From: Candidatus Streptomyces philanthi
GTDB lineage: Bacteria; Actinomycetota; Actinomycetes; Streptomycetales; Streptomycetaceae
DNA: 64,000 bases
Assembly (NCBI GenBank): GCA_018114805.1
Contig: CP073042.1
Location: 1,302,001 to 1,366,000, forward strand
Direction of reading: 5' to 3'
The notes under the pieces are model-generated. The model saw only the letters and a program-made list of their open reading frames with translations, had not been told where the DNA came from and ran no database searches. A program made the position numbers and the translations under genes. The stretch's first letter is position 1; each line of letters begins with the position of its first letter. This document shows, piece after piece, positions 1 through 64,000 of the stretch.

Positions 1-1052
1 ACGGCGAGCGGGTGGACTTCCTCCCCTCGGCCGGCACTGTGGTGGCCCTCGGCGAACCCACCGGCGAGGGCGTGCGGGTCGACTCCGGGCTCTCGGCCGG
101 CAGCGAGGTCGGCACGGCGTACGACCCGATGCTGGCCAAGGTCATCGCGTACGGCCCGGACCGCGCCACCGCGCTGCGGCGGCTGCGGGCGGCGCTCGCC
201 CAGACGACCATCCTCGGCCTGGACACCAACACCGGCTTCCTGCGCCGGCTGCTGGCCCACCCCGACGTGGTCGCCGGCGCGCTGGACACGGGCCTGGTGG
301 ACCGCGAGGCGGCCGCGCTGACGCCGGCGTCGATACCGCCGGAGGTGTACGGGGCGGCGGCGCTGCTGCGGCAGGCGGCCCTGGAGCCGGCGGCGGCGCC
401 GGACGCGTGGACAGACCCGTTCTCGATGCCCACCGGCTGGCGGCTGGGCGGGCGCGAAGCGCCGACGGCGCACCCGCTGCACGTGCCGGGCCACGACCCG
501 GTGACCGTGCGGGTGCGCGGCCGGGCGCACGACGCCGAGGTCACGGTGGGCGACGCGGAGCCGGTCGCGGCCCGCCTGGTCCCGACGGGCGCGGCCACCG
601 GTGACCTGCCCGGCACCTCGCGGGTGCTCGTGGAGTGGGCGGGCGTGACGTACGCGTTCACGCACGCCGCCGAGGCCGGGGCGGCCGGCTCCTGGCTGGC
701 CCGCGAGGGCGACGCCTGGCGGGTCGCCGACCACGACCCGGTGGAGGCCGCGCTGCGCGGCGGCGTCGCGGGCGCCGGGGCCGGCGCGCTGACCGCGCCG
801 ATGCCGGGCACCGTCACCGTGGTCAAGGCCGCCGTCGGCGACCAGGTGAGCGCCGGGCAGGGGCTGCTGGTCGTGGAGGCGATGAAGATGGAGCACGTCA
901 TCGCCGCCGCCCACGACGGCACGGTCACCGAGTTGGACGTGACGCCGGGCAGCACGGTCGCCATGGACCAGGTGCTGGCCGTGGTCACCCCGCACGAGGC
1001 GGCCGAGGCCCAGCCGGCTGGGCCGGGCGCCGCCGCCCCCGCGAAGAGCTGA
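1..1052 (+). CDS. Biotin-dependent acyl-CoA carboxylase alpha subunit, 5' end outside window
   Basis: Only the C-terminal 350 or so residues are visible; codons start at base 3 and the gene begins upstream. The fragment holds the end of the biotin carboxylase domain (AYDPMLAKVIAYGPDR) and a complete biotin carboxyl carrier domain at the C terminus, with the motif EAMKMEH; the biotinylated Lys is the codon at 885-887. Such a subunit carboxylates biotin with ATP and bicarbonate and works with a carboxyltransferase beta subunit, which is not in the window. HMG-CoA lyase follows 12 bases later and an acyl-CoA dehydrogenase after that. This is the usual leucine/isovalerate degradation set, so methylcrotonoyl-CoA is the likely substrate. 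An acetyl- or propionyl-CoA carboxylase role cannot be excluded from the fragment. Confidence 0.9.
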   Translation, partial: GERVDFLPSAGTVVALGEPTGEGVRVDSGLSAGSEVGTAYDPMLAKVIAYGPDRATALRRLRAALAQTTILGLDTNTGFLRRLLAHPDVVAGALDTGLVDREAAALTPASIPPEVYGAAALLRQAALEPAAAPDAWTDPFSMPTGWRLGGREAPTAHPLHVPGHDPVTVRVRGRAHDAEVTVGDAEPVAARLVPTGAATGDLPGTSRVLVEWAGVTYAFTHAAEAGAAGSWLAREGDAWRVADHDPVEAALRGGVAGAGAGALTAPMPGTVTVVKAAVGDQVSAGQGLLVVEAMKMEHVIAAAHDGTVTELDVTPGSTVAMDQVLAVVTPHEAAEAQPAGPGAAAPAKS

Positions 1053-1064
1053 GGAGAACACGCG

Positions 1065-2030
1065 ATGATCGACGGACTGCCGATGGGCGTCCCGGCCGCG
1101 GGGCTGCCGCGGCGGGTGCGCATCCACGAGGTGGGCGCGCGCGACGGGCTCCAGAACGAGAAGGCGATCGTGCCGGTCGAGGTCAAGGCGGAGTTCGTCC
1201 GCCGCGTGGCCGCCGCCGGCCTGACCACCATCGAGGCCACCAGCTTCGTGCACCCCAAGTGGGTTCCCCAACTGGCCGACGCCGAGCAGTTGATGCCGCT
1301 GCTGGCCGGGCTCGGCGACGCGCCCGAGACCGGCGGCGCGGGCCTGCGGCTGCCGGTGCTGGTGCCCAACGAGCGCGGCCTCGACCGCGCACTGGCGCTC
1401 GGCGTGCGGGAGATCGCCGTCTTCGGCAGCGCCACCGAGTCGTTCGCCAAAGCCAACCTGAACCGCACCGTGGACGAGGCGCTGGCCATGTTCGCGCCGG
1501 TGGTCGCCAAGGCGGCGGACGCCGGGGTGCACGTGCGCGGCTACCTGTCGATGTGCTTCGGCGACCCCTGGGAGGGCCCGGTGGCCGTCGAGCGGGTCGC
1601 GGACGTCAGCCGCCGCCTGCTCGACCTGGGCTGCGACGAGCTGAGCCTCGGCGACACCATCGGCGTGGCCACGCCCGGGCACATCACGGCGCTGCTGACG
1701 GCGCTGAACGAGGCCGGCGTGCCGACCGAGCGGATCGGCGTGCACTTCCACGACACCTACGGCCAGGCCCTGGCCAACACCCTCGCCGCGCTCCAGCACG
1801 GCGTCACCACCGTCGACGCCTCCGCGGGCGGGCTCGGCGGCTGCCCCTACGCCAAGAGCGCCACCGGCAACCTCGCCACCGAAGACCTCGTGTGGATGTT
1901 GCACGGCCTCGGCATCGAGACCGGGGTCGACCTCGGCCAACTCACCGACACCAGCGTGTGGATGGCCGACCAGTTGGGCCGCCCGAGCCCCTCCCGCACC
2001 GTTCGTGCCCTCTCCCACAAGGAGTCGTAG
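1065..2030 (+). CDS. Hydroxymethylglutaryl-CoA lyase
   Basis: A 321-residue TIM-barrel lyase of normal length that cleaves HMG-CoA to acetyl-CoA and acetoacetate, the last step of leucine breakdown. The N-terminal VRIHEVGARDGLQNE carries the catalytic Arg and the metal-binding Asp. The metal-binding His pair is in GVHFHDTYGQAL near residue 225. The glycine-rich active-site loop with its catalytic Cys is GGLGGCPYAKSATGN near residue 255. The ATG is preceded by GAGGAG, 12 bases after the carboxylase stop, and the acyl-CoA dehydrogenase starts 2 bases after this stop, so all three are surely co-transcribed. Family and function are clear. Confidence 0.95.
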   Translation: MIDGLPMGVPAAGLPRRVRIHEVGARDGLQNEKAIVPVEVKAEFVRRVAAAGLTTIEATSFVHPKWVPQLADAEQLMPLLAGLGDAPETGGAGLRLPVLVPNERGLDRALALGVREIAVFGSATESFAKANLNRTVDEALAMFAPVVAKAADAGVHVRGYLSMCFGDPWEGPVAVERVADVSRRLLDLGCDELSLGDTIGVATPGHITALLTALNEAGVPTERIGVHFHDTYGQALANTLAALQHGVTTVDASAGGLGGCPYAKSATGNLATEDLVWMLHGLGIETGVDLGQLTDTSVWMADQLGRPSPSRTVRALSHKES

Positions 2031-2032
2031 CC

Positions 2033-3199
2033 ATGTCCCTCGACCACCGCCTGTCCGCCGAGCACGAGGAGCTGCGCAAGACCGTCGAGGCGTTCGCGCA
2101 CGACGTCGTCGCGCCCAAGATCGGCGAGTACTGGGAGAACCACCAGTTCCCGTACGAGATCATCCGCGAGATGGGCCGTATGGGCCTGCTCGGGCTGCCC
2201 TACCCCGAGGAGTACGGCGGCATGGGCGGCGACTTCCTCGCCCTGTGCCTGGCCATCGAGGAGCTGGCCCGGGTCGACTCCTCCGTGGCGGTCACGCTGG
2301 AGGCCGGCGTCTCGCTCGGCTCCATGCCGATCTTCCGCTTCGGCACCGAGGAGCAGAAGCGCGCCTGGCTGCCCGACCTGTGCTCGGGCGCGGCGCTGGG
2401 CGCCTTCGGGCTGACCGAGCCGGGCGGCGGCTCAGACGCGGGCGGCACCCGCACCACGGCCCGGCTCGACGAGGAGAGCGGCGAGTGGGTGATCAACGGC
2501 ACCAAGTGCTTCATCACCAACTCCGGCACCGACATCACCTCGCTGATCACCGTCACCGCGGTCACCGGCCACAAGCCCGACAGCCGCCCGCTGATCTCCT
2601 CGATCATCGTCCCGGCCGGCACCCCCGGCCTCACCGTCGCCGCCCCGTACTCCAAGGTCGGCTGGAACGCCTCGGACACCCGCGAGCTGTCCTTCGACGA
2701 CTGCCGGGTGCCGGCCGCCAACCTGCTCGGCGAGCGGGGGCGCGGGTACGCGCAGTTCCTGCGCATCCTGGACGAGGGCCGCATCGCCATCTCCGCGCTG
2801 GCCACCGGCCTGGCGCAGGGCTGCGTGGACGAGTCGGTGTCGTACGCCAAGACGCGCGAGGCGTTCGGCAAGCCGATCGGCGCCAACCAGGCCATCCAGT
2901 TCAAGCTCGCCGACATGGAGATGCGCGCCCACACGGCCCGCGTCGCCTGGCGGGACGCGGCCTCGCGGATGGCGCAGGGCGAGCCGTTCAAGAAGGAGGC
3001 GTCGCAGGCCAAGCTGTACAGCTGCGACGTGGCGGTCACCAACGCGCGCGAGGCAACCCAGGTGCACGGCGGGTACGGCTTCATGAACGAGTACCCGGTG
3101 GCCCGCATGTGGCGCGACTCCAAGATCCTGGAGATCGGCGAGGGCACCAGCGAGGTCCAGCGCATGCTGATCGCCCGCGAACTGGGCCTGGAGGACTGA
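2033..3199 (+). CDS. acdH: Acyl-CoA dehydrogenase, short/branched-chain type
   Basis: A 388-residue FAD-dependent acyl-CoA dehydrogenase covering the N-terminal helical, middle beta and C-terminal helical domains. Visible signatures are FGLTEPGGGSDAGGTRT (FAD/substrate binding, about residues 123-139), the C-terminal QVHGGYGFMNEYPVARMWRD and the catalytic-base region EIGEGTSEVQRMLIAREL. It oxidises an acyl-CoA to the 2,3-enoyl-CoA and passes electrons to electron transfer flavoprotein. Its position behind the carboxylase and HMG-CoA lyase points to isovaleryl-CoA or related branched substrates. The symbol follows the S. coelicolor gene I remember in this position; exact chain-length specificity cannot be read from sequence. 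The start follows directly on the HMG-CoA lyase stop, with GGAG at 2021-2024. Confidence 0.92.
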   Translation: MSLDHRLSAEHEELRKTVEAFAHDVVAPKIGEYWENHQFPYEIIREMGRMGLLGLPYPEEYGGMGGDFLALCLAIEELARVDSSVAVTLEAGVSLGSMPIFRFGTEEQKRAWLPDLCSGAALGAFGLTEPGGGSDAGGTRTTARLDEESGEWVINGTKCFITNSGTDITSLITVTAVTGHKPDSRPLISSIIVPAGTPGLTVAAPYSKVGWNASDTRELSFDDCRVPAANLLGERGRGYAQFLRILDEGRIAISALATGLAQGCVDESVSYAKTREAFGKPIGANQAIQFKLADMEMRAHTARVAWRDAASRMAQGEPFKKEASQAKLYSCDVAVTNAREATQVHGGYGFMNEYPVARMWRDSKILEIGEGTSEVQRMLIARELGLED

Positions 3200-3228
3200 C
3201 CGGCCTCCCACACCGAGGCCACCACCCG

Positions 3229-3255
3229 GCGGCCCGCCGACCACCGGCGGGCCGC
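3229..3255 (+). terminator. GC-rich hairpin after the acyl-CoA degradation operon
   Basis: An 11-bp perfect inverted repeat (GCGGCCCGCCG and its complement) with a 5-base loop, 30 bases after the dehydrogenase stop and 17 bases before the next start codon. It is probably the transcription terminator of the operon. There is no clear T-tract, as is common in Streptomyces. Confidence 0.55.
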
Positions 3256-3272
3256 ATGGAAGAATCCGGGCC

Positions 3273-4221
<949 letters not shown>

Positions 4222-4341
4222 ACCCTCCCCGGGCCCGCTCCCGCACCAGTTCCGCGCATCCGACGCACACTTTCACCTCTTCCCTGCCCGATATCGGGCA
4301 GGTTTCTTGCGAAACCGGCCGTTGCCGCGCAGTATCAACGG

Positions 4342-4638
4342 GTGTTCGATCGCCGTAACCGAAGTACCGACGCCAGCCCGACCACCCACGACGACCTCGT
4401 CAACCACCTCGTGCGCAGCTCACCGCTGGGCCGGGGCGAGGCGGCCCGGGCGGTGCTCGACGTGCTGGCGTACTTCGAGGAGAGTGCGGAGGAGTTCGTC
4501 CGCCGCCACCGCGAACTACAGTGGGCCGGCCTGAGGAACCCGGACATCTTCGAGCGCATCGGGGCCGAACTGCCGCACCGCGCGGTGGCCCCGCCCGAAC
4601 TGTCCCCGCGCCAGCTCCGCCGCATCGTCTACGGCTGA
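4342..4638 (+). CDS. Conserved small hypothetical protein
   Basis: A 98-residue soluble protein starting at GTG. The interior is mainly helical (GRGEAARAVLDVLAYFEESAEEFVRRHRELQ) and the C terminus is RQLRRIVYG. I recognise no domain, signal peptide or membrane segment. Coding is supported by strong GC bias at third positions. The gene lies alone, 120 bases after the DUF4429 gene and 274 bases before glmS, with an AT-richer stretch (4265-4340) that could hold its promoter. In related genomes similar small proteins sit upstream of glmS, but I cannot assign a role. The GC-rich interval from 4639 to 4912 shows no gene. Confidence 0.7.
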   Translation: MFDRRNRSTDASPTTHDDLVNHLVRSSPLGRGEAARAVLDVLAYFEESAEEFVRRHRELQWAGLRNPDIFERIGAELPHRAVAPPELSPRQLRRIVYG

Positions 4639-4912
4639 GCGACCGGCGCCGCGCCACGGCGCGACCCCAGCACGCCCGCCCCGCGCAGCCGCGGGGCACG
4701 CGGCGCCCGCACACCACCGGAGCGCCGGCGAGCACCACCACACCACGCACGACACGGAGAGCGGGACCGCGAGCCCACGCGACCCGCCCCGCCCCGGTCG
4801 CCGGGCACCGACAGCCCGGCGGGGCAGCGCCGACACCGGCGCCGCTGCCGCCCCGCCCGACCCACGGCCGGCGACCGCGTACGACACCCTCACCAGACGG
4901 AAGGAACCGCCC

Positions 4913-6733
4913 ATGTGCGGCATCGTCGGATACATCGGCAAGCGCGACGTGGCGCCCCTGCTCCTTGAGGGGCTCCAGCGCCTCGAGTACCGCGGCTACG
5001 ACTCCGCGGGCATCGCCATCCACGCCGGCGGCAAGGCCACCGGCCTGAAGATGGTCAAGGCCAAAGGCCGCGTCCGCGACCTGGAGGCGAAGGTCCCCGC
5101 CCGCTTCAAGGGCACCACCGGCATCGCCCACACCCGCTGGGCCACGCACGGCGCCCCCTCCGACGAGAACGCCCACCCGCACATGTCGGGCGACGACAAG
5201 GTCGCCGTCGTCCACAACGGCATCATCGACAACGCCTCCGATTTGCGCGCCAAACTGAGCGCCGACGGCGTCGAGTTCCTCTCCGAGACGGACACCGAGG
5301 TCCTCACCCACCTCGTCGCCCGGGCCCAGGCCGACACCCTGGAGGAGAAGGTCCGCGAGGCCCTGCGCCACGTCGAGGGCACGTACGGCATCGCCGTCCT
5401 GCACGCCGACTTCGACGACCGCATCGTCGTGGCCCGCAACGGCTCCCCCGTGGTCCTCGGCATCGGCGAGAAGGAGATGTTCGTCGCCTCAGACGTCGCC
5501 GCGCTCGTCTCGCACACCCGCCAGGTCGTCACCCTCGACGACGGCGAGATGGCCACCATCAAGGCCGACGACTACCGCACGTACACGACCGAGGGCTCCC
5601 GCACGACGGCCTCGCCGACCACCGTGGAGTGGGAGGCCGAGTCGTACGACATGGGCGGCCACGACACGTACATGCACAAGGAGATCTTCGAGCAGCCCGA
5701 CGCGGTGGACCGCGTCCTGCGCGGCCGCATCGACGACCGCTTCTCCACCGTGCACCTCGGCGGTCTGAACCTCGACGCGCACGACGCCCGCAGGGTGCGC
5801 CGCGTCAAGATCCTCGGCTGCGGCACCTCGTACCACGCAGGCATGATCGGCGCCCAGATGATCGAGGAGCTGGCCCGCATCCCCGCCGACGCCGAGCCGG
5901 CGTCCGAGTTCCGCTACCGCAACCCGGTCGTGGACCCCGACACCCTCTACATCGCGGTCTCCCAGTCCGGCGAGACGTACGACGTGCTGGCCGCCGTCCA
6001 GGAGCTGAAGCGCAAGGGCGCCCGCGTCCTCGGCGTCGTGAACGTGGTCGGCTCCGCGATCGCCCGCGAGGCCGACGCGGGCGTGTACGTCCACGCGGGC
6101 CCGGAGGTCTGCGTCGTCTCCACCAAGTGCTTCACCAACACCACGGTCGCCTTCGGCCTGCTCGCCCTGCACCTGGGCCGCATCCGCGACCTGTCGGTCT
6201 CCGACGGCAAGCGGATCATCGCGGGGCTACGCAAGCTCCCCGGCCAGATCTCGGAGATCCTCAAGCAGGAGGACGAGATCAAGAAGATCGCGAAGGGGTA
6301 CGCGGAGGCCCGCTCGATGCTCTTCATCGGACGCGTACGCGGCTACCCCGTCGCCCGCGAGGCGTCTCTCAAGCTCAAGGAGGTCTCGTACATCCATGCC
6401 GAGGCCTACCCGGCCTCCGAGCTCAAGCACGGCCCGCTCGCGCTCATCGAGCCCGCGCTCCCCACGGTCGCGATCGTCCCCGATGACGACCTCCTGGAGA
6501 AGAACCGCGCCGCCCTGGAGGAGATCAAGGCCCGCAGCGGCAAGATCCTCGCGGTCGCGCACCAGGAGCAGGAGAAGGCCGACCAGACGATCGTCGTCCC
6601 GAAGAACGAGGACGAGCTGGACCCGATCCTCATGGGCATCCCGCTCCAACTGCTCGCCTACCACACGGCGTTGGCACTCGGCCGGGACATCGACAAGCCG
6701 CGCAACCTCGCCAAGTCCGTGACGGTGGAGTAG
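4913..6733 (+). CDS. glmS: Glutamine--fructose-6-phosphate aminotransferase (isomerizing)
   Basis: A 606-residue enzyme of standard length that makes glucosamine-6-phosphate from fructose-6-phosphate and glutamine, feeding peptidoglycan and UDP-GlcNAc synthesis. The N-terminal glutaminase domain starts MCGIVGYIG, with catalytic Cys2 after Met removal, and carries HTRWATHG and HNGIIDNA. Two SIS sugar-isomerase domains follow (LGCGTSYHAG near residue 302 and RVRGYPVAREASLKLKEVSYIHAEAY near 475). The C terminus is LAKSVTVE, the usual active-site end. The start has AAGGAA 9 bases upstream. A strong hairpin follows the stop, so the gene is probably monocistronic. No glmS ribozyme-like leader is evident, as expected for actinobacteria. 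Confidence 0.97.
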   Translation: MCGIVGYIGKRDVAPLLLEGLQRLEYRGYDSAGIAIHAGGKATGLKMVKAKGRVRDLEAKVPARFKGTTGIAHTRWATHGAPSDENAHPHMSGDDKVAVVHNGIIDNASDLRAKLSADGVEFLSETDTEVLTHLVARAQADTLEEKVREALRHVEGTYGIAVLHADFDDRIVVARNGSPVVLGIGEKEMFVASDVAALVSHTRQVVTLDDGEMATIKADDYRTYTTEGSRTTASPTTVEWEAESYDMGGHDTYMHKEIFEQPDAVDRVLRGRIDDRFSTVHLGGLNLDAHDARRVRRVKILGCGTSYHAGMIGAQMIEELARIPADAEPASEFRYRNPVVDPDTLYIAVSQSGETYDVLAAVQELKRKGARVLGVVNVVGSAIAREADAGVYVHAGPEVCVVSTKCFTNTTVAFGLLALHLGRIRDLSVSDGKRIIAGLRKLPGQISEILKQEDEIKKIAKGYAEARSMLFIGRVRGYPVAREASLKLKEVSYIHAEAYPASELKHGPLALIEPALPTVAIVPDDDLLEKNRAALEEIKARSGKILAVAHQEQEKADQTIVVPKNEDELDPILMGIPLQLLAYHTALALGRDIDKPRNLAKSVTVE

Positions 6734-6760
6734 CCGGTCCCGCGACCGGAGCGGGACGGA

Positions 6761-6804
6761 GGGCGGCTTCCCGCGCGTGCCACCACGCGCCCGGGAGGCC
6801 GCCC
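6761..6804 (+). terminator. Hairpin downstream of glmS
   Basis: An inverted repeat 27 bases after the glmS stop. GGGCGGC at 6761-6767 pairs with GCCGCCC at 6798-6804, and the inner arms are largely complementary. It is a likely factor-independent terminator. Confidence 0.55.
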
Positions 6805-7298
6805 TTCGGTGTCGACGCCGCCCACGTGCGGGGGTGCACCCGTCACCAACGCGCGTTCGACCTCCGCGCCGCCGCCACCTCACACCCCGTCAGGGGGACC
6901 GCTCGGGCGGCCCGTTGCGGCGTGGAGGAATCACCCGAAGGAGTGGGCCACCGAAGCGCCGGACGTCCACCACACCCGTGCGCGCCGCCCGTCGTCGCAA
7001 CCGCAACCGTTCACGCCCGCGCGAACCGCCCCACCCCGCACCTCACCCCGACGCCCCGAAGAGCCGCCACCGCGCCCCCACCGGAGCCCCGCCGCCGAGC
7101 ACCCGGGCCCCGGTCCCGGCCCGCCCCACCGCCCCACCGGCTCGCAGGCGAGCCGGTGGGGCGGGCCGGAAAGACGGCGCGCGAACACCTTGCGGCGGGG
7201 AACCACGCGAGGCCACGCAAGGAACCACACGGCGCGCTCGGGTGTCCGGAATCCGGCCCGCCAACCGCCCGCGACACCGCCGCCGGGCGGCCCGGGCG
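6805..7298. other. Gene-free interval between glmS and the stress-protein gene
   Basis: GC-rich DNA between two convergent genes. The long open frames crossing it lack codon bias typical of genes and have low-complexity Arg/Pro translations. Apart from the hairpin at 7131-7162 I see no gene or RNA. Confidence 0.6.
7131..7162 (-). terminator. Perfect 15-bp hairpin downstream of the stress-protein gene
   Basis: GCCCCACCGGCTCGC and its exact complement separated by two bases. It lies about 140 bases past the end of the minus-strand stress-protein gene and faces glmS. A role as bidirectional terminator is inferred. Confidence 0.5.
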
Positions 7299-7821
7299 CT
7301 ACGGGATGACGACGACCGGGCGCTGCGCGCGGCGCGCGAGCCGCCCGGCGACGGAGCCGAAGATGCGGCCCGCCAGGCCGTGCGTGGAGCCCACGACGAT
7401 GGCGTCGGCCGCGTACTCCCGACCGACCTCCTCCAGTTCGTGGCAGATGTCGCCGCCGCGCTCGACGAGGATCCACGGCACCTCGGAGAGGTGGTCCACG
7501 CAGGCCAGTTCGAGGCCGAGGACCTCGGTGCGGTGGTCGGGGACATCCACGAAGACGGGGGGGCTCACAGCCCGCCCAGACGGTCGTGGGCAGGTGGTTG
7601 GCGACGTGCACGATTATCAGCCCGGAGCCGGAGCGGCGGGCCATGCCGATCGCGTAGGCGAGCGGGCGCTCGCTGGAGGTGGAGCCGTCGAAGCCGACCA
7701 CCACGCCGTGCTGGAACGCCGGATCGCAGGGATGGCGCGTCTCTTCCGCCGCTTCGGGGTGCGCCGTCGAGTCGGCGACCCGCTTGCGGTCCGCGGGTTC
7801 GGGGATTTCGTAACCGGCCAT
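7299..7821 (-). CDS. Universal stress protein (UspA family), frameshifted
   Basis: A single-domain USP of about 173 residues. The first part reads MAGYEIPEPADRKR... and GVVVGFDGSTSSERPLAYAI, the UspA beta1-alpha1 region. The rest runs through VERGGDICHELEEV to the ATP-binding loop AIVVGSTHGLAGRIFGSVAGRL and the C-terminal RPVVVIP. The halves are in different frames and meet at a run of seven G on the plus strand (7557-7563). One base too many or too few in that run explains the break, so it is probably a homopolymer error. The loop GSTHG-9x-GS matches the ATP-binding class (G-2x-G-9x-G(S/T)). Function in stress tolerance is known only at family level. The gene is transcribed towards glmS. Confidence 0.8.
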
Positions 7822-8170
7822 CTGTTGTCTCGGCGAAGAAAGTCCTGTTGCGGAGGGGTTCGGCGGGGGCTACTTGCGAGGTAAGGCGGATTGTGGGAGC
7901 GGGCCGGCGGGCCCGGAGGGAAATCGTCCGGGATTCACCTTTCCAAGCCCACACCCCCAAAGGTACGGCGCCACTCGCCCCCTGCCCAGGGACCACCTCG
8001 GGAGGGGCCGGCCGAGGCGAGCTTCATCGGAGCATGCCGGAGGGCCGCGCAGAGCGCAATGCCCCAAGTGGCCCCCCGGCGTACGCCGTGCAGTGACCCG
8101 ACGGCAAACAAGACGTTGTAGTACCCGCTAGCGCCCCCGGAGGGACTTCCGCCCCAGGAGGGAAGATTTC
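7822..8170. other. Intergenic region between divergent stress-protein and small membrane-protein genes
   Basis: About 350 bases between the minus-strand stress-protein start and a plus-strand GTG start. It should hold both promoters. I see no convincing gene, RNA or operator; only the ribosome binding site AGGAGGGAAG at 8156-8165 in front of 8171 is clear. Confidence 0.5.
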
Positions 8171-8744
8171 GTGCACCGACTCAGCGAGTACACCCCCACC
8201 GCCCCCTCCACCGCACCCCTCGACGCGCTACGCCGTGCGACCGGGGCATCGCGTTCCGCCTCCGCCGCCCCCGCGCTCCCGCCCGCCCCCGCGCACGCCA
8301 CCACCCCAACCGACCCACCCGCCACGCCAGCCGCTACCTCCCCCACGACGCACTCCACCGCCGCCGCGCCCTAGGTCCCCGGATCGCGCCCGAACGCCGT
8401 GCGGCCCGCCCACGGCGGGGCCATCGCGGGGGCGGGGGCGACGCCGCACGCGGCTGTTCGCCGCGCCGCGCGTGACCCCGCGCGCGCTGGGCCTCGCGCC
8501 GACCGGGCTCGCGTGCCGGGGACCGCACCCCACGCGGGGCGCCGAACGGCCGGCTTCCGTCACCGCGGGCGACCGGGGCGGCTGGGGTGTCTTCTGCCGG
8601 GCACTGGTGCCGGTCGCCCTCCTGCTGTGCGGGGCCTCGTTCGGCGGCGCGGCGGGCATCGCGCTCGGGCTCGCCGCGGTCACCGCGACCTGCCGTGCGC
8701 TGCTACGACGGGCCGAGCGGCGGGCGGCGCGGATGAGCCGGTGA
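8171..8744 (+). pseudogene. Small membrane protein upstream of adpA, apparent frameshift
   Basis: A strong ribosome binding site (AGGAGG) lies 9 bases before the GTG at 8171, which opens MHRLSEYTPTAPSTAPLDALRRA. That frame stops at 8374 in a Pro/Ala-rich stretch. One frame over, the reading continues to 8744 and ends in one or two hydrophobic segments and a basic tail (ALVPVALLLCGASFGGAAGI, then LLRRAERRAARMSR). I infer one gene of about 190 residues with a one-base shift near 8370, encoding a cytoplasmic N terminus followed by membrane helices. I do not recognise the family. If the frames are unrelated, only the first 67 codons are supported by the ribosome binding site. Confidence 0.45.
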
Positions 8745-9186
8745 GCGTCGGCGCGGGGGGTGCTGCGGAAGGGCCCGTACGGCACCCGCCGGGCCCGTTG
8801 TTGACGCCCCGTCCGAAGCGCATACGCCCGTCGACTGACGCGATCGTACGTTTGCGGCCAACTGTTTTCAGCCAACTTCGGAACAAGTTGTCCCTGTTGC
8901 CGAAGACCCCGCCAAACCCGCGTCTGACCAGCTAGGAAAGGAGTGTTGGGGGTCCGTACCCCCTACGGGGAGTGGGCATCGGCGAAAGGCACACTTCCCT
9001 ACAGGCGCTCCGAGTGCAACGCTTCGTGATCGAATGCTTTACGACAAGTTGTCATGTCGACTTACGGGCGAGTGGTGAACTGGTCACGGTGACCACACGC
9101 GACACAGTAGATTCGATCTTGGCCATGACCGGCGGGGGAAACGTGCAGGACCGAGAGGACGCGACCACCCAGGGGGGCTTAGTTCC
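8745..9186 (+). promoter_or_regulatory. Long leader/promoter region of adpA
   Basis: A 442-base non-coding region with lower GC than its surroundings, as expected for the heavily regulated adpA promoter. The odd palindrome ACAA-G-TTGT occurs twice, at 8883-8891 and 9045-9053. A possible -10 element TAGATT lies at 9111-9116. GGGGGG at 9173-9178 is a weak ribosome binding site before the ATG at 9187. In S. griseus the adpA upstream region binds AdpA itself and the A-factor receptor ArpA; whether these repeats serve that role is inference. Confidence 0.5.
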
Positions 9187-10521
9187 ATGAGCCAGGACTC
9201 CACAACCGTACCGGAGGCCGCCCGAAAGCTCTCCGGACGCCGCCGCCGGGAGATCGTCGCAGTGCTGCTCTTCAGCGGCGGCCCCATCTTCGAGAGCTCC
9301 ATACCGCTCTCCGTCTTCGGCATCGACCGGCAGGACGCCGGCGTCCCCCGCTACCGATTGCTGGTGTGCGCGGGCGAAGACGTACCGCTTCGCACCACGG
9401 GCGGGCTCGAACTGACCGCGCCGTACGGCTTGGAGGCCCTCTCGCGGGCGGGCACCGTCGTCGTACCGGCATGGCGGTCGATCACCCAGTCGCCACCCGC
9501 CGCCGCGCTCGACGCACTGCGCCGCGCGCACGAGGAGGGCGCCCGCATCGTCGGGCTGTGCACGGGCGCCTTCGTGCTCGCGGCGGCCGGACTGCTCGAC
9601 GGGAGGCCCGCGACGACGCACTGGATGTACGCGCCGACGCTCGCCAAGCGCTACCCGTCGGTCCACGTGGACCCGCGGGAGCTGTTCGTCGACGACGGGG
9701 ACGTACTGACGTCGGCGGGCACCGCCGTCGGCATCGACCTGTGCCTGCACGTCGTCCGCACCGACCACGGCGCGGACGCGGCCGGGGCGTTGGCGCGCCG
9801 GCTCGTCGTACCGCCGCGCCGCTCGGGCGGCCAGGAGCGCTACCTCGACCGGTCGCTGCCGGAGGAGATCGGCGCCGACCCGCTGGCCGAGGTCGTGGCC
9901 TGGGCGCTGGAACACCTCCACGAGCAGTTCGACGTCGAAGCGCTCGCGGCCCGTGCCTACATGAGCCGACGGACCTTCGACCGGCGGTTCCGCTCGCTCA
10001 CCGGGAGCGCTCCACTCCAGTGGCTGATCACCCAGCGGGTGCTCCAGGCCCAACGGCTCCTAGAGACCTCCGACTACTCCGTGGACGAAGTCGCCGGGCG
10101 CTGCGGGTTCCGCTCTCCGGTGGCGCTGCGCGGACACTTCAGGCGGCAGCTCGGCTCGTCGCCGGCGGCGTACCGGGCGGCGTACCGGGCCCGCAGGCCA
10201 CAGGGCAGACCTGGCGACTGGCCGGAGCGGCACGAGCGGGCCGAGCGGCCGGACCTGATCGAACAGGGCTCCGGCGAGGCGGTGCCGGTCCGGCGCGCGT
10301 CCATGGCGACGGCGGGGGCGCACGGCGGCCCGACCGGGGCCACGGCGCTCGCGCACGGCGGCATGAACCACGGCGGCGTGAGTCACGGTGGGCCGGCGCA
10401 CGGCGACCGGGACCCCGGCAAGCCCGACTCGGACGCCTACGCGCCACGGCTACCCGAACAGTCGAGCCGCGCCCCCGGCCGCGCCAGCCTGCCCGGCCAG
10501 CGGGAACGCCCCGTAGGGTGA
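9187..10521 (+). CDS. adpA: AdpA/BldH, AraC-family developmental master regulator
   Basis: A 444-residue transcriptional activator. Residues 20-205 form the DJ-1/PfpI-like dimerisation domain ([41 protein letters not shown]). Residues about 238-335 form the AraC-type double helix-turn-helix with [20 protein letters not shown] and [20 protein letters not shown], nearly invariant in Streptomyces AdpA. The last 100 residues are a Gly/His-rich tail with repeated HGG. AdpA switches on hundreds of genes for sporulation and secondary metabolism. Streptomyces adpA normally contains one TTA codon that makes it bldA-dependent; I find no TTA in this reading frame. The conserved Leu at codon 292 (10060-10062) is CTA. 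orn starts 4 bases after the stop, as in S. coelicolor. Confidence 0.96.
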
Positions 10522-10525
10522 CGGC

Positions 10526-11134
10526 ATGAACGATCGCATGGTGTGGATCGACTGCGAGATGACCGGCCTCTCGCTGTCCGACGACGCGCTCATTGAGGTG
10601 GCCGCGCTGGTCACCGATTCCCAACTGAACATCATCGGCGACGGTGTGGACATCGTGATCCGTCCACCCGCCGAGGCGCTGACCACCATGCCGGACGTGG
10701 TGCGTGAGATGCACACCGCGTCCGGGCTGCTCGACGAGCTGGACGGCGGCACCACGCTCGCCAACGCCGAGCAGCAGGTCCTGGCCTACGTGAAGGACCA
10801 CGTGGCGGAGCCCGGCAAGGCTCCGCTGTGTGGAAACTCGGTGAGCACGGACCGGGGCTTCCTGCTGCGCGACATGCCCACGCTGGAAGGCCACCTGCAC
10901 TACCGGATCGTGGACGTGTCCTCGATCAAGGAGTTGGCCCGCCGCTGGTATACGCGGGCGTACTTCAACAGCCCCGAGAAGAACGGCAACCACCGGGCCC
11001 TCGCCGACATCAGGGAGAGCATCGCGGAGTTGCGGTACTACCGCGAGGCGGTCTTCGTGCCGCAGCCGGGCCCGGACTCGGACACGGCGAAGGCGATCGC
11101 CAGCAAGCACGCCCTGCCCGCGCGACAAGCGTGA
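10526..11134 (+). CDS. orn: Oligoribonuclease
   Basis: A 202-residue DEDDh exonuclease that degrades 2-5 nt RNAs and, by family knowledge, pGpG, the breakdown product of cyclic di-GMP. The metal and catalytic residues are in [11 protein letters not shown] (Asp, Glu), [10 protein letters not shown] (Asp) and [11 protein letters not shown] (His, Asp). Length and ends are standard. It starts 4 bases after adpA with AGGGTGA as ribosome binding site, so it is probably transcribed both from adpA and from its own promoter. In Streptomyces orn loss impairs growth and sporulation. The adpA-orn linkage is a genus-wide arrangement. Confidence 0.96.
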
Positions 11135-11138
11135 GGCG

Positions 11139-11173
11139 GCTCGCTCCCGGCTCTCCACAGGCCGGGAGCGAGC
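11139..11173 (+). terminator. Terminator of adpA-orn
   Basis: A perfect 13-bp inverted repeat GCTCGCTCCCGGC with a 9-base loop, starting 5 bases after the orn stop. Confidence 0.75.
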
Positions 11174-11228
11174 ACCCCTTCGGACCCTGTATGCTTTTTC
11201 TCGGCCTGCAAGGAAAGCGCCGGTCATG

Positions 11229-11301
11229 GTGGGTATAGCTCAGATGGTAGAGCACCTGGTTGTGGTCCAGGATGTCGCGGGTTCGAGTCCCGTTACTCAC
11301 C
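11229..11301 (+). tRNA. tRNA-His (anticodon GTG)
   Basis: A complete cloverleaf. The 7-bp acceptor stem is GTGGGTA/TACTCAC, the D-arm is GCTCAG...GAGC, the anticodon loop is TTGTGGT, and the T-arm is GCGGGTTCGAGTCCCGT. The extra G at 11228 opposite C73 is the -1 G typical of tRNA-His. The sequence TATGCT at 11190-11195 is a likely -10 element. Confidence 0.97.
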
Positions 11302-11313
11302 CTGAACGATCGA

Positions 11314-11346
11314 AAGCCCCCGGTCCGCGCAAGCGGCCGGGGGCTT
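11314..11346 (+). terminator. Terminator of tRNA-His
   Basis: Stem AAGCCCCCGG-CCGC, tetraloop GCAA, and the matching GCGG-CCGGGGGCTT, with one bulged base. It starts 13 bases after the tRNA. Confidence 0.8.
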
Positions 11347-11506
11347 CGTCGTGTCCCCCCGTGCCCTGTCGGGTTACTCGGGGCTCGTCGGGTCTCGTAC
11401 CGGTCTCGTCGGGGTCTTCCGGGGCGCGTGGTGCCCGCGCGGTACGGGTCGGGGTGCCGCGTCAGTCGGTGGGGGCGGGCCAGTGGTCCATGTCACCGCC
11501 CCGCCA

Positions 11507-11686
11507 CTAGATCTGGTCGGGGTTGTCCAGCGTCAGGTCGTCCGGGTCCTCGATGCCGGACCGGCGCAGGAACTCGGCGACGTCCCCCCGGCCGTGGGCC
11601 AGGCCGACGATGACGCCGCGGATCGTGACGCGGCGCCCGCCCGACGCAGTGGGCGGGTGGACGATCACGGGCGGGTGCTCAGCCAT
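11507..11686 (-). CDS. Small conserved protein of unknown function
   Basis: A 59-residue protein starting MAEHPPVIVHPPTASGGRR and ending DPDDLTLDNPDQI. I recall a family of small Streptomyces proteins beginning with VIVHPP...GGRRVTVRG and containing GLAHS..DLVEFLRRAG. This sequence matches it (VIVGLAHGRGDVAEFLRRSG) but is short at the C terminus, so a late frameshift is possible. No function is known. It lies in the gap between tRNA-His and the LacI-type gene, on the same strand as the latter, 141 bases downstream of it. The gene is shorter than a usual gene-length cutoff, but the translation is clean and codon bias fits. Confidence 0.6.
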   Translation of the reverse strand: MAEHPPVIVHPPTASGGRRVTIRGVIVGLAHGRGDVAEFLRRSGIEDPDDLTLDNPDQI

Positions 11687-11827
11687 GCCTCCAGCGTGCG
11701 GCCGGGGCCGCGCGGTCGCACATCGGGCCCCGGCCCGGATTCCGCGTCCGGGCCGGGCTCCGTGGCAGGACAGGTGGGGCGGACGGGCTTGACGGGCTCG
11801 CGGGGCGGGCGGGCCGCCGGGGCTCGG

Positions 11828-12883
11828 TCAGGAGGAGTCGCGGGGAACGAGTTCGGCGGGCAGCACCAGGTGGGGACGGGCGCCCGAGACCGTGGCCGGG
11901 GTCTCGCGGGGCGCCATCTGCTCCAGCAGGACCCGTACCATCGCGCACCCCATCTCCTCCGTGGCCTGCCGGACGCTGGTCAGCGGCGGGTCCATGTGGC
12001 GAGCCACGGGCGAGTCGTCGTAGCCGACCAGGGCGACGTCGTCGGGCACCTTGCGGCCGTGCTGGCGCAGCACGCGGCGGGCGCCGGCGGCCATGACGTC
12101 CGAGGCCGTGAAGACCGCGTCCAGGTCGGGGCGGCGGGCCAGCAGCGCGGCCATCGCCCGCCGGCCGCCCTCCTCGGTGAAGTCGGCCCACTCGACGAGG
12201 TCCGGGTCCCGGGGCAGGTCGGCGGCGTCCAGTGCCTCGCAGTAGCCGTCGAGGCGGCACTGGGCCGTGTACATGTCGAGCGAACCGGTGATGGTGGCGA
12301 TCGTCCGCCGGCCCCGCCCGGCGAGGTGGGTCACCGCCGACCGCGCGCCGCCGAGGTTGTCGGAGTCGACGTGGGCGACGGTCTCGCGGGCCGAGCGCCG
12401 GCCGCCGAGCACGGCCGGTATGTCGATCCGCTCCAGCACGTCCGGCAGCGGGTCGGCCGCGTGCGCCGAGATCATCAGGACGCCGTCCACGCGGTGCGCG
12501 GCCAGGTAGTCGGCCAGCCGCTGGCGCTCCTTGGCGGTACGGACGAGGGTGAGCAGCAGTTGCAGGTCGGTGTCGGCGAGTTCGCAGGCCACGCCGCGGA
12601 TGATGTCCGAGAAGTAGGGCTCGGCGAACAGCCTGGTCTCCGGCTCGGGGATGACCAGCGCGACGGCGTCGGCGCGGTTGGCGGCCAGCGCGCGGGCCGC
12701 GCGGTTGGGCACGTACCCCAGGTCGGCGATGGCCTGCTCGACCGCGGCCCGGGTCCGGTCGCTGTCCCGGGGCGAGCCGTTGATCACCCGAGACGCCGTA
12801 CCGCGACCCACGCCCGCACGTGCGGCGACCTCCTCCAGGGTGGGCCTGCCCCGCCCGGCACCGCGCCGCCTGGCCGCCGCCAT
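11828..12883 (-). CDS. LacI-family transcriptional regulator (CebR-like position)
   Basis: A 351-residue repressor. The N-terminal helix-turn-helix and hinge are RPTLEEVAARAGVGRGTASRVINGSPR and VPNRAARALAANRADAVALVIPE, followed by the periplasmic-binding-like sensor domain with VDGVLMISAH, DAVFTASDVMAAGARRVL and VGYDDSPVARHMDPPLTSVRQ. I chose the ATG at 12883 (MAAARRR, with GGGGGGAGACGGGG upstream); in-frame starts at 12901 and 12940 are possible. In S. coelicolor the LacI gene next to adpA-orn-tRNA is, as I recall, cebR, the cellobiose repressor beside cebEFG-bglC. No sugar ABC transporter or beta-glucosidase follows here. Ligand and targets are therefore open. Confidence 0.88.
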   Translation of the reverse strand: MAAARRRGAGRGRPTLEEVAARAGVGRGTASRVINGSPRDSDRTRAAVEQAIADLGYVPNRAARALAANRADAVALVIPEPETRLFAEPYFSDIIRGVACELADTDLQLLLTLVRTAKERQRLADYLAAHRVDGVLMISAHAADPLPDVLERIDIPAVLGGRRSARETVAHVDSDNLGGARSAVTHLAGRGRRTIATITGSLDMYTAQCRLDGYCEALDAADLPRDPDLVEWADFTEEGGRRAMAALLARRPDLDAVFTASDVMAAGARRVLRQHGRKVPDDVALVGYDDSPVARHMDPPLTSVRQATEEMGCAMVRVLLEQMAPRETPATVSGARPHLVLPAELVPRDSS

Positions 12884-12901
12884 CCCCGTCTCCCCCCTCA
12901 T

Positions 12902-13569
12902 GCGGCGGACCCCTCCGCCGTGCCGACGATCGCTGGACATTCAACAACAGCCAGATGTCGGCAGCCGCGCCCCGCATCGCCCCGCACGGCCCTGATCTGT
13001 GCCAATGCTTCAACTCCTCACAGCAAGGGGCCGCTTGGACGCTGGAGTGTGTTCACAACCCACCGCCACGCCCCATTGGTCCGCTCCTGCTCAGCGGGCC
13101 CACCCGTACGCGAGTTCTCCCCTCTTCGCAGCCGGTCACGCGCGAAGTAACCGGGCAGTAACGTGTCCGCTCCGCCCGCCACCGGCCCGGGGCGCACGCG
13201 GGCGCACGACCGGGCGCGATCCGAGGGCCCTGGCCGGCCGCCGGCTGGCGGCCCACCGGGCCAGCGGCCGGGCGGGGTGCGGAAGTCGGGCGGGGTGGGG
13301 GCGTGCGGGCCGGGCCGGGAGGGGTCGGCGCGGCTGGCGGTGCGTCCACGCGCGTGAGAGGGGCGCGGGGAGGAAGAACGTCCGCCCCGCGGCCCGCCGG
13401 TGGAGCGGGCCTGGGGTGCCGGGCGGGGCGGCGGTCAGGTGGTGCCGGGGCGGCGCGTGGTTACGGGCGGCTCACCGCTTCGCGCGCGGCGCGCGGGGGC
13501 GCTGACCGGCGGGGTGGGCGCCCGGGGGCGGGCCGTTCCGCTCCCGGTGGCCAGGGTTGGTGCCGGCGG
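12902..13569. other. Gene-poor interval upstream of the LacI-type gene
   Basis: About 670 bases. The first 240 are relatively AT-rich and hold the LacI-gene promoter region; I see no 14-bp CebR-type palindrome. The remainder is extremely GC-rich (up to 13560), with only low-complexity Arg/Gly translations. No gene is supported. Confidence 0.55.
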
Positions 13570-14364
13570 TCAGGGCTGGTGGGGGCTGGCGAAGGCGTCC
13601 AGGGACTCGGGGAGGGTCTGGCCGCCGTCGACGGTGAGCGTCTGACCGGTGACGAAGGCGGCTTCGTCGGAGGCGAGGAAGAGGACGGCGTGGGCGATGT
13701 CGACGGTCTCGCCGAGCCGGCCGAGGGGGATGGACTCCGTCATCTCGCGCAGGTAGTCCGGCCCAAGCCCGGCCAGGCCGTCGGTGCGGACGTTGGCCGG
13801 CAGGACGGCGTTGACGGTGATGCCGTGCGGCGCGAGTTCGAGGGCGGCGGAGCGGACGAACCCCAGTTGGCACGCCTTGCTGGCGCCGTAGTGGGACCAC
13901 CCCGCGTACCCGGTCGTGGGGCCGGTGATGGAGGAGGTCACGATGATCCGCCGCGGCCGGCCCGCTCCATGGCGGGCAGGCAGGCGCGTACGGACAGGAT
14001 GGAGCCGCGCAGGTTGACCGCCAGGACCTCGTCCACGTCGTCGGCCGTCATCTCGCGCAGCGGACGCTCGGGGAAGATCCCGGCGTTGGCGCACAGCACG
14101 TCCACCCCGCCGTGCCGCCGCTCGGCGTCGGCCACCATGTGCTCGATCTGTTCCGGCTGCCGCATGTCCGCCGCCACACCCGCGACACGCCCGCCGGTCC
14201 GTTGGGCCAGGTCGTCGGCCACGGTACCGGGTGGTCTCCGCGTCCCGGCCCGTGAGGAGGACGGCGGCGCCCTGGCGGGCGAAGAGTTCGGCGATGCCGA
14301 GCCCGATGCCGCGGGTGCCTCCGGTCACGATGACGGACCGGTCCTTCCACTGCGTGAACGTCAT
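13570..14364 (-). CDS. SDR-family oxidoreductase, two compensating frameshifts
   Basis: A classical short-chain dehydrogenase of 264 residues when reconstructed. The start (MTFTQWKDRSVIVTGGTRGIGLGIAELF) has the TGxxxGxG NAD(P) motif. The end in the same frame has the catalytic Ser in IIVTSSITGP, the YxxxK motif in SHYGASKACQ, and the C-terminal DEAAFVTGQTLTVDGGQTLPES. Between about 14225 and 13955 the correct reading lies in a neighbouring frame (VAADMRQPEQIEHMVADAERR, LCANAGIFPERPLREMTADD). One base is thus gained or lost near 14222 and the opposite change occurs near 13955. Paired compensation with every motif kept argues for sequencing errors. The substrate is unknown. Its ATG overlaps the stop of a short upstream frame (ATGA). 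Confidence 0.82.
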   Translation of the reverse strand: MTFTQWKDRSVIVTGGTRGIGLGIAELFARQGAAVLLTGRDAETTRYRGRRPGPTDRRACRGCGGGHAAAGTDRAHGGRRRAAARRGGRAVRQRRDLPRASAARDDGRRRGRGPGGQPARLHPVRTRLPARHGAGRPRRIIVTSSITGPTTGYAGWSHYGASKACQLGFVRSAALELAPHGITVNAVLPANVRTDGLAGLGPDYLREMTESIPLGRLGETVDIAHAVLFLASDEAAFVTGQTLTVDGGQTLPESLDAFASPHQP

Positions 14365-14706
14365 CGCCGCGCGCCTTTCGCCGTTTTCGCTCCACCGCCG
14401 GGCGAGTCCCCGGCCGCCGACCCGATCACGTTACGCACATCGCCCCGCACGTCGCGGCCGGAACGACGAGGACCAGCCACCTCGGTGAGCGACGCGGTGG
14501 GGTGCTCGCGCGGGCCGGCCCGTGCGTCGGGCCCCCGCGCGGTGTCGGGGCGCGCCCTTACCCGGGCCACGACCAGCAGGGCGGAGGCGAGCAGGACGAG
14601 GCCGGAGACCGTGAACACGGTGGTGACGCCGCCCATGCCGAACAGCACGCCACCGGCCGCGGCCCCGCCGGCGGCGGACGGGCGTGCCCGGACGAAGGGC
14701 CGCTCG
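14361..14706 (-). pseudogene. Remnant resembling the last helices of an MFS-type transporter
   Basis: Reading in one frame gives about 110 residues containing one or two strongly hydrophobic segments, GGAAAGGVLFGMGGVTTVFT and SGLVLLASALLVVARVRAR, followed by a polar tail that ends in an ATGA overlap with the SDR start. The hydrophobic part looks like the twelfth helix of a major facilitator efflux protein. No N-terminal part exists; the sequence to the left belongs to the spermidine-synthase-like gene. I interpret it as the 3' leftover of a deleted transporter gene formerly in front of the SDR. It could instead be a small membrane protein. Confidence 0.4.
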
Positions 14707-15756
14707 CTAGTCGAAGGCGGCGGGGGGCGGGGCCGGGGACGCCGTGGCGTCCGCGTCGGAGACCGGGCGCGCGCCGCCGGTGAAGTCGGCCAGGGCACGG
14801 CCGTATTCGACCCGCCCGGGATGCGGGTCGCTGGCCGCGCGACGGGTCAGCTCCGCCACGGGCAACGCGCCGTCGCCGGCCAGCAGGACCGCGTTGCCGA
14901 AGCGCCGCCCGCGCAGCACGGCGGGGTCGGCGGTCAGACAGGTCTCGGCGAACACGGCGCGGGCGGTGGCCACCTGGGCCCGGAGGTGGGCGAGCGGCGC
15001 GCCGTCGGCGATGTTGGCCGCGTAGCACCCGCCGGGGCGCAGCGCGCGGCGCGCCTCGGCGAGGAACTCGACGCTAGTCAGGTGCGCGGGGGTGCGGGCA
15101 CCGCTGAACACGTCCGCGATGATCAGGTCGGCCCAGCCGTCGGGCACCTTGCCGAGCCTCGCGCGGGCGTCGCCCCCGCGCACCCGGATGCGCCAGCCGC
15201 CCTCCAGCGGCAGTTCGCGGCGGACGAACTCCACCAGCGGGCCGTCCACCTCCACCACCTGCTGCGTGGAGCGGGGCCTGGACGCGGCGACGTAGCGGGC
15301 CAGGGTGAAGGCGCCGCCGCCGAGGTGGAGGGCCTGGATCGGCCGCCCCGGGGGCGCGACCAGGTCGGCCACATGACCCAGCCGGCGCTGGTAGGAGAAG
15401 TCGAGGTAGCCGGGGTCGTCGAGGTCGACGTGGGACTGCGGGGCACCGTCGATCAACAGGGTGCGCACGCGCGGCCGGTCCCGGTCAGGCACCAGTTCGG
15501 CCCGTCCGCCGTCCACCCGCGCGCTGACCGGCTCGCTGGCGCGGGCCCGCCCGCGCGTGCGCCCACCGCACGCCCGGCCGGTCGCCAAGTCCGTCGCACC
15601 CGTCGTGTCTGCTGTGCCTGCTGTGTCTGCCGCGTCCGCTGGGTCGGGCGCGCCGTCGCCGCGCTCGCCGGCCCGCTCGTCCGCGGCCGGGCGGACGCGG
15701 TCCGCCCGCCCGCCCCGTACCGCGTTGCCCTGCCGTCCGGGCTTGCCTCGTGCCAT
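14707..15756 (-). CDS. Spermidine-synthase-like protein (class I methyltransferase fold)
   Basis: A 349-residue protein starting MARGKPGRQGN. The first 100 residues are low-complexity and contain repeats of A-D-T-A. The rest is the polyamine-synthase fold: TLLIDGAPQSHVDLDDPGYL, DLVAPPGRPIQALHLGGGAFTLARYV (nucleotide-binding glycine loop), VVEVDGPLVEFVR (acidic ribose-binding residue), ADLIIADVFSGARTPAHLTS and ARRALRPGGCYAANIADG. True spermidine synthases have a catalytic Asp in the DxxSxD region; here it reads ADVFSGA, so aminopropyl transfer is unproven. Stand-alone actinobacterial members of this family are mostly uncharacterised. It is transcribed towards the SDR. Confidence 0.78.
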   Translation of the reverse strand: MARGKPGRQGNAVRGGRADRVRPAADERAGERGDGAPDPADAADTAGTADTTGATDLATGRACGGRTRGRARASEPVSARVDGGRAELVPDRDRPRVRTLLIDGAPQSHVDLDDPGYLDFSYQRRLGHVADLVAPPGRPIQALHLGGGAFTLARYVAASRPRSTQQVVEVDGPLVEFVRRELPLEGGWRIRVRGGDARARLGKVPDGWADLIIADVFSGARTPAHLTSVEFLAEARRALRPGGCYAANIADGAPLAHLRAQVATARAVFAETCLTADPAVLRGRRFGNAVLLAGDGALPVAELTRRAASDPHPGRVEYGRALADFTGGARPVSDADATASPAPPPAAFD

Positions 15757-15833
15757 CCGACCAGTATCGATCACCGCTGGCCGGGGCGGTCGGCCCGGCC
15801 GTGAGGCCCGGCGCGGGCGGGCCCGCGCGGGCG

Positions 15834-16556
15834 TCAGTGGCTGCGGTCGATGACCTCGATCACCCGGGCGGCCTCGCCGAGCGCGGCGCGCAGCACGGCG
15901 AGGTCGGTGGCGTCGCGGTACGCCTCCGCGGGCGGCACCAGCCAGCCGGCGCCCGGCACCGGGGGCGCGGCGTCTCCGCCGCCCGCCTCCCGCGCGCCAT
16001 ACGGGGCCGTGGCCCAGGCCGCGCGCGCCGGGTCGCGGTCCCCGGCCGTGCGCCCGCGTACACGCGCTGCCCGGTACGTCCCACCCCGCTGCCGTGCCGG
16101 GGGGTACGACGAAGCCGAGGGTGCGGCACGCGTCGTCGTGCAGGACCGGCCCGATGCCGCTCGACGCGCGCAGTCGTAGCAGGTCCACGACCTCGAAGCT
16201 CTGCCGGGCGGGCACCGTGACCACGTCGCACGCGCCGCTCGCCGACTCGGCCGAGGTCCTCGGCGGCGCGGCGTGCTCCGGGTGCCCGGGGTGGGGCGGG
16301 GGTCGGCGGCCTGGGGCGTGCGGTCGGCGCGCTCGCGCGCGTGCGTCGCGCCGACGGGCTCGGCCGCCTCGACGGGGCGGCTGGCCTCGTGCGTGACGGG
16401 TCCGTCGGGCGCGGGGCTCAGGTCGTGGACCCCGCAGTCCTCAGACAGGTCACCGACGGGCGCTGCGACGTCGCGGCCGGCTCCCGGGTGCGACCGGGCA
16501 CCCGGCAGCGACACGCTGCGCTCCTCGCTGGGGCGGTGGCGGAACTGTGCGGGCAT
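15834..16556 (-). CDS. Conserved Streptomyces hypothetical protein, frameshifted in the middle
   Basis: Three pieces join into one protein of about 240 residues. A disordered N terminus (MPAQFRHRPSEERSV..., ATG at 16556; a TTG 16 codons earlier is possible) runs to about 16230. Then, one frame over, comes VVTVPARQSFEVVDLLRLRASSGIGPVLHDDACRTLGFVVPPGTA. Finally, in the first frame again, comes GAGWLVPPAEAYRDATDLAVLRAALGEAARVIEVIDRSH. The two shifts compensate. The PARQxFEVVDLLR ... TLGFxVPPGTA ... WLVPPA pattern is familiar from Streptomyces proteins encoded beside XRE-type regulators, but no function is known. It is divergent from the regulator at 16849, and the intervening AT-rich stretch (16630-16745) likely carries both promoters. 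Confidence 0.6.
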   Translation of the reverse strand: MPAQFRHRPSEERSVSLPGARSHPGAGRDVAAPVGDLSEDCGVHDLSPAPDGPVTHEASRPVEAAEPVGATHARERADRTPQAADPRPTPGTRSTPRRRGPRPSRRAARATWSRCPPGRASRSWTCYDCARRAASGRSCTTTRAAPSASSYPPARQRGGTYRAARVRGRTAGDRDPARAAWATAPYGAREAGGGDAAPPVPGAGWLVPPAEAYRDATDLAVLRAALGEAARVIEVIDRSH

Positions 16557-16848
16557 CCGTGAGCCGTCAGCGTCTGCCCCGGTGGCTGGTGTGACGTCCG
16601 GCAAGGGGAACCCCTTCCTCCGCGTGGCTGCCGTGGTCTACAGGAACCAACGCAACAAAACGTCAACAGCTACAGCGCAACGCCGCCGCAAAGGATGGCA
16701 CTTCATGGCAAATCACGGGTGAGATATCCGTTTTGTAGCTAAACCGCACGTGACCGCGTCAGCACAGTCGGTACGGTCATGCCGTCGATCACGGCACCGG
16801 TCCGCTCGTGGCGCCGCCCGCAGCAGAGATCGCCAGGAGGGCACCACC

Positions 16849-18529
16849 ATGGCCTCGGCATCCGAACCCCCGCCGCCGCGGCTGAACGCGGCTTTCAGAC
16901 GCCTGCGCGGGCATCTGTCGCCGGGCGAGTTCGCGGCGCTCGTGCGGCGCTCGGCCCGGGAAATCGGTGAGCAGGTCTCCTGCGACGCCCGCTACATCGG
17001 ACGCGTCGAGTCCGGCGCGATCCGCTGTCCCAACTACGCCTACGAGCGGGTGTTCCGGCACATGTTCCCCGGCCGCTCCCTCACGGACCTCGGCTTCGCC
17101 CCGCGCGCGAGCGTACGCGGGCACGGGACGCGGGGCGCGCGGACGCCGGCGCGCGGGAGGAGTACCGGAGCGGGCGACGCGAGCCCCGCCGGCCCGCCCC
17201 CCGCGCCACAACAGCCGCAAGCCTAGCCCCACTCGCAGGCCCGGTCGCAGGCCCAGGCTCCGGCGCCGCGCGCCGGGCAGACGCCGGCGCGCCCACCGGG
17301 GGCGCTCCCCTCCCCCGCCTCCCTCCCCGCGTACGCCCGCCCGCGTGCGCCGGAGGCACCCGACTCCCCCGCCGGCCCGACGGCGGTCGGCCCGCCCCAC
17401 CGCCACGAGGAGAGCGATGTGCACCGTCGCCTTCATGACCATCGGCTCCGCCACGGTGGCTGCCGTCTCGCTGGAACTCGGCTCCACCTGGGCCGCCGCG
17501 CCCGGCGACGGCGCAGGGCCACGGGGCGCGGGCGCCCCGGGCGCCGCACCGGGTGGTGCGCGGGCGGCCCGGGTGCCGCGCCGCGCGCCGATCCCCCCGC
17601 TGCCGCGCGTACCCCGGCCGCAGGGACGCGTCGGTACGGTGGAGGCGGCGGCCCTGGAGGAGGCCGTACGGCACATCCGGCTGCTGGACGACCGGCACGG
17701 CGGCGACGGCATCTACCGCGGCGCGACCCAGCCGCTGATCGCCGCCTACGAACTCCTCGACGCCGGCGCCGAACGGCGGTCTGTCAGCGACCGGCTGCAC
17801 CAGGCCGCTGGCGAGCTGGCCATCTCGGTCGGCTGGCTGGCCAACGACTCGGGCCGGATCGCGCTGGCGCGCTCGCACTACGCGGAGGCCCTGGCCACCG
17901 CGCGGCTGGCGGGCGACACGGCGCTCAAGGCGCACGCCTTCTGCAACATGGCCTTCCTCGCCCGCGACGCCCACCGGCCCCGGGAGGCCGTGCGGGCCGC
18001 GCAGGCCGCCGAGCGCGCGGCGCGCTCGCTGGCCTCGCCTCGGCTGCTGTCGCTGCTGGCCCTGCGCGAGGCGGGTGGCCGGGCCGGCCTCGCGGACCAG
18101 GCCGGTTGCGTACGGGCGCTGCTGCGCGCCCAGCGGCTGTTCGACCGGGGCCCGTCGGACGACGACCCGGAGTGGATGTCGTTCTTCGGCGAGGCCGAGG
18201 CGGCGGGCCTGGAAGCGCAGTGCTGGTCGACGCTGCGCGAGTGGGACCGGGCGGTGGAGCACGCGCGGCGCTCGGTGGCCCTCCAGGGGTCGCACTTCGT
18301 ACGCAACCGGGCCCTGTTCACCGCGGAGCTGGCCACCGACCTGCTCGGCGGGCGGGTGCCGGACGAGGCAGCCGCGGCGGGCGAGCGTGTGCTCGCGCTG
18401 TCGGACCAGGTGCGGTCCGCCCGCGTCCGGGCGATGGTCGACGAGCTGGCCCGGGGCCTGCGGCCGTGGCGCCGGGAACCGGGCGTCGCCCGCTTCCTGA
18501 CCTACCACCGCGCGATCCCGCCCGCGTGA
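16849..18529 (+). CDS. XRE-like regulator with TPR-type C-terminal domain, frameshifted
   Basis: AGGAGGG at 16834-16840 precedes the ATG. Residues 1-95 are an unusual helix-turn-helix: RLNAAFRRLRGHLSPGEFAALVRRSAREIGEQVSCDARYIGRVESG. Around 17200, in a C/G-rich linker, the frame shifts by one. The remaining 370 residues continue to 18529 (FMTIGSATVAAVSLELG, then helical repeats such as VGWLANDSGRIALARSHYAEALATARLAGDTALKAHAFCNMAFLARDA, typical TPR pairs). This architecture matches a family of Streptomyces regulators of about 450-550 residues with an N-terminal DNA-binding domain and a C-terminal TPR sensor. Target and ligand are unknown. The gene is divergent from the conserved hypothetical at 15834. 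Confidence 0.75.
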
Positions 18530-18639
18530 CCGGGCGCCGCGCGGCGCCCAGGCGGCGCTCACGAGGGACACGGCACGCCGGCGCGCGCTGGCGCGTCGGC
18601 GGCGCCCGCGCGGCGCGCCGTCAGGCCAGCGGCGCGCCG

Positions 18640-19245
18640 TCAGGCCAGGTGGCCCGTGTCGTTGCAGCGCTCGATGGCGGGCTCGCCGTACGCCCAGCCC
18701 AGGACGGACAGCGAGGTCGGGTCGAGGCGGACGCGGGCCCCGAAGGAGAGGTCGAAGCCCAGCCAGCGGGCGGCCAGCGAGCGCAGGATGTGGCCGTGGG
18801 CGAAGACGAGCACGTCGCGGTCGGCGGAGCGGGCCCAGGCCACGACGGAGTCGGCGCGCTCCGTGACGTCGGCCACCGACTCGCCGCGGCTGGGGGCGCC
18901 GGGCACGTCGGTGGGCACGCCGTCGCGCCAGATCAGCCAGTCGGGGCGGGTCGCCTTGATCGCCTCGAGGGTCATGCCCTCGTACGGGCCGTAGTCTCAC
19001 TCGAGCAACGCGTCCCAGGGCGTCGCGCGGTCGCCGAAGCCCGCCAGCTCACAGGTCTCGCTGGCACGCACCAGGGGGCTGGTGCGCACCTCGACCCCCG
19101 GCAGCCCGCCCCACGGCCCGCGGCCCAGGAGCTTAGCGCCGCCCCGCCCCTCGTCCAGGAGCGGGATGTCCGTGCGGCCCGTGTGCTTGCCGGACAGCGA
19201 CCACGCGGTCTGTCCGTGGCGGGCCAGCAGGATGCGTGCTGCCAT
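18640..19245 (-). pseudogene. Histidine phosphatase family protein with in-frame TGA
   Basis: A phosphoglycerate-mutase-like phosphatase of about 201 residues. The catalytic motif [15 protein letters not shown] is at the N terminus, [16 protein letters not shown] in the middle, and the second histidine in [20 protein letters not shown]. The reading is continuous in one frame except for a TGA at 18997-18999. Homologues have Trp there (ALLE-W-DYGPYEG), so a single G-to-A change from TGG explains it. Whether this is a real nonsense mutation or a consensus error cannot be told from the sequence. The family dephosphorylates small phosphometabolites; the specific substrate is unknown. The stop at 18640 is followed by duplicated GCGCGCCGTCAGGCCAG segments. 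Confidence 0.8.
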
Positions 19246-19517
19246 GGAGGTGAGCCTTTCGCTCGTTCGGGGGGTTAGTGGGGCAGGTCCGGCATGCCGG
19301 GGACCCGTCGCCCATCATCGCCTACGAGTTCGATGAGCAACCCGCTGGGCCGCCGTGGCGTCTAGTTCCCTGCGCACCACGACCGAGGGAAACCCAACAA
19401 CGGGTAAACGTGGCGTTTCGCCGCACTCGCCAGGGGTGGTGCACGGGTTGCCGCACGGAGACCGTACGGTTGACTGCGCGCCTTTGGCCGCCTGATCACA
19501 CTTGGGAGACCGACCGG

Positions 19518-20555
19518 ATGCCCCACACCGCGCCCCGTACCGGGACACCACAGCGCACGCAGCCCCGCTGGTGGGCCGAGCTGCCGCTGATCGCCCTGGT
19601 GTACGCCGCGTACTCGGCCGGCCGACTGCTGGCGCGGGGCTCCGTGTCCAGCGCGGTCGACCACGGCCTCGGCATCCTGGAGTTCGAGCAGGCGCTGCGC
19701 ATCGACTTCGAGACGCCGCTGAACGACCTGTTCACCAAGCACGCGTCGCTCGGCATACCGGCCGACTTCGCGTACGCGTCGCTGCACTACATCGTCACGC
19801 CCGCGATCCTGGTCTGGCTGTGGAAGCGCCGCCCCACCCAGTACCGGGCGATGCGCACCTGGCTGATGCTCTCCACGCTCATCGGTCTCATCGGCTTCAT
19901 CACCCTGCCCACCTGCCCGCCCCGGCTGCTCGACGCCAGCCACGGCCTCGTGGACACGATGGCGCAGTACGGGTCGTACGGCTGGTGGGGCGGCGAGGCG
20001 AGCGCGCCGCGCGGCCTCGGCGGGCTGACCAACCAGTACGCGGCGATGCCGAGCCTGCACGTGGGCTGGGCCCTGTGGTGCGGCATCGCGCTGTACCGGC
20101 ACGGGAAGTCGGGTTGGGCCAAGGCCGCCGGCGTCGCGTACCCGCTGCTCACGACGGTCATCGTGATGGGCACCGCGAACCACTACTTCCTCGACGCGGC
20201 TGCCGGCGCGGCCGTGATGGGCCTCGGCTTCCTGCTCGCCCGGCCCGCGCTGCGGCTGACCGACCGGGTCTGGGCGCGGTTGACGGCGCGCCCGACGAGC
20301 GGCGCGTCGGCCGACGCGGGCCTCGGGGCGGCCAGGGCCGAGCCGGCGGCGGCTGACCTGGTAGCCTCCGACGCGGCCGGGGCCGAGCTGGCCGGCTGCG
20401 ACACGGCCACCGGTCCCGATCTCGGGGTGAGCGCGTCGAGTGTCAGTGGTGGGTGCGAGACTTCGGCGGGTGAGCACATCCCTCAACAGTCGACGCGAGA
20501 TGCCGACCGACACGCCACCGCCCCAGCGGACGGCGCTCCGGCAGCGGCTCGCTGA
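19518..20555 (+). CDS. PAP2-superfamily membrane phosphatase/phosphotransferase
   Basis: A 345-residue integral membrane protein with about six hydrophobic segments. The N-terminal segment is LPLIALVYAAYSAGRLLARG. The motif CPPRLLD is near residue 137. The lipid-phosphatase signature follows as MPSLHVGWALW and ANHYFLDAAAGAAVMGL, which supply the catalytic His residues. This form (CPxR, SLHVGW, NHYFLD) matches the PAP2 subgroup related to inositol-phosphoryl transferases and actinobacterial phospholipid remodelling. The tail after residue 255 is Ala/Asp-rich and overlaps the start of the next gene by up to 86 bases, so the true stop may be earlier if a frameshift is hidden there. ATG at 19518 with GGGAGA upstream. 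Confidence 0.88.
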   Translation: MPHTAPRTGTPQRTQPRWWAELPLIALVYAAYSAGRLLARGSVSSAVDHGLGILEFEQALRIDFETPLNDLFTKHASLGIPADFAYASLHYIVTPAILVWLWKRRPTQYRAMRTWLMLSTLIGLIGFITLPTCPPRLLDASHGLVDTMAQYGSYGWWGGEASAPRGLGGLTNQYAAMPSLHVGWALWCGIALYRHGKSGWAKAAGVAYPLLTTVIVMGTANHYFLDAAAGAAVMGLGFLLARPALRLTDRVWARLTARPTSGASADAGLGAARAEPAAADLVASDAAGAELAGCDTATGPDLGVSASSVSGGCETSAGEHIPQQSTRDADRHATAPADGAPAAAR

Positions 20556-21884
20556 GCTGCGGGGTCCACGGGTCGCCCCGCGCCCCCTGGACGCCCGCGC
20601 GCTGGCGGCGCTCGCGGCCAACCCCGGCTGCCGCCGCGCGCTGCTCGACGGTGCGGGAGTGGACAAGACGGCCCTGGCCAGAGCGCTGGGCTCGCCGGCG
20701 CCGTTCGGCCAGTCGCAGTTCGCCCACCAGCGTGGCCACGTCTTCGAGGCCCGCGTCACCGCGGACGGCGGCGAGCAGCTCGTCGCCCTGCTGCGGGAGC
20801 GGCTGAGCGATCCCGGGCCTCCTCCCCCGCCAGGCGGCGTGGACGCGCCCGAGCTGGTGGCCGACGGCCCCGCGGGGCGCACGGCGCGCACCCGGCTCGC
20901 GCTCGCGCGGGCCACGGCCGCCGGCCGGTGGGCCGTGCTGCGGCACCCCATGGTGAGCGTGGAGGTGGCCGGTTCGCCCGCATACCTGGAGCCGGACGGG
21001 CTGGTGGTGCACCCGGACGGGAGCTGGACCGTCGTGGAGATCAAGTCGTTCCCGATCCTGGATGGCTCGGCCGACCCGACGAAGGTGGGCGCGGCGGCGC
21101 GACAGGCGGCGGTGTACGTGCTGGCGCTGCGCGAGCTGGCCGACGAGGTGGCCGCCGACGGCGGCCCGACACCGGGCGCGGCCGGTGCGCCGGGCGCGCG
21201 GGAGCACGCGCCCGGCGGGGGGCGACGCGGGGCTGAGCGGGCCGGTGGACGGCACCGTGGGCGCGGCCGGCCTGGTGCGGCAGCGGGCGCTGCTCGTGTG
21301 TCCCAAGGACTTCTCCAACCTCCCGACGGCCGAGCTGATCGACGTGCGCAAGCAGCTCTCCGGTGACCAGTCGGCAGCTCGCGCGGCTGACACGGGTCGA
21401 GGAGATCGCCGCCGAGCTGCCGGACGACGCGACGTTCGACCTCCGGCTCGCGGACGACGGCAAGACGCCGACGCGACCGGCGGCGGAGCTGACCGCCACG
21501 GTGGACGCGGTGCCGGCGGCGTACGTACCGGACTGCCTGGCCTCGTGCGAGCTGGCCTTCCAATGTCGGCGGGCGGCGCGGGCCGCCGGCGCGGTGGAGG
21601 TGCTCGGGCGCGAGGTGCGGGGCGAGCTGGGCGGCCTGACCACGGTGGAGGCCGTGCTCGGGGCGGCGCTCGGCGAGGGGCCCACGTGCGACGCGGCCCA
21701 GCCCTCGGCCCCGGACCGGGCGACCGACCCGGACCAGGCGGTGGATGCGGACCAGGCGGCCGACCCGGCCGTGCGCGCCCTGCGCCGGGCGGCGGCGCTG
21801 CGGGCCCAGGCGCTCGCGGAGGCGGGCCTGGAGCCCGGGCCGGCCGCTCGGGCCACGGACTTTGGGGAGGTCGCGTGGCGCTGA
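20470..21884 (+). CDS. PD-(D/E)XK nuclease with Cas4/Dna2-like iron-sulfur cysteines, frameshifted
   Basis: First gene of a four-gene operon. After reconstruction the protein has about 470 residues. A Cys near the N terminus (NPGCRR, codon 20629-20631) is followed by a RecB-type nuclease core: Asp in YLEPDGLVV (about 20985-21005) and ExK in VVEIKSF (21037-21045). Further on come QRALLVCPKDFSNLP and LTRVEEIAAELPDD. The C-terminal three Cys are in CLASCELAFQC (TGC 21534, TGC 21546, TGT 21564). One early Cys plus three late Cys around a PD-(D/E)XK core is the 'iron staple' layout of Cas4, AddB and Dna2. One-base shifts near 21225 and 21358 break the frame. The start may be the GTG at 20470 or the ATG at 20500. 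The nuclease call is from motifs; the function is inferred. Confidence 0.7.
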
Positions 21885-23344
21885 TGACGACGCTGGCACG
21901 GATGGAGGCCATGCACGGCGGACGGGCGCTGCCGACCGCGACGGTGCGCCACCGGCACCTGACCGACCGGCCGCTGGCCCTGGTGCCGCTGACCACCGCG
22001 GGCGAGGCGGGCGCGCCGCTCGGCACGCTGGTGGGCACGGACCGGGACGCGCCACGGCTGCTGGTGGTGGCGCAGCCGCGCGACCGCGACCTGCGCTTCG
22101 CCTTCCTCGCCGCGCTGGCCGAGGAGATGCTGCCGCACTTCGCCGCGGGCGCGGACGAGGTGGAGTGGGAGGAGCGCAAGGAGACCGACCCAGAGACCGG
22201 CAAGCGGGTCACGGTGCAGGTCGAGCTGTGCGCCGACGCCCCGCAAGTGCTCGTGCCCAGCGGGCCCGGCATCGACTTCGTACGGCTGCTCGGCCGCTCG
22301 ATGCGGTTCCGCCGGGCGGCCGAGTACGAGCCGGAGGAGCGCGCGGGCGCGCCGCTGGCGTCGGGTCCGGGCGCCACCGAGCTGGGCGAAGGGCCACGGC
22401 ACGGTGACGTGCCACGCGCCGCGCCGGCCCGGGTGCCGCTGCTCGGACGCTGGCTGACGCACTACGGGGAGCGGGCGCGGGTGCCCGGCTCCTCGCTGCT
22501 GCTCGCGCTGACCGACCTGCTGGGCCAGCACTGGGCGACCGGCCAGAGCAGGCTTGAGGACCAGCACCTGGGCACCCTCCTGGCCTGGATCGACCCGCCG
22601 GCCGGGCTCGCGGGCCCGGAGGCGGCGCTGCGCGCCGAGACGGCCCGCGACGACCGGGGGCAGTTGCTGTGCCCGCCGGCCGGGCCGGCCACGGACACGG
22701 AGTTCGACAACCGGTTGCTGGCCCGGGCCATGGCGCGGTACGACGCGGCCCGGAGCCGCGGCGTGCCGGCGGACGTCGCCGCGGCCGAGCGCGAGGTGCG
22801 GGAGCTGGTCGCCAGCCAGCTCCGGCCCACCTGGGAGGCGCTGTGGCGCGGCGTCGACCTGCTGCGGGCGCTGCCGCCCGGGAGCAGGGTCGCCGACCGG
22901 TGGAAGCGCGACCGCTGGTCGTACACGGGCCACCGGGACCGGGTGCGGGCCGGCGAGCCGCCGTAGCCGAAGTGGGACGAAGCGGTGACCGCGGCGCGGA
23001 AGCTGGCCGCCTGCGAGACCGCGCAGGCCCAGGTCGACGCCCAGGAGGCGCTGGACGACCCGCTGGTGTTGGCGGCCCGGTGGCTGTCGGGTGAGGCGTT
23101 CGCGGGCGAGGTGGCCGAGGTCGTCATGGCGTACTCGCAGGCGAAGGTCGCGCGCCCGCGCCCGCTAGTCACCGTGCGCACCGACGACCGCCCGCTGCTC
23201 GACGAGGGCGTCAAGGTCTACCGCGCGCTGCCCGACGGCAAGACGCAGACGGCCGAGTTCGTGGCGTACGAGACGGCTGAGGCGTACGTGGCGGGTAGAG
23301 CGGGCGAGGCGCCCGGCACGGCGGGCGGGGTCGGCGGGGCGTGA
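21875..23344 (+). CDS. Unknown protein of the nuclease-helicase operon, in-frame TAG
   Basis: The GTG start overlaps the nuclease stop by 10 bases and has GGGGAGG just upstream, so translation is coupled. The protein would be 489 residues, but codon 364 (22964-22966) is TAG; the same frame continues cleanly on both sides (VRAGEPP-stop-PKWDEAVTAARKLA), most simply CAG to TAG. No signal peptide or membrane segment is present. Visible blocks are RLLVVAQPRDRDLRFAFLAAL, WEERKETDPETGKRVTVQVEL, LLALTDLLGQHWATGQSRLEDQHL, and a C-terminal beta-rich part YSQAKVARPRPLVTVRTDDR...VYRALPDGKTQTAEFVAYE that could be a barrel. I do not recognise the family. Its place between nuclease and helicase suggests a structural or DNA-loading subunit. 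Confidence 0.7.
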
Positions 23345-23345
23345 C

Positions 23346-23733
23346 GTGGCGCCGCTGGTGGTGCTGCGGCTGACCGGGGGCATGGGGCGGGGCAAGGAGC
23401 CGGAGCCCGGCTCGGTGCCCGAGGAGGGCGACCGGGTGTGCTGGACGCTGTTCGAGCACGCCCCGCGCGGCGGCCCGGAGCTGCCCGACCCCGAGCAGAC
23501 CCCGTGGACGCACGGCGGCCCACCGCCGCGCGCCGAGCCCACCGCCGCGCGCCGGGGCCGAGGCCGGCGCCGTGGCCCCGGATGACGCCGCTGGCGCCGT
23601 TCCCGCCGCCCGGTCCGCTCCCGCCGCCGACGCGGCGGGAGACGCGGGCCCGGACTGGGTCGGCGCCCCCGGCGCGCCACCGCCCGACCCCGCCTGCCAA
23701 CCCGACCCCGTGACTGACGAGGACTTCCTGTGA
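23346..23733 (+). CDS. Small unknown protein of the nuclease-helicase operon, frameshifted
   Basis: GTG two bases after the preceding stop. The first 60 residues (VAPLVVLRLTGGMGRGKEPE..., DRVCWTLFEHAPRG) are well coded. After a Pro/Ala-rich stretch the frame shifts by one base, somewhere between 23535 and 23590. The end reads AADAAGDAGPDWVGAPG...DPVTDEDFL and its stop TGA overlaps the helicase start as GTGA. The reconstructed length is about 128 residues. The overlap at both ends is the best evidence that this is a real gene rather than a spacer. No domain is recognised; the C-terminal acidic DEDF tail could be a docking peptide, which is speculation. Confidence 0.55.
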
Positions 23734-25197
23734 GCGACGCCGACGCCGCCGCCCCCGCACGCCTCGCCGACCCCCCTGGCTCCACAGGCTCCACTGGCCC
23801 CAGTGGCTCCACCGGCTCCTTCGATGCCGGCGCCGACTCCGGCGACCGCGCGGCCCCGGCCGGCCGGACCGGGTTCGCCCCCGGGGCCGCGGCCGCGGCG
23901 GCCACAGCGGCCATCCTGCGGGACACGATGGCCGATGCCGAGCGCGGCGTGGTGGTCGATTCGCCGCCCGGCGCGGGCAAGTCCACGCTGGTGGTGCGGG
24001 CGGCCCGTGAGCTGGCCGCCGCCGGCCGCCCGCTGATGGTCGTCGCGCAGACCAACGCGCAGGTGGACGACCTGGTGATCCGGCTGGCCGAGGCGGAGCC
24101 CGAACTGCCCATCGGCCGGCTGCACAGCAGCGACGCTACGGCGTACGACCCGGCGCTGGACGCGCTGCCCGCGGTGCGCACCTCCGCGAAGGTGGGCGAC
24201 CTCGCCGGGCTCGACGTGGTGATCTCGACGGCCGCGAAGTGGGCGCACACCAAGAACGTCGAGCCATGGCGGCACGCCATCGTGGACGAGGCGTACCAGA
24301 TGCGCTCGGACGCGCTGCTCGCCGTGGCAGGACTCTTCGAGCGGGCGCTGTTCGTCGGCGATCCCGGACAGCTCGACCCGTTCAGCGTGGTGGGCGCCGA
24401 GCAGTGGTCCGGGCTCTCCTACGACCCGTCGGCCAGCGCCGTCAGCACGGCTCCTGGCGCACAACCCCGGCCTGCCGCAGCACCGGCTGCCGGTCTCGTG
24501 GCGGCTGCCAGCGTCGGCCGCGCCGCTGGTCTCGGCCGCCTTCTACCCGTACACGCCCTTCCGCAGCGGCACCGAGCACGGCGACCGGCGGCTGTCGTTC
24601 GGGGTGGCGTCCGACAGTTCGGGCGTGGACCGGGTGCTGGACGTGGCGGCCGACGCGGGCTGGGGCCTGCTGGAGCTGCCCGCCCGGCACACCCCGCGCA
24701 CGGATCCGGAGGCAGTGCGCGCGGTGGCCCTGGTGGTGCGCCGGCTGCTGGACCGGGGCGGGGCCGCGACCAGCGAGCGCTCCCCCGACCCGGTGCCGCT
24801 GACGGCGGCCCGGATAGCGGTCGGCACGGCTCACCGCGACCAGGCCGCGGCTGTCCGCGCGGCTCTGGCCGAGCTGGGCGTCTCCGGCGTGGTGGCGGAC
24901 ACCGCGAACCGGCTCCAGGGGCGGGAGTTCGACGTCACGGTGGTGCTGCGCCCGCTCTCGGGCCGGCCCGACGCCACCGCCTTCCACCTGGAGACGGGCC
25001 GGCTGTGCGTGCTCGCGTCCCGGCACCGGCACGCGTGCGTGGTCGTGTGCCGGGCCGAGGTGCCCGAGCTGTTGGACGACCACCCGTCGACGGAGCCCGT
25101 CCAACTCGGCGTGAGCATGAAGTTCCCGGATGGTTGGGAGGCCCACCACGCCGTCCTGGCCCACCTCAACGAGCACCGGGTGCGCTGGCGTCCCTGA
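23730..25197 (+). CDS. SF1 (Upf1/Dna2-like) helicase, frameshifted
   Basis: Last gene of the operon, about 489 residues. Motif I is SPPGAGKSTL, motif Ia AQTNAQVDDLVIRLAE, motif II (Walker B) IVDEAYQM, motif III LFVGDPGQLDPF, motif IV region LPVSWRLPASAAPLVSAAFY, motif V ADTANRLQGREFDVTVVL and motif VI LCVLASRHRHACVVV. These are the order and spacing of superfamily 1B helicases of the Upf1/Dna2 group. A one-base shift near 24450 separates motif III from motif IV. The N-terminal 45 residues are a low-complexity G-S-T repeat. ATP-dependent unwinding or translocation on nucleic acid is inferred from the motifs. The partner nuclease in the same operon suggests joint end processing. Confidence 0.8.
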
Positions 25198-25242
25198 GCC
25201 CCGGCCGTCGCGCCCCGGGCCCGGGCGCCCGGCGGGGGCCGC

Positions 25243-26038
25243 TCACCCCGCGTGGTGGCGGGCGCCCGGCGGGGAGGCCAGTACGGCGACCCCCGTCCGG
25301 CCGGCGTCGACGTCGAGGACGGTTCCGTGCACGAAGCCGGCCTCGTCGCCGGCCAGGTAGAGCGCGGCGGCGGCGACGGCGTCGGGGTGGCCGCTCCGGC
25401 CGGCCGGGGTGCCGATCATCAGGTCCTCGCCGAGGTACGCCGCGTCCGGCGCGAGGTCCGGGGCGGATCACGCCCGGCGACACCGCGTTGACCCGGATAC
25501 CGAGCGGGCCGAACTCGGCGGCCGAGGCCCGCGTCAGCGTCTCCACGGCCCCCTTGGTCGAGCTGTACAGGCCGCCCGTCGGCAGCCCGAGGCGGGCCAC
25601 CCAGCTCCCGAGGTTGACGATCACCCCGCCACCGTTGTCGATCATCTCCGGCAGCACGGCCTGGGTGAGGAAGAAGGCCGCCTTGACGTTGACCACGTAC
25701 ACCCGGTCGAAGGTCGCCTCGTCCGTGTCCAGGGTGGCGGCGGGCGGGAAGACGCCGGCGTTGTTGACCAGGATGTCGAGCGGGCGGCCGAGCGCCGCGC
25801 GGGTGGCGGCGGCGGACGCCCGGCTCGCGGCGGGGCCGCCGTCGAGGTCGGCCGGTACGAAGTCGGCGCGCCCGCCGTCGGCGCGGATCGCGGCCACGAC
25901 CGCGTCCCCCCGCGCGGCGTCGCGGCCGGAGACGATCACGTGCGCTCCCTCGGCCGCGAAGAGGCGGGCCACTGAGCGGCCGATGTTGCTGGTCGAACCG
26001 GTGATGAGGGCCGTCCTGCCGGCCAGTCGCTGTGTCAT
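25243..26038 (-). CDS. SDR-family oxidoreductase divergent from a TetR gene, frameshifted
   Basis: Starts MTQRLAGRTALITGSTSNIGRSVARLF (TGxxxxIG cofactor motif). It keeps ILVNNAGVFPPA, the catalytic Ser in GSWVARLG, and YSSTK (YxxxK), then GIRVNAVSPGVI. After that a one-base shift near 25465 moves the end to the neighbouring frame: PDAVAAAALYLAGDEAGFVHG, then a Val-Asp-Ala-Gly ending and a stop at 25243. The reconstructed length is about 265 residues, normal for the family. It is transcribed divergently from the TetR gene across a 28-base palindrome that overlaps its promoter region, so repression by that TetR protein is likely. The substrate is unknown. Confidence 0.85.
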
Positions 26039-26057
26039 GGCGGCGAACGTACGGAGC

Positions 26058-26085
26058 CGATTTTGGACTCTCAAGTCCAAAATCG
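26058..26085. promoter_or_regulatory. Palindromic operator between SDR and TetR genes
   Basis: A perfect inverted repeat with 12-base arms, CGATTTTGGACT and AGTCCAAAATCG, separated by CTCA. It starts 20 bases upstream of the SDR start codon and 100 bases before the TetR start. Its size and position fit a TetR dimer-pair operator controlling both genes. Confidence 0.8.
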
Positions 26086-26185
26086 TGCCCTCCGGGGCGG
26101 GTCGCGACCCGGCGCCGTCTCGGCATCCGGTCGCGAGCCGTCCAGTCATGGACCGCTTGATCCACCGCGTCGTAGGCTGCGCGGC

Positions 26186-26792
26186 ATGGCGTTCACGGCC
26201 AAGGGGCGGGCGACCCGGCAGCGCATCATCGAGGGCGCCGCCGGCTACCTGCGTGGCGACGACCCCGGCAACGTCACGCTCGACGACATCCGCGCGGCCA
26301 CCAGCACCAGCAAGAGCCAGCTCTTCCACTACTTCCCGAACGGGAAGGAGGAGTTGCTGCTCGCGGTGGCTCGGCACGAGTCCGACCGGGTACTGGCCGA
26401 CCAGCAGCCCTTCCTGGGCTCGCTCGACTCGTGGGACGCGTGGGAGCAGTGGCGGCGGGTGGTCATCGGGCGGTACCGCGTCCAGGGCCCGCGCTGCCCG
26501 CTCGCCGCACTGATCGGCCAGGTCAGCACCGTGCCGGGGGCCGCCGAGGTGACCGCGTCGCTGTTGCGGCGGTGGCAGGAACACCTGCGGCGGGGCATCC
26601 TCGCCATGCAGGAGAGCGGCGAGGTGAGCCCGCACGTGGATGCGGACCGCACGGCCGCGGCCTTCGCGGCCGGCACCCAGGGCGGGGTGATCGTGCTCCG
26701 CTCGACCGGGGACACCTTCCACCTGGAGGCGGTCCTCGACGCTCATCTCCCACCTGCGCGGTGGCGGCCCGCCCCGCCCCGCCACCGACTGA
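26186..26792 (+). CDS. TetR/AcrR-family repressor, late frameshift
   Basis: The N-terminal helix-turn-helix is intact: TRQRIIEGAAGYLRGDDPG, LDDIRAATSTSKSQLFHYFPNGKEELLLAV. The ligand domain contains CPLAALIGQVSTVPGAAEV, the C-terminal pattern of the LmrA/YxaF-like TetR subgroup. At about 26740 the reading leaves the expected frame; restoring it gives a short end (ISHLRGGGPPRPATD) with the stop at 26790-26792 and a total of about 201 residues. Read without correction the frame runs on to 26908 through low-complexity sequence. It probably represses itself and the divergent SDR through the palindrome at 26058-26085. The ligand is unknown. Confidence 0.85.
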
Positions 26793-26912
26793 GCGCCCCG
26801 CTCCCCCGGTTCGACCCACGGGCCCCGGTACGCCGTGTCCGTACGCCGGGCTGGAGCGCTCTTGCGCGGGGCAGGACAATGGAACGCGGCACTCAACGCT
26901 GGAGGTAGACAC

Positions 26913-27281
26913 ATGTCCGAGCCGCATTCGGCTGCCAACCCCCGCACCAGCCCAGCGCGGCGCCTCAAACCCGCACCGCTACTCTTCGAGCCGTCCGAGG
27001 CCACCGCGGACCCCGAGCACTTCTTCGACCTGGAGTCGATAGAGGACCCGCGCGAGCTGTTGTCCCGCTCGACCGAGCTGACCCTCGCGTTCCGGGCCGC
27101 GGCGGACCGGGCCACCGAGTTCCAGGCGGTGGCGGCGGCTCAACTCGCCGACCCCCAGTGGTTCGACCGGCTCTCCCTGGCCGTGATCGCCGAGCGCGCG
27201 GACTGGACCGAGGACTACGCGCGGAAGATGGTCGAGTACGGCCGCGAGCTGATGCGCGCCGGCACCATAACGGAGGCGTGA
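26913..27281 (+). CDS. Conserved hypothetical protein
   Basis: GGAGGT at 26901-26906 precedes the ATG, an unusually good ribosome binding site. The 122-residue product (MSEPHSAANPRTSPARRLK...) is soluble, with a disordered first 30 residues. The remainder is helical: FFDLESIEDPRELLSRSTELTLAFRAAADRATEFQAVAAAQLADPQ, then SLAVIAERADWTEDYARKMVEYGRELMR. I recognise no named domain. Amphipathic helices without membrane segments suggest a small helical bundle or a partner-binding protein. It is transcribed in the same direction as the TetR gene but separated by 120 bases. Confidence 0.7.
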   Translation: MSEPHSAANPRTSPARRLKPAPLLFEPSEATADPEHFFDLESIEDPRELLSRSTELTLAFRAAADRATEFQAVAAAQLADPQWFDRLSLAVIAERADWTEDYARKMVEYGRELMRAGTITEA

Positions 27282-27482
27282 CCGGGGCCGGCGGGCCGCT
27301 CCGCGCCGCGGCGGCCCGGGTCCGGCGCGGTCCGGCCCTGGCCACGCCGGGTCGGACACCGTTTCGAATGCACCGGTGGCACATGCCCGCCAGGTAGTCG
27401 GGGGCGCAAGATACTCCGTACTGCCCCGCCCTGTCCTGGTTTCCGGAATTCACCCAAAACGGAAACTGAACGCCCGGTAAGT

Positions 27483-29228
27483 ATGTCCGCCATCACCAGT
27501 ACCAGCGACAGCGCGCACAGCGGCGGCAGGCACGGCAGCGAGACGGGGCGGGCCCGGAGGTGCGAGGCCGGGCGGGCGACGCGCAGCGGGGCGGGGAGCG
27601 GGGCCTGGAACGGAGCCGGGAGCGGCGCCGGCGGCGAGGACGTACCGCCCGGCGACGCGCCCCGAGCGGACCGCACCGGCCACCCGGGCCGGCCCGACAC
27701 CCACCCGCACACTGGTCAGCCCCACCCCACCGCCCCGACCACCGCCCCACCCACGGTCACCAGCCCCAGCACGCCGCGCTCCGCCGACGCGGCCACCGCC
27801 TCCGCCACCGCCGCCACCGCCGAACCCCGGTCCCCGCAGAACCGGCGACCCGCACCCGGCCGAGCCTCCACGGGCCACGGCGGCGCGGCCCCGCGCGCCC
27901 CTGCCCGCCCGCCCCACGGCCGCCGACCCCGCCCGGGCCCGACCGGCGCCGCCCAGCCCACCCCACGGGCCGCCACCCGGACCACCCCGAAACCCGCCCC
28001 GAGGCCCCTTCCGAAGGTCGCCCCGAAGCCCCCCGCGCAGCCCGCCGCACGCCCCGCCCCGAAGCCCCGACCAGCACAGCGCCCCGCGGCGGCACGGGCC
28101 GGCACACAGCGGCCGGACGCCCGGCAGCCCGACGCGGGGCAGGCCGAGGCACGGCAGTCCGACGCGCGGCAGTACCCAGCGGGGCAGCCCGGCACCCGTC
28201 TCCCCGTGCGGTCCAGTGCGTCCCGCGCGGCCGCCCCCGCCGGCGGCCCACGGCGCGTGGTGCCGGCCGAGGCCGCGCGCGCCGGCCGGCCGGACGCCCC
28301 CGTCCGACCCGACGCACAGCCTCCCGCGCCCCGGGAGCGGCGCGGGGCGGTGGGCGACACGCGGTACGGGGCGGCCTCGGTGACGCCCGCCGGGGCGGAC
28401 TGGCTCGCGTCGGCGAGCGTGTTCCCGCGCAGCGTGCACGCGCTGTGGGCGGCCCGGCCGAGCGCGCCCAGCGTGCTGCCGTGCGGCATCGCGTTGGACG
28501 TGGTCAGCGCGCCCGCCCTGTTCGGACGGCGGATGGTCGACCGGCTCTGGTGCGAGGGGTCGGGGCCGGTGGCGGTGCAGCGCGGGCGGGTGCTGTTGTT
28601 CACCAGGCCCGGCGTGGCCCAGCGGCTGCCGTCCCTGCTGAGCTGGGAGGAGTGGGGCACGGGGGTGGTGCCGCCGCTGCTGTGTCACGGCGCCGGGGAC
28701 GCGGTGACCATCCCGCCGCTGCGCGCGCCCGAGCCGGCCGGGTTCGAGGACCCGGCGGAGGCGGCCGACCCGTTCGCCGGCCCGTTCCTCGCGCATCGCC
28801 CGGAGGTCGGCGAACCGCGCGGGCGGGGGCCCGGCCCGCTGGGCGGGCCGGCCGGCGCCGCGCACCCGGACGCGCCGCGGCCCCACCCCGCACACACGGC
28901 CCCGCCGTGTCCGGGGGCCGAGGCCGGGCCGTACCGGGAGGGGGCGTACGAGGAGACGCCGTACGCGGCCGGCGCGTACGGGGCGCGGATGGGTTCGTCC
29001 GCCGGGGCGCCCGATCCGGTCGCGGGCGCCCTGGCCTCCGTGGCGTCGGCGGCGGCGGGCGGGGCAGACACCGGGTCGCGCTGGCTGGTGGCGCCCGACG
29101 TGCGCCACCCCTGGCTGCCAGGGCCGGACGTGCTGCTGTGGGCGTGTGTGCGCGCGGCCCGTGGGCGGGCGCGCGGCGTGACCGCCGACACGCCCGTGAC
29201 CAGGGCGAGCCCGTCCGGTCGCGGCTGA
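27483..29228 (+). CDS. Large protein with Pro/Ala-rich N terminus and a primase-polymerase-like C-terminal domain
   Basis: Read from the ATG at 27483 the product is 581 residues. The first 300 are Pro/Ala/Arg-rich low complexity with repeats such as RQPDAGQAEARQSDARQYPA. The conserved part starts near residue 300: ADWLASASVFPRSVHALWAA, VLPCGIALDVVSAPALFGRRMVDRLWCEG, GRVLLFTRPGVAQRLPSLLSWEEWG, PLLCHGAGDAVTIPPL and, near the end, SRWLVAPDVRHPWLPGPDVLLWACVRAAR. I recall Streptomyces proteins of about 250 residues with only this part, distantly like the N-terminal region of bifunctional primase/polymerases. The true start may therefore lie downstream. There is no clear ribosome binding site at 27483. 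The gene ends 66 bases before tRNA-Lys. Confidence 0.6.
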   Translation: MSAITSTSDSAHSGGRHGSETGRARRCEAGRATRSGAGSGAWNGAGSGAGGEDVPPGDAPRADRTGHPGRPDTHPHTGQPHPTAPTTAPPTVTSPSTPRSADAATASATAATAEPRSPQNRRPAPGRASTGHGGAAPRAPARPPHGRRPRPGPTGAAQPTPRAATRTTPKPAPRPLPKVAPKPPAQPAARPAPKPRPAQRPAAARAGTQRPDARQPDAGQAEARQSDARQYPAGQPGTRLPVRSSASRAAAPAGGPRRVVPAEAARAGRPDAPVRPDAQPPAPRERRGAVGDTRYGAASVTPAGADWLASASVFPRSVHALWAARPSAPSVLPCGIALDVVSAPALFGRRMVDRLWCEGSGPVAVQRGRVLLFTRPGVAQRLPSLLSWEEWGTGVVPPLLCHGAGDAVTIPPLRAPEPAGFEDPAEAADPFAGPFLAHRPEVGEPRGRGPGPLGGPAGAAHPDAPRPHPAHTAPPCPGAEAGPYREGAYEETPYAAGAYGARMGSSAGAPDPVAGALASVASAAAGGADTGSRWLVAPDVRHPWLPGPDVLLWACVRAARGRARGVTADTPVTRASPSGRG

Positions 29229-29293
29229 TCACGGCGGGCGTAACCGATTTTCATTCCGCCGGACCCTGGTGTTAAGGTTTTCCACGTCAGCGA

Positions 29294-29367
29294 GCGCCGC
29301 TAGCTCAGTTGGTTAGAGCAGCTGACTCTTAATCAGCGGGTCCGGGGTTCGAGTCCCTGGCGGCGCA
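29294..29367 (+). tRNA. tRNA-Lys (anticodon CTT), first copy
   Basis: A full cloverleaf, acceptor GCGCCGC/GCGGCGC, anticodon stem GCTGA/TCAGC around CTCTTAA, T-arm GGGGTTCGAGTCCC. It is identical over all 74 bases to the copy at 44046-44119. A -10-like TAAGGT lies about 18 bases upstream. Confidence 0.98.
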
Positions 29368-29376
29368 CCTGAAGAG

Positions 29377-29404
29377 GGGCCCTCGTACTTCGGTACGGGG
29401 GCCC
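29377..29404 (+). terminator. Terminator of the first tRNA-Lys
   Basis: A 12-bp stem (one G-T pair) closed by a TTCG tetraloop, 9 bases after the tRNA. Confidence 0.85.
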
Positions 29405-29539
29405 TTCGCCATGCCCGCCGCCTTCCGCCATGCCTGGCGGGCGCGGTCCGCCGTGCCCCGTCGGCCCAGCTCAGCCCACGGGGTCATGGGTGACCTTCAC
29501 GGTCCAGGTGGCGCCCCGCCCCTCGGGGCCGCCCTCAGT

Positions 29540-30751
29540 CTACGCGTCGGCGACGGTGGCGTCCTCGACGCTGACCCGGACGCCGTCCTCGGGCGCGGCG
29601 TAGCTCTCGCCGACGTCGAGCGGCGCGTCCGCGAGGTCCGGGTAGACCGAGGCGCTCTCGCAGGCGCCGGCGCCCGGATGCCCGTCGATGACCTTGACTG
29701 GGCCCTCGGCGGAGGCGGTTCCGCTGCGCACCCGGTAGATCAGCACGCCCTCGGAGCAGGTGCCCGCGTCGTTGCCGTACGCCCCGCGCGCCTCGATGAC
29801 CAGGGTGCTCTCCGGGCCGGTGCGCACCACGACCACGCGCGGGTGGGCCGGCGTGCCGGGGGCGCGCGGGGTGCCGAGCAGGTCGAGGGTGTGCAGGGTG
29901 GTGCCGGGGCGGTGGACGCACACGACCTCACGCCCGCCGAGCCAGCCCAGCTTCCACTTGTGCCAGCCGAACGGCTCGGGCGCCATGCCGAACTGGCTGC
30001 CCATCAGGTCCCAGTCGCCGACGTGGGTGTCCCAGTCGCCCTTGCCGTCGCTGGGGCGGTGGTAGAGGTCGGGCAGGTCGAAGACGTGCCCGACCTCGTG
30101 GGCCAGGACGTTGTGGTCGGGCGGGTGCTGCTCGAAGACGGTGACCAGGCGGCGCAGCTTGGCGCCGTACACGGTCAGCGGCCGGTCGAGGTTGACGACC
30201 TTGGTGGCGTCCGCGTCCATGCCCGGCGCGCCCGGGTCGGCGACCAGGTAGACCAGGTCGTACCGGATGAAGTCGACGGCGGGGCCGGCGGTGGCGAGCG
30301 CGTCACGCAGGTAGGCGGCGCGCCGGTTGCTCTCCCAGTCGCGCTGGATGGCGTACGTGGTGGAGGGGGCCGGCATGGCCAGCCAGCGCCGTACGGGGTG
30401 GACCCGCAGGTCGAACTTCCCGTACGAGGCGCGCGCGAAGAACTGCGCGGTGCCCGGGAAGTGGTCAGCGGCCAGCGCGGTTGGAGTGAGGGTGGGGCAT
30501 GCGTCGGGGAAGGACAGGAAGACCATCGCGGCGTCGAGGGTGCCGATCGGGCGGGGATACTCCGGGTTCCAGGTATCCAGGCCCTCGGAGTGGTGCGCGC
30601 CGGTACGCTCCAGCGCGCACGGCCCGCCGGGACCGACCGCGACCGCGGGGCCGGCGACCACGGTGGTGGCGATGACCGCGCTCAACGAGATCAGCACCGC
30701 CGCCGCACGGCGCAGGGGCCCGGCCCTGGCGGGCGCACGCGAACGCGCCAC
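29540..30751 (-). CDS. Secreted M6-family metalloprotease domain protein
   Basis: A 403-residue secreted protein. The GTG at 30751 has GGGGAGG 5 bases upstream and starts a signal peptide with basic n-region and hydrophobic core (RAAAVLISLSAVIATTVVAG, predicted cleavage after AVA). The protease domain carries the zinc motif HEVGHVFDLPDLYH, a following Met-turn region GDWDLMGSQFG, and a C-terminal beta domain GVLIYRVRSGTASAEGPVKV. M6 immune-inhibitor-A-like proteases cut host or environmental proteins extracellularly; this is a shorter member. A longer frame upstream to 30907 lacks a ribosome binding site. It is transcribed towards tRNA-Lys and divergently from cdgA. Confidence 0.88.
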   Translation of the reverse strand: MARSRAPARAGPLRRAAAVLISLSAVIATTVVAGPAVAVGPGGPCALERTGAHHSEGLDTWNPEYPRPIGTLDAAMVFLSFPDACPTLTPTALAADHFPGTAQFFARASYGKFDLRVHPVRRWLAMPAPSTTYAIQRDWESNRRAAYLRDALATAGPAVDFIRYDLVYLVADPGAPGMDADATKVVNLDRPLTVYGAKLRRLVTVFEQHPPDHNVLAHEVGHVFDLPDLYHRPSDGKGDWDTHVGDWDLMGSQFGMAPEPFGWHKWKLGWLGGREVVCVHRPGTTLHTLDLLGTPRAPGTPAHPRVVVVRTGPESTLVIEARGAYGNDAGTCSEGVLIYRVRSGTASAEGPVKVIDGHPGAGACESASVYPDLADAPLDVGESYAAPEDGVRVSVEDATVADA

Positions 30752-31118
30752 AACGACCTCCCCGGGTGGACGAGAGGACACCTCAACCACCTTGTGCGGT
30801 TCTGTCGGGTTTCGCCATTTTCCACTCAACCAGTCGAGTGACAAGCCGACCTGGCGGGTATGTAACAGAAAGTCACAGCCGGTCAATTGAAAGCTGGGAT
30901 CGTGCACGGTCCGCCAAAAGCAATCATTCTCTTACCCGGGCCCCAAGGTGACGCCGATGATCACGGGGGCGTCGCTGGAACAGCCGAAGAGCAAACCTCT
31001 ATAATCGCCACATTTCCAGCGCGAATTCCCTCCCCGGGGCGCCTGCCCTGGCTGCCCGCCGCCCGGTATGCGACTGACCCACACCCTGTACGAGACGAGC
31101 GCTTTGCAGGAGCGAGCG
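30752..31118. promoter_or_regulatory. Divergent promoter region of the metalloprotease gene and cdgA
   Basis: 367 bases, more AT-rich than the surroundings. GTGA-N9-TCAC at 30948-30964 resembles the loosely spaced inverted repeat bound by BldD, a known regulator of cdgA in S. coelicolor; the match is short and could be chance. The ribosome binding site AGGAG at 31108-31112 decides the cdgA start. No gene is seen. Confidence 0.4.
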
Positions 31119-33146
31119 GTGAGCGGATCTCTCGACGGCCACAGCGGCGCGCCTAGCGCGACCCTGCCGACGATGACGGAACGTAACGCACCACTGAGTG
31201 AGTACCGCGCCGCCTTTCATGCCGTGCATGTGGCGATGGCTGTCGTCGACCACGAGGGGGTGGTGCACACCGCGAACGCGGCTCTCGGAGCGCTGCTCGG
31301 CGCCGACCCCGAGCGGTTGCGCGGCGCCAGCGCCGCCGACCTCGCCGACCTGCGCGAGGACCCGCGGCTGTGGTCCGCCTACGGCGAGGTGCTGCGCGGC
31401 CGGCACGATCGGCTGCGCTGCACGCGACGGCTGCGGGAGCGCGACGGGCGCGCCCGCTGGGTCGAGGTCACCGTGGTCCCGTTGGCCATGGGCGCCGACC
31501 TGGCCGCCGCCCGGGCCGACCGGTGCGACCAGCGTCCGGAGGGGCCGGGCGAGCGGCGGGCGGCGCTGCTGACCATCGTGGACGTGAGCGAGCAGCACGA
31601 TCTCCAGGCCCGGCTGTGCCACCTCCAGATGCACGAACCGGTGACCCGGCTGCCCAACCGGAGCCTGTTCTTCGAGCGGCTGGCCAGCGCGCTGGAGTCG
31701 GCCACGGTGGCGCCCGGGGCGGTTCAGGTGCCGCACCCGTCGGGCGGGCCGGGCGCGCCGCACGGCGACGGGGACGCGGCGCGCCCGGGAGCCGGGGCCA
31801 CGACGGACGGCACGTGCGGCGGTTCCGGTGGCGCCGGTGGCGAGCCGGGCCCGCAGCGTGGTGGCGACGCCCAGCGCGGTGGCGGGGCGGCGGTGGGTGG
31901 GGGGCGCAGTGGCCGGGTCGGGCTGTGCTACCTCGACCTCGACGGGTTCAAGGCGATCAACGACACGCTCGGGCACCGGGTCGGGGACGAGCTCCTCGGC
32001 GCGGTCGGACAGCGGCTGGCCGAGTGCGCCGCGCCCGACGGGCACCTGGTGGCCCGGCTCAGCGGCGACGAGTTCGCGCTCCTGGTGACCGACTCGACCG
32101 GCACCGACCAGCTCACCGAGCTGGCTCACGCGCTGCTGGTCGCCCTCCAGCGGCTGTTCGACGTGGCCGGGCACCGGCTGACGGTCTCGGCGAGCATCGG
32201 GGTCGTGGAGCGGCTGGCCGCCGGCACGCACACCACCGCCCTGATGCAGGCCGCCGACACCACGCTGTACTGGGCGAAGGCGGACGGCAAGGCCCGGTGG
32301 GCGCTCTTCGACCCGGAGCGCAACGCGCACCGGATGACCCGTCAGGCGCTGTCCAGCACCCTGCGACAGGCCGTCGAACGGGGCGAGTTCATGCTGGAGT
32401 ACCAGCCGCTGGTGGCCTGGAGGACGGCGTGGTGCGCGGCGCGGAGGCGCTGGTGCGGTGGCGGCACCCGCAGTTCGGGCTGCTGGCGCCGAATAGGTTC
32501 ATCGGATTGGCGGAGGAAAACGGCGCCATCGTGCCGCTGGGCCGCTGGGTGTTGCGCACCGCCTGCTGGCCAGGCCCGGCACTGGCAATTGGCCCATCCG
32601 GCGCGGCCGGTGCGGGTCAGCGTGAACGTGGCGGTACGGCAGGTGTGGGACTCGGAACTGGTCGCGGACGTGGCGGCCACGCTCGCGGAGACCGGGCTGC
32701 CGGCCGAGCTGCTGCAACTGGAGCTCACCGAGTCGGCCGTGATGGGCTCGGCCGGCCGCCAGTTGCAGGCGTTGCAGCAGCTCAGCGACATGGGCGTGAC
32801 CATCGCCATCGACGACTTCGGCACCGGCTACTCCAACCTGGCCTATCTGAGCCGGTTGCCGGTCTCCTCGCTGAAGCTGGAAGGCTCGTTCGTGCGCGGC
32901 TTCCGCGCCGAGGAGCACCCCAACCCGGCCGACGAGACGATCGTCGAGGCGCTGGTGCAGCTCGCGCACCGGCTCGGGCTCACGGTGACCGCCGAGTGCG
33001 TGGAGAGCGCGGAGCAGGCCGAGCGGCTCGGACGCATCTGCTGCGACACCGGGCAGGGCTGGTTCTTCTCCCGCCCGGTCTCACCCGAGCAGGTGTCGGC
33101 CCTGCTCCGCGAGGAGGGCACGGCCGAGGGGCGAGCGGAGGGCTGA
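31119..33146 (+). CDS. cdgA: CdgA-like PAS-GGDEF-EAL cyclic-di-GMP protein
   Basis: A 675-residue protein. The N-terminal PAS domain reads [21 protein letters not shown]. The GGDEF domain starts [15 protein letters not shown], is interrupted by a Gly/Ala-rich insert of about 70 residues (31710-31910), resumes at [21 protein letters not shown] and has the active-site loop [10 protein letters not shown]. The EAL domain has [16 protein letters not shown] (in a neighbouring frame), [33 protein letters not shown] and TAECVES, so its catalytic acids and Lys are kept. Two compensating one-base shifts near 32420 and 32570 displace about 50 residues of EAL. It should make and/or break cyclic di-GMP. 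In S. coelicolor CdgA affects development and is a BldD target. Start GTG 31119 by the AGGAG. Confidence 0.88.
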
Positions 33147-33260
33147 GCCGCGCCCGCCGGCCGGCGCGGCCCCGGCCGCGCGGCCTGCCCCTCCCCGGGC
33201 CCCGCGCCGGCCGGTGGCGGTGCGGAGCGCGTACGACGTGGGCCGCGCCGCGGCCCGTGG

Positions 33261-34317
33261 TCAGGACGCGGTCGGTGCCGGCAGGCCGTACGCGTCGGCG
33301 ATCAGCTCGTACGAGCGCAGCCGGGCCCGCGGGCTGTGCACGCTCGCCGTGATCACCAGCTCGTCCGCGCCGGTCCGCTTGACCAACTGGTCCAGGCCGT
33401 CGCGCACGGCGTCCCGTGCACCACGTTGGCGACGTGGCTGTCCACGAACTCCCGCTCGGCCGGGGCGAACGCGTACTCCTCGGCCTCCTCCGGCGTCGGG
33501 ATCAGGCCCGGCCGGCCGAGCCGCAGCCGGATCATGGACAGGGCGCCGGTCATGACCTGGCGGCGGGCCTCCCGCTCGTCGTCAGGGGCCAGCGCGCCGA
33601 GGCCGATGGAGGCGTACGGGGCGTCCAGCACGGCCGAGGGGCGGAACGAGGAGCGGTAGAGGTCGAGCGCCGGGATAGTGTTGGCCGCCGAGAAGTGGTG
33701 CGCGAAGGAGAACGGCAGCCCGAGCGCGCCGGCGAACTGGGCGCTGAAGCCGCTGGAGCCGAGCAGCCAGATCGCGGGCCGGTCGGCGGACTGCACGCCG
33801 CCGGGGACGCTGCCCTGGACGGGCCCGGGGATGGCGTGGATGCGCGCGTACCGGTGGCCGTCGGGGAAGTCCGCGTCCAGGAACCTGGTCAGCTCGGCGA
33901 GCTGGCGGGGGAACTCGTCGGCGCCCTCGTTCAGCCAGTCCGAACGGCGCAGCGCGGCGGCGGTCGCCCCGTCCGTGCCGGGCGCCCGGCCGAGCCCGAG
34001 GTCGACCCGGCCCGGCGCCATCGCCTCCAGGGTGCCGAACTGCTCGGCGATGACCAGCGGCGCGTGGTTGGGCAGCATGACGCCTCCCGAGCCGAGCCGG
34101 ATGCGGTCGGTGTGGGCGGCGAGGTGGGCGAGGATGACCGCGGGCGACGAGCTGGCGACGCCCGGCATCGAGTGGTGCTCGGCCACCCAGTACCGGTGGA
34201 AGCCGCGCCGCTCGGCGAGCTGGACCAGCTCCACGGAGGTGCGCAGCGCGTCGCTAGGTCCAGCACGGAGAGCGGTACGGGTGCGGTGCCGCTCGCCGTT
34301 CCTCGAATCGTGTCCAC
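33261..34317 (-). CDS. LLM-class flavin-dependent oxidoreductase, frameshifted at both ends
   Basis: A luciferase-like flavoprotein. GTG at 34317, with AGGAGG upstream, starts [20 protein letters not shown]. The frame then breaks near 34255, where about eight expected residues are also missing. It continues with [72 protein letters not shown] and [26 protein letters not shown]. Near 33420 a second shift leads to the end, reading [32 protein letters not shown]. Length and motifs are those of the group that uses FMN or F420 to oxidise or cleave small organic molecules; the substrate is unknown. It is the most distal gene of the minus-strand block next to the racemase-like genes. Confidence 0.8.
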
Positions 34318-34506
34318 CGGCGTCGTGCCTCCTGAGATCGCGTACGTAGCAGAGGACACTAACCGGAGATTGCGTCCGGTTATTCCCGGGGCCTGCGGCG
34401 CGACCTCGCGCGCCTCCCCCCACGGGCCACGGTACGGGCCCGGCACGGACCCCGCACCCGCCGCCGACCACGCCCAACTACCCTACTGCGGAGGCCTGTT
34501 ACGCGC

Positions 34507-35226
34507 TCACGCGGCCGGGCGCCCGGGGCCCGTCGCGAACAGTCGGCCGAGCCCGGGCCGGGTCACCGCGCGGTCAAGCAGCCGCAGGCCCTCCCAGACG
34601 GTGACCTAGTTGGCGGTCAGCACGGGCTTGCCGACGGCGGCCTCCAGGGCGGGCAGGTGGGCCGCGGTGTGCAGGGCGGTGTCCGGCAGCAGCACGGCCC
34701 GCGCGTCCGGGTGGTCGCCGGCGCGGACCAGGCGCAGCACCTCCGCCTCGCCCCAGGTGCCGACCTCGGCCGCGGTGATGACGCCGCTGGCGCGCGCCTG
34801 CACCACCTCGATCCCGGCCGCCTCGAGGAAGACCGTGACGCGGTCGGCGACGTCCCGGGGGGCCACCCGTTCGGCGCCGATGGCGCGCGCCGCGCGGGCG
34901 AAGGCGAAGGACGTGCTGGACGCCGAGGTGCCGGCGGTGGTCGCCAGCTCGCGCACCTGCTCGCCGGCGCCCTCCCAGCCGAAGACGAAGCTGGCGCTGG
35001 TGCAGGCCCAGACAACGGCGTCGGCGCAGCGCCGGCGCAGTTCCCCCACCCCGGCCGCGAGCCTGGCCGCCGAGCCCATTTCCAGCAGGGCGTCCACCCG
35101 GTGCGCGTCCTCGCCGATATCGGTATGGGCCAACGGCAGTCGAATACCGCCGCCGAGCAGTTTCTCAAGACGCGGATAGTCGTCTTCCGCCGAGTAACCG
35201 GGGTAAAGAAATCCGACCGTCGCCAC
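34507..35226 (-). CDS. Asp/Glu racemase-superfamily (arylmalonate decarboxylase/maleate isomerase-like) protein, in-frame TAG
   Basis: GTG at 35226 with AGGAGGT 5 bases upstream starts VATVGFLYPGYSAEDDYP. One catalytic-type Cys is present in VVWACTSASFVFGWEGAG. The second half reads GVITAAEVGTWGEAEVLRLV and LLPDTALHTAAHLPALEAAVGKPVLTAN. There a TAG stands at 34606-34608, where family members read N-Q-V-T-x-W-E. The same frame continues VTVWEGLRLLDRAVTRPGLGRLF to a TGA at 34507-34509, total 239 residues, so a CAG-to-TAG change is likely. The position of the second Cys of maleate isomerase holds Asp-Thr here. That argues for a decarboxylase- or isomerase-like reaction with one Cys. Substrate unknown. 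Confidence 0.8.
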
Positions 35227-35474
35227 GCGCCACCTCCTGATCGCCGTTCTCGCACCATTCCGGACCACGCCGTAGCGTCCCGTTTCCGCTATTCGACGCC
35301 CCGCCCCGGGGGCCGACCATGGCGTCGTCCGGCCCCTTCCGACAGCACCCGGGCCGTTGTTTCCCTCTCGCCGTTTCGCCGCCCCCGCGCGCCACGGCGG
35401 GCCGGCGCGGCCCGGAAGCAGAACGTGTCCGCGCTGTCGGTGCGGTCCGGCTCGGCCCTGCCCGAACGGCACGG

Positions 35475-36353
35475 CTAGCCGGTCGGGCCGCCGTACTCCT
35501 CCGGGGACGGCGGCGGATCGAGGCCGTCCGGCAGGTCCGGCTCCGGGGCGCCCGACGAGCCGGCGTACGCCTCCTCGGGCGGCGGGACGGGCGGCAGCGC
35601 GACCGGGCCCGAGCGGGCGGCGGGGTCGACCAGCGCCTGGTAGGGGCCGACGGCCTGGGCGCCCATCGTGCGCAGCGCCGACCACATCGTCACCTGGTTC
35701 GCGGACAGCACCGGCATCCGCAGCTCCGCCTCCGACTGCGGGATCACGTCGTAGGTGGGGAGGTTTGTGCAGCTGATGAACAGGGCGTCGGCCGAGCCGA
35801 CCACCGCCAGCCGTGCCATGTCCACCACGTCCCGGTAGGGCACCCGCCAGATCTCCCCGGTCAGCCCCAGGTAGGCGCGGCCCACGACGGCGATGTCGGC
35901 CGCCGCCAGGTACTCCTCCAGGGCGTCGGTGACCGACTTCGTGTACGGCGTGACCAGGACGATCCGCCGCACGTCCAGCTAGTCGAGGGCCGCGAGCAGC
36001 GCGCCCGACGTGGTCAGCGACGGCACCTCACCGGCCTGGGTCATCGCCGCGCACATCGCCCGCTCGCCCGGCACGCCACCGACGAAACTGCCCGACACGC
36101 AGGCGTACACCACCACCACCTCGGGCGCGACGGCGCTCAGCGCCTGCACCGCCGCGTGCAACGTCTCGTGCTCGCTGACGACCCGCGCCAGGTCGAGGCT
36201 CACCTCGACCGGAACGAACGGCGTGCGGGTCAGGTGCAGCGAGACCTCATCCGGAACCCAGCGCCACAGTTCGCGGTCCAGCGCGAAGTCGAACGGAGCG
36301 ACGACGCCCACGCCGCGCTGCCGCTGTGAGCCACCCAGAAAAGAGACGTCCAT
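35475..36353 (-). CDS. Second Asp/Glu racemase/maleate isomerase-like protein, in-frame TAG
   Basis: ATG at 36353 (MDVSFLGGSQRQRGVGVVAP) with GGGGGCTC upstream. The first half ends TTSGALLAALD, then TAG at 35976-35978. The same frame continues LDVRRIVLVTPYTKSVTDALEEYLAAADIAVV to the end, so one ancestral ORF of 292 residues is split by a single stop codon. Both catalytic Cys positions of the maleate isomerase/EutA family are present: VVYACVSGSFVGG and LFISCTNLPTYDVI. Family members isomerise maleate or racemise acidic amino acids by Cys-assisted chemistry. EutA homologues occur in ectoine utilisation loci, and an Ehu-type importer lies 4 kb away. The C-terminal 45 residues are Pro-rich and not conserved. 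Confidence 0.8.
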
Positions 36354-36554
36354 TTTCGAGCCCCCATACGAAACGCCGGGCTGTGGCCGTTGGCCAGGGG
36401 AAAGCGAGCCGGTGAATGCCGGCACGTCGGGATAGGAACCGTTGTTGACGACAGTAGTTTCTGCTGCCTAGCGTGGTCAATCCTCATATCCACGGTGATG
36501 TACCACGCGCGAGGAACTCCTCCCCGCTCGACGTTTCGGAACGGTTTCCCGCCC

Positions 36555-37511
36555 ATGTCTGCATACACCGTCGTGGTCCTCCGTCGTGGTCCTCGGCGAC
36601 ACCCCCCGTACGGCTCGACCGGCTCGCCGGCCGGGCGCGGGTCCAGGTCAGTGACGCCGCGTCGCTGCCCGCGCTGCTGCCGGGCGCCGACGTGCTGCTC
36701 GTGTGGGACTTCCAGTCCGACGCGCTGCGCGACCGCCTGGCCGGGTTCGGGGCCCAGGCCCGGGTGGGTGCATACGGCAAGCGCCGGCGTCGACCGGCTG
36801 CTCTTCCCCGGCCTGGTCGAGTCCGGGACCGTGCTGACCAACCGCGCGCGGCGTCTTCGACCAGCCGATCGCCGAGTACGTGGGCGCGCTCGTGCTGGCC
36901 TTCGCCAAGGACCTAGCCGGCACCTGGGAGCTCCAGCGCCAACGCCGCTGGCGGCACCGCGAGACCCGGCGGCTGGCCGGCACCCGCGCGGTGGTCGTCG
37001 GGGTCGGGCCCGATCGGCCGGGCGATCGGCGAGACGCTGCGGGCGCTCGGCGTGCGCGTGGAGTGGGTGGGGCGCACCGCGCGCGGGCGTGCGGGGCGCG
37101 GACGAGTTGGACGACCTGCTGCCGGACGCCGACTGGGTGGTGTGCGCCGCGCCGCTGACCTCAGCGACCCGCGGCATGTTCGACCGCGCGGCATTCGCCC
37201 GGATGGCGCCCTCGGCGTACTTCGTCAACGTGGGCCGGGGCCCGCTGGTGGTCACCGGGGAACTGCGCGCGGCGCTGCTGGAGCGGCGACTGGCGGGGGC
37301 CGCCCTGGACGTGTTCGAGCAGGAGCCGCTGGCGTCGGACAGCCCGCTGTGGGACACGCCCGGGCTGCTGGTCTCGCCGCACATGAGCGGCGACACGGTG
37401 GGCTGGCGCGAGGATCTGGCCCGGCAGTTCGAGGACAACTTCGACCGGTGGGCGGCGGGCGAGCCGCTGTCCAACGTGGTCGACAAGCGGCTCGGCTACG
37501 TGCCCGGCTGA
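36555..37511 (+). pseudogene. D-isomer-specific 2-hydroxyacid dehydrogenase, multiple frameshifts
   Basis: The family pattern is clear but spread over all three frames. MSAYTVVVL starts at 36555; VSDAASLPALLPGADVLLVWDF follows; then VHTASAGVDRLLFPGLVESGTVLTN; then GALVLAFAKDLAGTWELQRQRRW and the NAD motif region VVVGVGPIGRAIGETLRALG. A single clean frame from about 37090 covers DELDDLLPDADWVVCAAPLTSATRGMFD, NVGRGPLVV, ALDVFEQEPLASDSPLWDTP and SPHMSGDTVGWREDLARQF. At least five shifts are needed; the first is an exact 13-base tandem duplication at 36569-36594. The enzyme would reduce a 2-keto acid or oxidise a 2-hydroxyacid with NAD(P). So many lesions in one gene make true decay more plausible here than elsewhere, but error clustering is possible. 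Confidence 0.7.
36569..36594 (+). repeat. 13-base tandem duplication inside the dehydrogenase gene
   Basis: CGTCGTGGTCCTC occurs twice head to tail, six codons after the start. Removing one copy restores the frame into GDTPPVRLDRLAG. It is either a real slippage mutation or an assembly artefact. Confidence 0.9.
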
Positions 37512-37594
37512 GGTGCCGCGCACGAGGTCACCGCACCACCGCCCGGTGGGCCGGCCGGCGCCACCGACCGCACGAGTGAACCCGGAGGGTCCGG

Positions 37595-39007
37595 ATGACT
37601 GAGCTGTGCGACCTGAAAGCCGTTCAACTCGTCGAGAGCTACGCGGCGCGCACCATCTCGCCAGTCGAGGCCACCCGGGCCGCGCTGGCCCGGGCCGAAC
37701 AGATCCAGCCCCTGGTGCACGCCTTCACCCGGCTGGACGCCGAGACCGCGCTGCGTGAGGCCGCCGAGTCCGCCGCGCGGTGGGCGCGCGGCGAGCGGCT
37801 GGGGCTGCTGGACGGGGTGCCGGTGTCGATCAAGGACATGCTGCTGCTGCGCGGCGGGCCCACGCTGCGCGACTCGCTCACCCTCTCCGAACGGGGCCCG
37901 TGGACGGAGGACGCGCCGGCGGTGGCCCGGCTGCGCGAGCACGGCGCGGTCTTCCTCGGCAAGACCACCACGCCCGAGTTCGGCTGGAAGGGGGTGACCG
38001 ACTCGCCGCGCGAGGGCGTCACCGGCAACCCGTACGACCCCGCGCGCACCTCCGGCGGCTCCAGTGGGGGCAGCGCGGCGGCGGTGGCCTGGGGCGCCGG
38101 GCCGCTGAGCCCGGGCACAGACGGCGGCGGCTCGGTGCGCATCCCGGCCGCGTTCTGCGGCACCTTCGCACTGAAGCCGACCTACGGGCGGGTGCCGCTG
38201 TACCAGACGAGCCCGTTCGGGACGCTCTCACACGTGGGCCCGATCACCCGGGACGCGGCCGACGCGGCGCTGCTCATGGACGTGGTCAGCGGGGCCGACT
38301 GGCGGGACTGGTCGCAGCTCGGGCAGGTCGGCGGCGGGTTCAGGGCCGGGCTCGACGAGCCGCTGACCGGGCTGCGGGTCGCCTACAGCCCCACCCTCGG
38401 CGGCGTTCCGGTGGACCCGGAGGTGGCCGTGGCGGTGCGGCGGGCGGTGGAGATCCTGGCCGAGCTGGGCGCCGTGGTGGAGGAGGCCGAGCCGGGGTTC
38501 GCCGATCCCGTGGAGGCGTTCCACGTGCTGTGGTTCAGCGGGGCGGCGCGGGTGGTGCAGCCGTTGGACGAGGAGCGGCAGGCGCTGCTCGACCCGGGGC
38601 TGCGCGAGGTGTGCGAGCAGGGCGCGGCCTACAGCGCGCTCGACTACCTGGCGGCGGTGGACGCGCGGATGGCGCTCGGCCACGCGATGGGCCGCTTCCA
38701 CACCCGCTACGACCTGCTGGTCACCCCGACGCTGCCGATCACGGCCTTCGCCGCCGGCGTCGAGGTGCCACCGGGTTCGGGGCTTGGGCGGTGGACGGGC
38801 TGGACGCCGTTCACCTATCCGTTCAACCTCACCCAGCAGCCGGCCACCTCCGTGCAGTGCGGACTCTCCTCGCGGGGGTTGCCGATCGGGGCGCAGTTGG
38901 TGGCGGCGCGGCACGCGGACGCGCTGGTGCTGCGCGCCGCGCACGCGCTGTACGGGGCCGGGCGTCGCCGACGCGGTACGACCGCCGGCGCCCGGGGCGG
39001 GGCGTGA
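37595..39007 (+). CDS. Amidase-signature family hydrolase
   Basis: A 470-residue intact amidase. The catalytic triad is visible: Lys in GVPVSIKDM (near residue 77), cis-Ser in SGGSSGGSAAAVAWG and nucleophile Ser in GTDGGGSVRIPAAFCG. The C-terminal part PFTYPFNLTQQPATSVQCGLSSRGLPIGAQLV is also typical. CGGAGGG lies 9 bases before the ATG. Such enzymes hydrolyse amides, carbamates or Glu/Asn-tRNA; the lack of gatB/gatA neighbours rules out the GatCAB complex here. It lies between the dehydrogenase and the DUF3830 gene and close to an amino-acid-type importer. It may therefore release ammonia from an imported amide, or open an imported cyclic amidine. Confidence 0.92.
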   Translation: MTELCDLKAVQLVESYAARTISPVEATRAALARAEQIQPLVHAFTRLDAETALREAAESAARWARGERLGLLDGVPVSIKDMLLLRGGPTLRDSLTLSERGPWTEDAPAVARLREHGAVFLGKTTTPEFGWKGVTDSPREGVTGNPYDPARTSGGSSGGSAAAVAWGAGPLSPGTDGGGSVRIPAAFCGTFALKPTYGRVPLYQTSPFGTLSHVGPITRDAADAALLMDVVSGADWRDWSQLGQVGGGFRAGLDEPLTGLRVAYSPTLGGVPVDPEVAVAVRRAVEILAELGAVVEEAEPGFADPVEAFHVLWFSGAARVVQPLDEERQALLDPGLREVCEQGAAYSALDYLAAVDARMALGHAMGRFHTRYDLLVTPTLPITAFAAGVEVPPGSGLGRWTGWTPFTYPFNLTQQPATSVQCGLSSRGLPIGAQLVAARHADALVLRAAHALYGAGRRRRGTTAGARGGA

Positions 39008-39044
39008 GCCGTGCCGGCCATCGGAGCCCGGCGGGAGCTGAGGG

Positions 39045-39584
39045 TCACGCCCGGCGGAAGCTGAGGGTCTCCCCCAGCGCGCCGGCCCGCCACAGGTCCT
39101 GACAGGCGTCGGCCATGCGGTCGAGCCCGTCGACCACCGCGCCCCACACGATGCCGGGCACCCAGCCGGCGTCGCCGTTGATCAGCAGGTTGTTACGTTC
39201 GTAGAACAGCGCGAGGTCGACCACCCGCGACTGGACCGGCCGCGCGGGCGCGGGGGCGGTGTCCGCGCCGCGCGCGGTGGCCGCCCGCGCCGCCTCGTAG
39301 CCGTAGGAGGCGGTCCCCAACTGGGTCTCGGTGAACGTGAAGTAACACAGGTCGCCGGGGATGGGGGTGATGGTGGGGTTCTCCAGGGGTGGCTCCCGCG
39401 GGGCGAACGGCGGCAGCAGCGCGTAGATCTCGTTGCGCGCGTACTTCGCGTGGTAGACGTCGCCGCCGAGGGGGAGCGCGTTCCACACGGCGTCGCAGGT
39501 GCGCGTGACGCGGTCGTCGAGCAGCTTCGCCGTGCAGCGCGCGCCGCGCCTGTCGAGGGAGACTTCCACGAACCGGTCGGTCAC
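39045..39584 (-). CDS. DUF3830 family protein (cyclophilin-like fold)
   Basis: GTG at 39584 with GAGGAG upstream starts VTDRFVEVSLDRRGARCTAKLLDDRV. Family landmarks are TCDAVWNALPLGGDVYHAKYARNEIYALLPPF, NPTITPIPGDLCYFTFTETQLG, VDLALFYERNNLLINGDAGWVPG and CQDLWRAGALGETLSFRRA. At 179 residues it has the normal length and is intact. The structure is predicted to be a cyclophilin-like beta barrel; no biochemical role is established that I know of. These genes often stand beside amidases and amino-acid-type ABC importers, as here. It faces the amidase gene and is divergent from the importer operon, with which it shares the promoter region 39585-39730. Confidence 0.85.
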   Translation of the reverse strand: MTDRFVEVSLDRRGARCTAKLLDDRVTRTCDAVWNALPLGGDVYHAKYARNEIYALLPPFAPREPPLENPTITPIPGDLCYFTFTETQLGTASYGYEAARAATARGADTAPAPARPVQSRVVDLALFYERNNLLINGDAGWVPGIVWGAVVDGLDRMADACQDLWRAGALGETLSFRRA

Positions 39585-39730
39585 CGACTGCTCCTCTCGT
39601 CGCTTTCCGGAATCCATCGTGCCGCGCTCCTCCAGGTCACGGCCTGTCGGCGGGCTACGTCAAGGACTGGAAACGATCCGCATAACTTCACTCAACTCGG
39701 GTAGCCGCCAACTCGGGTAGCCGCGCGGCC

Positions 39731-40639
39731 ATGGCTCGACCACGAGGGAACGACAAGGGAAAAGGGCTGGCACGGCGCTCGCTGCTCGCGGACGGCGCGG
39801 CTCTGGGGCTGCTGGGGGCGGCCGGCTGCAGCCGAGTCTCCAGCGCGGACGCCAAGGACGGGGGAAATCTGCTGGACCGGCTCAGGTCTCAGGGCACGGT
39901 CCGGCTGGGGATCGCGGGGGAGATCTCCTTCGGGTACATCGACAAGGACGGGGAGTTCACGGGGGAGGCCCCGGAGATCGCCAAGGTGATCTTCAAACGG
40001 CTCGCGGTCGGCAGTGTGCAGCCGGTGCCGACGGAGTTCTCCTCACTCATTCCGGGTCTGCGCTCTCAGCAGTTCGACGTGGTCTCGGCCGGCATGTACA
40101 TCGACCCGGTCCGCTGCGAGCAGGTGATCTTCTCCGATCCCGACTACAAGATGCTCGACGCATTCATCGTGGCCAAGGGCAACCCGAAGAACCTGCGCGA
40201 CTACAAGGACATCGTGCGCACCGGCGCGCGGATGGCCAGCGGCACCGCGTACGCCCAGATCGGCTACGCGGTCACGGCCGGCGTCAAGCGCTCCGAGATC
40301 ACCGTGCTGCCCGACCAGCTCGCGGGCCTGCTCGCGGTGGAACAGGGCCGCGTGGACGTGTTCGCCGGGACCACCGTGACCGTGCACAACGTGGTCAAGC
40401 AGCGCGGCAGCCGCAAGGCCGAGGCGACCGAGCCGTTCCAGGCGCTGGACGCCGACGGCAAGCCGGCGATCGGCGCGGGTGGGTTCGCCTTCCGCCCGGA
40501 GGAGACCAAGCTCCGGGACGCCTTCAACGTGGAGCTGCACAAGATGAAGAAGAGCGGCGAACTCCTGCGCGTCATGCGGCCGTTCGGCTTCACCGAGACG
40601 GAGATGACAGATCTCACGGCCGAGGAGTTGTGTTCATGA
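39731..40639 (+). CDS. ehuB: Ectoine/amino-acid-type ABC transporter substrate-binding lipoprotein
   Basis: A 302-residue lipoprotein. A twin-arginine n-region (ARRSLL), a hydrophobic stretch and the lipobox LGAAGC with Cys33 mark export and lipid anchoring. The mature part is a family-3 solute-binding fold: RSQGTVRLGIAGEISFGYIDKDG, APEIAKVIFKRLAVGSVQ, FDVVSAGMYIDPVRCEQVIFSDPDY and GTAYAQIGYAVTAGVK. This pattern matches proteins annotated EhuB, the ectoine/hydroxyectoine receptor, which is known family-level knowledge; ligand identity in Streptomyces members is not proven. The stop overlaps the permease start as ATGA, first of a four-gene importer operon ehuBCDA. Confidence 0.88.
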   Translation: MARPRGNDKGKGLARRSLLADGAALGLLGAAGCSRVSSADAKDGGNLLDRLRSQGTVRLGIAGEISFGYIDKDGEFTGEAPEIAKVIFKRLAVGSVQPVPTEFSSLIPGLRSQQFDVVSAGMYIDPVRCEQVIFSDPDYKMLDAFIVAKGNPKNLRDYKDIVRTGARMASGTAYAQIGYAVTAGVKRSEITVLPDQLAGLLAVEQGRVDVFAGTTVTVHNVVKQRGSRKAEATEPFQALDADGKPAIGAGGFAFRPEETKLRDAFNVELHKMKKSGELLRVMRPFGFTETEMTDLTAEELCS

Positions 40640-41401
40640 CCGCGGGACTGTGGGAGCACTGGCTCCTGCCCGGCATCTGGATCACCGTGCAGCTCACGCT
40701 CTACAGCGCGGTGTTCGCCACCCTGGTGGCCTTCGGCGTCGGCATCGCGCACCTCGCGGCTGTGGATCGTCCGCTTCCTGACCGGCTTCTACGTGGAGGC
40801 CTTCCGCGGCACCTGGGCTCTGGTGTTGATGTTCTGGTTGTTCTTCGTGATGCGGCTGGGCTTTGAGTTCCAGCTCGTACCCATGTGGGCCGCGGTACTG
40901 GCCCTGGGGGTGACGTACGGGGCGTACGGCTCCGAGATCGTGCGCGGCGCGCTGGCGGCGGTGGCCCCGGCGCAGCGCGAGGCCGCCATCGCGCTCAGCT
41001 TCTCGCCGGCGCAGCGGATGCGCCGTGTGGTGCTGCCGCAGGCCATTCCCGAGATGATCCCGCCGTTCAACAACCTGCTGATCGAGCTGCTGAAGGCGAC
41101 CGCGCTGGTGTCGGCCGTGAGCGTCGCGGACATCACCTTCGCAGCCCAGCTCTCGCGCCTGGCGACCGGCGAGAGCCTGGAGATCTACTCCATCATCCTG
41201 GTCCTGTACTTCGTGCTCGCCTTCCTCCTCACCCGGGCGATGCGCCTGCTCGAGCGCAAGGCCAAGGCGAGCATCGGGCAGGCCCCGCCGCCGGGCGACG
41301 GCCTGCTGGCCAAGCTGACGAAGGGCTCGGCCAAGGCCCGGGCGAAGCGTTCCGCCGCGCCGAAGACGGCTGACGCGCTGGCCCCGGGAGGTGCCAAGTG
41401 A
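40636..41401 (+). CDS. ehuC: ABC transporter permease (EhuC-like), frameshifted
   Basis: The ATG overlaps the receptor stop. The first 42 residues (LWEHWLLPGIWITVQLTLYSAVFATLVAFGVG) are one frame; a one-base shift near 40763 moves the rest to the next. That part reads RFLTGFYVEAFRGTWALVLMFWLFFV, VLALGVTYGAYGSEIVRGAL, the EAA loop REAAIALSFSPAQRMRRVVLPQA and a terminal helix IYSIILVLYFVLAFLLTRAMRL. The total is about 255 residues with five predicted helices, normal for HisMQ-type permeases. The C-terminal 35 residues are Lys/Ala-rich. It overlaps the next permease as GTGA. Confidence 0.85.
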
Positions 41402-42045
41402 CCTGGGACTGGGACGTCGCCAGGGACTTCCTGCCCGACCTGCTCGACGGGCTGCTCATCACGTTGCAGGCCACCGCGCTCGGCTCGGTGCTCGCCTTCG
41501 CGCTCGGGCTGGTGTGGGCGCTGGCCCTGCGCTCGCCGACGCGCTTCGTGCGCTGGCCGGTGGGCGTGTTCGTGGAGTTCATCCGCAACACGCCGCTGCT
41601 GGTGCAGCTCTTCTTCTACTGGGTGCTGCCGAGCTGGGACATCAAGTTCTCCGCGCTCACCACGGGCGTGATCGCGCTCGGCCTGCACTACTCGACGTAC
41701 GTCGCCGAAGTATACCGCGCCGGCATCGACGGCGTACCGGTCGGCCAGTGGGAGGCGGCCACCGCGCTGACACATGGCGCGCGGGCGGACCTGGTTCGTG
41801 GTGATCCTGCCGCAGGCCATCCGCCGCGTGGTGCCGCCCTGGGCAACTACGTCATCGCGATGCTGAAGGACTCCCCCATGATCGCGCTGATCGGCGTCAC
41901 CGACATGCTACAAAAGGCCCGTTCAGAGGGCGCGACCTCGTTCCAGTACATCGAGCCCTACACGATGGTCGGCATCGCCTTCATCCTCATTTCGTACCCG
42001 GCATCCCTGTTGATGCGAGCTCTGGAGCGTCGTCTTGGCCACTGA
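41398..42045 (+). CDS. ehuD: ABC transporter permease (EhuD-like), two compensating frameshifts
   Basis: GTG overlaps the previous stop. MTWDWDVARDFLPDLLDGLLITLQATALGS, EFIRNTPLLVQLFFYWVLPS and LGLHYSTYVAEVYRAGIDGVP are in frame. From about 41771 to 41841 the correct reading (TMARGRTWFVVILPQAIRRV, the EAA coupling loop) lies one frame over because of one inserted and one missing base. The end LGNYVIAMLKDSPMIALIGV...[17 protein letters not shown] is back in frame. As written the EAA loop that contacts the ATPase would be scrambled, which is unlikely in a functional gene, so errors are suspected. The length of 215 residues is standard. Confidence 0.87.
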   Translation: MTWDWDVARDFLPDLLDGLLITLQATALGSVLAFALGLVWALALRSPTRFVRWPVGVFVEFIRNTPLLVQLFFYWVLPSWDIKFSALTTGVIALGLHYSTYVAEVYRAGIDGVPVGQWEAATALTHGARADLVRGDPAAGHPPRGAALGNYVIAMLKDSPMIALIGVTDMLQKARSEGATSFQYIEPYTMVGIAFILISYPASLLMRALERRLGH

Positions 42046-43036
42046 ACCCCTCACCCAGAACCCCGGCGTGGACGGCTCCGAGCTGATCCGCTTCGACCAC
42101 GTCACCAAGCGGTTCGGCGACAACACCCTCCTGGACAACCTCGACTTCACGGTCGCCTCCGGCAAGCACGTGCCCCTCATCGGCCCGTCCGGCTCCGGCA
42201 AGACGACGATCCTGCGGCTGCTGATGACGCTGCTCAAGCCCGAAGAGGGCACGATCATGGTAGACGGCGACTACCTCACCCACGAGGAGAAGAACGGCAA
42301 GCTGGTCCCGGCCGGCGAGAAGCACACCCGTGAGGTGCGCAAGAAGATCGGCATGGTCTTCCAATAGTTCAACCTGTTCCCGAACATGCGCGTGCTACGC
42401 AACATCACCGAGGCCCCGGTGCACGTGCTCGGCATGGACAAGGACGAGGCCGAGGAGCGCGCCCGGGGCCTGCTCGACCTGGTGGGCCTCGGCGACAAGT
42501 GCGACGCGTACCCGACCCAGCTCTCCGGCGGCCAGCAGCAGCGCGTCGCCATCGCCAGGGCGCTGGCGATGCGCCCGCAGGTGCTGCTGCTCGACGAGGT
42601 GACCTCGGCGCTCGACCCGGAGCTGGTCGCGGGCGTGCTGGACGTGCTGCGGGACCTGGCGCACACGACGGACATCACCATGCTGTGCGTGACGCACGAG
42701 ATGAACTTCGCCCGGGACATCTCGGACGACGTGTTGATGTTCGACGCGGGGCGTGTCATCGAGTCGGGCTCGTCGGAGAAGATCTTCAGCGAGCCGGAAC
42801 ACGAGCGCACCCGCGAGTTCCTGAGCGCGGCGCTCCGGGCCGGGTCGGACGCAGGGCACGGAGCGCCGTCGGTTCCTCCCCGACGGTGGGGGCCGCCGCG
42901 CGCCGCGAGCGCGGTGGTACCCCGAGCTGATGATCCGATCCATGACGCTGGCATATGCCCCCGTGCCGCGCCGCTGTTGAGCCGGGTCTGCGGCGACAGC
43001 AATTCACCCAACACCCCCGTCATTGCCACCGCTTGA
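42035..43036 (+). CDS. ehuA: ABC transporter ATP-binding protein (EhuA-like), in-frame TAG
   Basis: TTG at 42035 overlaps the permease by 11 bases; an in-frame GTG at 42068 is an alternative start. Walker A is GPSGSGKTT. The Q-loop region reads KIGMVFQ-stop-FNLFPNM: TAG at 42365-42367 replaces the second Gln of the usual VFQQFNLFP. The signature [15 protein letters not shown], Walker [14 protein letters not shown] and switch His in [12 protein letters not shown] follow in the same frame. One C-to-T change explains the stop. Homologues end near EFLSAAL (about 42840), but this frame runs on to 43036 through low complexity, so a further shift may hide the true stop. It energises the EhuCD permease. 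Confidence 0.87.
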
Positions 43037-43150
43037 CGGCTATCGTGGTACGAAGCTCCGCTGCCCGAGGTCGCGCCGCGCTCCACCCGTCGGCCGTTAC
43101 CTGCAGCGACAGCGACACCGCAAGCGGTCACAACCTGGCAGGGGGAAACC

Positions 43151-43912
43151 GTGGCGCCGAAGCCCGAGCCGACCGCCCCACAGCACTCGGTACGGCATGC
43201 CCTCCGGGTGCTGGAGATGGTCTCCAAGCACACAGGTGGCGTCACCGACGTCGAGATCGCCCGTCGCATCGACGCCTCCAGCGTCCAGCTCGCCGAACTC
43301 CTGGCGATGCTGCGCCGCGAGGGGTACGTGGAACAGACGAGCGACGGGGGCTACGTCAGTGGGGAGGCGCTGCTCTTACTCGGCGGCAGCGGCGCCAACC
43401 GTCAGCAGGCACTGCACGCCAAGCTCCAGCGCACGCTCACCGTGCTGCGCGACACGGTCGGCGCGGCGGTCTACATCAGCCGGTACATCGACGGCGAGGT
43501 GAAGATCACGCAGTACGCGGACGGTCCGAACGCGCCCAAGGTCAACGAGTGGGTCGACTTCAGGGTCGCGGCCCACGCGAGCGCGGTCGGCAAGTGCCTG
43601 CTCACCCAGCTCGACTACAACGGGCGCCGCGAGCACCTGTCGCGCCACAAGATCGTGCGACTCACCTCGCGCACGACCACCAGCGAGCGGGTGCTCTTCA
43701 ACAGCCTGGACAACCAGCCCGCCACGGTGCCCGCGCTCGACCTCCAGGAGTACGCGGTGGGCACGGTGTGCGCCGCCGTGCCGATCACAGCCGGCCGCGC
43801 GGTCGGCTGCCTGGCACTGTCGCTGCCGGTGGAGCACGCGCACCGACTCCGGCAGGCCGCGTACGCGCTGAACCGCGAGGCCGCGCCGGTGCTGCTGTCG
43901 CTCACGCTCTAG
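43151..43912 (+). CDS. IclR-type transcriptional regulator with a TTA codon
   Basis: A 253-residue regulator. The N-terminal winged helix is [50 protein letters not shown]. The IclR effector domain includes [46 protein letters not shown] and [29 protein letters not shown] at 43151 with AGGGGGAA upstream. Codon 76 (43376-43378) is TTA, the rarest codon in Streptomyces and the mark of bldA-dependent translation; I see no other in-frame TTA in the genes of the window. It follows the importer operon and probably controls it, coupling uptake to development if bldA control applies. Confidence 0.88.
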
Positions 43913-44045
43913 CCGTACTGATCACGAGCGCTCCAGCGGGCCGCGCCGGCGCGGCGGCGGGCGGGGCAGGTCACGGCGGTGGGGGCGGGCCAGGCGGTGG
44001 TTCTGAGCACCCCCGATGGGCGGGTAAGATTGACTTCGTCAACCC

Positions 44046-44119
44046 GCGCCGCTAGCTCAGTTGGTTAGAGCAGCTGACTCTTAATCAGCGGGTCCGGGGT
44101 TCGAGTCCCTGGCGGCGCA
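44046..44119 (+). tRNA. tRNA-Lys (anticodon CTT), second copy
   Basis: The same 74-base cloverleaf as at 29294-29367 without a mismatch. TAAGAT about 18 bases upstream is a -10-like element in the same place as TAAGGT before the first copy. Flanking sequences differ, so identity ends at the tRNA borders. Confidence 0.98.
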
Positions 44120-44125
44120 CGTCAC

Positions 44126-44164
44126 ACTGTGGGCCTCCTCGTCACCGACGAGGAGGCCCACAGT
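44126..44164 (+). terminator. Perfect 18-bp terminator hairpin of the second tRNA-Lys
   Basis: ACTGTGGGCCTCCTCGTC and its exact complement around a 3-base loop, 7 bases after the tRNA. It isolates the tRNA from the regulator gene that follows. Confidence 0.88.
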
Positions 44165-44222
44165 CGTTCCGCCAGTCATCACGGCCGTCCGCGCCGGGCC
44201 CCTGGCCGTGCGTCCGGGGGGG

Positions 44223-44947
44223 ATGGTCAAATCGGAGGTGGCGGTGCACAGTCGCAAAGTAGCGAGCGACATCCAGGAAAGCATCAAACGGCTGATCATC
44301 GACGGACGCCTGCCCTCCGGTGCCCCGCTGCCCACCGAGGCGGAGCTGATGGAGCTGATGGCGTCAGCCGGAACTCGGTGCGCGAGGCGCTGAAGGCGCT
44401 CCAGGCCATGGGCATCGTGGAGATCCGGCACGGCTTCGGCACCTACGTCGGCGCCATGTCGATGGCCCCGATGATCGAGGGCCTCACCTTTCGCACCGTC
44501 GCCGGGCACTACCGGGGCGAGGACAGCCTGCTCCAACTCCTCGAACTGCGCGAAGCGCTGGAGACCGGGCTGCTGACCCGGCTGGTCGGCCGGGTCTCGG
44601 ATGCCGACCTCGCCACCCTGGACGCGCTGGTGGAGCGGATGGCGGCGGAGGCGGCGCACGGCCCAGTGCGCACTGAGACGGACCGCGCCTTCCACGCCGC
44701 GCTCTACCGGGGCCTGGACAACCAGTTGCTCAGCGAGGTTCTCGAGGCGTTCTGGGACGCCTTCCACCGGGTGCGCACCGACCTGGTCGACGGCACCCCC
44801 GACCCCCAGGTCACCTGCGAGCAGCACCGCGAGATCCTGGCGGCAGTCCGCTCCGGCGACGCGCCGCGCGCCGAGGCCGCGATCCGCGACCACTTCGGCA
44901 ACATCAGGACCCGACTGCGCTCGGCCGCCCGCCCCGCACCCGACTGA
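44223..44947 (+). CDS. GntR-family (FadR/FCD) regulator, frameshifted
   Basis: The N-terminal winged helix is split by a one-base shift near 44365: KVASDIQESIKRLIIDGRLPSGAPLPTEAELMELM in one frame, then VSRNSVREALKALQAMGIVEIRHGFGTYVG in the next. The C-terminal FCD domain is intact: LLQLLELREALETGLLTRLV, DRAFHAALYRGLDNQLLSEVLEAFWDAFHRV and EQHREILAAVRSGDAPRAEAAIRDHFGNI, with the metal/carboxylate-binding Asp and His residues. The product is about 240 residues. The ATG at 44223 is taken; the GTG at 44244, with GGAGG upstream, is equally plausible. Such regulators sense organic acids or sugar acids. The operon it controls is not obvious; the neighbouring cellulase runs the other way. Confidence 0.83.
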
Positions 44948-45014
44948 GCCCGGTCCCTCCCTCGCTTGGCACCGTTGCCGCCGACCGGCGGGCGCTGTCC
45001 GCATCCGGCGGGCG

Positions 45015-46027
45015 CTACGGGCCCCGGCGCGCGTTGCGGGCCAGCTCAAGGACGTACTCCAGCCACCACGCGCCGGCCCGCGGGCCGCCCTTACAGGTGC
45101 CGTCGGACTCGCAGGGGCGCTTGACCCACAGGTGGGTGTCCACGCGCTCGTCACCGGTGTGCGTGGTGGGCGGCTCGCCCAGGGCGCGCTGGCCCGGGTT
45201 GCACCACGCCTGCGGATCGTCCGCGCCGGGGGCCGGCCCGCGACCGTTGCGACTGGTGTCGATCACGAAGTGCTTGCCGCCGACCAGGTCCGACAGCCTC
45301 TTCCCGTACTCCGTGTTCTCCCGCGTGGTCTGGTAGTTGGCGATGTTCAGCGCGAAGCCGTCCGCGGCGGATGGCCGGCCCGCCTCAGCGGCCCGGCCAT
45401 CCGCCGCGGATCGGTGATCCAGTGCGGGTTGCCGGCGTCCAGGTACACCTTGGCGCGCGGCAGCACGCGCAGCCGGTGGACCGCCTCGGCCAGCAGCGCG
45501 AACCGCTCCTCGTGGAACTTCCTCGGCGTGCAGCCGTCCTCCACGTGCGGCAGCGCGTCCGGCTCCAGGATCACCGTCGCCGGGCGGTCCCCGATGCCGG
45601 CGATCACCTGGCCAAGCCAACGCCGGTAGGCGTCGCCGTCGGGCGCGCCGCCCTTGGAGTACTGGCCGCAGTCGCGGTGCGGGATGTTGTACAGCACGAG
45701 CAGCGGGTCCTCGACCCCGATCCACTCGGCGAACGGCTGCCGGGCGATGCGCTCGATCAGCTCGGCCTCCTCGGCCCGGTCGTCCGCACGGTAGACGGCG
45801 AGCTGCCGGGCGGCGTTGCCCCGCGGGTTGACCCAGTACGGCACGACCGACGCCGGCCGCTGCGCGATCGGCTTGGCGACGTCGGCCGCGCGCCGCTGGC
45901 CGACGTCGGAGTCGACCGGCGCCGAGCACGCCGACCCCAGCAGCAGCGCCACCCCGACGGCCGGCGCGAGGCGGGCAACCCCGCGCCGGCGCCCACCGCG
46001 ACGCCCCGAGCGCGCCCACCGGCGCAC
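45015..46027 (-). CDS. Glycoside hydrolase family 6 cellulase, lipoprotein-like, frameshifted
   Basis: The GTG at 46027 (GAGGAG upstream) starts a basic n-region, a hydrophobic stretch and LLLGSACS, a likely lipobox. The GH6 barrel follows: VPYWVNPRGNAARQLAVYRA, WIGVEDPLLVLYNIPHRDCGQYSKGGA, the catalytic-acid region VILEPDALPHVEDGC and YLDAGNPHWI. A one-base shift near 45375 then leads to DGFALNIANYQTTRENTEYG, FVIDTSRNGRGP, WCNPGQRALGEPP and DTHLWVKRPCESDGTC. About 336 residues, with no separate cellulose-binding module visible. It should cleave beta-1,4-glucan outside the cell. The disrupted frame is probably an error since motifs on both sides are perfect. Confidence 0.86.
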
Positions 46028-46397
46028 GCCGCGCCGATCTCCTCGCGGGACACGTTTGGTCGCTTCAATGCCTGCACACCGTCCCTGCCCGAGCCGTGTC
46101 CGTACGCACCCTGTTGTACCGCGACGGCGCCCCGCGAGCGTGCGGCGACATGGCCCCCTCGCCAGTCCTCGTCGCCGACCGCCACGACCGGCCCACCCGC
46201 GACCCCCGCCCACCCCCGAACGGCCCCACCCGGCCACCCCGCCATCCGGCCCCGCCGACCAACCGGCCCGACGGCCAGCCGATCAACCAGCCAGCCGGCC
46301 AACCGACCCGGCGAAGCCGCCGTAGGCACCGGCCCGCGCACCCCGCCCGCGCCCCCGCCACACCGACACGCGCCCCCACGCGAACGCCCCGGGTGGA
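46028..46397. other. Interval between the cellulase start and the sortase end
   Basis: 370 bases. The 100 bases nearest the cellulase start are less GC-rich and should hold its promoter; no CebR-type palindrome is seen. The rest (46180-46390) is C-rich, with runs of Pro codons in any frame and a degenerate CCGACC/CAACCA repeat. No gene is supported. Confidence 0.5.
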
Positions 46398-46969
46398 TCA
46401 GCCAGAGTGGCGTACCGCCGTCAGGTAGGCCGAGACCACGATGTTGGCGCTGTACGTACGGGTGGCGGCGGTCGAAGGTGCCGCCGCAAGTGATCAGGCG
46501 CAGTTCGGCCCGGCCCGCCCGGCGCGGCCCGTACACCCGGTGGGCGTCGAACCGGTCACGGGTGACGACTGCGACGTCCTACACGGTGAACTCGGCCACC
46601 GCCCCGTCCGCCCGGGCCACCCGCACCCGGTCCGCGGGCTCCAGCGCGCTCAGGCCGTGGAAGACCGCCGGCCTGTACGCCGTGTCCACGTGCCCCACCA
46701 GCACGGCGGCGCCCGCCTCGCCCGGACGCGGACCCGCGCGGTACCAGCCGACATCGCCCGGACTGTCGTACGGCGGCGGCTCGACCGCGCCAGCCGGGAC
46801 GGCTCACCGCCGCCACGTCGCCGGTGGTCGGCGCCGCGCCGACGCCCGCGCCGCCGTCCCTGCCCCACAGCCACAGCGCCACCACCACCGCCCAGGCCAA
46901 CCCGACCAGCAACCGGCCGCGCCCGTCGCCCGGCGCGGGTGCCTCGACCATCCGTGCCGCGCCGCTCAC
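46398..46969 (-). CDS. Class F-like sortase, frameshifted and with an in-frame TAG
   Basis: GTG at 46969 overlaps the upstream gene as GTGA. The N-terminal membrane helix is LLVGLAWAVVVALWLWG. After a shift near 46785 the sortase domain reads YDSPGDVGWYRAGPRPGEAGAAVLVGHVDTAY (catalytic His) and DRVRVARADGAVAEFTV. Then TAG at 46579-46581 stands in frame, followed by DVAVVTRDRFDAHRVYG and RAELRLITCGGTFDRR (catalytic Cys). A further shift near 46460 gives the end YSANIVVSAYLTAVRHSG at 46398. About 190 residues. Sortases join cell-wall sorting signals to the wall; class F members are common single genes in actinobacteria. The upstream secreted protein gene is its likely partner. Confidence 0.75.
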
Positions 46970-47610
46970 AGGGTGGGGCGGCGGGCCCGGCTGCGCCGGT
47001 GCAGCGCCATGCCGCCAAGGGTCAGCGCGGTGCCGCCCGCGAGGGCCAGCCCGTACGCCTCCGCGACCCCGACGCCGCCGTCCCGTGGCGGCTCCTCGTC
47101 GGCGGCCACATCGCGCGGCTCGCCCGCGGTGCCGCCACCCCCGGCGCGCACCGGCGCGACGGGCGAACAGGCCGGCCGCGGCAGCGCGTGGTGGTCGCCG
47201 GCCCGGTCGGGGCGCGCCGCCTCGGGCGCCTCGTCGGCACGCCGACCCTCGGCACCGACGTGCACCCGGCCGACGGCCACACCGGAGCGCCCGTCGCAGC
47301 GCACGGTGACGTCGTAGACGCCGCTATCGGCCGCGCCGCGGATCATCGCCTCCGCGAAGAGCCCGTCCCCGCCCTTCGGCTCCGGCGCGAGCCGCGCGCC
47401 CACGACGAACGCACGCGGCGCGACGGCCCCGGTGCGCCCCTCGCACCCGAAGGCCCGCACCTCCACCTCGTGGCCCGGCCGGACGTGGGCCAGGCTGACG
47501 ACGAGCGTGGGACGCGGTGACTCGTCGGCCGCCGAGCCGATGGCGAGCACGGCGACGACCGCCCCGACGGCGATCACCGCCGCGCCCAGCGTGCGGGGGA
47601 CGAAGCGCAT
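46966..47610 (-). CDS. Secreted, C-terminally membrane-anchored protein, partner of the sortase
   Basis: ATG at 47610 with AGGAGG 6 bases upstream. The N-terminal signal peptide is RTLGAAVIAVGAVVAVLAIG. The extracellular part contains PTLVVSLAHVRPGHEVEVRAFGCEGRTG and SGVYDVTVRCDGRSGVAVGRV, a small beta domain with paired Cys. An acidic, low-complexity linker follows, then a C-terminal helix AYGLALAGGTALTLGGMALH with a basic tail RRSRARRPTL. There is no LPxTG motif, so it may be an integral partner rather than a sortase substrate. The stop overlaps the sortase start. Such pairs are conserved in Streptomyces but not functionally understood. Confidence 0.72.
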   Translation of the reverse strand: MRFVPRTLGAAVIAVGAVVAVLAIGSAADESPRPTLVVSLAHVRPGHEVEVRAFGCEGRTGAVAPRAFVVGARLAPEPKGGDGLFAEAMIRGAADSGVYDVTVRCDGRSGVAVGRVHVGAEGRRADEAPEAARPDRAGDHHALPRPACSPVAPVRAGGGGTAGEPRDVAADEEPPRDGGVGVAEAYGLALAGGTALTLGGMALHRRSRARRPTL

Positions 47611-47650
47611 GGTGAACCTCCTGGTCCTCCCAACGTTCGCGACCCCACAC

Positions 47651-47707
47651 CCACCCGCATCCGCTCCACGCCCCTGTTGGTCCGTTCGCGTGGGCGAACG
47701 GACCAAC
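47651..47707. repeat. 57-bp hairpin repeat, copy 1
   Basis: Direct repeat of 49237-49293 with a single mismatch. Its right half folds into a stem with TTGGTCCGTTCGC against its complement, loop GTGG. Here it lies between the divergent secreted-protein gene and the peptide-methyltransferase genes. Confidence 0.95.
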
Positions 47708-47946
47708 GGGGGGAGGCCGGGAGTGTGTGAGTGAGGGGGCGCCGGGGTCGGCGCACGAACCCTGGTGTCACCGGCACTGGTCCTCGCTCAGCGATGCCCA
47801 GGCTCATGTTCGAGGTGTCACTCGGCGTGTCGCCGACTCGTGTGACTCCGTGGAGCGCTGGCTCTGTGCGCCGCTACGTTCGTTACCTCAACCCCGTGAC
47901 ACCGCCGGCCCGCCGGGGGCTTCCCCTGACGAAGGGAGACATAGCC

Positions 47947-48078
47947 ATGGCTGGACAGCACGGAAAGCCGGAGCCGCAGGAGCCGCCGCAGGGGCCACCC
48001 GGTGACACCGACGGGCAGAGCCCCACCTTCGGTGGCGGCGACTCCGGGACGCCCCGCAAGGACGACAGCGACTCGTGA
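47947..48078 (+). CDS. 43-residue peptide coupled to a PIMT-like methyltransferase
   Basis: GGGAG at 47934-47938, 8 bases before the ATG. The product starts MAGQHGKPEPQEPPQGPPGD and ends with a Gly/Asp/Ser-rich tail including SPTFGGGDSGTP and KDDSDS. There is no signal peptide, Cys or membrane segment. Its stop TGA overlaps the methyltransferase GTG (GTGA), so translation is coupled. Precursor peptides of some ribosomal peptide natural products are short, proline/acid-rich and encoded next to a PIMT-like enzyme that acts on Asp. This peptide has five Asp and no maturase other than the methyltransferase nearby. The assignment as a precursor is speculation; a small acidic partner protein is the alternative. 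Confidence 0.5.
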   Translation: MAGQHGKPEPQEPPQGPPGDTDGQSPTFGGGDSGTPRKDDSDS

Positions 48079-49194
48079 CCGCTGACGACCACGACCCCCT
48101 CCGCCAGCGGCTCGCCGAGTCGCTGGCGGCCAGGGGGCTCTTCACCGAGCCGTCGCTGCGCGCCGCGTTCGACCGCGTTCCCCGCCACCTCTTCGTCCCC
48201 GAAACCGTCTGGACGTTCCATGCCGGGCGATGGCGCCCGCTACGCCGCGCGGACGCCCCACGACAGTGGGCGGAGCTAGTGTACCACCGGGACGACGCGC
48301 TCGTGACACAGGTCGACGACGGCGCGGTGGCGGCCGATGGTTCCGGGCTGGTCCCGACGAGTTCCATCAGCTCACCGGCGGCCGTACTCAACATGCTCGT
48401 CTCACTCGCCCCCCAGCCGGGCGACTGGGTACTTGAGATCGGCACCGGCACCGGGTAAAATTCCGCGCTGCTCTGCCACCGGGTCGGCGCCGACAGCGTC
48501 ACCACCGTCGAGGTCGACCGCTCGCTCGCCGAACGCGCCCGGACCGTTCTCCGGCAGGCCGGCTACACCCCCGAGATGATCTGTGCGGACGGGAAGCGGG
48601 GACATCCGGAGCGTGCTCCGTACGACCGGGTGATCTCGACGGCCTCCGTCCGACGCGTGCCCGCGGCCTGGCTGGAGCAGACGAGAGTGGGCGGGGAGAT
48701 CGTGACGCCGTGGCTACCCAACGATCAGGCGCTCGGGTTGCTCTGGCTCCGGAAGGGCGCGGCGGGGGGCGCACGCGGGGTGGTTCCACGGCGGGGAGAC
48801 ATTCATGGCGCTGCGGGGCCAGCGCCGGCCCCGTCCCGACGTCGCCGCGCTGTGGTCGACCACGCGCGACCGGGCCGAGGAGACCGCCGGAGAGCAGCCG
48901 GACCTGTCGGCCCTGGCGTCAGTGCACGCGAGATTCGCCCTGGCCGTGGCGCTGCCCGGGGTCTCCTGCATGCGACAGGGCGCGGCCGGAGAGTGGTTCT
49001 TCCTCTCCGCGGACCACACTTCGTGGGCATGGGCTCGACAAGGTGGCGCCCAACGTTTCGGGGCGCGTGACCTGCTGCGTGAGGTGGGGGACGCCCTTCG
49101 CTAGTGGTCGGGTGTCGGCCAACCGCCGCTCACCGACTTCGGCATGACGGTGGCGCCCGACGGTGGCCATACTCTCTGGCTCGGTTCCCCATAG
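48075..49194 (+). CDS. PIMT-like O-methyltransferase, two in-frame stops and one frameshift
   Basis: Homologous to protein-L-isoaspartate methyltransferases: LRQRLAESLAARGLFTEPSLRAAFDRVPRHLFVPE, PTSSISSPAAVLNMLVSLAPQPGDWVLEIGTGTG (SAM-binding loop), VTTVEVDRSLAERARTVL, APYDRVISTASVRRVPAAWLEQTRVGGEIVTPW. TAA at 48456-48458 sits where GTGTGYNSALL is expected. Near 48780 the frame shifts. The extra C-terminal domain reads MALRGQRRPRPDVAALW, HARFALAVALPGVSCMRQG and GEWFFLSADHTSWAWA. TAG at 49102-49104 sits where Trp is expected, and the frame then continues TDFGMTVAPDGGHTLWLGSP to 49194. The C-terminal extension of about 140 residues is typical of the PIMT-like enzymes found with peptide natural products rather than of repair PIMT. 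Target peptide inferred only from neighbourhood. Confidence 0.68.
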
Positions 49195-49236
49195 GGCCCG
49201 GCCTGGGTCCTGCCCACGGTTGATCGCCGTGTCGCC

Positions 49237-49293
49237 CCACCCGCATCCGCTCCACGCCCTTGTTGGTCCGTTCGCGTGGGCGAACGGACCAAC
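49237..49293. repeat. 57-bp hairpin repeat, copy 2 (bidirectional terminator)
   Basis: Same orientation as copy 1 at 47651. The hairpin here extends to 20 perfect base pairs (49256-49275 with 49280-49299) around GTGG. It lies between the convergent methyltransferase and HAD-phosphatase genes, so it probably acts as terminator in both directions. Differences from copy 1 in the outer stem are on both arms and keep pairing. Confidence 0.95.
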
Positions 49294-49328
49294 AAGGGCT
49301 CACGGCGTGGCCCTACCCGGGGGTGGCA

Positions 49329-50107
49329 TCAGACCCGGTCCACCAGGTCCACGATGGAGTCCACGACCCATGAGGGGCGGAAGGAGTGGCGGTCGACCTC
49401 CTCGGGGCGGGTGAGGCCGGTCAGCACCAGAAACGTTTCCATGCCCGCTTCCAGGCCCGCGAGGACGTCCGTGTCCATCCGGTCCCCGATCATCGCGGAG
49501 GTCTCGGAGTGGGCGCCGATCGCGTTCAGGCCGGCCCGCATCATCAGGGGGTTGGGCTTGCCGACGAAGTACGGCTCCTGGCGTGCCCTTGGTGATGAGG
49601 GCGGCGACCGAGCCGGTCGCGGGCAGCGCGCCCTCGGCCGAGGGGCCGGTCTCGTCCGGGTTGGTGGCGATGAACCGGGAGCCCGCGTTGATGAGGCGGA
49701 TCGCCTTGGTCAGGCCCTCGAAGCTATAAGTGCGCGTTTCACCCAAAAACGACATAATCGGGCTCCGCGTCGCTCAGCACGTAACCGATGTCGTGCAGCG
49801 CCGTGGTCAGACCGGCCTCGCCGATGACGTACGCGCTGCCGCCCGGGCGCTGGTCGTCCAGGAACTGCGCGGTGGCCAGGGCTGAGGTCCAGATGTTCTC
49901 GACCGGCACCTCAAGCCCCATCCGCGACAGGCGGGCGTGCAGGTCGTGCGGGGTGTAGATGGAGTTGTTGGTCAGTACGAGGAAGGGCTTGCCGGAGTCG
50001 CGCAGACGCTTGAGGAAGGCGTCCGCCCCCCGGATCGGGGTGCCCTCGTGGATCAGCACCCCGTCCATGTCGGTCAGCCATGACTCGATCGGCTTGCGCT
50101 CTGCCAT
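49329..50107 (-). CDS. HAD-IIA family phosphatase (NagD-like), two frameshifts
   Basis: MAERKPIESWLTDMDGVLIHEG has HAD motif I (DMDG). KPFLVLTNNS is motif II. The cap domain follows with VIGEAGLTTALHDIGYV and DYVV. At a run of five A on the plus strand (49744-49748) the frame shifts to GETRTYSFEGLTKAIRLINAGSRFIATNPDETGP. Near 49580 it shifts again to LMMRAGLNAIGAHSETSAMIGDRMDTDVLAGLEAGMETFLVLTG, which holds motif III/IV (GDRMDTD). About 259 residues, normal for the NagD/AraL group that hydrolyses sugar or nucleotide monophosphates. The substrate is not predictable. Position right after the peptide-methyltransferase unit and before the phosphonate cluster is probably incidental. Confidence 0.85.
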
Positions 50108-50187
50108 TACCGGACTCCTGCCGTACGACGTGTGCGGGACGCCGGCCGAACCGCGCTGTACGGCAGGCGTCCTCACAGCCTAACCAG

Positions 50188-51189
50188 CTACAAGTGACCT
50201 TGACCCTCACGGGAGCGACCGCTGTGCCGCCCGCCCCCGCGCCGCTCACCCCCAGGTAAGCGCAGCGGCTCCCCGTCCAGGTGCCATCTGGGGTCGATGG
50301 CGACGCCGAGGTGGGTCAGCAGGGTGGGGGCGACGTCGACCATGCGGGAGGTGCCGGTGGAGCCGGGGGTGAAGCCGGTTCCGTGGGCGATGACGAAGGT
50401 CTGCTTCTCGCGCGCCGAGGTCCCGCCGTGGCCGCCCGCGTCGGTGTGGCCGTCGTCGGCGGTGACCATGATCAGCCAGTCCTCGGCGGCATGGGTGGGG
50501 CGGTTGGTGACGGCCCGCAGGATCTGGCCGACCTGGGCGTCGGCGCCCGCGATGGCCTCCAGATGGGCGCGGCTGGCGCCGCCCGAGGCGTGGCCGGCGT
50601 GGTCGATGTTGTCGAGCTGGACGAAGCTGGCGTCGGGTGCGTCGGCCGCGGACAGGCGGGCCACGGCGTCCTCGGTGGTACCCGCGTCGTACGCGGAGCC
50701 GGGCGGGGCGACGCGGACGTCGACGGCCGGCGAGAACAGCGCGCCGCCGGTGGCCGAGGGGAGTTGGGGCCAGGAGGAGACGGCGTAGGTGCGCAGCGCC
50801 GGCCGGGCCTGCTCGACGCGGGTGAGGACGTCGGGGTAGGTGGCGAAGCGCTGGCCGCGGAAGGTGTTGTCGCGTACGCCGTGCTTGGTCAGCCACACGC
50901 CGGTGGCCAACGTGGACCAGCCGGGGCCGGAGAAGGTGAAGGCGTAGGGGATGGTGCCGGGGGCGCGCAGGCCGCCCGCGATGAGGCGGTGCAGGTGGGG
51001 TGCGTCGGCCTCGTCGACGCGGTCGAGCATGCAGCCGTCGAGCCCGATGAGCAGGGCCTTGGGTATGCGGGCGGCCGGTCGCGCGGAGGCGGCGTGGGCG
51101 GTGCCGGTCGCGGCGGCGTGGGCGGTGCCGGTCGCGGCGGCGCTGGCGAGCAGGGTGGGGCGGGCGGGACGGGCGGGCGTGTGCGACAT
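50188..51189 (-). CDS. Secreted alkaline-phosphatase-superfamily phosphodiesterase
   Basis: ATG at 51189 with GCGGAGG upstream. The first 45 residues look like an export signal and contain a 24-base tandem duplication (51091-51138) that doubles TGTAHAAA. The core is a nucleotide pyrophosphatase/phosphodiesterase-type fold: KALLIGLDGCMLDRVDEADAPHL (metal Asp), FTFSGPGWSTLATGVW (Thr/Ser nucleophile region), FVQLDNIDHAGHASG (Asp/His metal ligands), ITADDGH-like VTADDGHTDAGGHGGTSAREKQ. Members include phosphonoacetate hydrolase and phosphodiesterases. Lying next to a phosphonate-type importer, a role in releasing a phosphonate or phosphate from larger molecules is plausible but unproven. The stop at 50188 leaves a Gly/Arg-rich tail. 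Confidence 0.85.
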   Translation of the reverse strand: MSHTPARPARPTLLASAAATGTAHAAATGTAHAASARPAARIPKALLIGLDGCMLDRVDEADAPHLHRLIAGGLRAPGTIPYAFTFSGPGWSTLATGVWLTKHGVRDNTFRGQRFATYPDVLTRVEQARPALRTYAVSSWPQLPSATGGALFSPAVDVRVAPPGSAYDAGTTEDAVARLSAADAPDASFVQLDNIDHAGHASGGASRAHLEAIAGADAQVGQILRAVTNRPTHAAEDWLIMVTADDGHTDAGGHGGTSAREKQTFVIAHGTGFTPGSTGTSRMVDVAPTLLTHLGVAIDPRWHLDGEPLRLPGGERRGGGRHSGRSREGQGHL

Positions 51190-51360
51190 GGGGTCCTCCG
51201 CTGGGGGGTGGGGGCGTGGTGGACGGTGTCGAACGAGTGGTGTGCCGGGCGGCACACCGGGCCCGGGCCAGGCGCCGGCGCGGTGCGGCGGCGCTTGGCC
51301 CAGACCCGTTACCTTCGCAGGGCGCGTGCGGCCGGGACGGGTACGGCCGGGCGTGGCGCG

Positions 51361-52434
51361 TCAGTTGCCGGTGGCGGACTTCCAGGCGTCGATGTACTCG
51401 GTGTAGTGCTCGTCGATGTCCTTCCAGTCCGGCTTGAAGACCTCGACGCCCTTCATGAGGTCGGCGAGCGCGGTGGCGTTGGGGTCGGTGGCGTTGATGT
51501 CGGTACGGGCGGCGAAGCCGCCGCCGACCGCGCTGACCTGGCGCTGGGCTTCCTCGCTGAGCAGGTAGTCGAGGAACTTCTGGGCGTTGGCGCTGTGCGG
51601 GGCCTTGTTGACCAGGCCGGCCGCGTACGGCAGCGCGAAGGTGGTGCGCGGGCCGCCGTCCTTGGCCGGGAACCAGATGCCGAGGTTGGGCATGGACTTG
51701 GACTGAGCGTAGTTCATCTGCACGTCGCCGTTGGACACGAGCAGTTCGCCCTTGTCGACCTTGGGGGCGAGCTTGCTGGTCGAGGAGGCGGGGCCGACGT
51801 TGTTGGACTGGAGGTCGCCGAGGTACTTCATGGCGGCGTCCTTGCCGCCGAAGTCGTGCATGGCCTTGATGACGACGGCCGTGCCGTCGCCGGCGACGCC
51901 CGGCGTGGAGTACTGGATCTTGTTCTTGTACTTGCCCTCCAGCAGCTCCTCCCAGGTCTTCGGCGGCTGCTTGAGTTCCTTCTTGTTGTAGGCGAAGGAG
52001 AAGTAGTTGTTGACGACCGAGGTCCACTTGCCGTCGGCGTCCTTGTCGCTGGGCGCCACGGCCTCGGAGCCCTTGGGCGTGTACGCCTTCAGCAGGCTCT
52101 TCTTGTCGGCCTGCTGGATAAAGGACGGCAGCGTGATCAGCACGTTGGCCTGGGTGTTGGACTTCTCCCGGACGGCGCGCTGCACTATCTCGCCTGAGCC
52201 GCCCTCGACGTACTTGACCTCGATGCCGGTCTTCCTCTCGAACTCCTTGAAGACGGTGTCGTACCAGCCCTCGCCGTCCTCGCCCTTGAGGCCGTCGGCG
52301 CTGTAGACCGTGACGACCTTGGCGTCCTTGTCGGCGGTCTCGCTACAGGCGGACAGCGTCCCGGCGAGGAGGAGGGCACCACCGAGGGCGGCGGTGGGCT
52401 TGAGGTACCTGCGGTAGCGGGCGGGGGTGCGCAT
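51361..52434 (-). CDS. 2-Aminoethylphosphonate-type ABC transporter substrate-binding lipoprotein
   Basis: 357 residues, intact. A hydrophobic signal with lipobox LAGTLSACSE. The mature protein is an iron/phosphonate-type class D solute-binding fold: VVTVYSADGLKGEDGEGWYDTVFKEFERKTGIEVKYVEGGSGEIVQRAV, VNNYFSFAYNKKEL, GDGTAVVIKAMHDFGG, LLVSNGDVQMNYAQSKSMPNLGIWFP and DYLLSEEAQRQVSAVGGGFAAR. The TGIEV...GGSGEIVQR pattern and the genes that follow (two permeases, ATPase, phosphonatase-like HAD, FAD oxidoreductase) match the 2-aminoethylphosphonate importer group. The exact ligand could also be an N-methylated or hydroxylated derivative. It has its own leader of 138 bases after the upstream permease. 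Confidence 0.88.
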   Translation of the reverse strand: MRTPARYRRYLKPTAALGGALLLAGTLSACSETADKDAKVVTVYSADGLKGEDGEGWYDTVFKEFERKTGIEVKYVEGGSGEIVQRAVREKSNTQANVLITLPSFIQQADKKSLLKAYTPKGSEAVAPSDKDADGKWTSVVNNYFSFAYNKKELKQPPKTWEELLEGKYKNKIQYSTPGVAGDGTAVVIKAMHDFGGKDAAMKYLGDLQSNNVGPASSTSKLAPKVDKGELLVSNGDVQMNYAQSKSMPNLGIWFPAKDGGPRTTFALPYAAGLVNKAPHSANAQKFLDYLLSEEAQRQVSAVGGGFAARTDINATDPNATALADLMKGVEVFKPDWKDIDEHYTEYIDAWKSATGN

Positions 52435-52572
52435 GGCTGAGGTGTCTCCGTAACGGGTGAGGGTGGCGGGTGCGCGTAGGGGGAGGTCGGTCGCGGGAAA
52501 GGGGAGGGCTGTGGGGCGGCGGTGTGGGGGACCGCGGGGCGGGCCGGCGGGGGCCGGCCCGACGCGGGTGGG

Positions 52573-53336
52573 TCAGCGGTAGCTGGCGCGGGTGCGGATG
52601 CGGGAGACAGCCAGCAGGACCAGGAGGGTGGTGCCCATCAGCACGACGGCGACGGCGGAGCCGGTGAACAGGGCGCCCCGGTCGGTCGCGGTGAAGACGC
52701 GTACCGGCAGCGGCATCCAGTCCGGCGGGTAGAGCATCATCGTGGCGCTCAGCTCGCCCATGGACAGCGCGAAGCACAGCCCGGCCGCGGCGTTAAGCGA
52801 GGGCAGCAGCAGGGGCAGCTGACCCGCCACAGCACCAGCCAGGGTCGGGCTCCGAGGCTGGCGAGCGCGGCCGAGACCGACTGGTAGGCGAAGGCGGTGA
52901 CCAGCACGCCGTGCGCCAGGATGACGATCCAGCGGGTGCCGTTGAGCAGCATCGGCGGCTGGCTGAAGGCCACCAGCACGGCGAGCCCGACGACCACTGA
53001 CGGCACCGCCACCGGCGGCATGAACAGGGCGTCGAGCACCCGCTTGGCGCGCCGGCGGAGTGCCGAGGCGGCGAGCGCCGCCCAGGTGCCGACGGTCAGC
53101 GCGAGGACGCTGGGGGTCAGCGTGGTGACCACGCTGGTGGTGAGCGCCTCCAGGGACTCGCCGCGCATGGCGACGCCGTAGTGCTCGGTGGTCGGCCCGG
53201 AGGGGAAGGCACCGCTCCAGTGGGTGGCGAAGGACGCGGCCACGATGACCAGGAGCGGCAGCGCGAACAGGGCCAGGAAGAGCGCGAAGAAGACGATCCA
53301 GGCCGTCCAGCGGCCACCTCGGCTATGCACCAGCAC
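52573..53336 (-). CDS. ABC transporter permease, second subunit of the phosphonate-type importer, frameshifted
   Basis: GTG at 53336 overlaps the end of the first permease gene, with AAGGGGG upstream. The N-terminal helix is WIVFFALFLALFALPLLVIV. A conserved loop LTTSVVTTLTPSVLALTVGTWAAL follows, then MPPVAVPSVVVGLAVLVAF and VILAHGVLVTAFAYQSVSAALASLGARPWLVLWRV. The EAA loop is then broken by a one-base shift near 52820; beyond it LPLLLPSLNAAAGLCFALSMGELSATMMLY and a last helix continue to 52573. About 254 residues with six helices. It is the homologue of the second 2-aminoethylphosphonate permease subunit. Confidence 0.86.
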
Positions 53337-54285
53337 GGCAGGCCCCCTTGAGCAGCGCTCCCTTGCCGCCACGCCCGGTGCGCGCCACCATGGCCCGGTA
53401 GAGCCCGAACAGGCCCACCGAGATGGCGATGTTGACGACGGCGACGACGCAGGCGGCCGGGTAGTCGGACTCCAGGATCGCCTCGCTGTAGACCAGCATC
53501 GGCAGTGTGGTGACGCCCTTGGCGCCGGTGAACAGCACGATGCCGAACTCGTTGAGGCACATCACCAGCACCAGGCGCTGCCAGCGGCCAGCGCCGGCAG
53601 CGCCTCCGGCAGGATCACCTGGCGCACGACGCGCGCGGGGCGCGCGCCGAGCGAGGAGGCCACTTCGAGCTGGGCCGTCTCGATGCCGGAGAAGGCGGCG
53701 AGCAGCGGGCACATGACGAACGGCGTGAAGTAGGTGATCTCCGCGAGGAGGACGCCCCAGGGGGTGTTGAGGAAGTCGAACGGGCCGCTGGCCGCGCCCG
53801 TCACGTCCGTGTACACGCCGTTGCCCATGCCGACCGTGCCGTAGATGAACAGCAGTGCCAGCGTGATCAGGAAGGACGGGAAGGAGAGGAAGACATCGAT
53901 GAACTTGGCGACGGCCTTGCCGCCGGGGAAGGGGACGAACGCGATGATCAGCGCGAGGACGAAGCCGAGTACCAGGCAGCCGATGGTGGCGCAGACCGCG
54001 ATCCACACCGTCGTCCACAGCGCCTCGCGGAACGCCTCGGAGGCGAACACCTCACGGTAGGGGGCGAGCGAGGTGCCGCCCTCGTCGGGGCTGAAGGACT
54101 GCTCGACGACCAGGTAGAGCGGGTAGAGGAAGACCAGGCCGAGGACGGCGACGGGCGGCAGTGCCCACAGCCACCGGGTCAGCCCGGCCGCCCGCCTGCC
54201 GCGCCCCGGGCCGCGCGGGGCGGTGGCGGCGGGCTCGGTGCGGGCCGGTTCGGCAGGGGCGGTCGGGCGGGCCGAGGCGCTGGCG

Positions 54286-54293
<8 letters not shown>
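53323..54293 (-). CDS. ABC transporter permease, first subunit of the phosphonate-type importer, frameshifted
   Basis: ATG at 54293 (GGGAGG upstream) overlaps the ATPase stop. A 40-residue cytoplasmic tail precedes WLWALPPVAVLGLVFLYPLYLVVEQSF. Further helices are LWTTVWIAVCATIGCLVLGFVLALIIAF and FLSFPSFLITLALLFIYGTVG. The EAA-type loop QLEVASSLGARPARVVRQVILPEALPALAAG is followed by a one-base shift near 53583. The end is LVLVMCLNEFGIVLFTGAKGVTTLPMLVYSEAI...NIAISVGLFGLYRAMVARTG. About 323 residues with six helices. It forms the channel with the second permease. Confidence 0.87.
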
Positions 54294-55523
<1,230 letters not shown>

Positions 55524-55527
<4 letters not shown>

Positions 55528-56306
55528 GGTGCCGCTCCCGTGGTCCCGGCGTCGGTGCCGGCGCCGGGGTCGGTCTCGTAGGCGGTGATGAGCGCGGGCA
55601 GCGCGGCCACAGAGTCGAGGACGTGGGTGGCGCCGGCCGCGCGCAGTTGCCGCGTCTGGTGCGCCCCGGTGAGCACGCCGGCGACCAGGCTCGCGCCGGA
55701 GCGGCGGCCCGAGCGCATGTCGTAGGCGGTGTCGCCGGCGACCGCGATCTGCTGGACGCCGTCGGCGGCGTGGGTGTGCAGCAGCGCGCCGAGGACCATG
55801 TCCGGGTACGGGCGGCCCCGGCCGCCGACGTCGGAGGGGCACAGGGCGAGCGTGACCAGGTCGCGCCAGCCGAGCGCGGCGATGATGGCGTCCTGGGTAG
55901 CGCGGGCGAAGCCGGTGCTGAGCACGACGGTGCGGCCCTGCGCGGTCAGTTCCTCGATGGCCTCCCGGGCGCCGGGCAGCGGCACGCAGTGGCCGGCGTC
56001 CACGAGCGCGCCGTAGGCGGCCTCGAACGCCTGGTTGGCGCGCTGGGCCCGGTCCTCGGTGCCGTACAGGTGGCGGAAGACGGAGATCTTCGACTCGCCC
56101 ATGGTGGCGCGTACGTAGCCGAGTTGCTCCGCGTGCTCGGGGCTACCGGGTTCGACGCCGCGTTCGCGGGCGGCGGCCGAGAACGCCTGCTCGACCAGGC
56201 CGTCGTCGGCGACGGTGGTGCCCGCCATGTCGAGGACGACGAGCTTGATGGCCCGCTCGTCGGTGGCGGTGCGCTGCGGGGTGTGCTGCTGTGTCACGTC
56301 GTTCAC
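55524..56306 (-). CDS. Phosphonatase-like HAD hydrolase
   Basis: 260 residues, intact. GTG at 56306 overlaps the FAD-oxidoreductase stop. HAD motif I is LVVLDMAGTTVADDGLVEQAF; DMAGTT is the phosphonatase-type signature. Motif II is VVLSTGFARATQDAI, and motif IV VAGDTAYDMRSGRRSGASLVAGV. It belongs to the group usually annotated phosphonatase-like hydrolase that occurs beside the FAD oxidoreductase found next. True phosphonoacetaldehyde hydrolase (PhnX) needs a cap-domain Lys for Schiff-base formation. A Lys lies in ATMGESKISVFRHLYG near residue 70, and I cannot decide from sequence alone whether it serves. Proposed step: C-P bond cleavage of phosphonoacetaldehyde to acetaldehyde and phosphate. 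Confidence 0.88.
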
Positions 56307-57400
56307 CAGCCCAGTTCGTTCGCGGTGGTCTCGGCGATCGCCGGCGAGCAGGTAATGCCGCGGCCGCCGGGGCCGGTCACCAGCCATACGCCGTCGGTGG
56401 CGCGCTCGCGGTGCACGACCCGGCCGGGGTCGACGCACTGTGCGTACACGCCGGCCCAGAGGTGGCGGATCGGTGGCAGCGGGCGGCCGAGGTGCTCGTA
56501 GGGGTCCTCGACGACGTCGAAGTTGAAGGGTTCGGCGTACTCGTGGGTGTCGCCGATGGTCAGTCCGCCGTCCGCGCGCTGCACCATGAGCAACTGCATC
56601 TTGTGTTCGGCGGCGACCGGGGTCTGCTGTTGGGCGGCGGCCAGGGCGGTGAGCGCCTCGCCGCGGTAGGCCGGGTAGTAGCGGAAGCTGTCGGCGTCGG
56701 CGACGGAGGTGGTCAGGGCCTCGCCGAGCGGCGCGGTCTGCATCATCTGCAGGCGCACCCGGCGCACCGGCAGCTTTGGGGCCAGCTCGCGGACCAGGCC
56801 GCCGAGCCAGGCGCCGGTGCACAGCACCACGGCGTCGCCGGTGTGCGTGGCGCCGTGGTCGTCGCGGACCGCGCCGGGCCCGGTGACCTCGCGGACCTCG
56901 CGTCCGCCGACGAAGGTGTAGCGGCCGGAGGCCAGCAGCGCGTCCTTCAGCGCGCGCTGGGCGACCCGCGGCTCGACCGCGCCGTCGCGCTCGCACCACA
57001 GGGCGCCGGCGAACTCGCCGCGCAACGCCGGGTTCAGGGCGCGCGCCTCGGCGGCGTCGAGCAGCTTGTAGCCGCGCTCGGCGGCGTCCGGCAGCTCGGT
57101 GGCGGCGCGGGCCACGGCCAGCTCGGCCTCGTTGGTGACCAGGGTGAGCGAGCCGTTCGGCCGGAAGCCGAGCCCGGGCACCCGGGCGCCGCTGCCCTCC
57201 CACAGTTCGCGGGCGCGCAGCGCGGTCTCCAACTCCGCGCCTCCGGCCCGTCCGCCGACCCAGACCAGGCCGAAGTTGCGCACCGAGGCGCCGCGGGCCT
57301 CGGCCTCGCGCTCGATGTGTACGACCTCGTGGCCGCGTTCCACTGCCTGCCAGGCGTGCATGGTGCCCACCACGCCGGCTCCGACGACTATCACTCGCAT
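56303..57400 (-). CDS. FAD-dependent oxidoreductase of the phosphonate-associated (TIGR03364/PbfC-like) type
   Basis: 365 residues, intact. The N-terminal dinucleotide fold is MRVIVVGAGVVGTMHAWQAVERGHEVVHIERE, followed by GASVRNFGLVWVGGRAGG, typical of this clade. The FAD-contact end is LWAGVYAQCVDPGRVVH...GVWLVTGPGGRGITCSPAIAE. It resembles glycine-oxidase/DAAO-type amine oxidases. Members encoded next to a phosphonatase-like HAD protein have been proposed, and for some reported, to oxidise 2-aminoethylphosphonate or its N-methyl form to phosphonoacetaldehyde; I rely on memory for that. It is the first gene of the operon, with a DasR/PhnF-like operator 74-89 bases upstream of the ATG. Confidence 0.88.
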   Translation of the reverse strand: MRVIVVGAGVVGTMHAWQAVERGHEVVHIEREAEARGASVRNFGLVWVGGRAGGAELETALRARELWEGSGARVPGLGFRPNGSLTLVTNEAELAVARAATELPDAAERGYKLLDAAEARALNPALRGEFAGALWCERDGAVEPRVAQRALKDALLASGRYTFVGGREVREVTGPGAVRDDHGATHTGDAVVLCTGAWLGGLVRELAPKLPVRRVRLQMMQTAPLGEALTTSVADADSFRYYPAYRGEALTALAAAQQQTPVAAEHKMQLLMVQRADGGLTIGDTHEYAEPFNFDVVEDPYEHLGRPLPPIRHLWAGVYAQCVDPGRVVHRERATDGVWLVTGPGGRGITCSPAIAETTANELGW

Positions 57401-57473
57401 GCCCCAGAAGCTCGCGGCGCGGAGTGACCCGAACGGGTCCGGGCGGCGACGGCAAGGTGAACACGGACGCAAA

Positions 57474-57489
57474 TCTGGCCTAGACCAGT
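57474..57489. promoter_or_regulatory. GntR-type operator resembling the DasR dre site
   Basis: TCTGGCCTAGACCAGT, read on the minus strand as ACTGGTCTAGGCCAGA. It is close to the 16-base consensus ACTGGTCTAGACCAGT of DasR/NagR-type GntR regulators, with two deviations. It stands upstream of the first gene of the phosphonate operon and 187 bases downstream of the local GntR gene. Either the local GntR protein or DasR could bind. Confidence 0.65.
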
Positions 57490-57675
57490 TATCTTTCCGT
57501 GATATTATGGGGGCGTCAATCCGCCCCGCTTGGTCCACCGGTGAGCGATCTGTCGAGCGGCGGCGAGGCCGCTGCCGGCGCGGTCGGCCATCAACGCGGC
57601 GGCGGGCCGGAACCGGGGCGCGGAGACGGGCGCGGCGGACTCGACTCGGGTCGGGCACGGTCGGGCGAGGTCGGC

Positions 57676-58443
57676 TCAGGTCGGCGACGGGCCCAGGCGG
57701 GTGGTGAAGCTGAACCGGTCCCCCCGGTACAGCGACCGCACCCGCTCCAGCGGGCGCCCCCGCTGGTCCCGCGAGATCCGTTGGATGAGCAGCATCGGCA
57801 GCGCGGGCGGGGTGCCGATCAGCAGCGCCTCGCGCGGGGTGGCCAACACCGTCTCCAGGCGCTCGTCCGCGTCGCCGAACCCGATGCCGAGCCGCTCGTG
57901 CAGGTAGCCGTAGAAGGACGAGTCGGGCTCGAAGTCGGTGGCCAACTTGGGGACCCGGGCCACCTCCACGTACGTGCTCTCCAGACCCATCCGCTCGTCG
58001 TCCGCGAGCAGCACCCGCTCCAGGTGCCAGACCGGCAGGCCCTGCTCCAACTCCAACTCGGCCGCCAGGCCGGGCGGGCAGGGGAACTGGTCGAGGGAGA
58101 TGAGCGTACGACCCGGTCTGCGGCCCTGCCGCCGCACGCCCTCGGTGTAACTCGCCAGCGACAGCGGCTGCTCCAGCTTGGGCCCGGCCACCACGGTGCC
58201 GCGCCCCATCCGCCGCAGCCGCCCCTCAAGGAGCAGTTCGCGCAGCGCCTGCCGCAGCGTCTCGCGCGAGACCTCGAACCGTACCGCCAGGTCGCGCTCG
58301 GTCGGCAGCGGCTCGCCCTCCCCCAACTCCGCTATCAGCGCCGCTACTCGCGTCTTGACGGCGTAGTACTTGGGGACGCGCCCGTGCTCGGGGACGCCCG
58401 CCCTGATCGGTGCGCCAGGTGCCTGGTAGTTCGGGTATTCCAC
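57676..58443 (-). CDS. GntR-family (HutC/UTRA) regulator of the phosphonate cluster
   Basis: 255 residues, intact. GTG at 58443 with GAGGATC upstream. The winged helix is YYAVKTRVAALIAELGEGEPLPTERDLAVRFEVSRETLRQALRELLLEGRLRRMGRGTVV. The UTRA effector domain has LSLASYTEGVRRQGRRPGRTLISL, LPVWHLERVLLADDERMGLESTYV and PMLLIQRISRDQRGRPLERVRSLYRGDRFSF. PhnF/PhnR-type regulators of phosphonate genes belong to this subgroup. It is transcribed in the same direction as the operon, 275 bases upstream of the FAD gene. A leader of AT-rich sequence (57475-57520) holds the operator described separately. Confidence 0.9.
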   Translation of the reverse strand: MEYPNYQAPGAPIRAGVPEHGRVPKYYAVKTRVAALIAELGEGEPLPTERDLAVRFEVSRETLRQALRELLLEGRLRRMGRGTVVAGPKLEQPLSLASYTEGVRRQGRRPGRTLISLDQFPCPPGLAAELELEQGLPVWHLERVLLADDERMGLESTYVEVARVPKLATDFEPDSSFYGYLHERLGIGFGDADERLETVLATPREALLIGTPPALPMLLIQRISRDQRGRPLERVRSLYRGDRFSFTTRLGPSPT

Positions 58444-58534
58444 GCGGTGATCCTCGCACCACCCGGTGAGAGGACGTCCCGCGCCCGACCACCATCCGGC
58501 CGCCGCCCGGCCCGGGGCCCGCCCCCGGGCCGGG

Positions 58535-59622
58535 TCAGCGGCGGGCCCTCCGGGCGCGGGCCACCAGCGGCACGCCGGCGCCCACCAGCCCGAGCGCCAG
58601 GGCCAACAGGCCCCACCACGGCGGGCCCGAGCCCGTCGCGGCGAGCTGCGGCGGGGCGTCGGCCGGCGGCTCGCCCGGCTCGTCGCCCGCCCCACCCCCG
58701 GCCGGCTCGTCACCGGGGGACGCCGCACCGGCCCCGGAGTCCGCGCCGGCGCCGGTTGCCGTGCCCGGTTCCGTCTTGAGGTGACCACCGGGCGCGTGCC
58801 CGGTGTCAGCGCCGGTGCCCGGTCCGTCGGCGTCGGTGGGCGTGTCCGCGTCCGCGTCGCCGTCCGTCCCGACCACGGTCCCGCCCGCGTCGCCGGGCTC
58901 GCTCGTCCGGGCGCCGGCGCCGCGGGACTCGATGGTGAACCGGTAGGTGCCCGACTGGCCGACCCAGTCCCCGTCCTGGTGTTGCCGCTGCATCGCGGTC
59001 ACGGCCGCGGAGGCGGGCCCGGCCGGTGCGTCGGCGGCGAACCTGGCCCGTACCCGTACGGTCAGCGTCTTCCGCGCGGGCACCGTGAACCCCTTGAAGC
59101 GCGGCACCTCCCGGCGGCTCCCCCCGACAGTGACGCGGCGGCTGCCACCGTCGAAGACGCCGACGTTCTCGTCCTGGTCGGTCGCCTCGAAGCGCACCGG
59201 CCGCCAGCGCCGCTCGTACGGGTCGTGGAAGTCGACCCGCAGGTGGCCAGGGCGCAGCGCGCGTCCCTGGTCGGCGAAGAGGGCGACGGGGTGGAGGGCG
59301 GCGCAGGCCACCCGCGTGGTGTTGCGCAGGTCGAGCCGCCAGTGCCGCCAGTGGTCGCCGGCGCGGTAGGTGCCGGGCCCGGCGCGCAACGTGGTCCCGA
59401 TCGGGAAGTCGGCGTCGGAGGCGTCCCCGCACTCAGGGGCGAGCGCGGCCACCGGGCCGTCGGGGCCGCGGCGGCGGGGGCGGCGGCCGGGACCGCGCCG
59501 AGCAGGGCCAACGCCAGGGCCACGACGGCTGCCGGGGCGGCGACGGGCGGGGCGATCGGGGTGGTGGCGGCGGTGGCGGTCGGGGCGGCGGGCTCCGATG
59601 ACGGGGCGCTGGGCGAACGCAT
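58535..59622 (-). CDS. Secreted cell-wall anchored protein with LAATG sorting signal, frameshifted
   Basis: ATG at 59622 starts a long signal peptide (AAPAAVVALALALLGAVPAA). A one-base shift near 59460 separates it from the mature part: CGDASDADFPIGTTLRAGPGTYRAGDHWRHWRLDLRNTT, AALHPVALFADQGRALRPGHLRVDFHD, an Ig-like beta domain, then a 100-residue Gly/Asp/Thr-rich linker. The C terminus PQLAATGSGPPWWGLLALALGLVGAGVPLVARARRARR is a class E-type sorting signal (LAxTG, hydrophobic helix, basic tail). It should be attached to peptidoglycan by a class E sortase, which is not in this window. About 360 residues. Function of the beta domain is unknown. Confidence 0.78.
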
Positions 59623-59898
59623 GGGTGACCTCTGCTCGGGGGCTAGGGGATGCTCCCTCGTCTCAGCAACATCCCCCGCACCACCGCGCGCCCCACACCG
59701 CGTCGTCGGTCCGGCCCACCGCCCGGCCGCGATCCCGCCCGATCGGCCTACGCGGGCCCCGCCGTTCGAGGGGGCCACCCGCCTGCGGCGCCCCACCACC
59801 CGGGAGGCCGCACCGCCCGGGATGCCCCCCACCGCCCGCGGCGATCCGGCCACGCCGTGCCGGCCGGGGCGCGCTGGCCACGGCACGCCGGCCTGTGA

Positions 59899-61009
59899 TC
59901 AGTCGTCCAGCGAGAGCGCGTTCTTGGCGTGCGTCACGGACGACTCGGCGGCGGGCTGGCCGGGGTTCGCCGTGGCCAGGGCCTGGTTGAGGGTGACGTA
60001 GGAGCGCAGCCGCCGCTCGTAGCGCGCGTACGCCGCGGCGTGGTCGCCCCCCGACCGGGCCAGGCAGTCGGCCAGCACGTAGCCGCCCACCAGGGCCAGG
60101 CTGGTGCCCTGCCCGGAGAGCGGCGACGGGCAGTAGCCGGCGCCCCCGACAAGGGCCACCCGGCCGCGCGTCCACTGGTCCATCCGGACCTGCGACATGG
60201 CGTCGCAGTAGAAGTCGGGCGCGTCCGTGGCGGCCTTGGCCAGCCGGTCGCCCTCCCAGCGCAGGGCGGCCAGCTTGTCGGTGACCAGCCGGCGCAGCGA
60301 GGCCGGATCGCTCAGCTCCGGCGCGAGCGGGGCGGACTCGAAGCCGAAGGCGATGCGGAGTTCGGTGTTCTCGCGCGCGGACATGAATGGCGTAGCCCAT
60401 CTCGCCGTCCCGCGACCAGAGCTGCCAGTCGTCGAGGCCGAGGAAGTTGTCCGCGCTGAAGACGGAGAGGTAACTGCCCAGGTGGTGGGTGTAGCGCTCG
60501 GCGGGCCCGAAGGCCAGCCGCCGCACGGTCGAGCGCAGCCCGTCCGCCCCGAAGACCAGGTCGAAGGTGCCGGGCGGCCGGTGCGCGAACTCGACCCGCA
60601 CGCCGGCCGGGCCGTCGGTCAGGGCCGTGACGCTGTCGCCGAAGAGGTACGTGACGTCGGCCCGTGTGTGCTCGTACGCCATCCGCACCAGGTCCTCGCG
60701 CAGCAGCTCGATGTCGGGGCTGTCGAGCCGGCCGCTGCTGAGCGCCACCTCGGTAGAGCGCTCGACCTCCCAGCCGTCGGGGTCGAGCACCGACATGCCG
60801 CGCATCCGGGTGCGCGCGCCGCGCGCCCGCTACAGCAGGCCCATCCGCTCGACCACGTCGAGCGCGACGCCGCGGATGTCCACGGCCTGCCCGCCGAGGC
60901 GCGGGGCGGCGGCGCGCTCCACGACGGTGACCGCGTAGCCGTGGCGGTGCATCCAGTAGGCGAGGGCGGTTCCGGCGATGCCGCCGCCGGAGATGAGAAC
61001 GGTCTGCAT
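59899..61009 (-). CDS. FAD-dependent monooxygenase (PHBH-fold), in-frame TAG and a frameshift
   Basis: ATG at 61009 with GGAGG 7 bases upstream. The FAD motif is VLISGGGIAGTALAYWMHRHGYAVTVVERA. In frame after VERMGLL stands TAG (60830-60832). The same frame goes on GMSVLDPDGWEVERS, LLREDLVRMAYEH and DLVFGADGLRSTVRRLAFG. At about 60385 a one-base shift follows; the end is SARENTELRIAFGF, MDQWTRGRVALVGGAGYCPSPLSGQGTSLALVGGYVL and ALSLDD. In this family the second FAD motif is usually GDAAYCPSPLSGQG; here the Asp is replaced by Gly. About 370 residues. Such enzymes hydroxylate aromatic or polyketide compounds. Divergent from the GntR-TetR regulator, which probably controls it. Confidence 0.82.
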
Positions 61010-61030
61010 AACGGGCCTCCAGTTCGCTGT

Positions 61031-61147
61031 GTACGCACTGAACGTATGGCGTACGCACACCGCTCTAAACTGGCCGAACACCCGCACTGTACTAGGGCAA
61101 TTACGTGACGCTCGGCGTTCGCACTGCTAACCTCTGCGCTAGTACAG
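61031..61147. promoter_or_regulatory. Divergent promoter with repeated and inverted motifs
   Basis: GTACGCAC occurs at 61031-61038 and 61051-61058, exactly 20 bases apart. A 9-base inverted repeat CTGTACTAG (61087-61095) and CTAGTACAG (61139-61147) lies next to the regulator start at 61167. These are candidate operators for the GntR-TetR regulator. Confidence 0.5.
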
Positions 61148-61166
61148 ACCAGAGAGGCGGCCCACT

Positions 61167-62150
61167 GTGACGAAGCCCACAGGCGCCCCCGACCAGCCGC
61201 CCTACCTGCGCATCGCCGGCGCGTTGCGGCGGCACATCGCCGAGGGCGAACTCGCCCCCGGCGACCGGGTCCCCTCGACTCGACAGCTCGCCAGGGAGTG
61301 GGGTGTCGCGCTGGCCACCGCCACCAAGGCCCTGACCATGCTGCGCCTCGAAGGGCTCGTGGTGGCCCGTCCCCGCGCCGGCACCGTCGTCGCCACCCCC
61401 GCCACCCCGGCCGGGCCCACCGCGCCCGGCCGCAGCGGTACCGCCCCCGCTCCGGCCGCCGAGCAGGAGCTGAGCCTGGAGCGGATCGTGCGCGCCGCGA
61501 TCGAGATCGCCGACGCCGAGGGGCTGGCGGCCCTGTCGATGCGCGGCGTCGCGGCCCGGCTCGGGGTCGCCGTCATGTCGCCGTACCGGTACGTGCCCAG
61601 CAAGGACGACCTGATCCAGCTCATGGCGGACGCCGCGTACGGCGAGCGGGGCTACCCGGCCGACCCGCCCGCCGGCTGGCGCCCGCGCCTGGAACTGGGC
61701 GCCCACACCCTGTGGGACCTGTATCGCGAGCACCCGTGGCTGGCCCAACTCGGCTCGCTCACCCGCCCGTTGCTCGTACCCAACCTGGTGGGCCACGGCG
61801 AGTGGATGCTGCGCGCCCTCGACAGGCACGGGCTCGACCCCACCACCCTGTTCGACATCCACCTGCTCGTCTACAGCCACGTGCAGGGCCTGGCCGTGCA
61901 CGTGGAGTGGGAGGCGCACGCCGAGACGGCCACGGGCCAGTCCGAGGACCAGTGGATGGACAGCCGGGCCCCGGCGCTGACGGAGCTGGTCGACTCCGGC
62001 CGCTTCCCGACCTTCACCAAGGTGGTCGGAAGCTTCGAGAACGGCTACGACCTGCGACTCGACACCCTCTTCGCGGCCGGCCTCACCGCACTCCTGGACG
62101 GCCTGACGCCCCTCATCGAGGGCCGGACGGCGGGCTCCACCGCCCCGTAG
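61167..62150 (+). CDS. Fused GntR-TetR transcriptional regulator
   Basis: 327 residues, intact. Residues 10-75 are a GntR winged helix: YLRIAGALRRHIAEGELAPGDRVPSTRQLAREWGVALATATKALTMLRLEGLVVARPRAGTVV. After a Pro/Ala linker comes a TetR helix-turn-helix (ERIVRAAIEIADAEGLAALSMRGVAARLGVAVMSPYRYVPSKDDLIQLMAD). A TetR C-terminal ligand domain follows (WRPRLELGAHTLWDLYREHPWLAQLGSLTRPLL, FDIHLLVYSHVQGLAVHVEWEA, FENGYDLRLDTLFAAGLTALLDGL). Two DNA-binding domains in one chain are a recurrent Streptomyces architecture but little studied. GTG at 61167 with GAGAGG upstream. It probably represses the divergent monooxygenase. Confidence 0.92.
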   Translation: MTKPTGAPDQPPYLRIAGALRRHIAEGELAPGDRVPSTRQLAREWGVALATATKALTMLRLEGLVVARPRAGTVVATPATPAGPTAPGRSGTAPAPAAEQELSLERIVRAAIEIADAEGLAALSMRGVAARLGVAVMSPYRYVPSKDDLIQLMADAAYGERGYPADPPAGWRPRLELGAHTLWDLYREHPWLAQLGSLTRPLLVPNLVGHGEWMLRALDRHGLDPTTLFDIHLLVYSHVQGLAVHVEWEAHAETATGQSEDQWMDSRAPALTELVDSGRFPTFTKVVGSFENGYDLRLDTLFAAGLTALLDGLTPLIEGRTAGSTAP

Positions 62151-62247
62151 CCCCCCGGCCCGCCCCGGCCGCGCGGGACCCACGGCGGGCCCCGGCCACC
62201 GCGCGCGCCGCTTGCGCTCGAAGGGCGGCGTTGCCAGAGTTCTGGGC

Positions 62248-63462
62248 ATGGATGGCACCCACGGCACTGCCGACAAGGCACAGGTCAGCAGCGGAAACGG
62301 CCCGGACGGCGGGGCCGGCGACGGCACTGACCCGGACGGCGGGCGGGTGAGTGAGGGCGTCGCCCCGCGACCACCGCTGACCCGCGACGGGCCGCTGCGC
62401 GTCGGGCTCATCGGCTACGGGCTCGCCGGCTCGGTCTTCCACGCCCCCCTGGTCGCGGCCACCGGGGGGCTGCGCCTGCACACGGTGGTCACCTCGCGCT
62501 CCGAGCGGCGGCGCGAGGCCCAGTACGCCTACCCGGACCTGCGGGCGGTGGCCGGCACGGACGAGTTGTTCGCCGCCGCGGACGAGCTGGACCTCGTCGT
62601 CATCGCCTCGCCCAACCGCACCCACGTGCCGCTGGCCCGCGCCGCCCTGGAGGCCGGCCTCTCGGTCGTGGTCGACAAGCCGCTGGCCGCGACGGCCGCC
62701 GAGGCGCGCGAGGTCAGCGCGCTTGCCGACGAGCGCGGGCTGCTGCTGAGCGCCTTCCAGAACCGCCGCTGGGACAACGACTTCCGCACCGTCGCCCGGC
62801 TCGTCCGCGAGGGCGCGCTCGGCGACGTGCAGCGCTTCGAGTCGCGGTCCGAGCGCTGGCGGCCCCGACCCAAGGGCGGCTGGCGGGAGTCCGGCGACCC
62901 GGCCGAGATCGGCGGCCTCCTCTACGACCTAGGCAGCCACCTGGTCGACCAGGCCCTGACCCTGTTCGGCCCGGTGACCTCGGTGTACGCCGAGTGCGAC
63001 GTACGCCGCCCCGGCGCCGAGGCCGACGACGATACCTTCCTCGCACTCACACACGCGGGCGGCGTCCGCTCCCATCTGTGGGCCAGCGCCACTACGGCCC
63101 AACTCGGCCCGCGCTTTCGGGCGTTGGGCAGCGCGGCGGGTTACGTCAAGTACGGGCTCGACCCGCAGGAGGCCGCGCTGCGCGCGGGGCGCCGCCCCGG
63201 GGACGGCCCCGGTTGGGGCGTGGAGCCGGAGTCCGCCTGGGGCCGGATCGGCGCCGGCGCCTCGCCGCTGGACGACCCCGGCGACGCGGTGCCGACGGAG
63301 CCCGGCGACTACCCCGCGTACTACGCCGCCATCGAGCGCGCCCTGCGCTCCGGCGGCCCCCCGCCGGTCACCGGCGCGCAGGCCGGCGCGGCCCTCGCCG
63401 TCCTGGAGGCGGCCCGCCGCTCGGCCACCGAGTCCCGCGCGGTGCCCCCCGAGCACCACTGA
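62248..63462 (+). CDS. Gfo/Idh/MocA-family oxidoreductase
   Basis: About 404 residues. The NAD(P)-binding Rossmann fold is LRVGLIGYGLAGSVFHAPLVAATGGL. The conserved EKP-type lysine motif is VVVDKPLAATAAEAREV. C-terminal domain signatures are GDVQRFESRSERWRPRPKGGWRESGDPAEIGGLLYDLGSHLVDQALTLFGPV, containing the catalytic Asp/His (DLGSHLVDQ), and RFRALGSAAGYVKYG. The N-terminal 55 residues before the fold are disordered and not conserved. The ATG at 62248 lacks a clear ribosome binding site, and GTG at 62347 is an alternative. Such enzymes oxidise sugars or inositols; the substrate is unknown. Transcribed with, but 97 bases from, the regulator. Confidence 0.9.
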   Translation: MDGTHGTADKAQVSSGNGPDGGAGDGTDPDGGRVSEGVAPRPPLTRDGPLRVGLIGYGLAGSVFHAPLVAATGGLRLHTVVTSRSERRREAQYAYPDLRAVAGTDELFAAADELDLVVIASPNRTHVPLARAALEAGLSVVVDKPLAATAAEAREVSALADERGLLLSAFQNRRWDNDFRTVARLVREGALGDVQRFESRSERWRPRPKGGWRESGDPAEIGGLLYDLGSHLVDQALTLFGPVTSVYAECDVRRPGAEADDDTFLALTHAGGVRSHLWASATTAQLGPRFRALGSAAGYVKYGLDPQEAALRAGRRPGDGPGWGVEPESAWGRIGAGASPLDDPGDAVPTEPGDYPAYYAAIERALRSGGPPPVTGAQAGAALAVLEAARRSATESRAVPPEHH

Positions 63463-63475
63463 GCCGCTCGGCCGA

Positions 63476-63510
63476 CCGACCGGGGGCGGGCGGCGCCCGC
63501 CCCCGGTCGG
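63476..63510. terminator. Bidirectional terminator
   Basis: A perfect 16-bp stem CCGACCGGGGGCGGGC with 3-base loop between two convergent genes, 13 bases after the oxidoreductase stop and 9 bases before the symporter stop. Confidence 0.85.
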
Positions 63511-63518
63511 CGTGCCGC

Positions 63519-64000
63519 CTATCCCCCGTCGGCGGCAGCCGCCTGGCTCGCCGGGGGCGGCTCGGCCGCCCCGACCGGCGCGCTGGCGGGCGGCTCCCAG
63601 TCGGCCAACACCTGGCCGTCCGGCCGCTCGTCCGCATCGCGGGGGCCGAGCAGGCTGACGGCGAGGGCGACGGCAAGGTTGACCGCGAGCGCGAGCAGCC
63701 CCGCGTTGACGCCCCACAGCGGATCGCGGTCGGTGAAGACCAACACCGAGACCAGCGTGGCGCCCACCACGAGCCCGCTCAGCGCGCCGTACAGCGTCAT
63801 CCGCCGCCACGCGAGGCCAACCAGCAGCATCGGCACGAGCTGCGCCATCCCCTCGTACGAGATGAGCGACAGCCGCACCAGCGTGTTCGGCGCGGTGTAC
63901 GTCAGGAGCAGCGCCAGCGCGCCCGCCACCACGACCACCACCTGCGAACCGAGCTTCTGCCGGCTCGCCAGGCGCGGTACGAGACCCAGCACGCTGCGGC
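63519..64000 (-). CDS. Sodium:solute symporter, C-terminal part (5' end outside window)
   Basis: The last 160 residues of a membrane transporter entering from beyond the right edge. Visible helices are LGSQVVVVVAGALALLLTYTA, LISYEGMAQLVPMLLVGLAW, LYGALSGLVVGATLVSVLVF and VNAGLLALAVNLAVALAVSLLG. The pattern of a helix beginning SYEGMAQLVPMLLVGLAWRR is typical of the last helices of the SSS family (e.g. monocarboxylate or acetate permease types). The C-terminal tail of 45 residues is Pro/Ala-rich and cytoplasmic. Substrate cannot be inferred from this part. Confidence 0.85.
   Translation of the reverse strand, partial: RSVLGLVPRLASRQKLGSQVVVVVAGALALLLTYTAPNTLVRLSLISYEGMAQLVPMLLVGLAWRRMTLYGALSGLVVGATLVSVLVFTDRDPLWGVNAGLLALAVNLAVALAVSLLGPRDADERPDGQVLADWEPPASAPVGAAEPPPASQAAAADGG

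Follow-up and report, generated by a model that had tools for sequence, protein, structure and literature searches.

Both Dna2 and Bad, a bacterial relative, are known in single-chain form. In eukaryotes, MRN opens a DNA end and Dna2 extends the resection. The late cysteines of Dna2 are spaced C-x2-C-x5-C. A natural split form would reveal which contacts between the parts are required, and each part could be removed or swapped alone. According to parts of its published description, Bad from Geobacillus stearothermophilus is a DNA2-like helicase-nuclease with a 5'-3' motor and ssDNA endonuclease activity in vitro (PMC7430649). For linear bacterial replicons, a standing question is how nucleases are kept away from the ends or given access to them.

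Organization and conservation of the operon

The window analyzed here is a stretch of 64,000 nucleotides from Candidatus Streptomyces philanthi. From reading frames and their translations, the genes at approximately 20.5–25.2 kb are tightly packed and all on the forward (+) strand, in agreement with an initial annotation of this DNA. That annotation counted four genes, two of them encoding unknown proteins of 489 and 128 residues. The operon is real, but it is composed of three genes, NUC-X-HEL. In intact relatives, the two unknown proteins are one protein, X, of approximately 480 to 630 residues; P0001 (629 aa) and P0042 (515 aa) each span both in one chain. The apparent boundary between them is a break in the window, and a count of four separate genes was rejected. 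The X gene lies at 21875..23733 (+), as judged from the alignment of relatives and a structure model; P0001 aligns to 21875–23284 and 23331–23546, and the rest to the stop was read from the frame. The NUC gene is located at 20500..21884 (+), its start having moved from 20470 to approximately 20500 on alignment with P0122. The HEL gene (23730..25197, +) begins in an overlap with the X stop.

Co-occurrence in other genomes, a check proposed with the initial annotation, was examined for NUC-X-HEL after twelve rows that repeated a contig, a terminal repeat or a genome had been dropped. Of the 113 non-redundant loci, 111 have the three genes together, in the same order and on the same strand, a conserved arrangement that exceeds chance. 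X is present in 376 of the 392 genomes of the genus Streptomyces, and the window copy is of this core type, found in almost every one of them. Directly upstream of the operon and overlapping the NUC start is a gene (19278..20555, +) for a putative PAP2-like membrane phosphatase; a homologue holds this position in 20 of 25 core loci. Among chains of approximately 730–2300 aa, the 7995 candidates that shared most words with X were scored and none reached E<=0.001, giving no natural fusions of X to NUC or HEL. One locus, L072, presents an apparent NUC-X fusion that may be a deletion or an assembly artefact. A literature search, with preprints and most subscription journals outside its coverage, returned no publication on the operon.

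All three genes have broken reading frames in the window, arising from frameshifts and a stop codon. Relative to P0122, a near and intact relative, NUC is divided into three frame pieces (20500–21192, 21182–21361 and 21363–21869). X contains an in-frame TAG (22964..22966, +), where relatives read through, in addition to a frame change, and HEL is divided into two pieces. A break in every gene might indicate that the operon of this strain is a decaying pseudogene set; however, the frames of near relatives are intact and the damage extends well beyond the operon. With a codon-usage HMM, 29 frameshift or stop events were counted across the 64 kb of the window. Ten further stretches of this genome, 20 kb each, gave 66, distributed unevenly at 0.5 to 8 per 10 kb, versus 14 in ten stretches (200 kb) from four other genomes. 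Since similar breaks run through the sampled assembly, errors spread over the assembly are likelier than decay of the operon. Pseudogenisation confined to the operon was not supported, and decay is considered improbable.

Predicted structures of NUC, X and HEL

NUC (approximately 360–460 aa) presents the four-cysteine layout of Cas4, AddB and Dna2, with one early and three late cysteines flanking a D...ExK core as originally proposed. Read from the frame, the early cysteine is encoded at 20629..20631, the E-P-D and E-I-K codons of the catalytic core at 20989..21045, and the late triad C-x3-C-x5-C at 21534..21566 (all +). The four cysteines were present in 48/48 aligned homologues, with the glutamate in 44/48 and the lysine in 47/48. 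The structure model predicts the RecB-family (PD-(D/E)XK) nuclease fold of Cas4, EXO5, AddB and Dna2, consistent with the earlier assignment, and its structural matches are DNA nucleases. From the four invariant cysteines and the fold, NUC has a putative Fe-S cluster. No helicase was among the Pfam matches listed for NUC. In a sequence-profile search of the PDB, NUC matched two designed proteins built of repeats (E = 1.9e-12 and 3.5e-8) over short repeated segments, which we read as a compositional effect; these matches and two further weak ones were not used.

In the predicted fold of X, a DnaQ-like domain comes first, and a helical stalk and a helicase 1B barrel come after it. This putative module of stalk and 1B-like barrel was matched structurally over residues 299–441, which by eye places it at approximately 22958..23600 (+) in the alignment. 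The best structural match of the C-terminus was IGHMBP2 (SMUBP-2; PDB: 4b3f/4b3g), with senataxin and Sen1 also among the matches. In the model, the DnaQ-like domain is without its usual first acid pair and would therefore be likely to bind DNA rather than cut it. The only match from a sequence-profile search of the PDB with X (E = 0.65) was not used.

HEL is a minimal helicase of the SF1B Upf1/IGHMBP2/Dna2 group. Its first piece matches Pfam AAA_11 (4.2e-12) and its second AAA_12 (2e-6), which bears out the Upf1/Dna2-type domains first recognized in the translation. Motif I (PPGAGKST, 23964..23987, +) and the D-E and Y of motif II (DEAY, 24285..24296, +), both read from the frame, are conserved. 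SMUBP-2 is the best sequence match, and Dna2 matches about as well. Only a short stretch precedes motif I, leaving no room for a 1B domain of its own. A phage origin was considered and rejected: a tblastn search of 50,697 phage records with the first HEL piece gave no match, and X had two weak matches in PHROG.

A probable DNA-end-processing complex in separate subunits

On the solved chains of eukaryotic Dna2 (PDB: 5ean/5eaw/5eax), NUC maps to residues 30–412, X to 422–570 and HEL to 644 onward, and the order of the matched regions is the gene order. The predicted stalk and 1B barrel of X would correspond to a module found immediately ahead of domain 1A in Dna2 and IGHMBP2. Since X carries this predicted module and HEL has no room for it, the three genes would together cover the nuclease, 1B and motor of Dna2. 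The suggestion of a split Dna2-like system is thus further supported by the middle protein.

With NUC, a scaffold-like X and the HEL motor predicted to match consecutive parts of Dna2, the three proteins probably assemble into one Dna2-like complex, whose activity would be to unwind DNA from its ends and trim the displaced strand. X would complete the motor, because HEL probably lacks its own 1B, and would also hold NUC. By analogy to Dna2 and Bad, the polarity of unwinding would be 5'-3', and the likely task would be to process DNA ends that are broken or stalled. With this function, families labelled 'hypothetical' in almost every Streptomyces would gain a testable job.

Sister copies and alternative functions

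Sister copies of the operon contain an additional fourth gene, HYP, and SbcCD adjoins 29 of the 76 HYP loci. Two X trees served for grouping only; on the second, a quick tree with several long branches and a very long row (L277), linkage to SbcCD changes three times. By analogy to MRN and Dna2, opening of the end would fall to the adjacent SbcCD and further resection to NUC-X-HEL. An SbcD gene elsewhere in the window genome could play the same part. The repeated pairing with SbcCD (Mre11-Rad50) and the mostly near-end location of these copies would link end resection to linear-replicon biology. A broader scheme, offered tentatively, is that of an actinomycete MRN-Dna2 counterpart in one cassette, with SbcCD divergent from HYP-NUC-X-HEL, a dead-exonuclease scaffold, and a terminal place on linear chromosomes and plasmids, sometimes beside Wadjet, combining DNA-end tools with a weapon against circular rivals. 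The window operon may then be the form that became part of the Streptomyces core.

The neighbors of the sister copies also raise a role in defence, in which the complex would be directed at plasmid or phage DNA entering the cell, with the core copy as a widespread domesticated form. JetABCD, typed as type I Wadjet by PADLOC, lies downstream of HEL in 8 of the 28 SbcD loci with enough sequence, as well as in L062, L064 and L220; the remaining 20 SbcD loci had no JetA match. That some copies are plasmid-borne or close to a contig end fits this role, as does an SMC gene that matches LmuB (4e-17), though it matches mad3 better (1e-23). Part of a survey places Wadjet and Lamassu among the systems enriched at Streptomyces extremities (PMC10482375). 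However, PADLOC 2.0.0, a library that may lack a system, has no family matching the window pieces of NUC or X at E<=1; with a cutoff of E<=0.001, NUC, X and HYP likewise matched none, and HEL gave only partial matches (MkoA, MkoC and others). The presence of X across nearly the whole genus would be unusual for a defence system, and the lack of a match for the first HEL piece in the phage records also argues against one. Overall, defence is unlikely.

The position of the sister copies raises a role at the ends of linear replicons, in which the complex would process telomeres or their replication intermediates. SbcCD-type copies lie less than 25 kb from contig ends in 5 of 6 few-contig genomes and 7.5–22.4 kb from the end in 8 of 9 places; two plasmid copies are 12.7 and 4.3 kb from record ends. 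The terminal comparison (5/6 vs 0/6 genomes, Fisher p = 0.015) covers genomes that were chosen for having one to three contigs and additional X copies, leaving out draft genomes with extra copies such as G651, and paralogues share ancestry. Over 19.3 kb, the end stretches of G693 are inverted copies of each other, but genes in terminal repeats can hitch-hike. A search of the end stretches of G496, G693 and G386 for a Streptomyces telomere motif gave no match, so they are treated here as contig ends. Further, G511 has its SbcCD-type copy 521 kb away from the contig end, the core copy is far inside the chromosome, as it is in the window, and loci also occur in genera usually described with circular chromosomes, such as Actinomadura and Nonomuraea. 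A dedicated telomere function thus appears doubtful. Least probable is an RNA or RNA-DNA helicase formed by X and HEL, with NUC trimming R-loops or RNA: the resemblance of X to IGHMBP2, senataxin and Sen1 and of HEL to SMUBP-2 is offset by the DNA nucleases matched by NUC, the comparable match of HEL to Dna2, and the SbcD genes beside 29 of the 76 HYP loci.

Comparison with known systems

The preferred Dna2-like complex shares features with several known systems. In AddAB and AdnAB, the nuclease has the fold predicted for NUC and the logic of nuclease, motor and scaffold is similar; however, there the nuclease shares a chain with a UvrD-type motor, whereas NUC is separate and HEL is an AAA_11/AAA_12 motor of the Upf1/Dna2 type. 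IGHMBP2 (SMUBP-2) resembles HEL in sequence and the X C-terminus in structure, but is one chain without a nuclease. Wadjet JetABCD, as far as it is covered in parts of its description (PMC10586767), shares no genes with the window operon and lies outside it, adjoining some sister copies only. Bad, like the operon, is bacterial and combines a helicase with a four-cysteine nuclease; in the parts of its description that bear on this, it is one polypeptide that adjoins a methyltransferase gene in Geobacilli and for which neither a scaffold subunit nor a partner such as HYP or SbcCD is mentioned (PMC7430649). NUC has the RecB-family motifs and the one early and three late cysteines of Dna2 and Bad, while in the examined loci nuclease and motor are encoded by separate genes. 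Eukaryotic Dna2 presents a nuclease fold, a stalk and 1B barrel and an SF1B motor in the same order as predicted for the operon, although in one chain rather than three genes. The late cysteines of NUC differ from those of Dna2 by one residue in spacing, and X would add a DnaQ-like domain to the Dna2 plan.

Organization of the operon

The genome from which the window derives is assembled as a single contig of 7.34 Mb, and the closest named relatives of the window's proteins are from Streptomyces. The overlapping, same-strand genes described by the initial annotation at approximately 20.5–25.2 kb are present. The two proteins of 489 and 128 residues that it listed as separate unknowns are instead two pieces of a single protein, X, as the X relatives P0001 and P0042 are continuous across the stop and frame change found there. 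In the window, NUC is divided into three frame pieces, X is interrupted by a TAG at 22964 together with frame changes, and HEL is in two pieces. Intact homologues of the nuclease NUC, of X and of the helicase HEL are approximately 360–460, 480–630 and 450 residues long, respectively.

Frameshift and stop events were counted with a hidden Markov model trained on the codons of genes from relatives. The 64 kb window contained 29 events, compared to 66 across ten 20 kb stretches taken elsewhere in its genome, where the rate is uneven (0.5 to 8 per 10 kb), and 14 in ten stretches from four other genomes. Since frameshifts and in-frame stops are in excess relative to other genomes, both in the window (1–64000) and at three further loci of its genome (L168, L174, L176), gene calls in this assembly need care. 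The breaks in the operon are best read as assembly errors; alignments and models were built from intact relatives.

The start of NUC is overlapped by a gene (19278–20555) whose product we take to be a PAP2-like membrane phosphatase, and homologues of this gene lie directly upstream in 20 of 25 loci of the core Streptomyces form. Elsewhere in the window, a pair of tRNA-Lys(ctt) genes on the + strand (29294–29369 and 44046–44120) are approximately 14.7 kb apart and identical across 75 shared bases. A possible integrated element lies between them.

Conservation and linkage

X was detected in 376 of 392 genomes from the genus, in 70 of 394 from the class (spanning 15 of 137 genera), and in 11 of 296 from the phylum, all 11 being inside the class. 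Among 41 related genomes, with the window genome counted in, 31 have HEL. Co-occurrence in other genomes had been proposed as a check on the operon and was borne out for NUC, X and HEL: among 113 non-redundant loci with sufficient flanking sequence, NUC was present in 112, HEL in 112, and all three genes in one order and on one strand in 111. The exceptions are L046, with a run of N at the NUC position, and the Micromonospora locus L074, which is without HEL. A second Micromonospora locus, L075, likewise has NUC and X with no HEL match. With a few duplicate loci counted, NUC and X overlap or are at most 20 bases apart in 77 of 102 pairs, as are X and HEL in 83 of 96. Pairwise protein distances of the three correlate at 0.93–0.95 (102 loci).

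Sister operons and contig ends

Copies other than the core Streptomyces form can have a fourth gene, HYP, of approximately 280 residues, which lies upstream of NUC in 79 of 114 loci. Within the genus, HYP was identified in 9 of 101 genomes surveyed and was absent from the window genome. SbcD adjoins 29 of 76 HYP loci (28 divergent, one downstream at L119) and none of 35 loci without HYP; an SbcC-like SMC gene adjoins SbcD wherever the sequence is long enough. At L036, one of these loci, the SbcD gene scored above the cut-off of NCBIfam sbcd and the SMC gene below that of sbcc. JetA is downstream of HEL in 8 of the 28 SbcD loci for which the sequence extends far enough, and also in L062, L064 and L220; the L036 Jet cluster is a type I Wadjet (PADLOC). 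Wadjet, SbcCD and HYP-NUC-X-HEL share one neighbourhood at L036, L037, L058–L061, L065, L219 and L220. A divergent SbcCD-type lineage with unchanged gene order (L268–L272; genomes G530, G511, G456) is about 39% identical to the L036 set in SbcD and about 40% in X.

Six genomes assembled in one to three contigs have SbcCD-type copies, and 8 of the 9 positions that these occupy lie at a distance of 7.5–22.4 kb from the end of a contig. Three of the six have copies at both ends; in one of these (G693), the two end stretches match in inverted order over 19.3 kb at 100%. The exception, in G511, is 521 kb away. Where extra copies lack SbcCD, they are at least 1.19 Mb from a contig end (6 of 6). Two plasmid copies are 12.7 and 4.3 kb from record ends, the latter record being labelled circular. 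A Streptomyces telomere motif was not found in three of the end stretches of these contigs.

Proposed function

DNA-end processing is the simplest account of NUC-X-HEL by analogy. The complex would translocate 5'-3' and trim a strand in the manner of Dna2 and of Bad, as the latter is described in PMC7430649. SbcCD would be a natural partner; an SbcD gene is present elsewhere in the window genome and in all 19 genus genomes sampled.

A role in defence or a role at telomeres would be the alternatives, and both draw their support mostly from the sister copies. Wadjet cuts circular DNA and spares linear DNA, according to PMC10586767, a property that would suit a linear carrier of the joint neighbourhood. 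Wadjet and Lamassu are enriched at Streptomyces chromosome extremities as presented in PMC10482375, a report whose main text does not contain the word "helicase". Because the SMC gene of the SbcCD-type cassette matches LmuB, some terminal Lamassu calls in that report could be this cassette.

Comparison to Dna2

HEL carries Pfam AAA_11 and AAA_12, and the solved structures that its profile matches best are SMUBP-2 (E 2.1e-10) and Dna2 (E 3.7e-10; HEL 30–186 on Dna2 644–805). PDB 9kwf chain B, a 434-residue "Putative deoxyribonuclease", also matches (E 1.8e-6). Motif I begins at residue 48 (median of 91 proteins, with script-chosen start codons) and is followed by approximately 410 residues, a length that fits two RecA-like domains and leaves no space for a stalk and 1B barrel. 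In SMUBP-2 and Dna2, the stalk and 1B barrel are ahead of domain 1A, an order that agrees with the chain ranges aligned to HEL and X.

NUC aligns to Dna2 30–412, the X C-terminus to 422–570 (wider in 5eaw, 269–569) and HEL from 644 onward. On Dna2, the three may thus be viewed as consecutive parts in the order of their genes. None of 7995 candidate single chains of approximately 730–2300 residues contained X at E ≤ 0.001. From the consecutive mapping and this lack of a longer X-containing chain among those scored, NUC-X-HEL is therefore read as a Dna2-like machine in three subunits. The constituent folds are already known. No description of a division of these parts among three conserved subunits, with a scaffold that is likely a dead exonuclease, was found in the literature searched.
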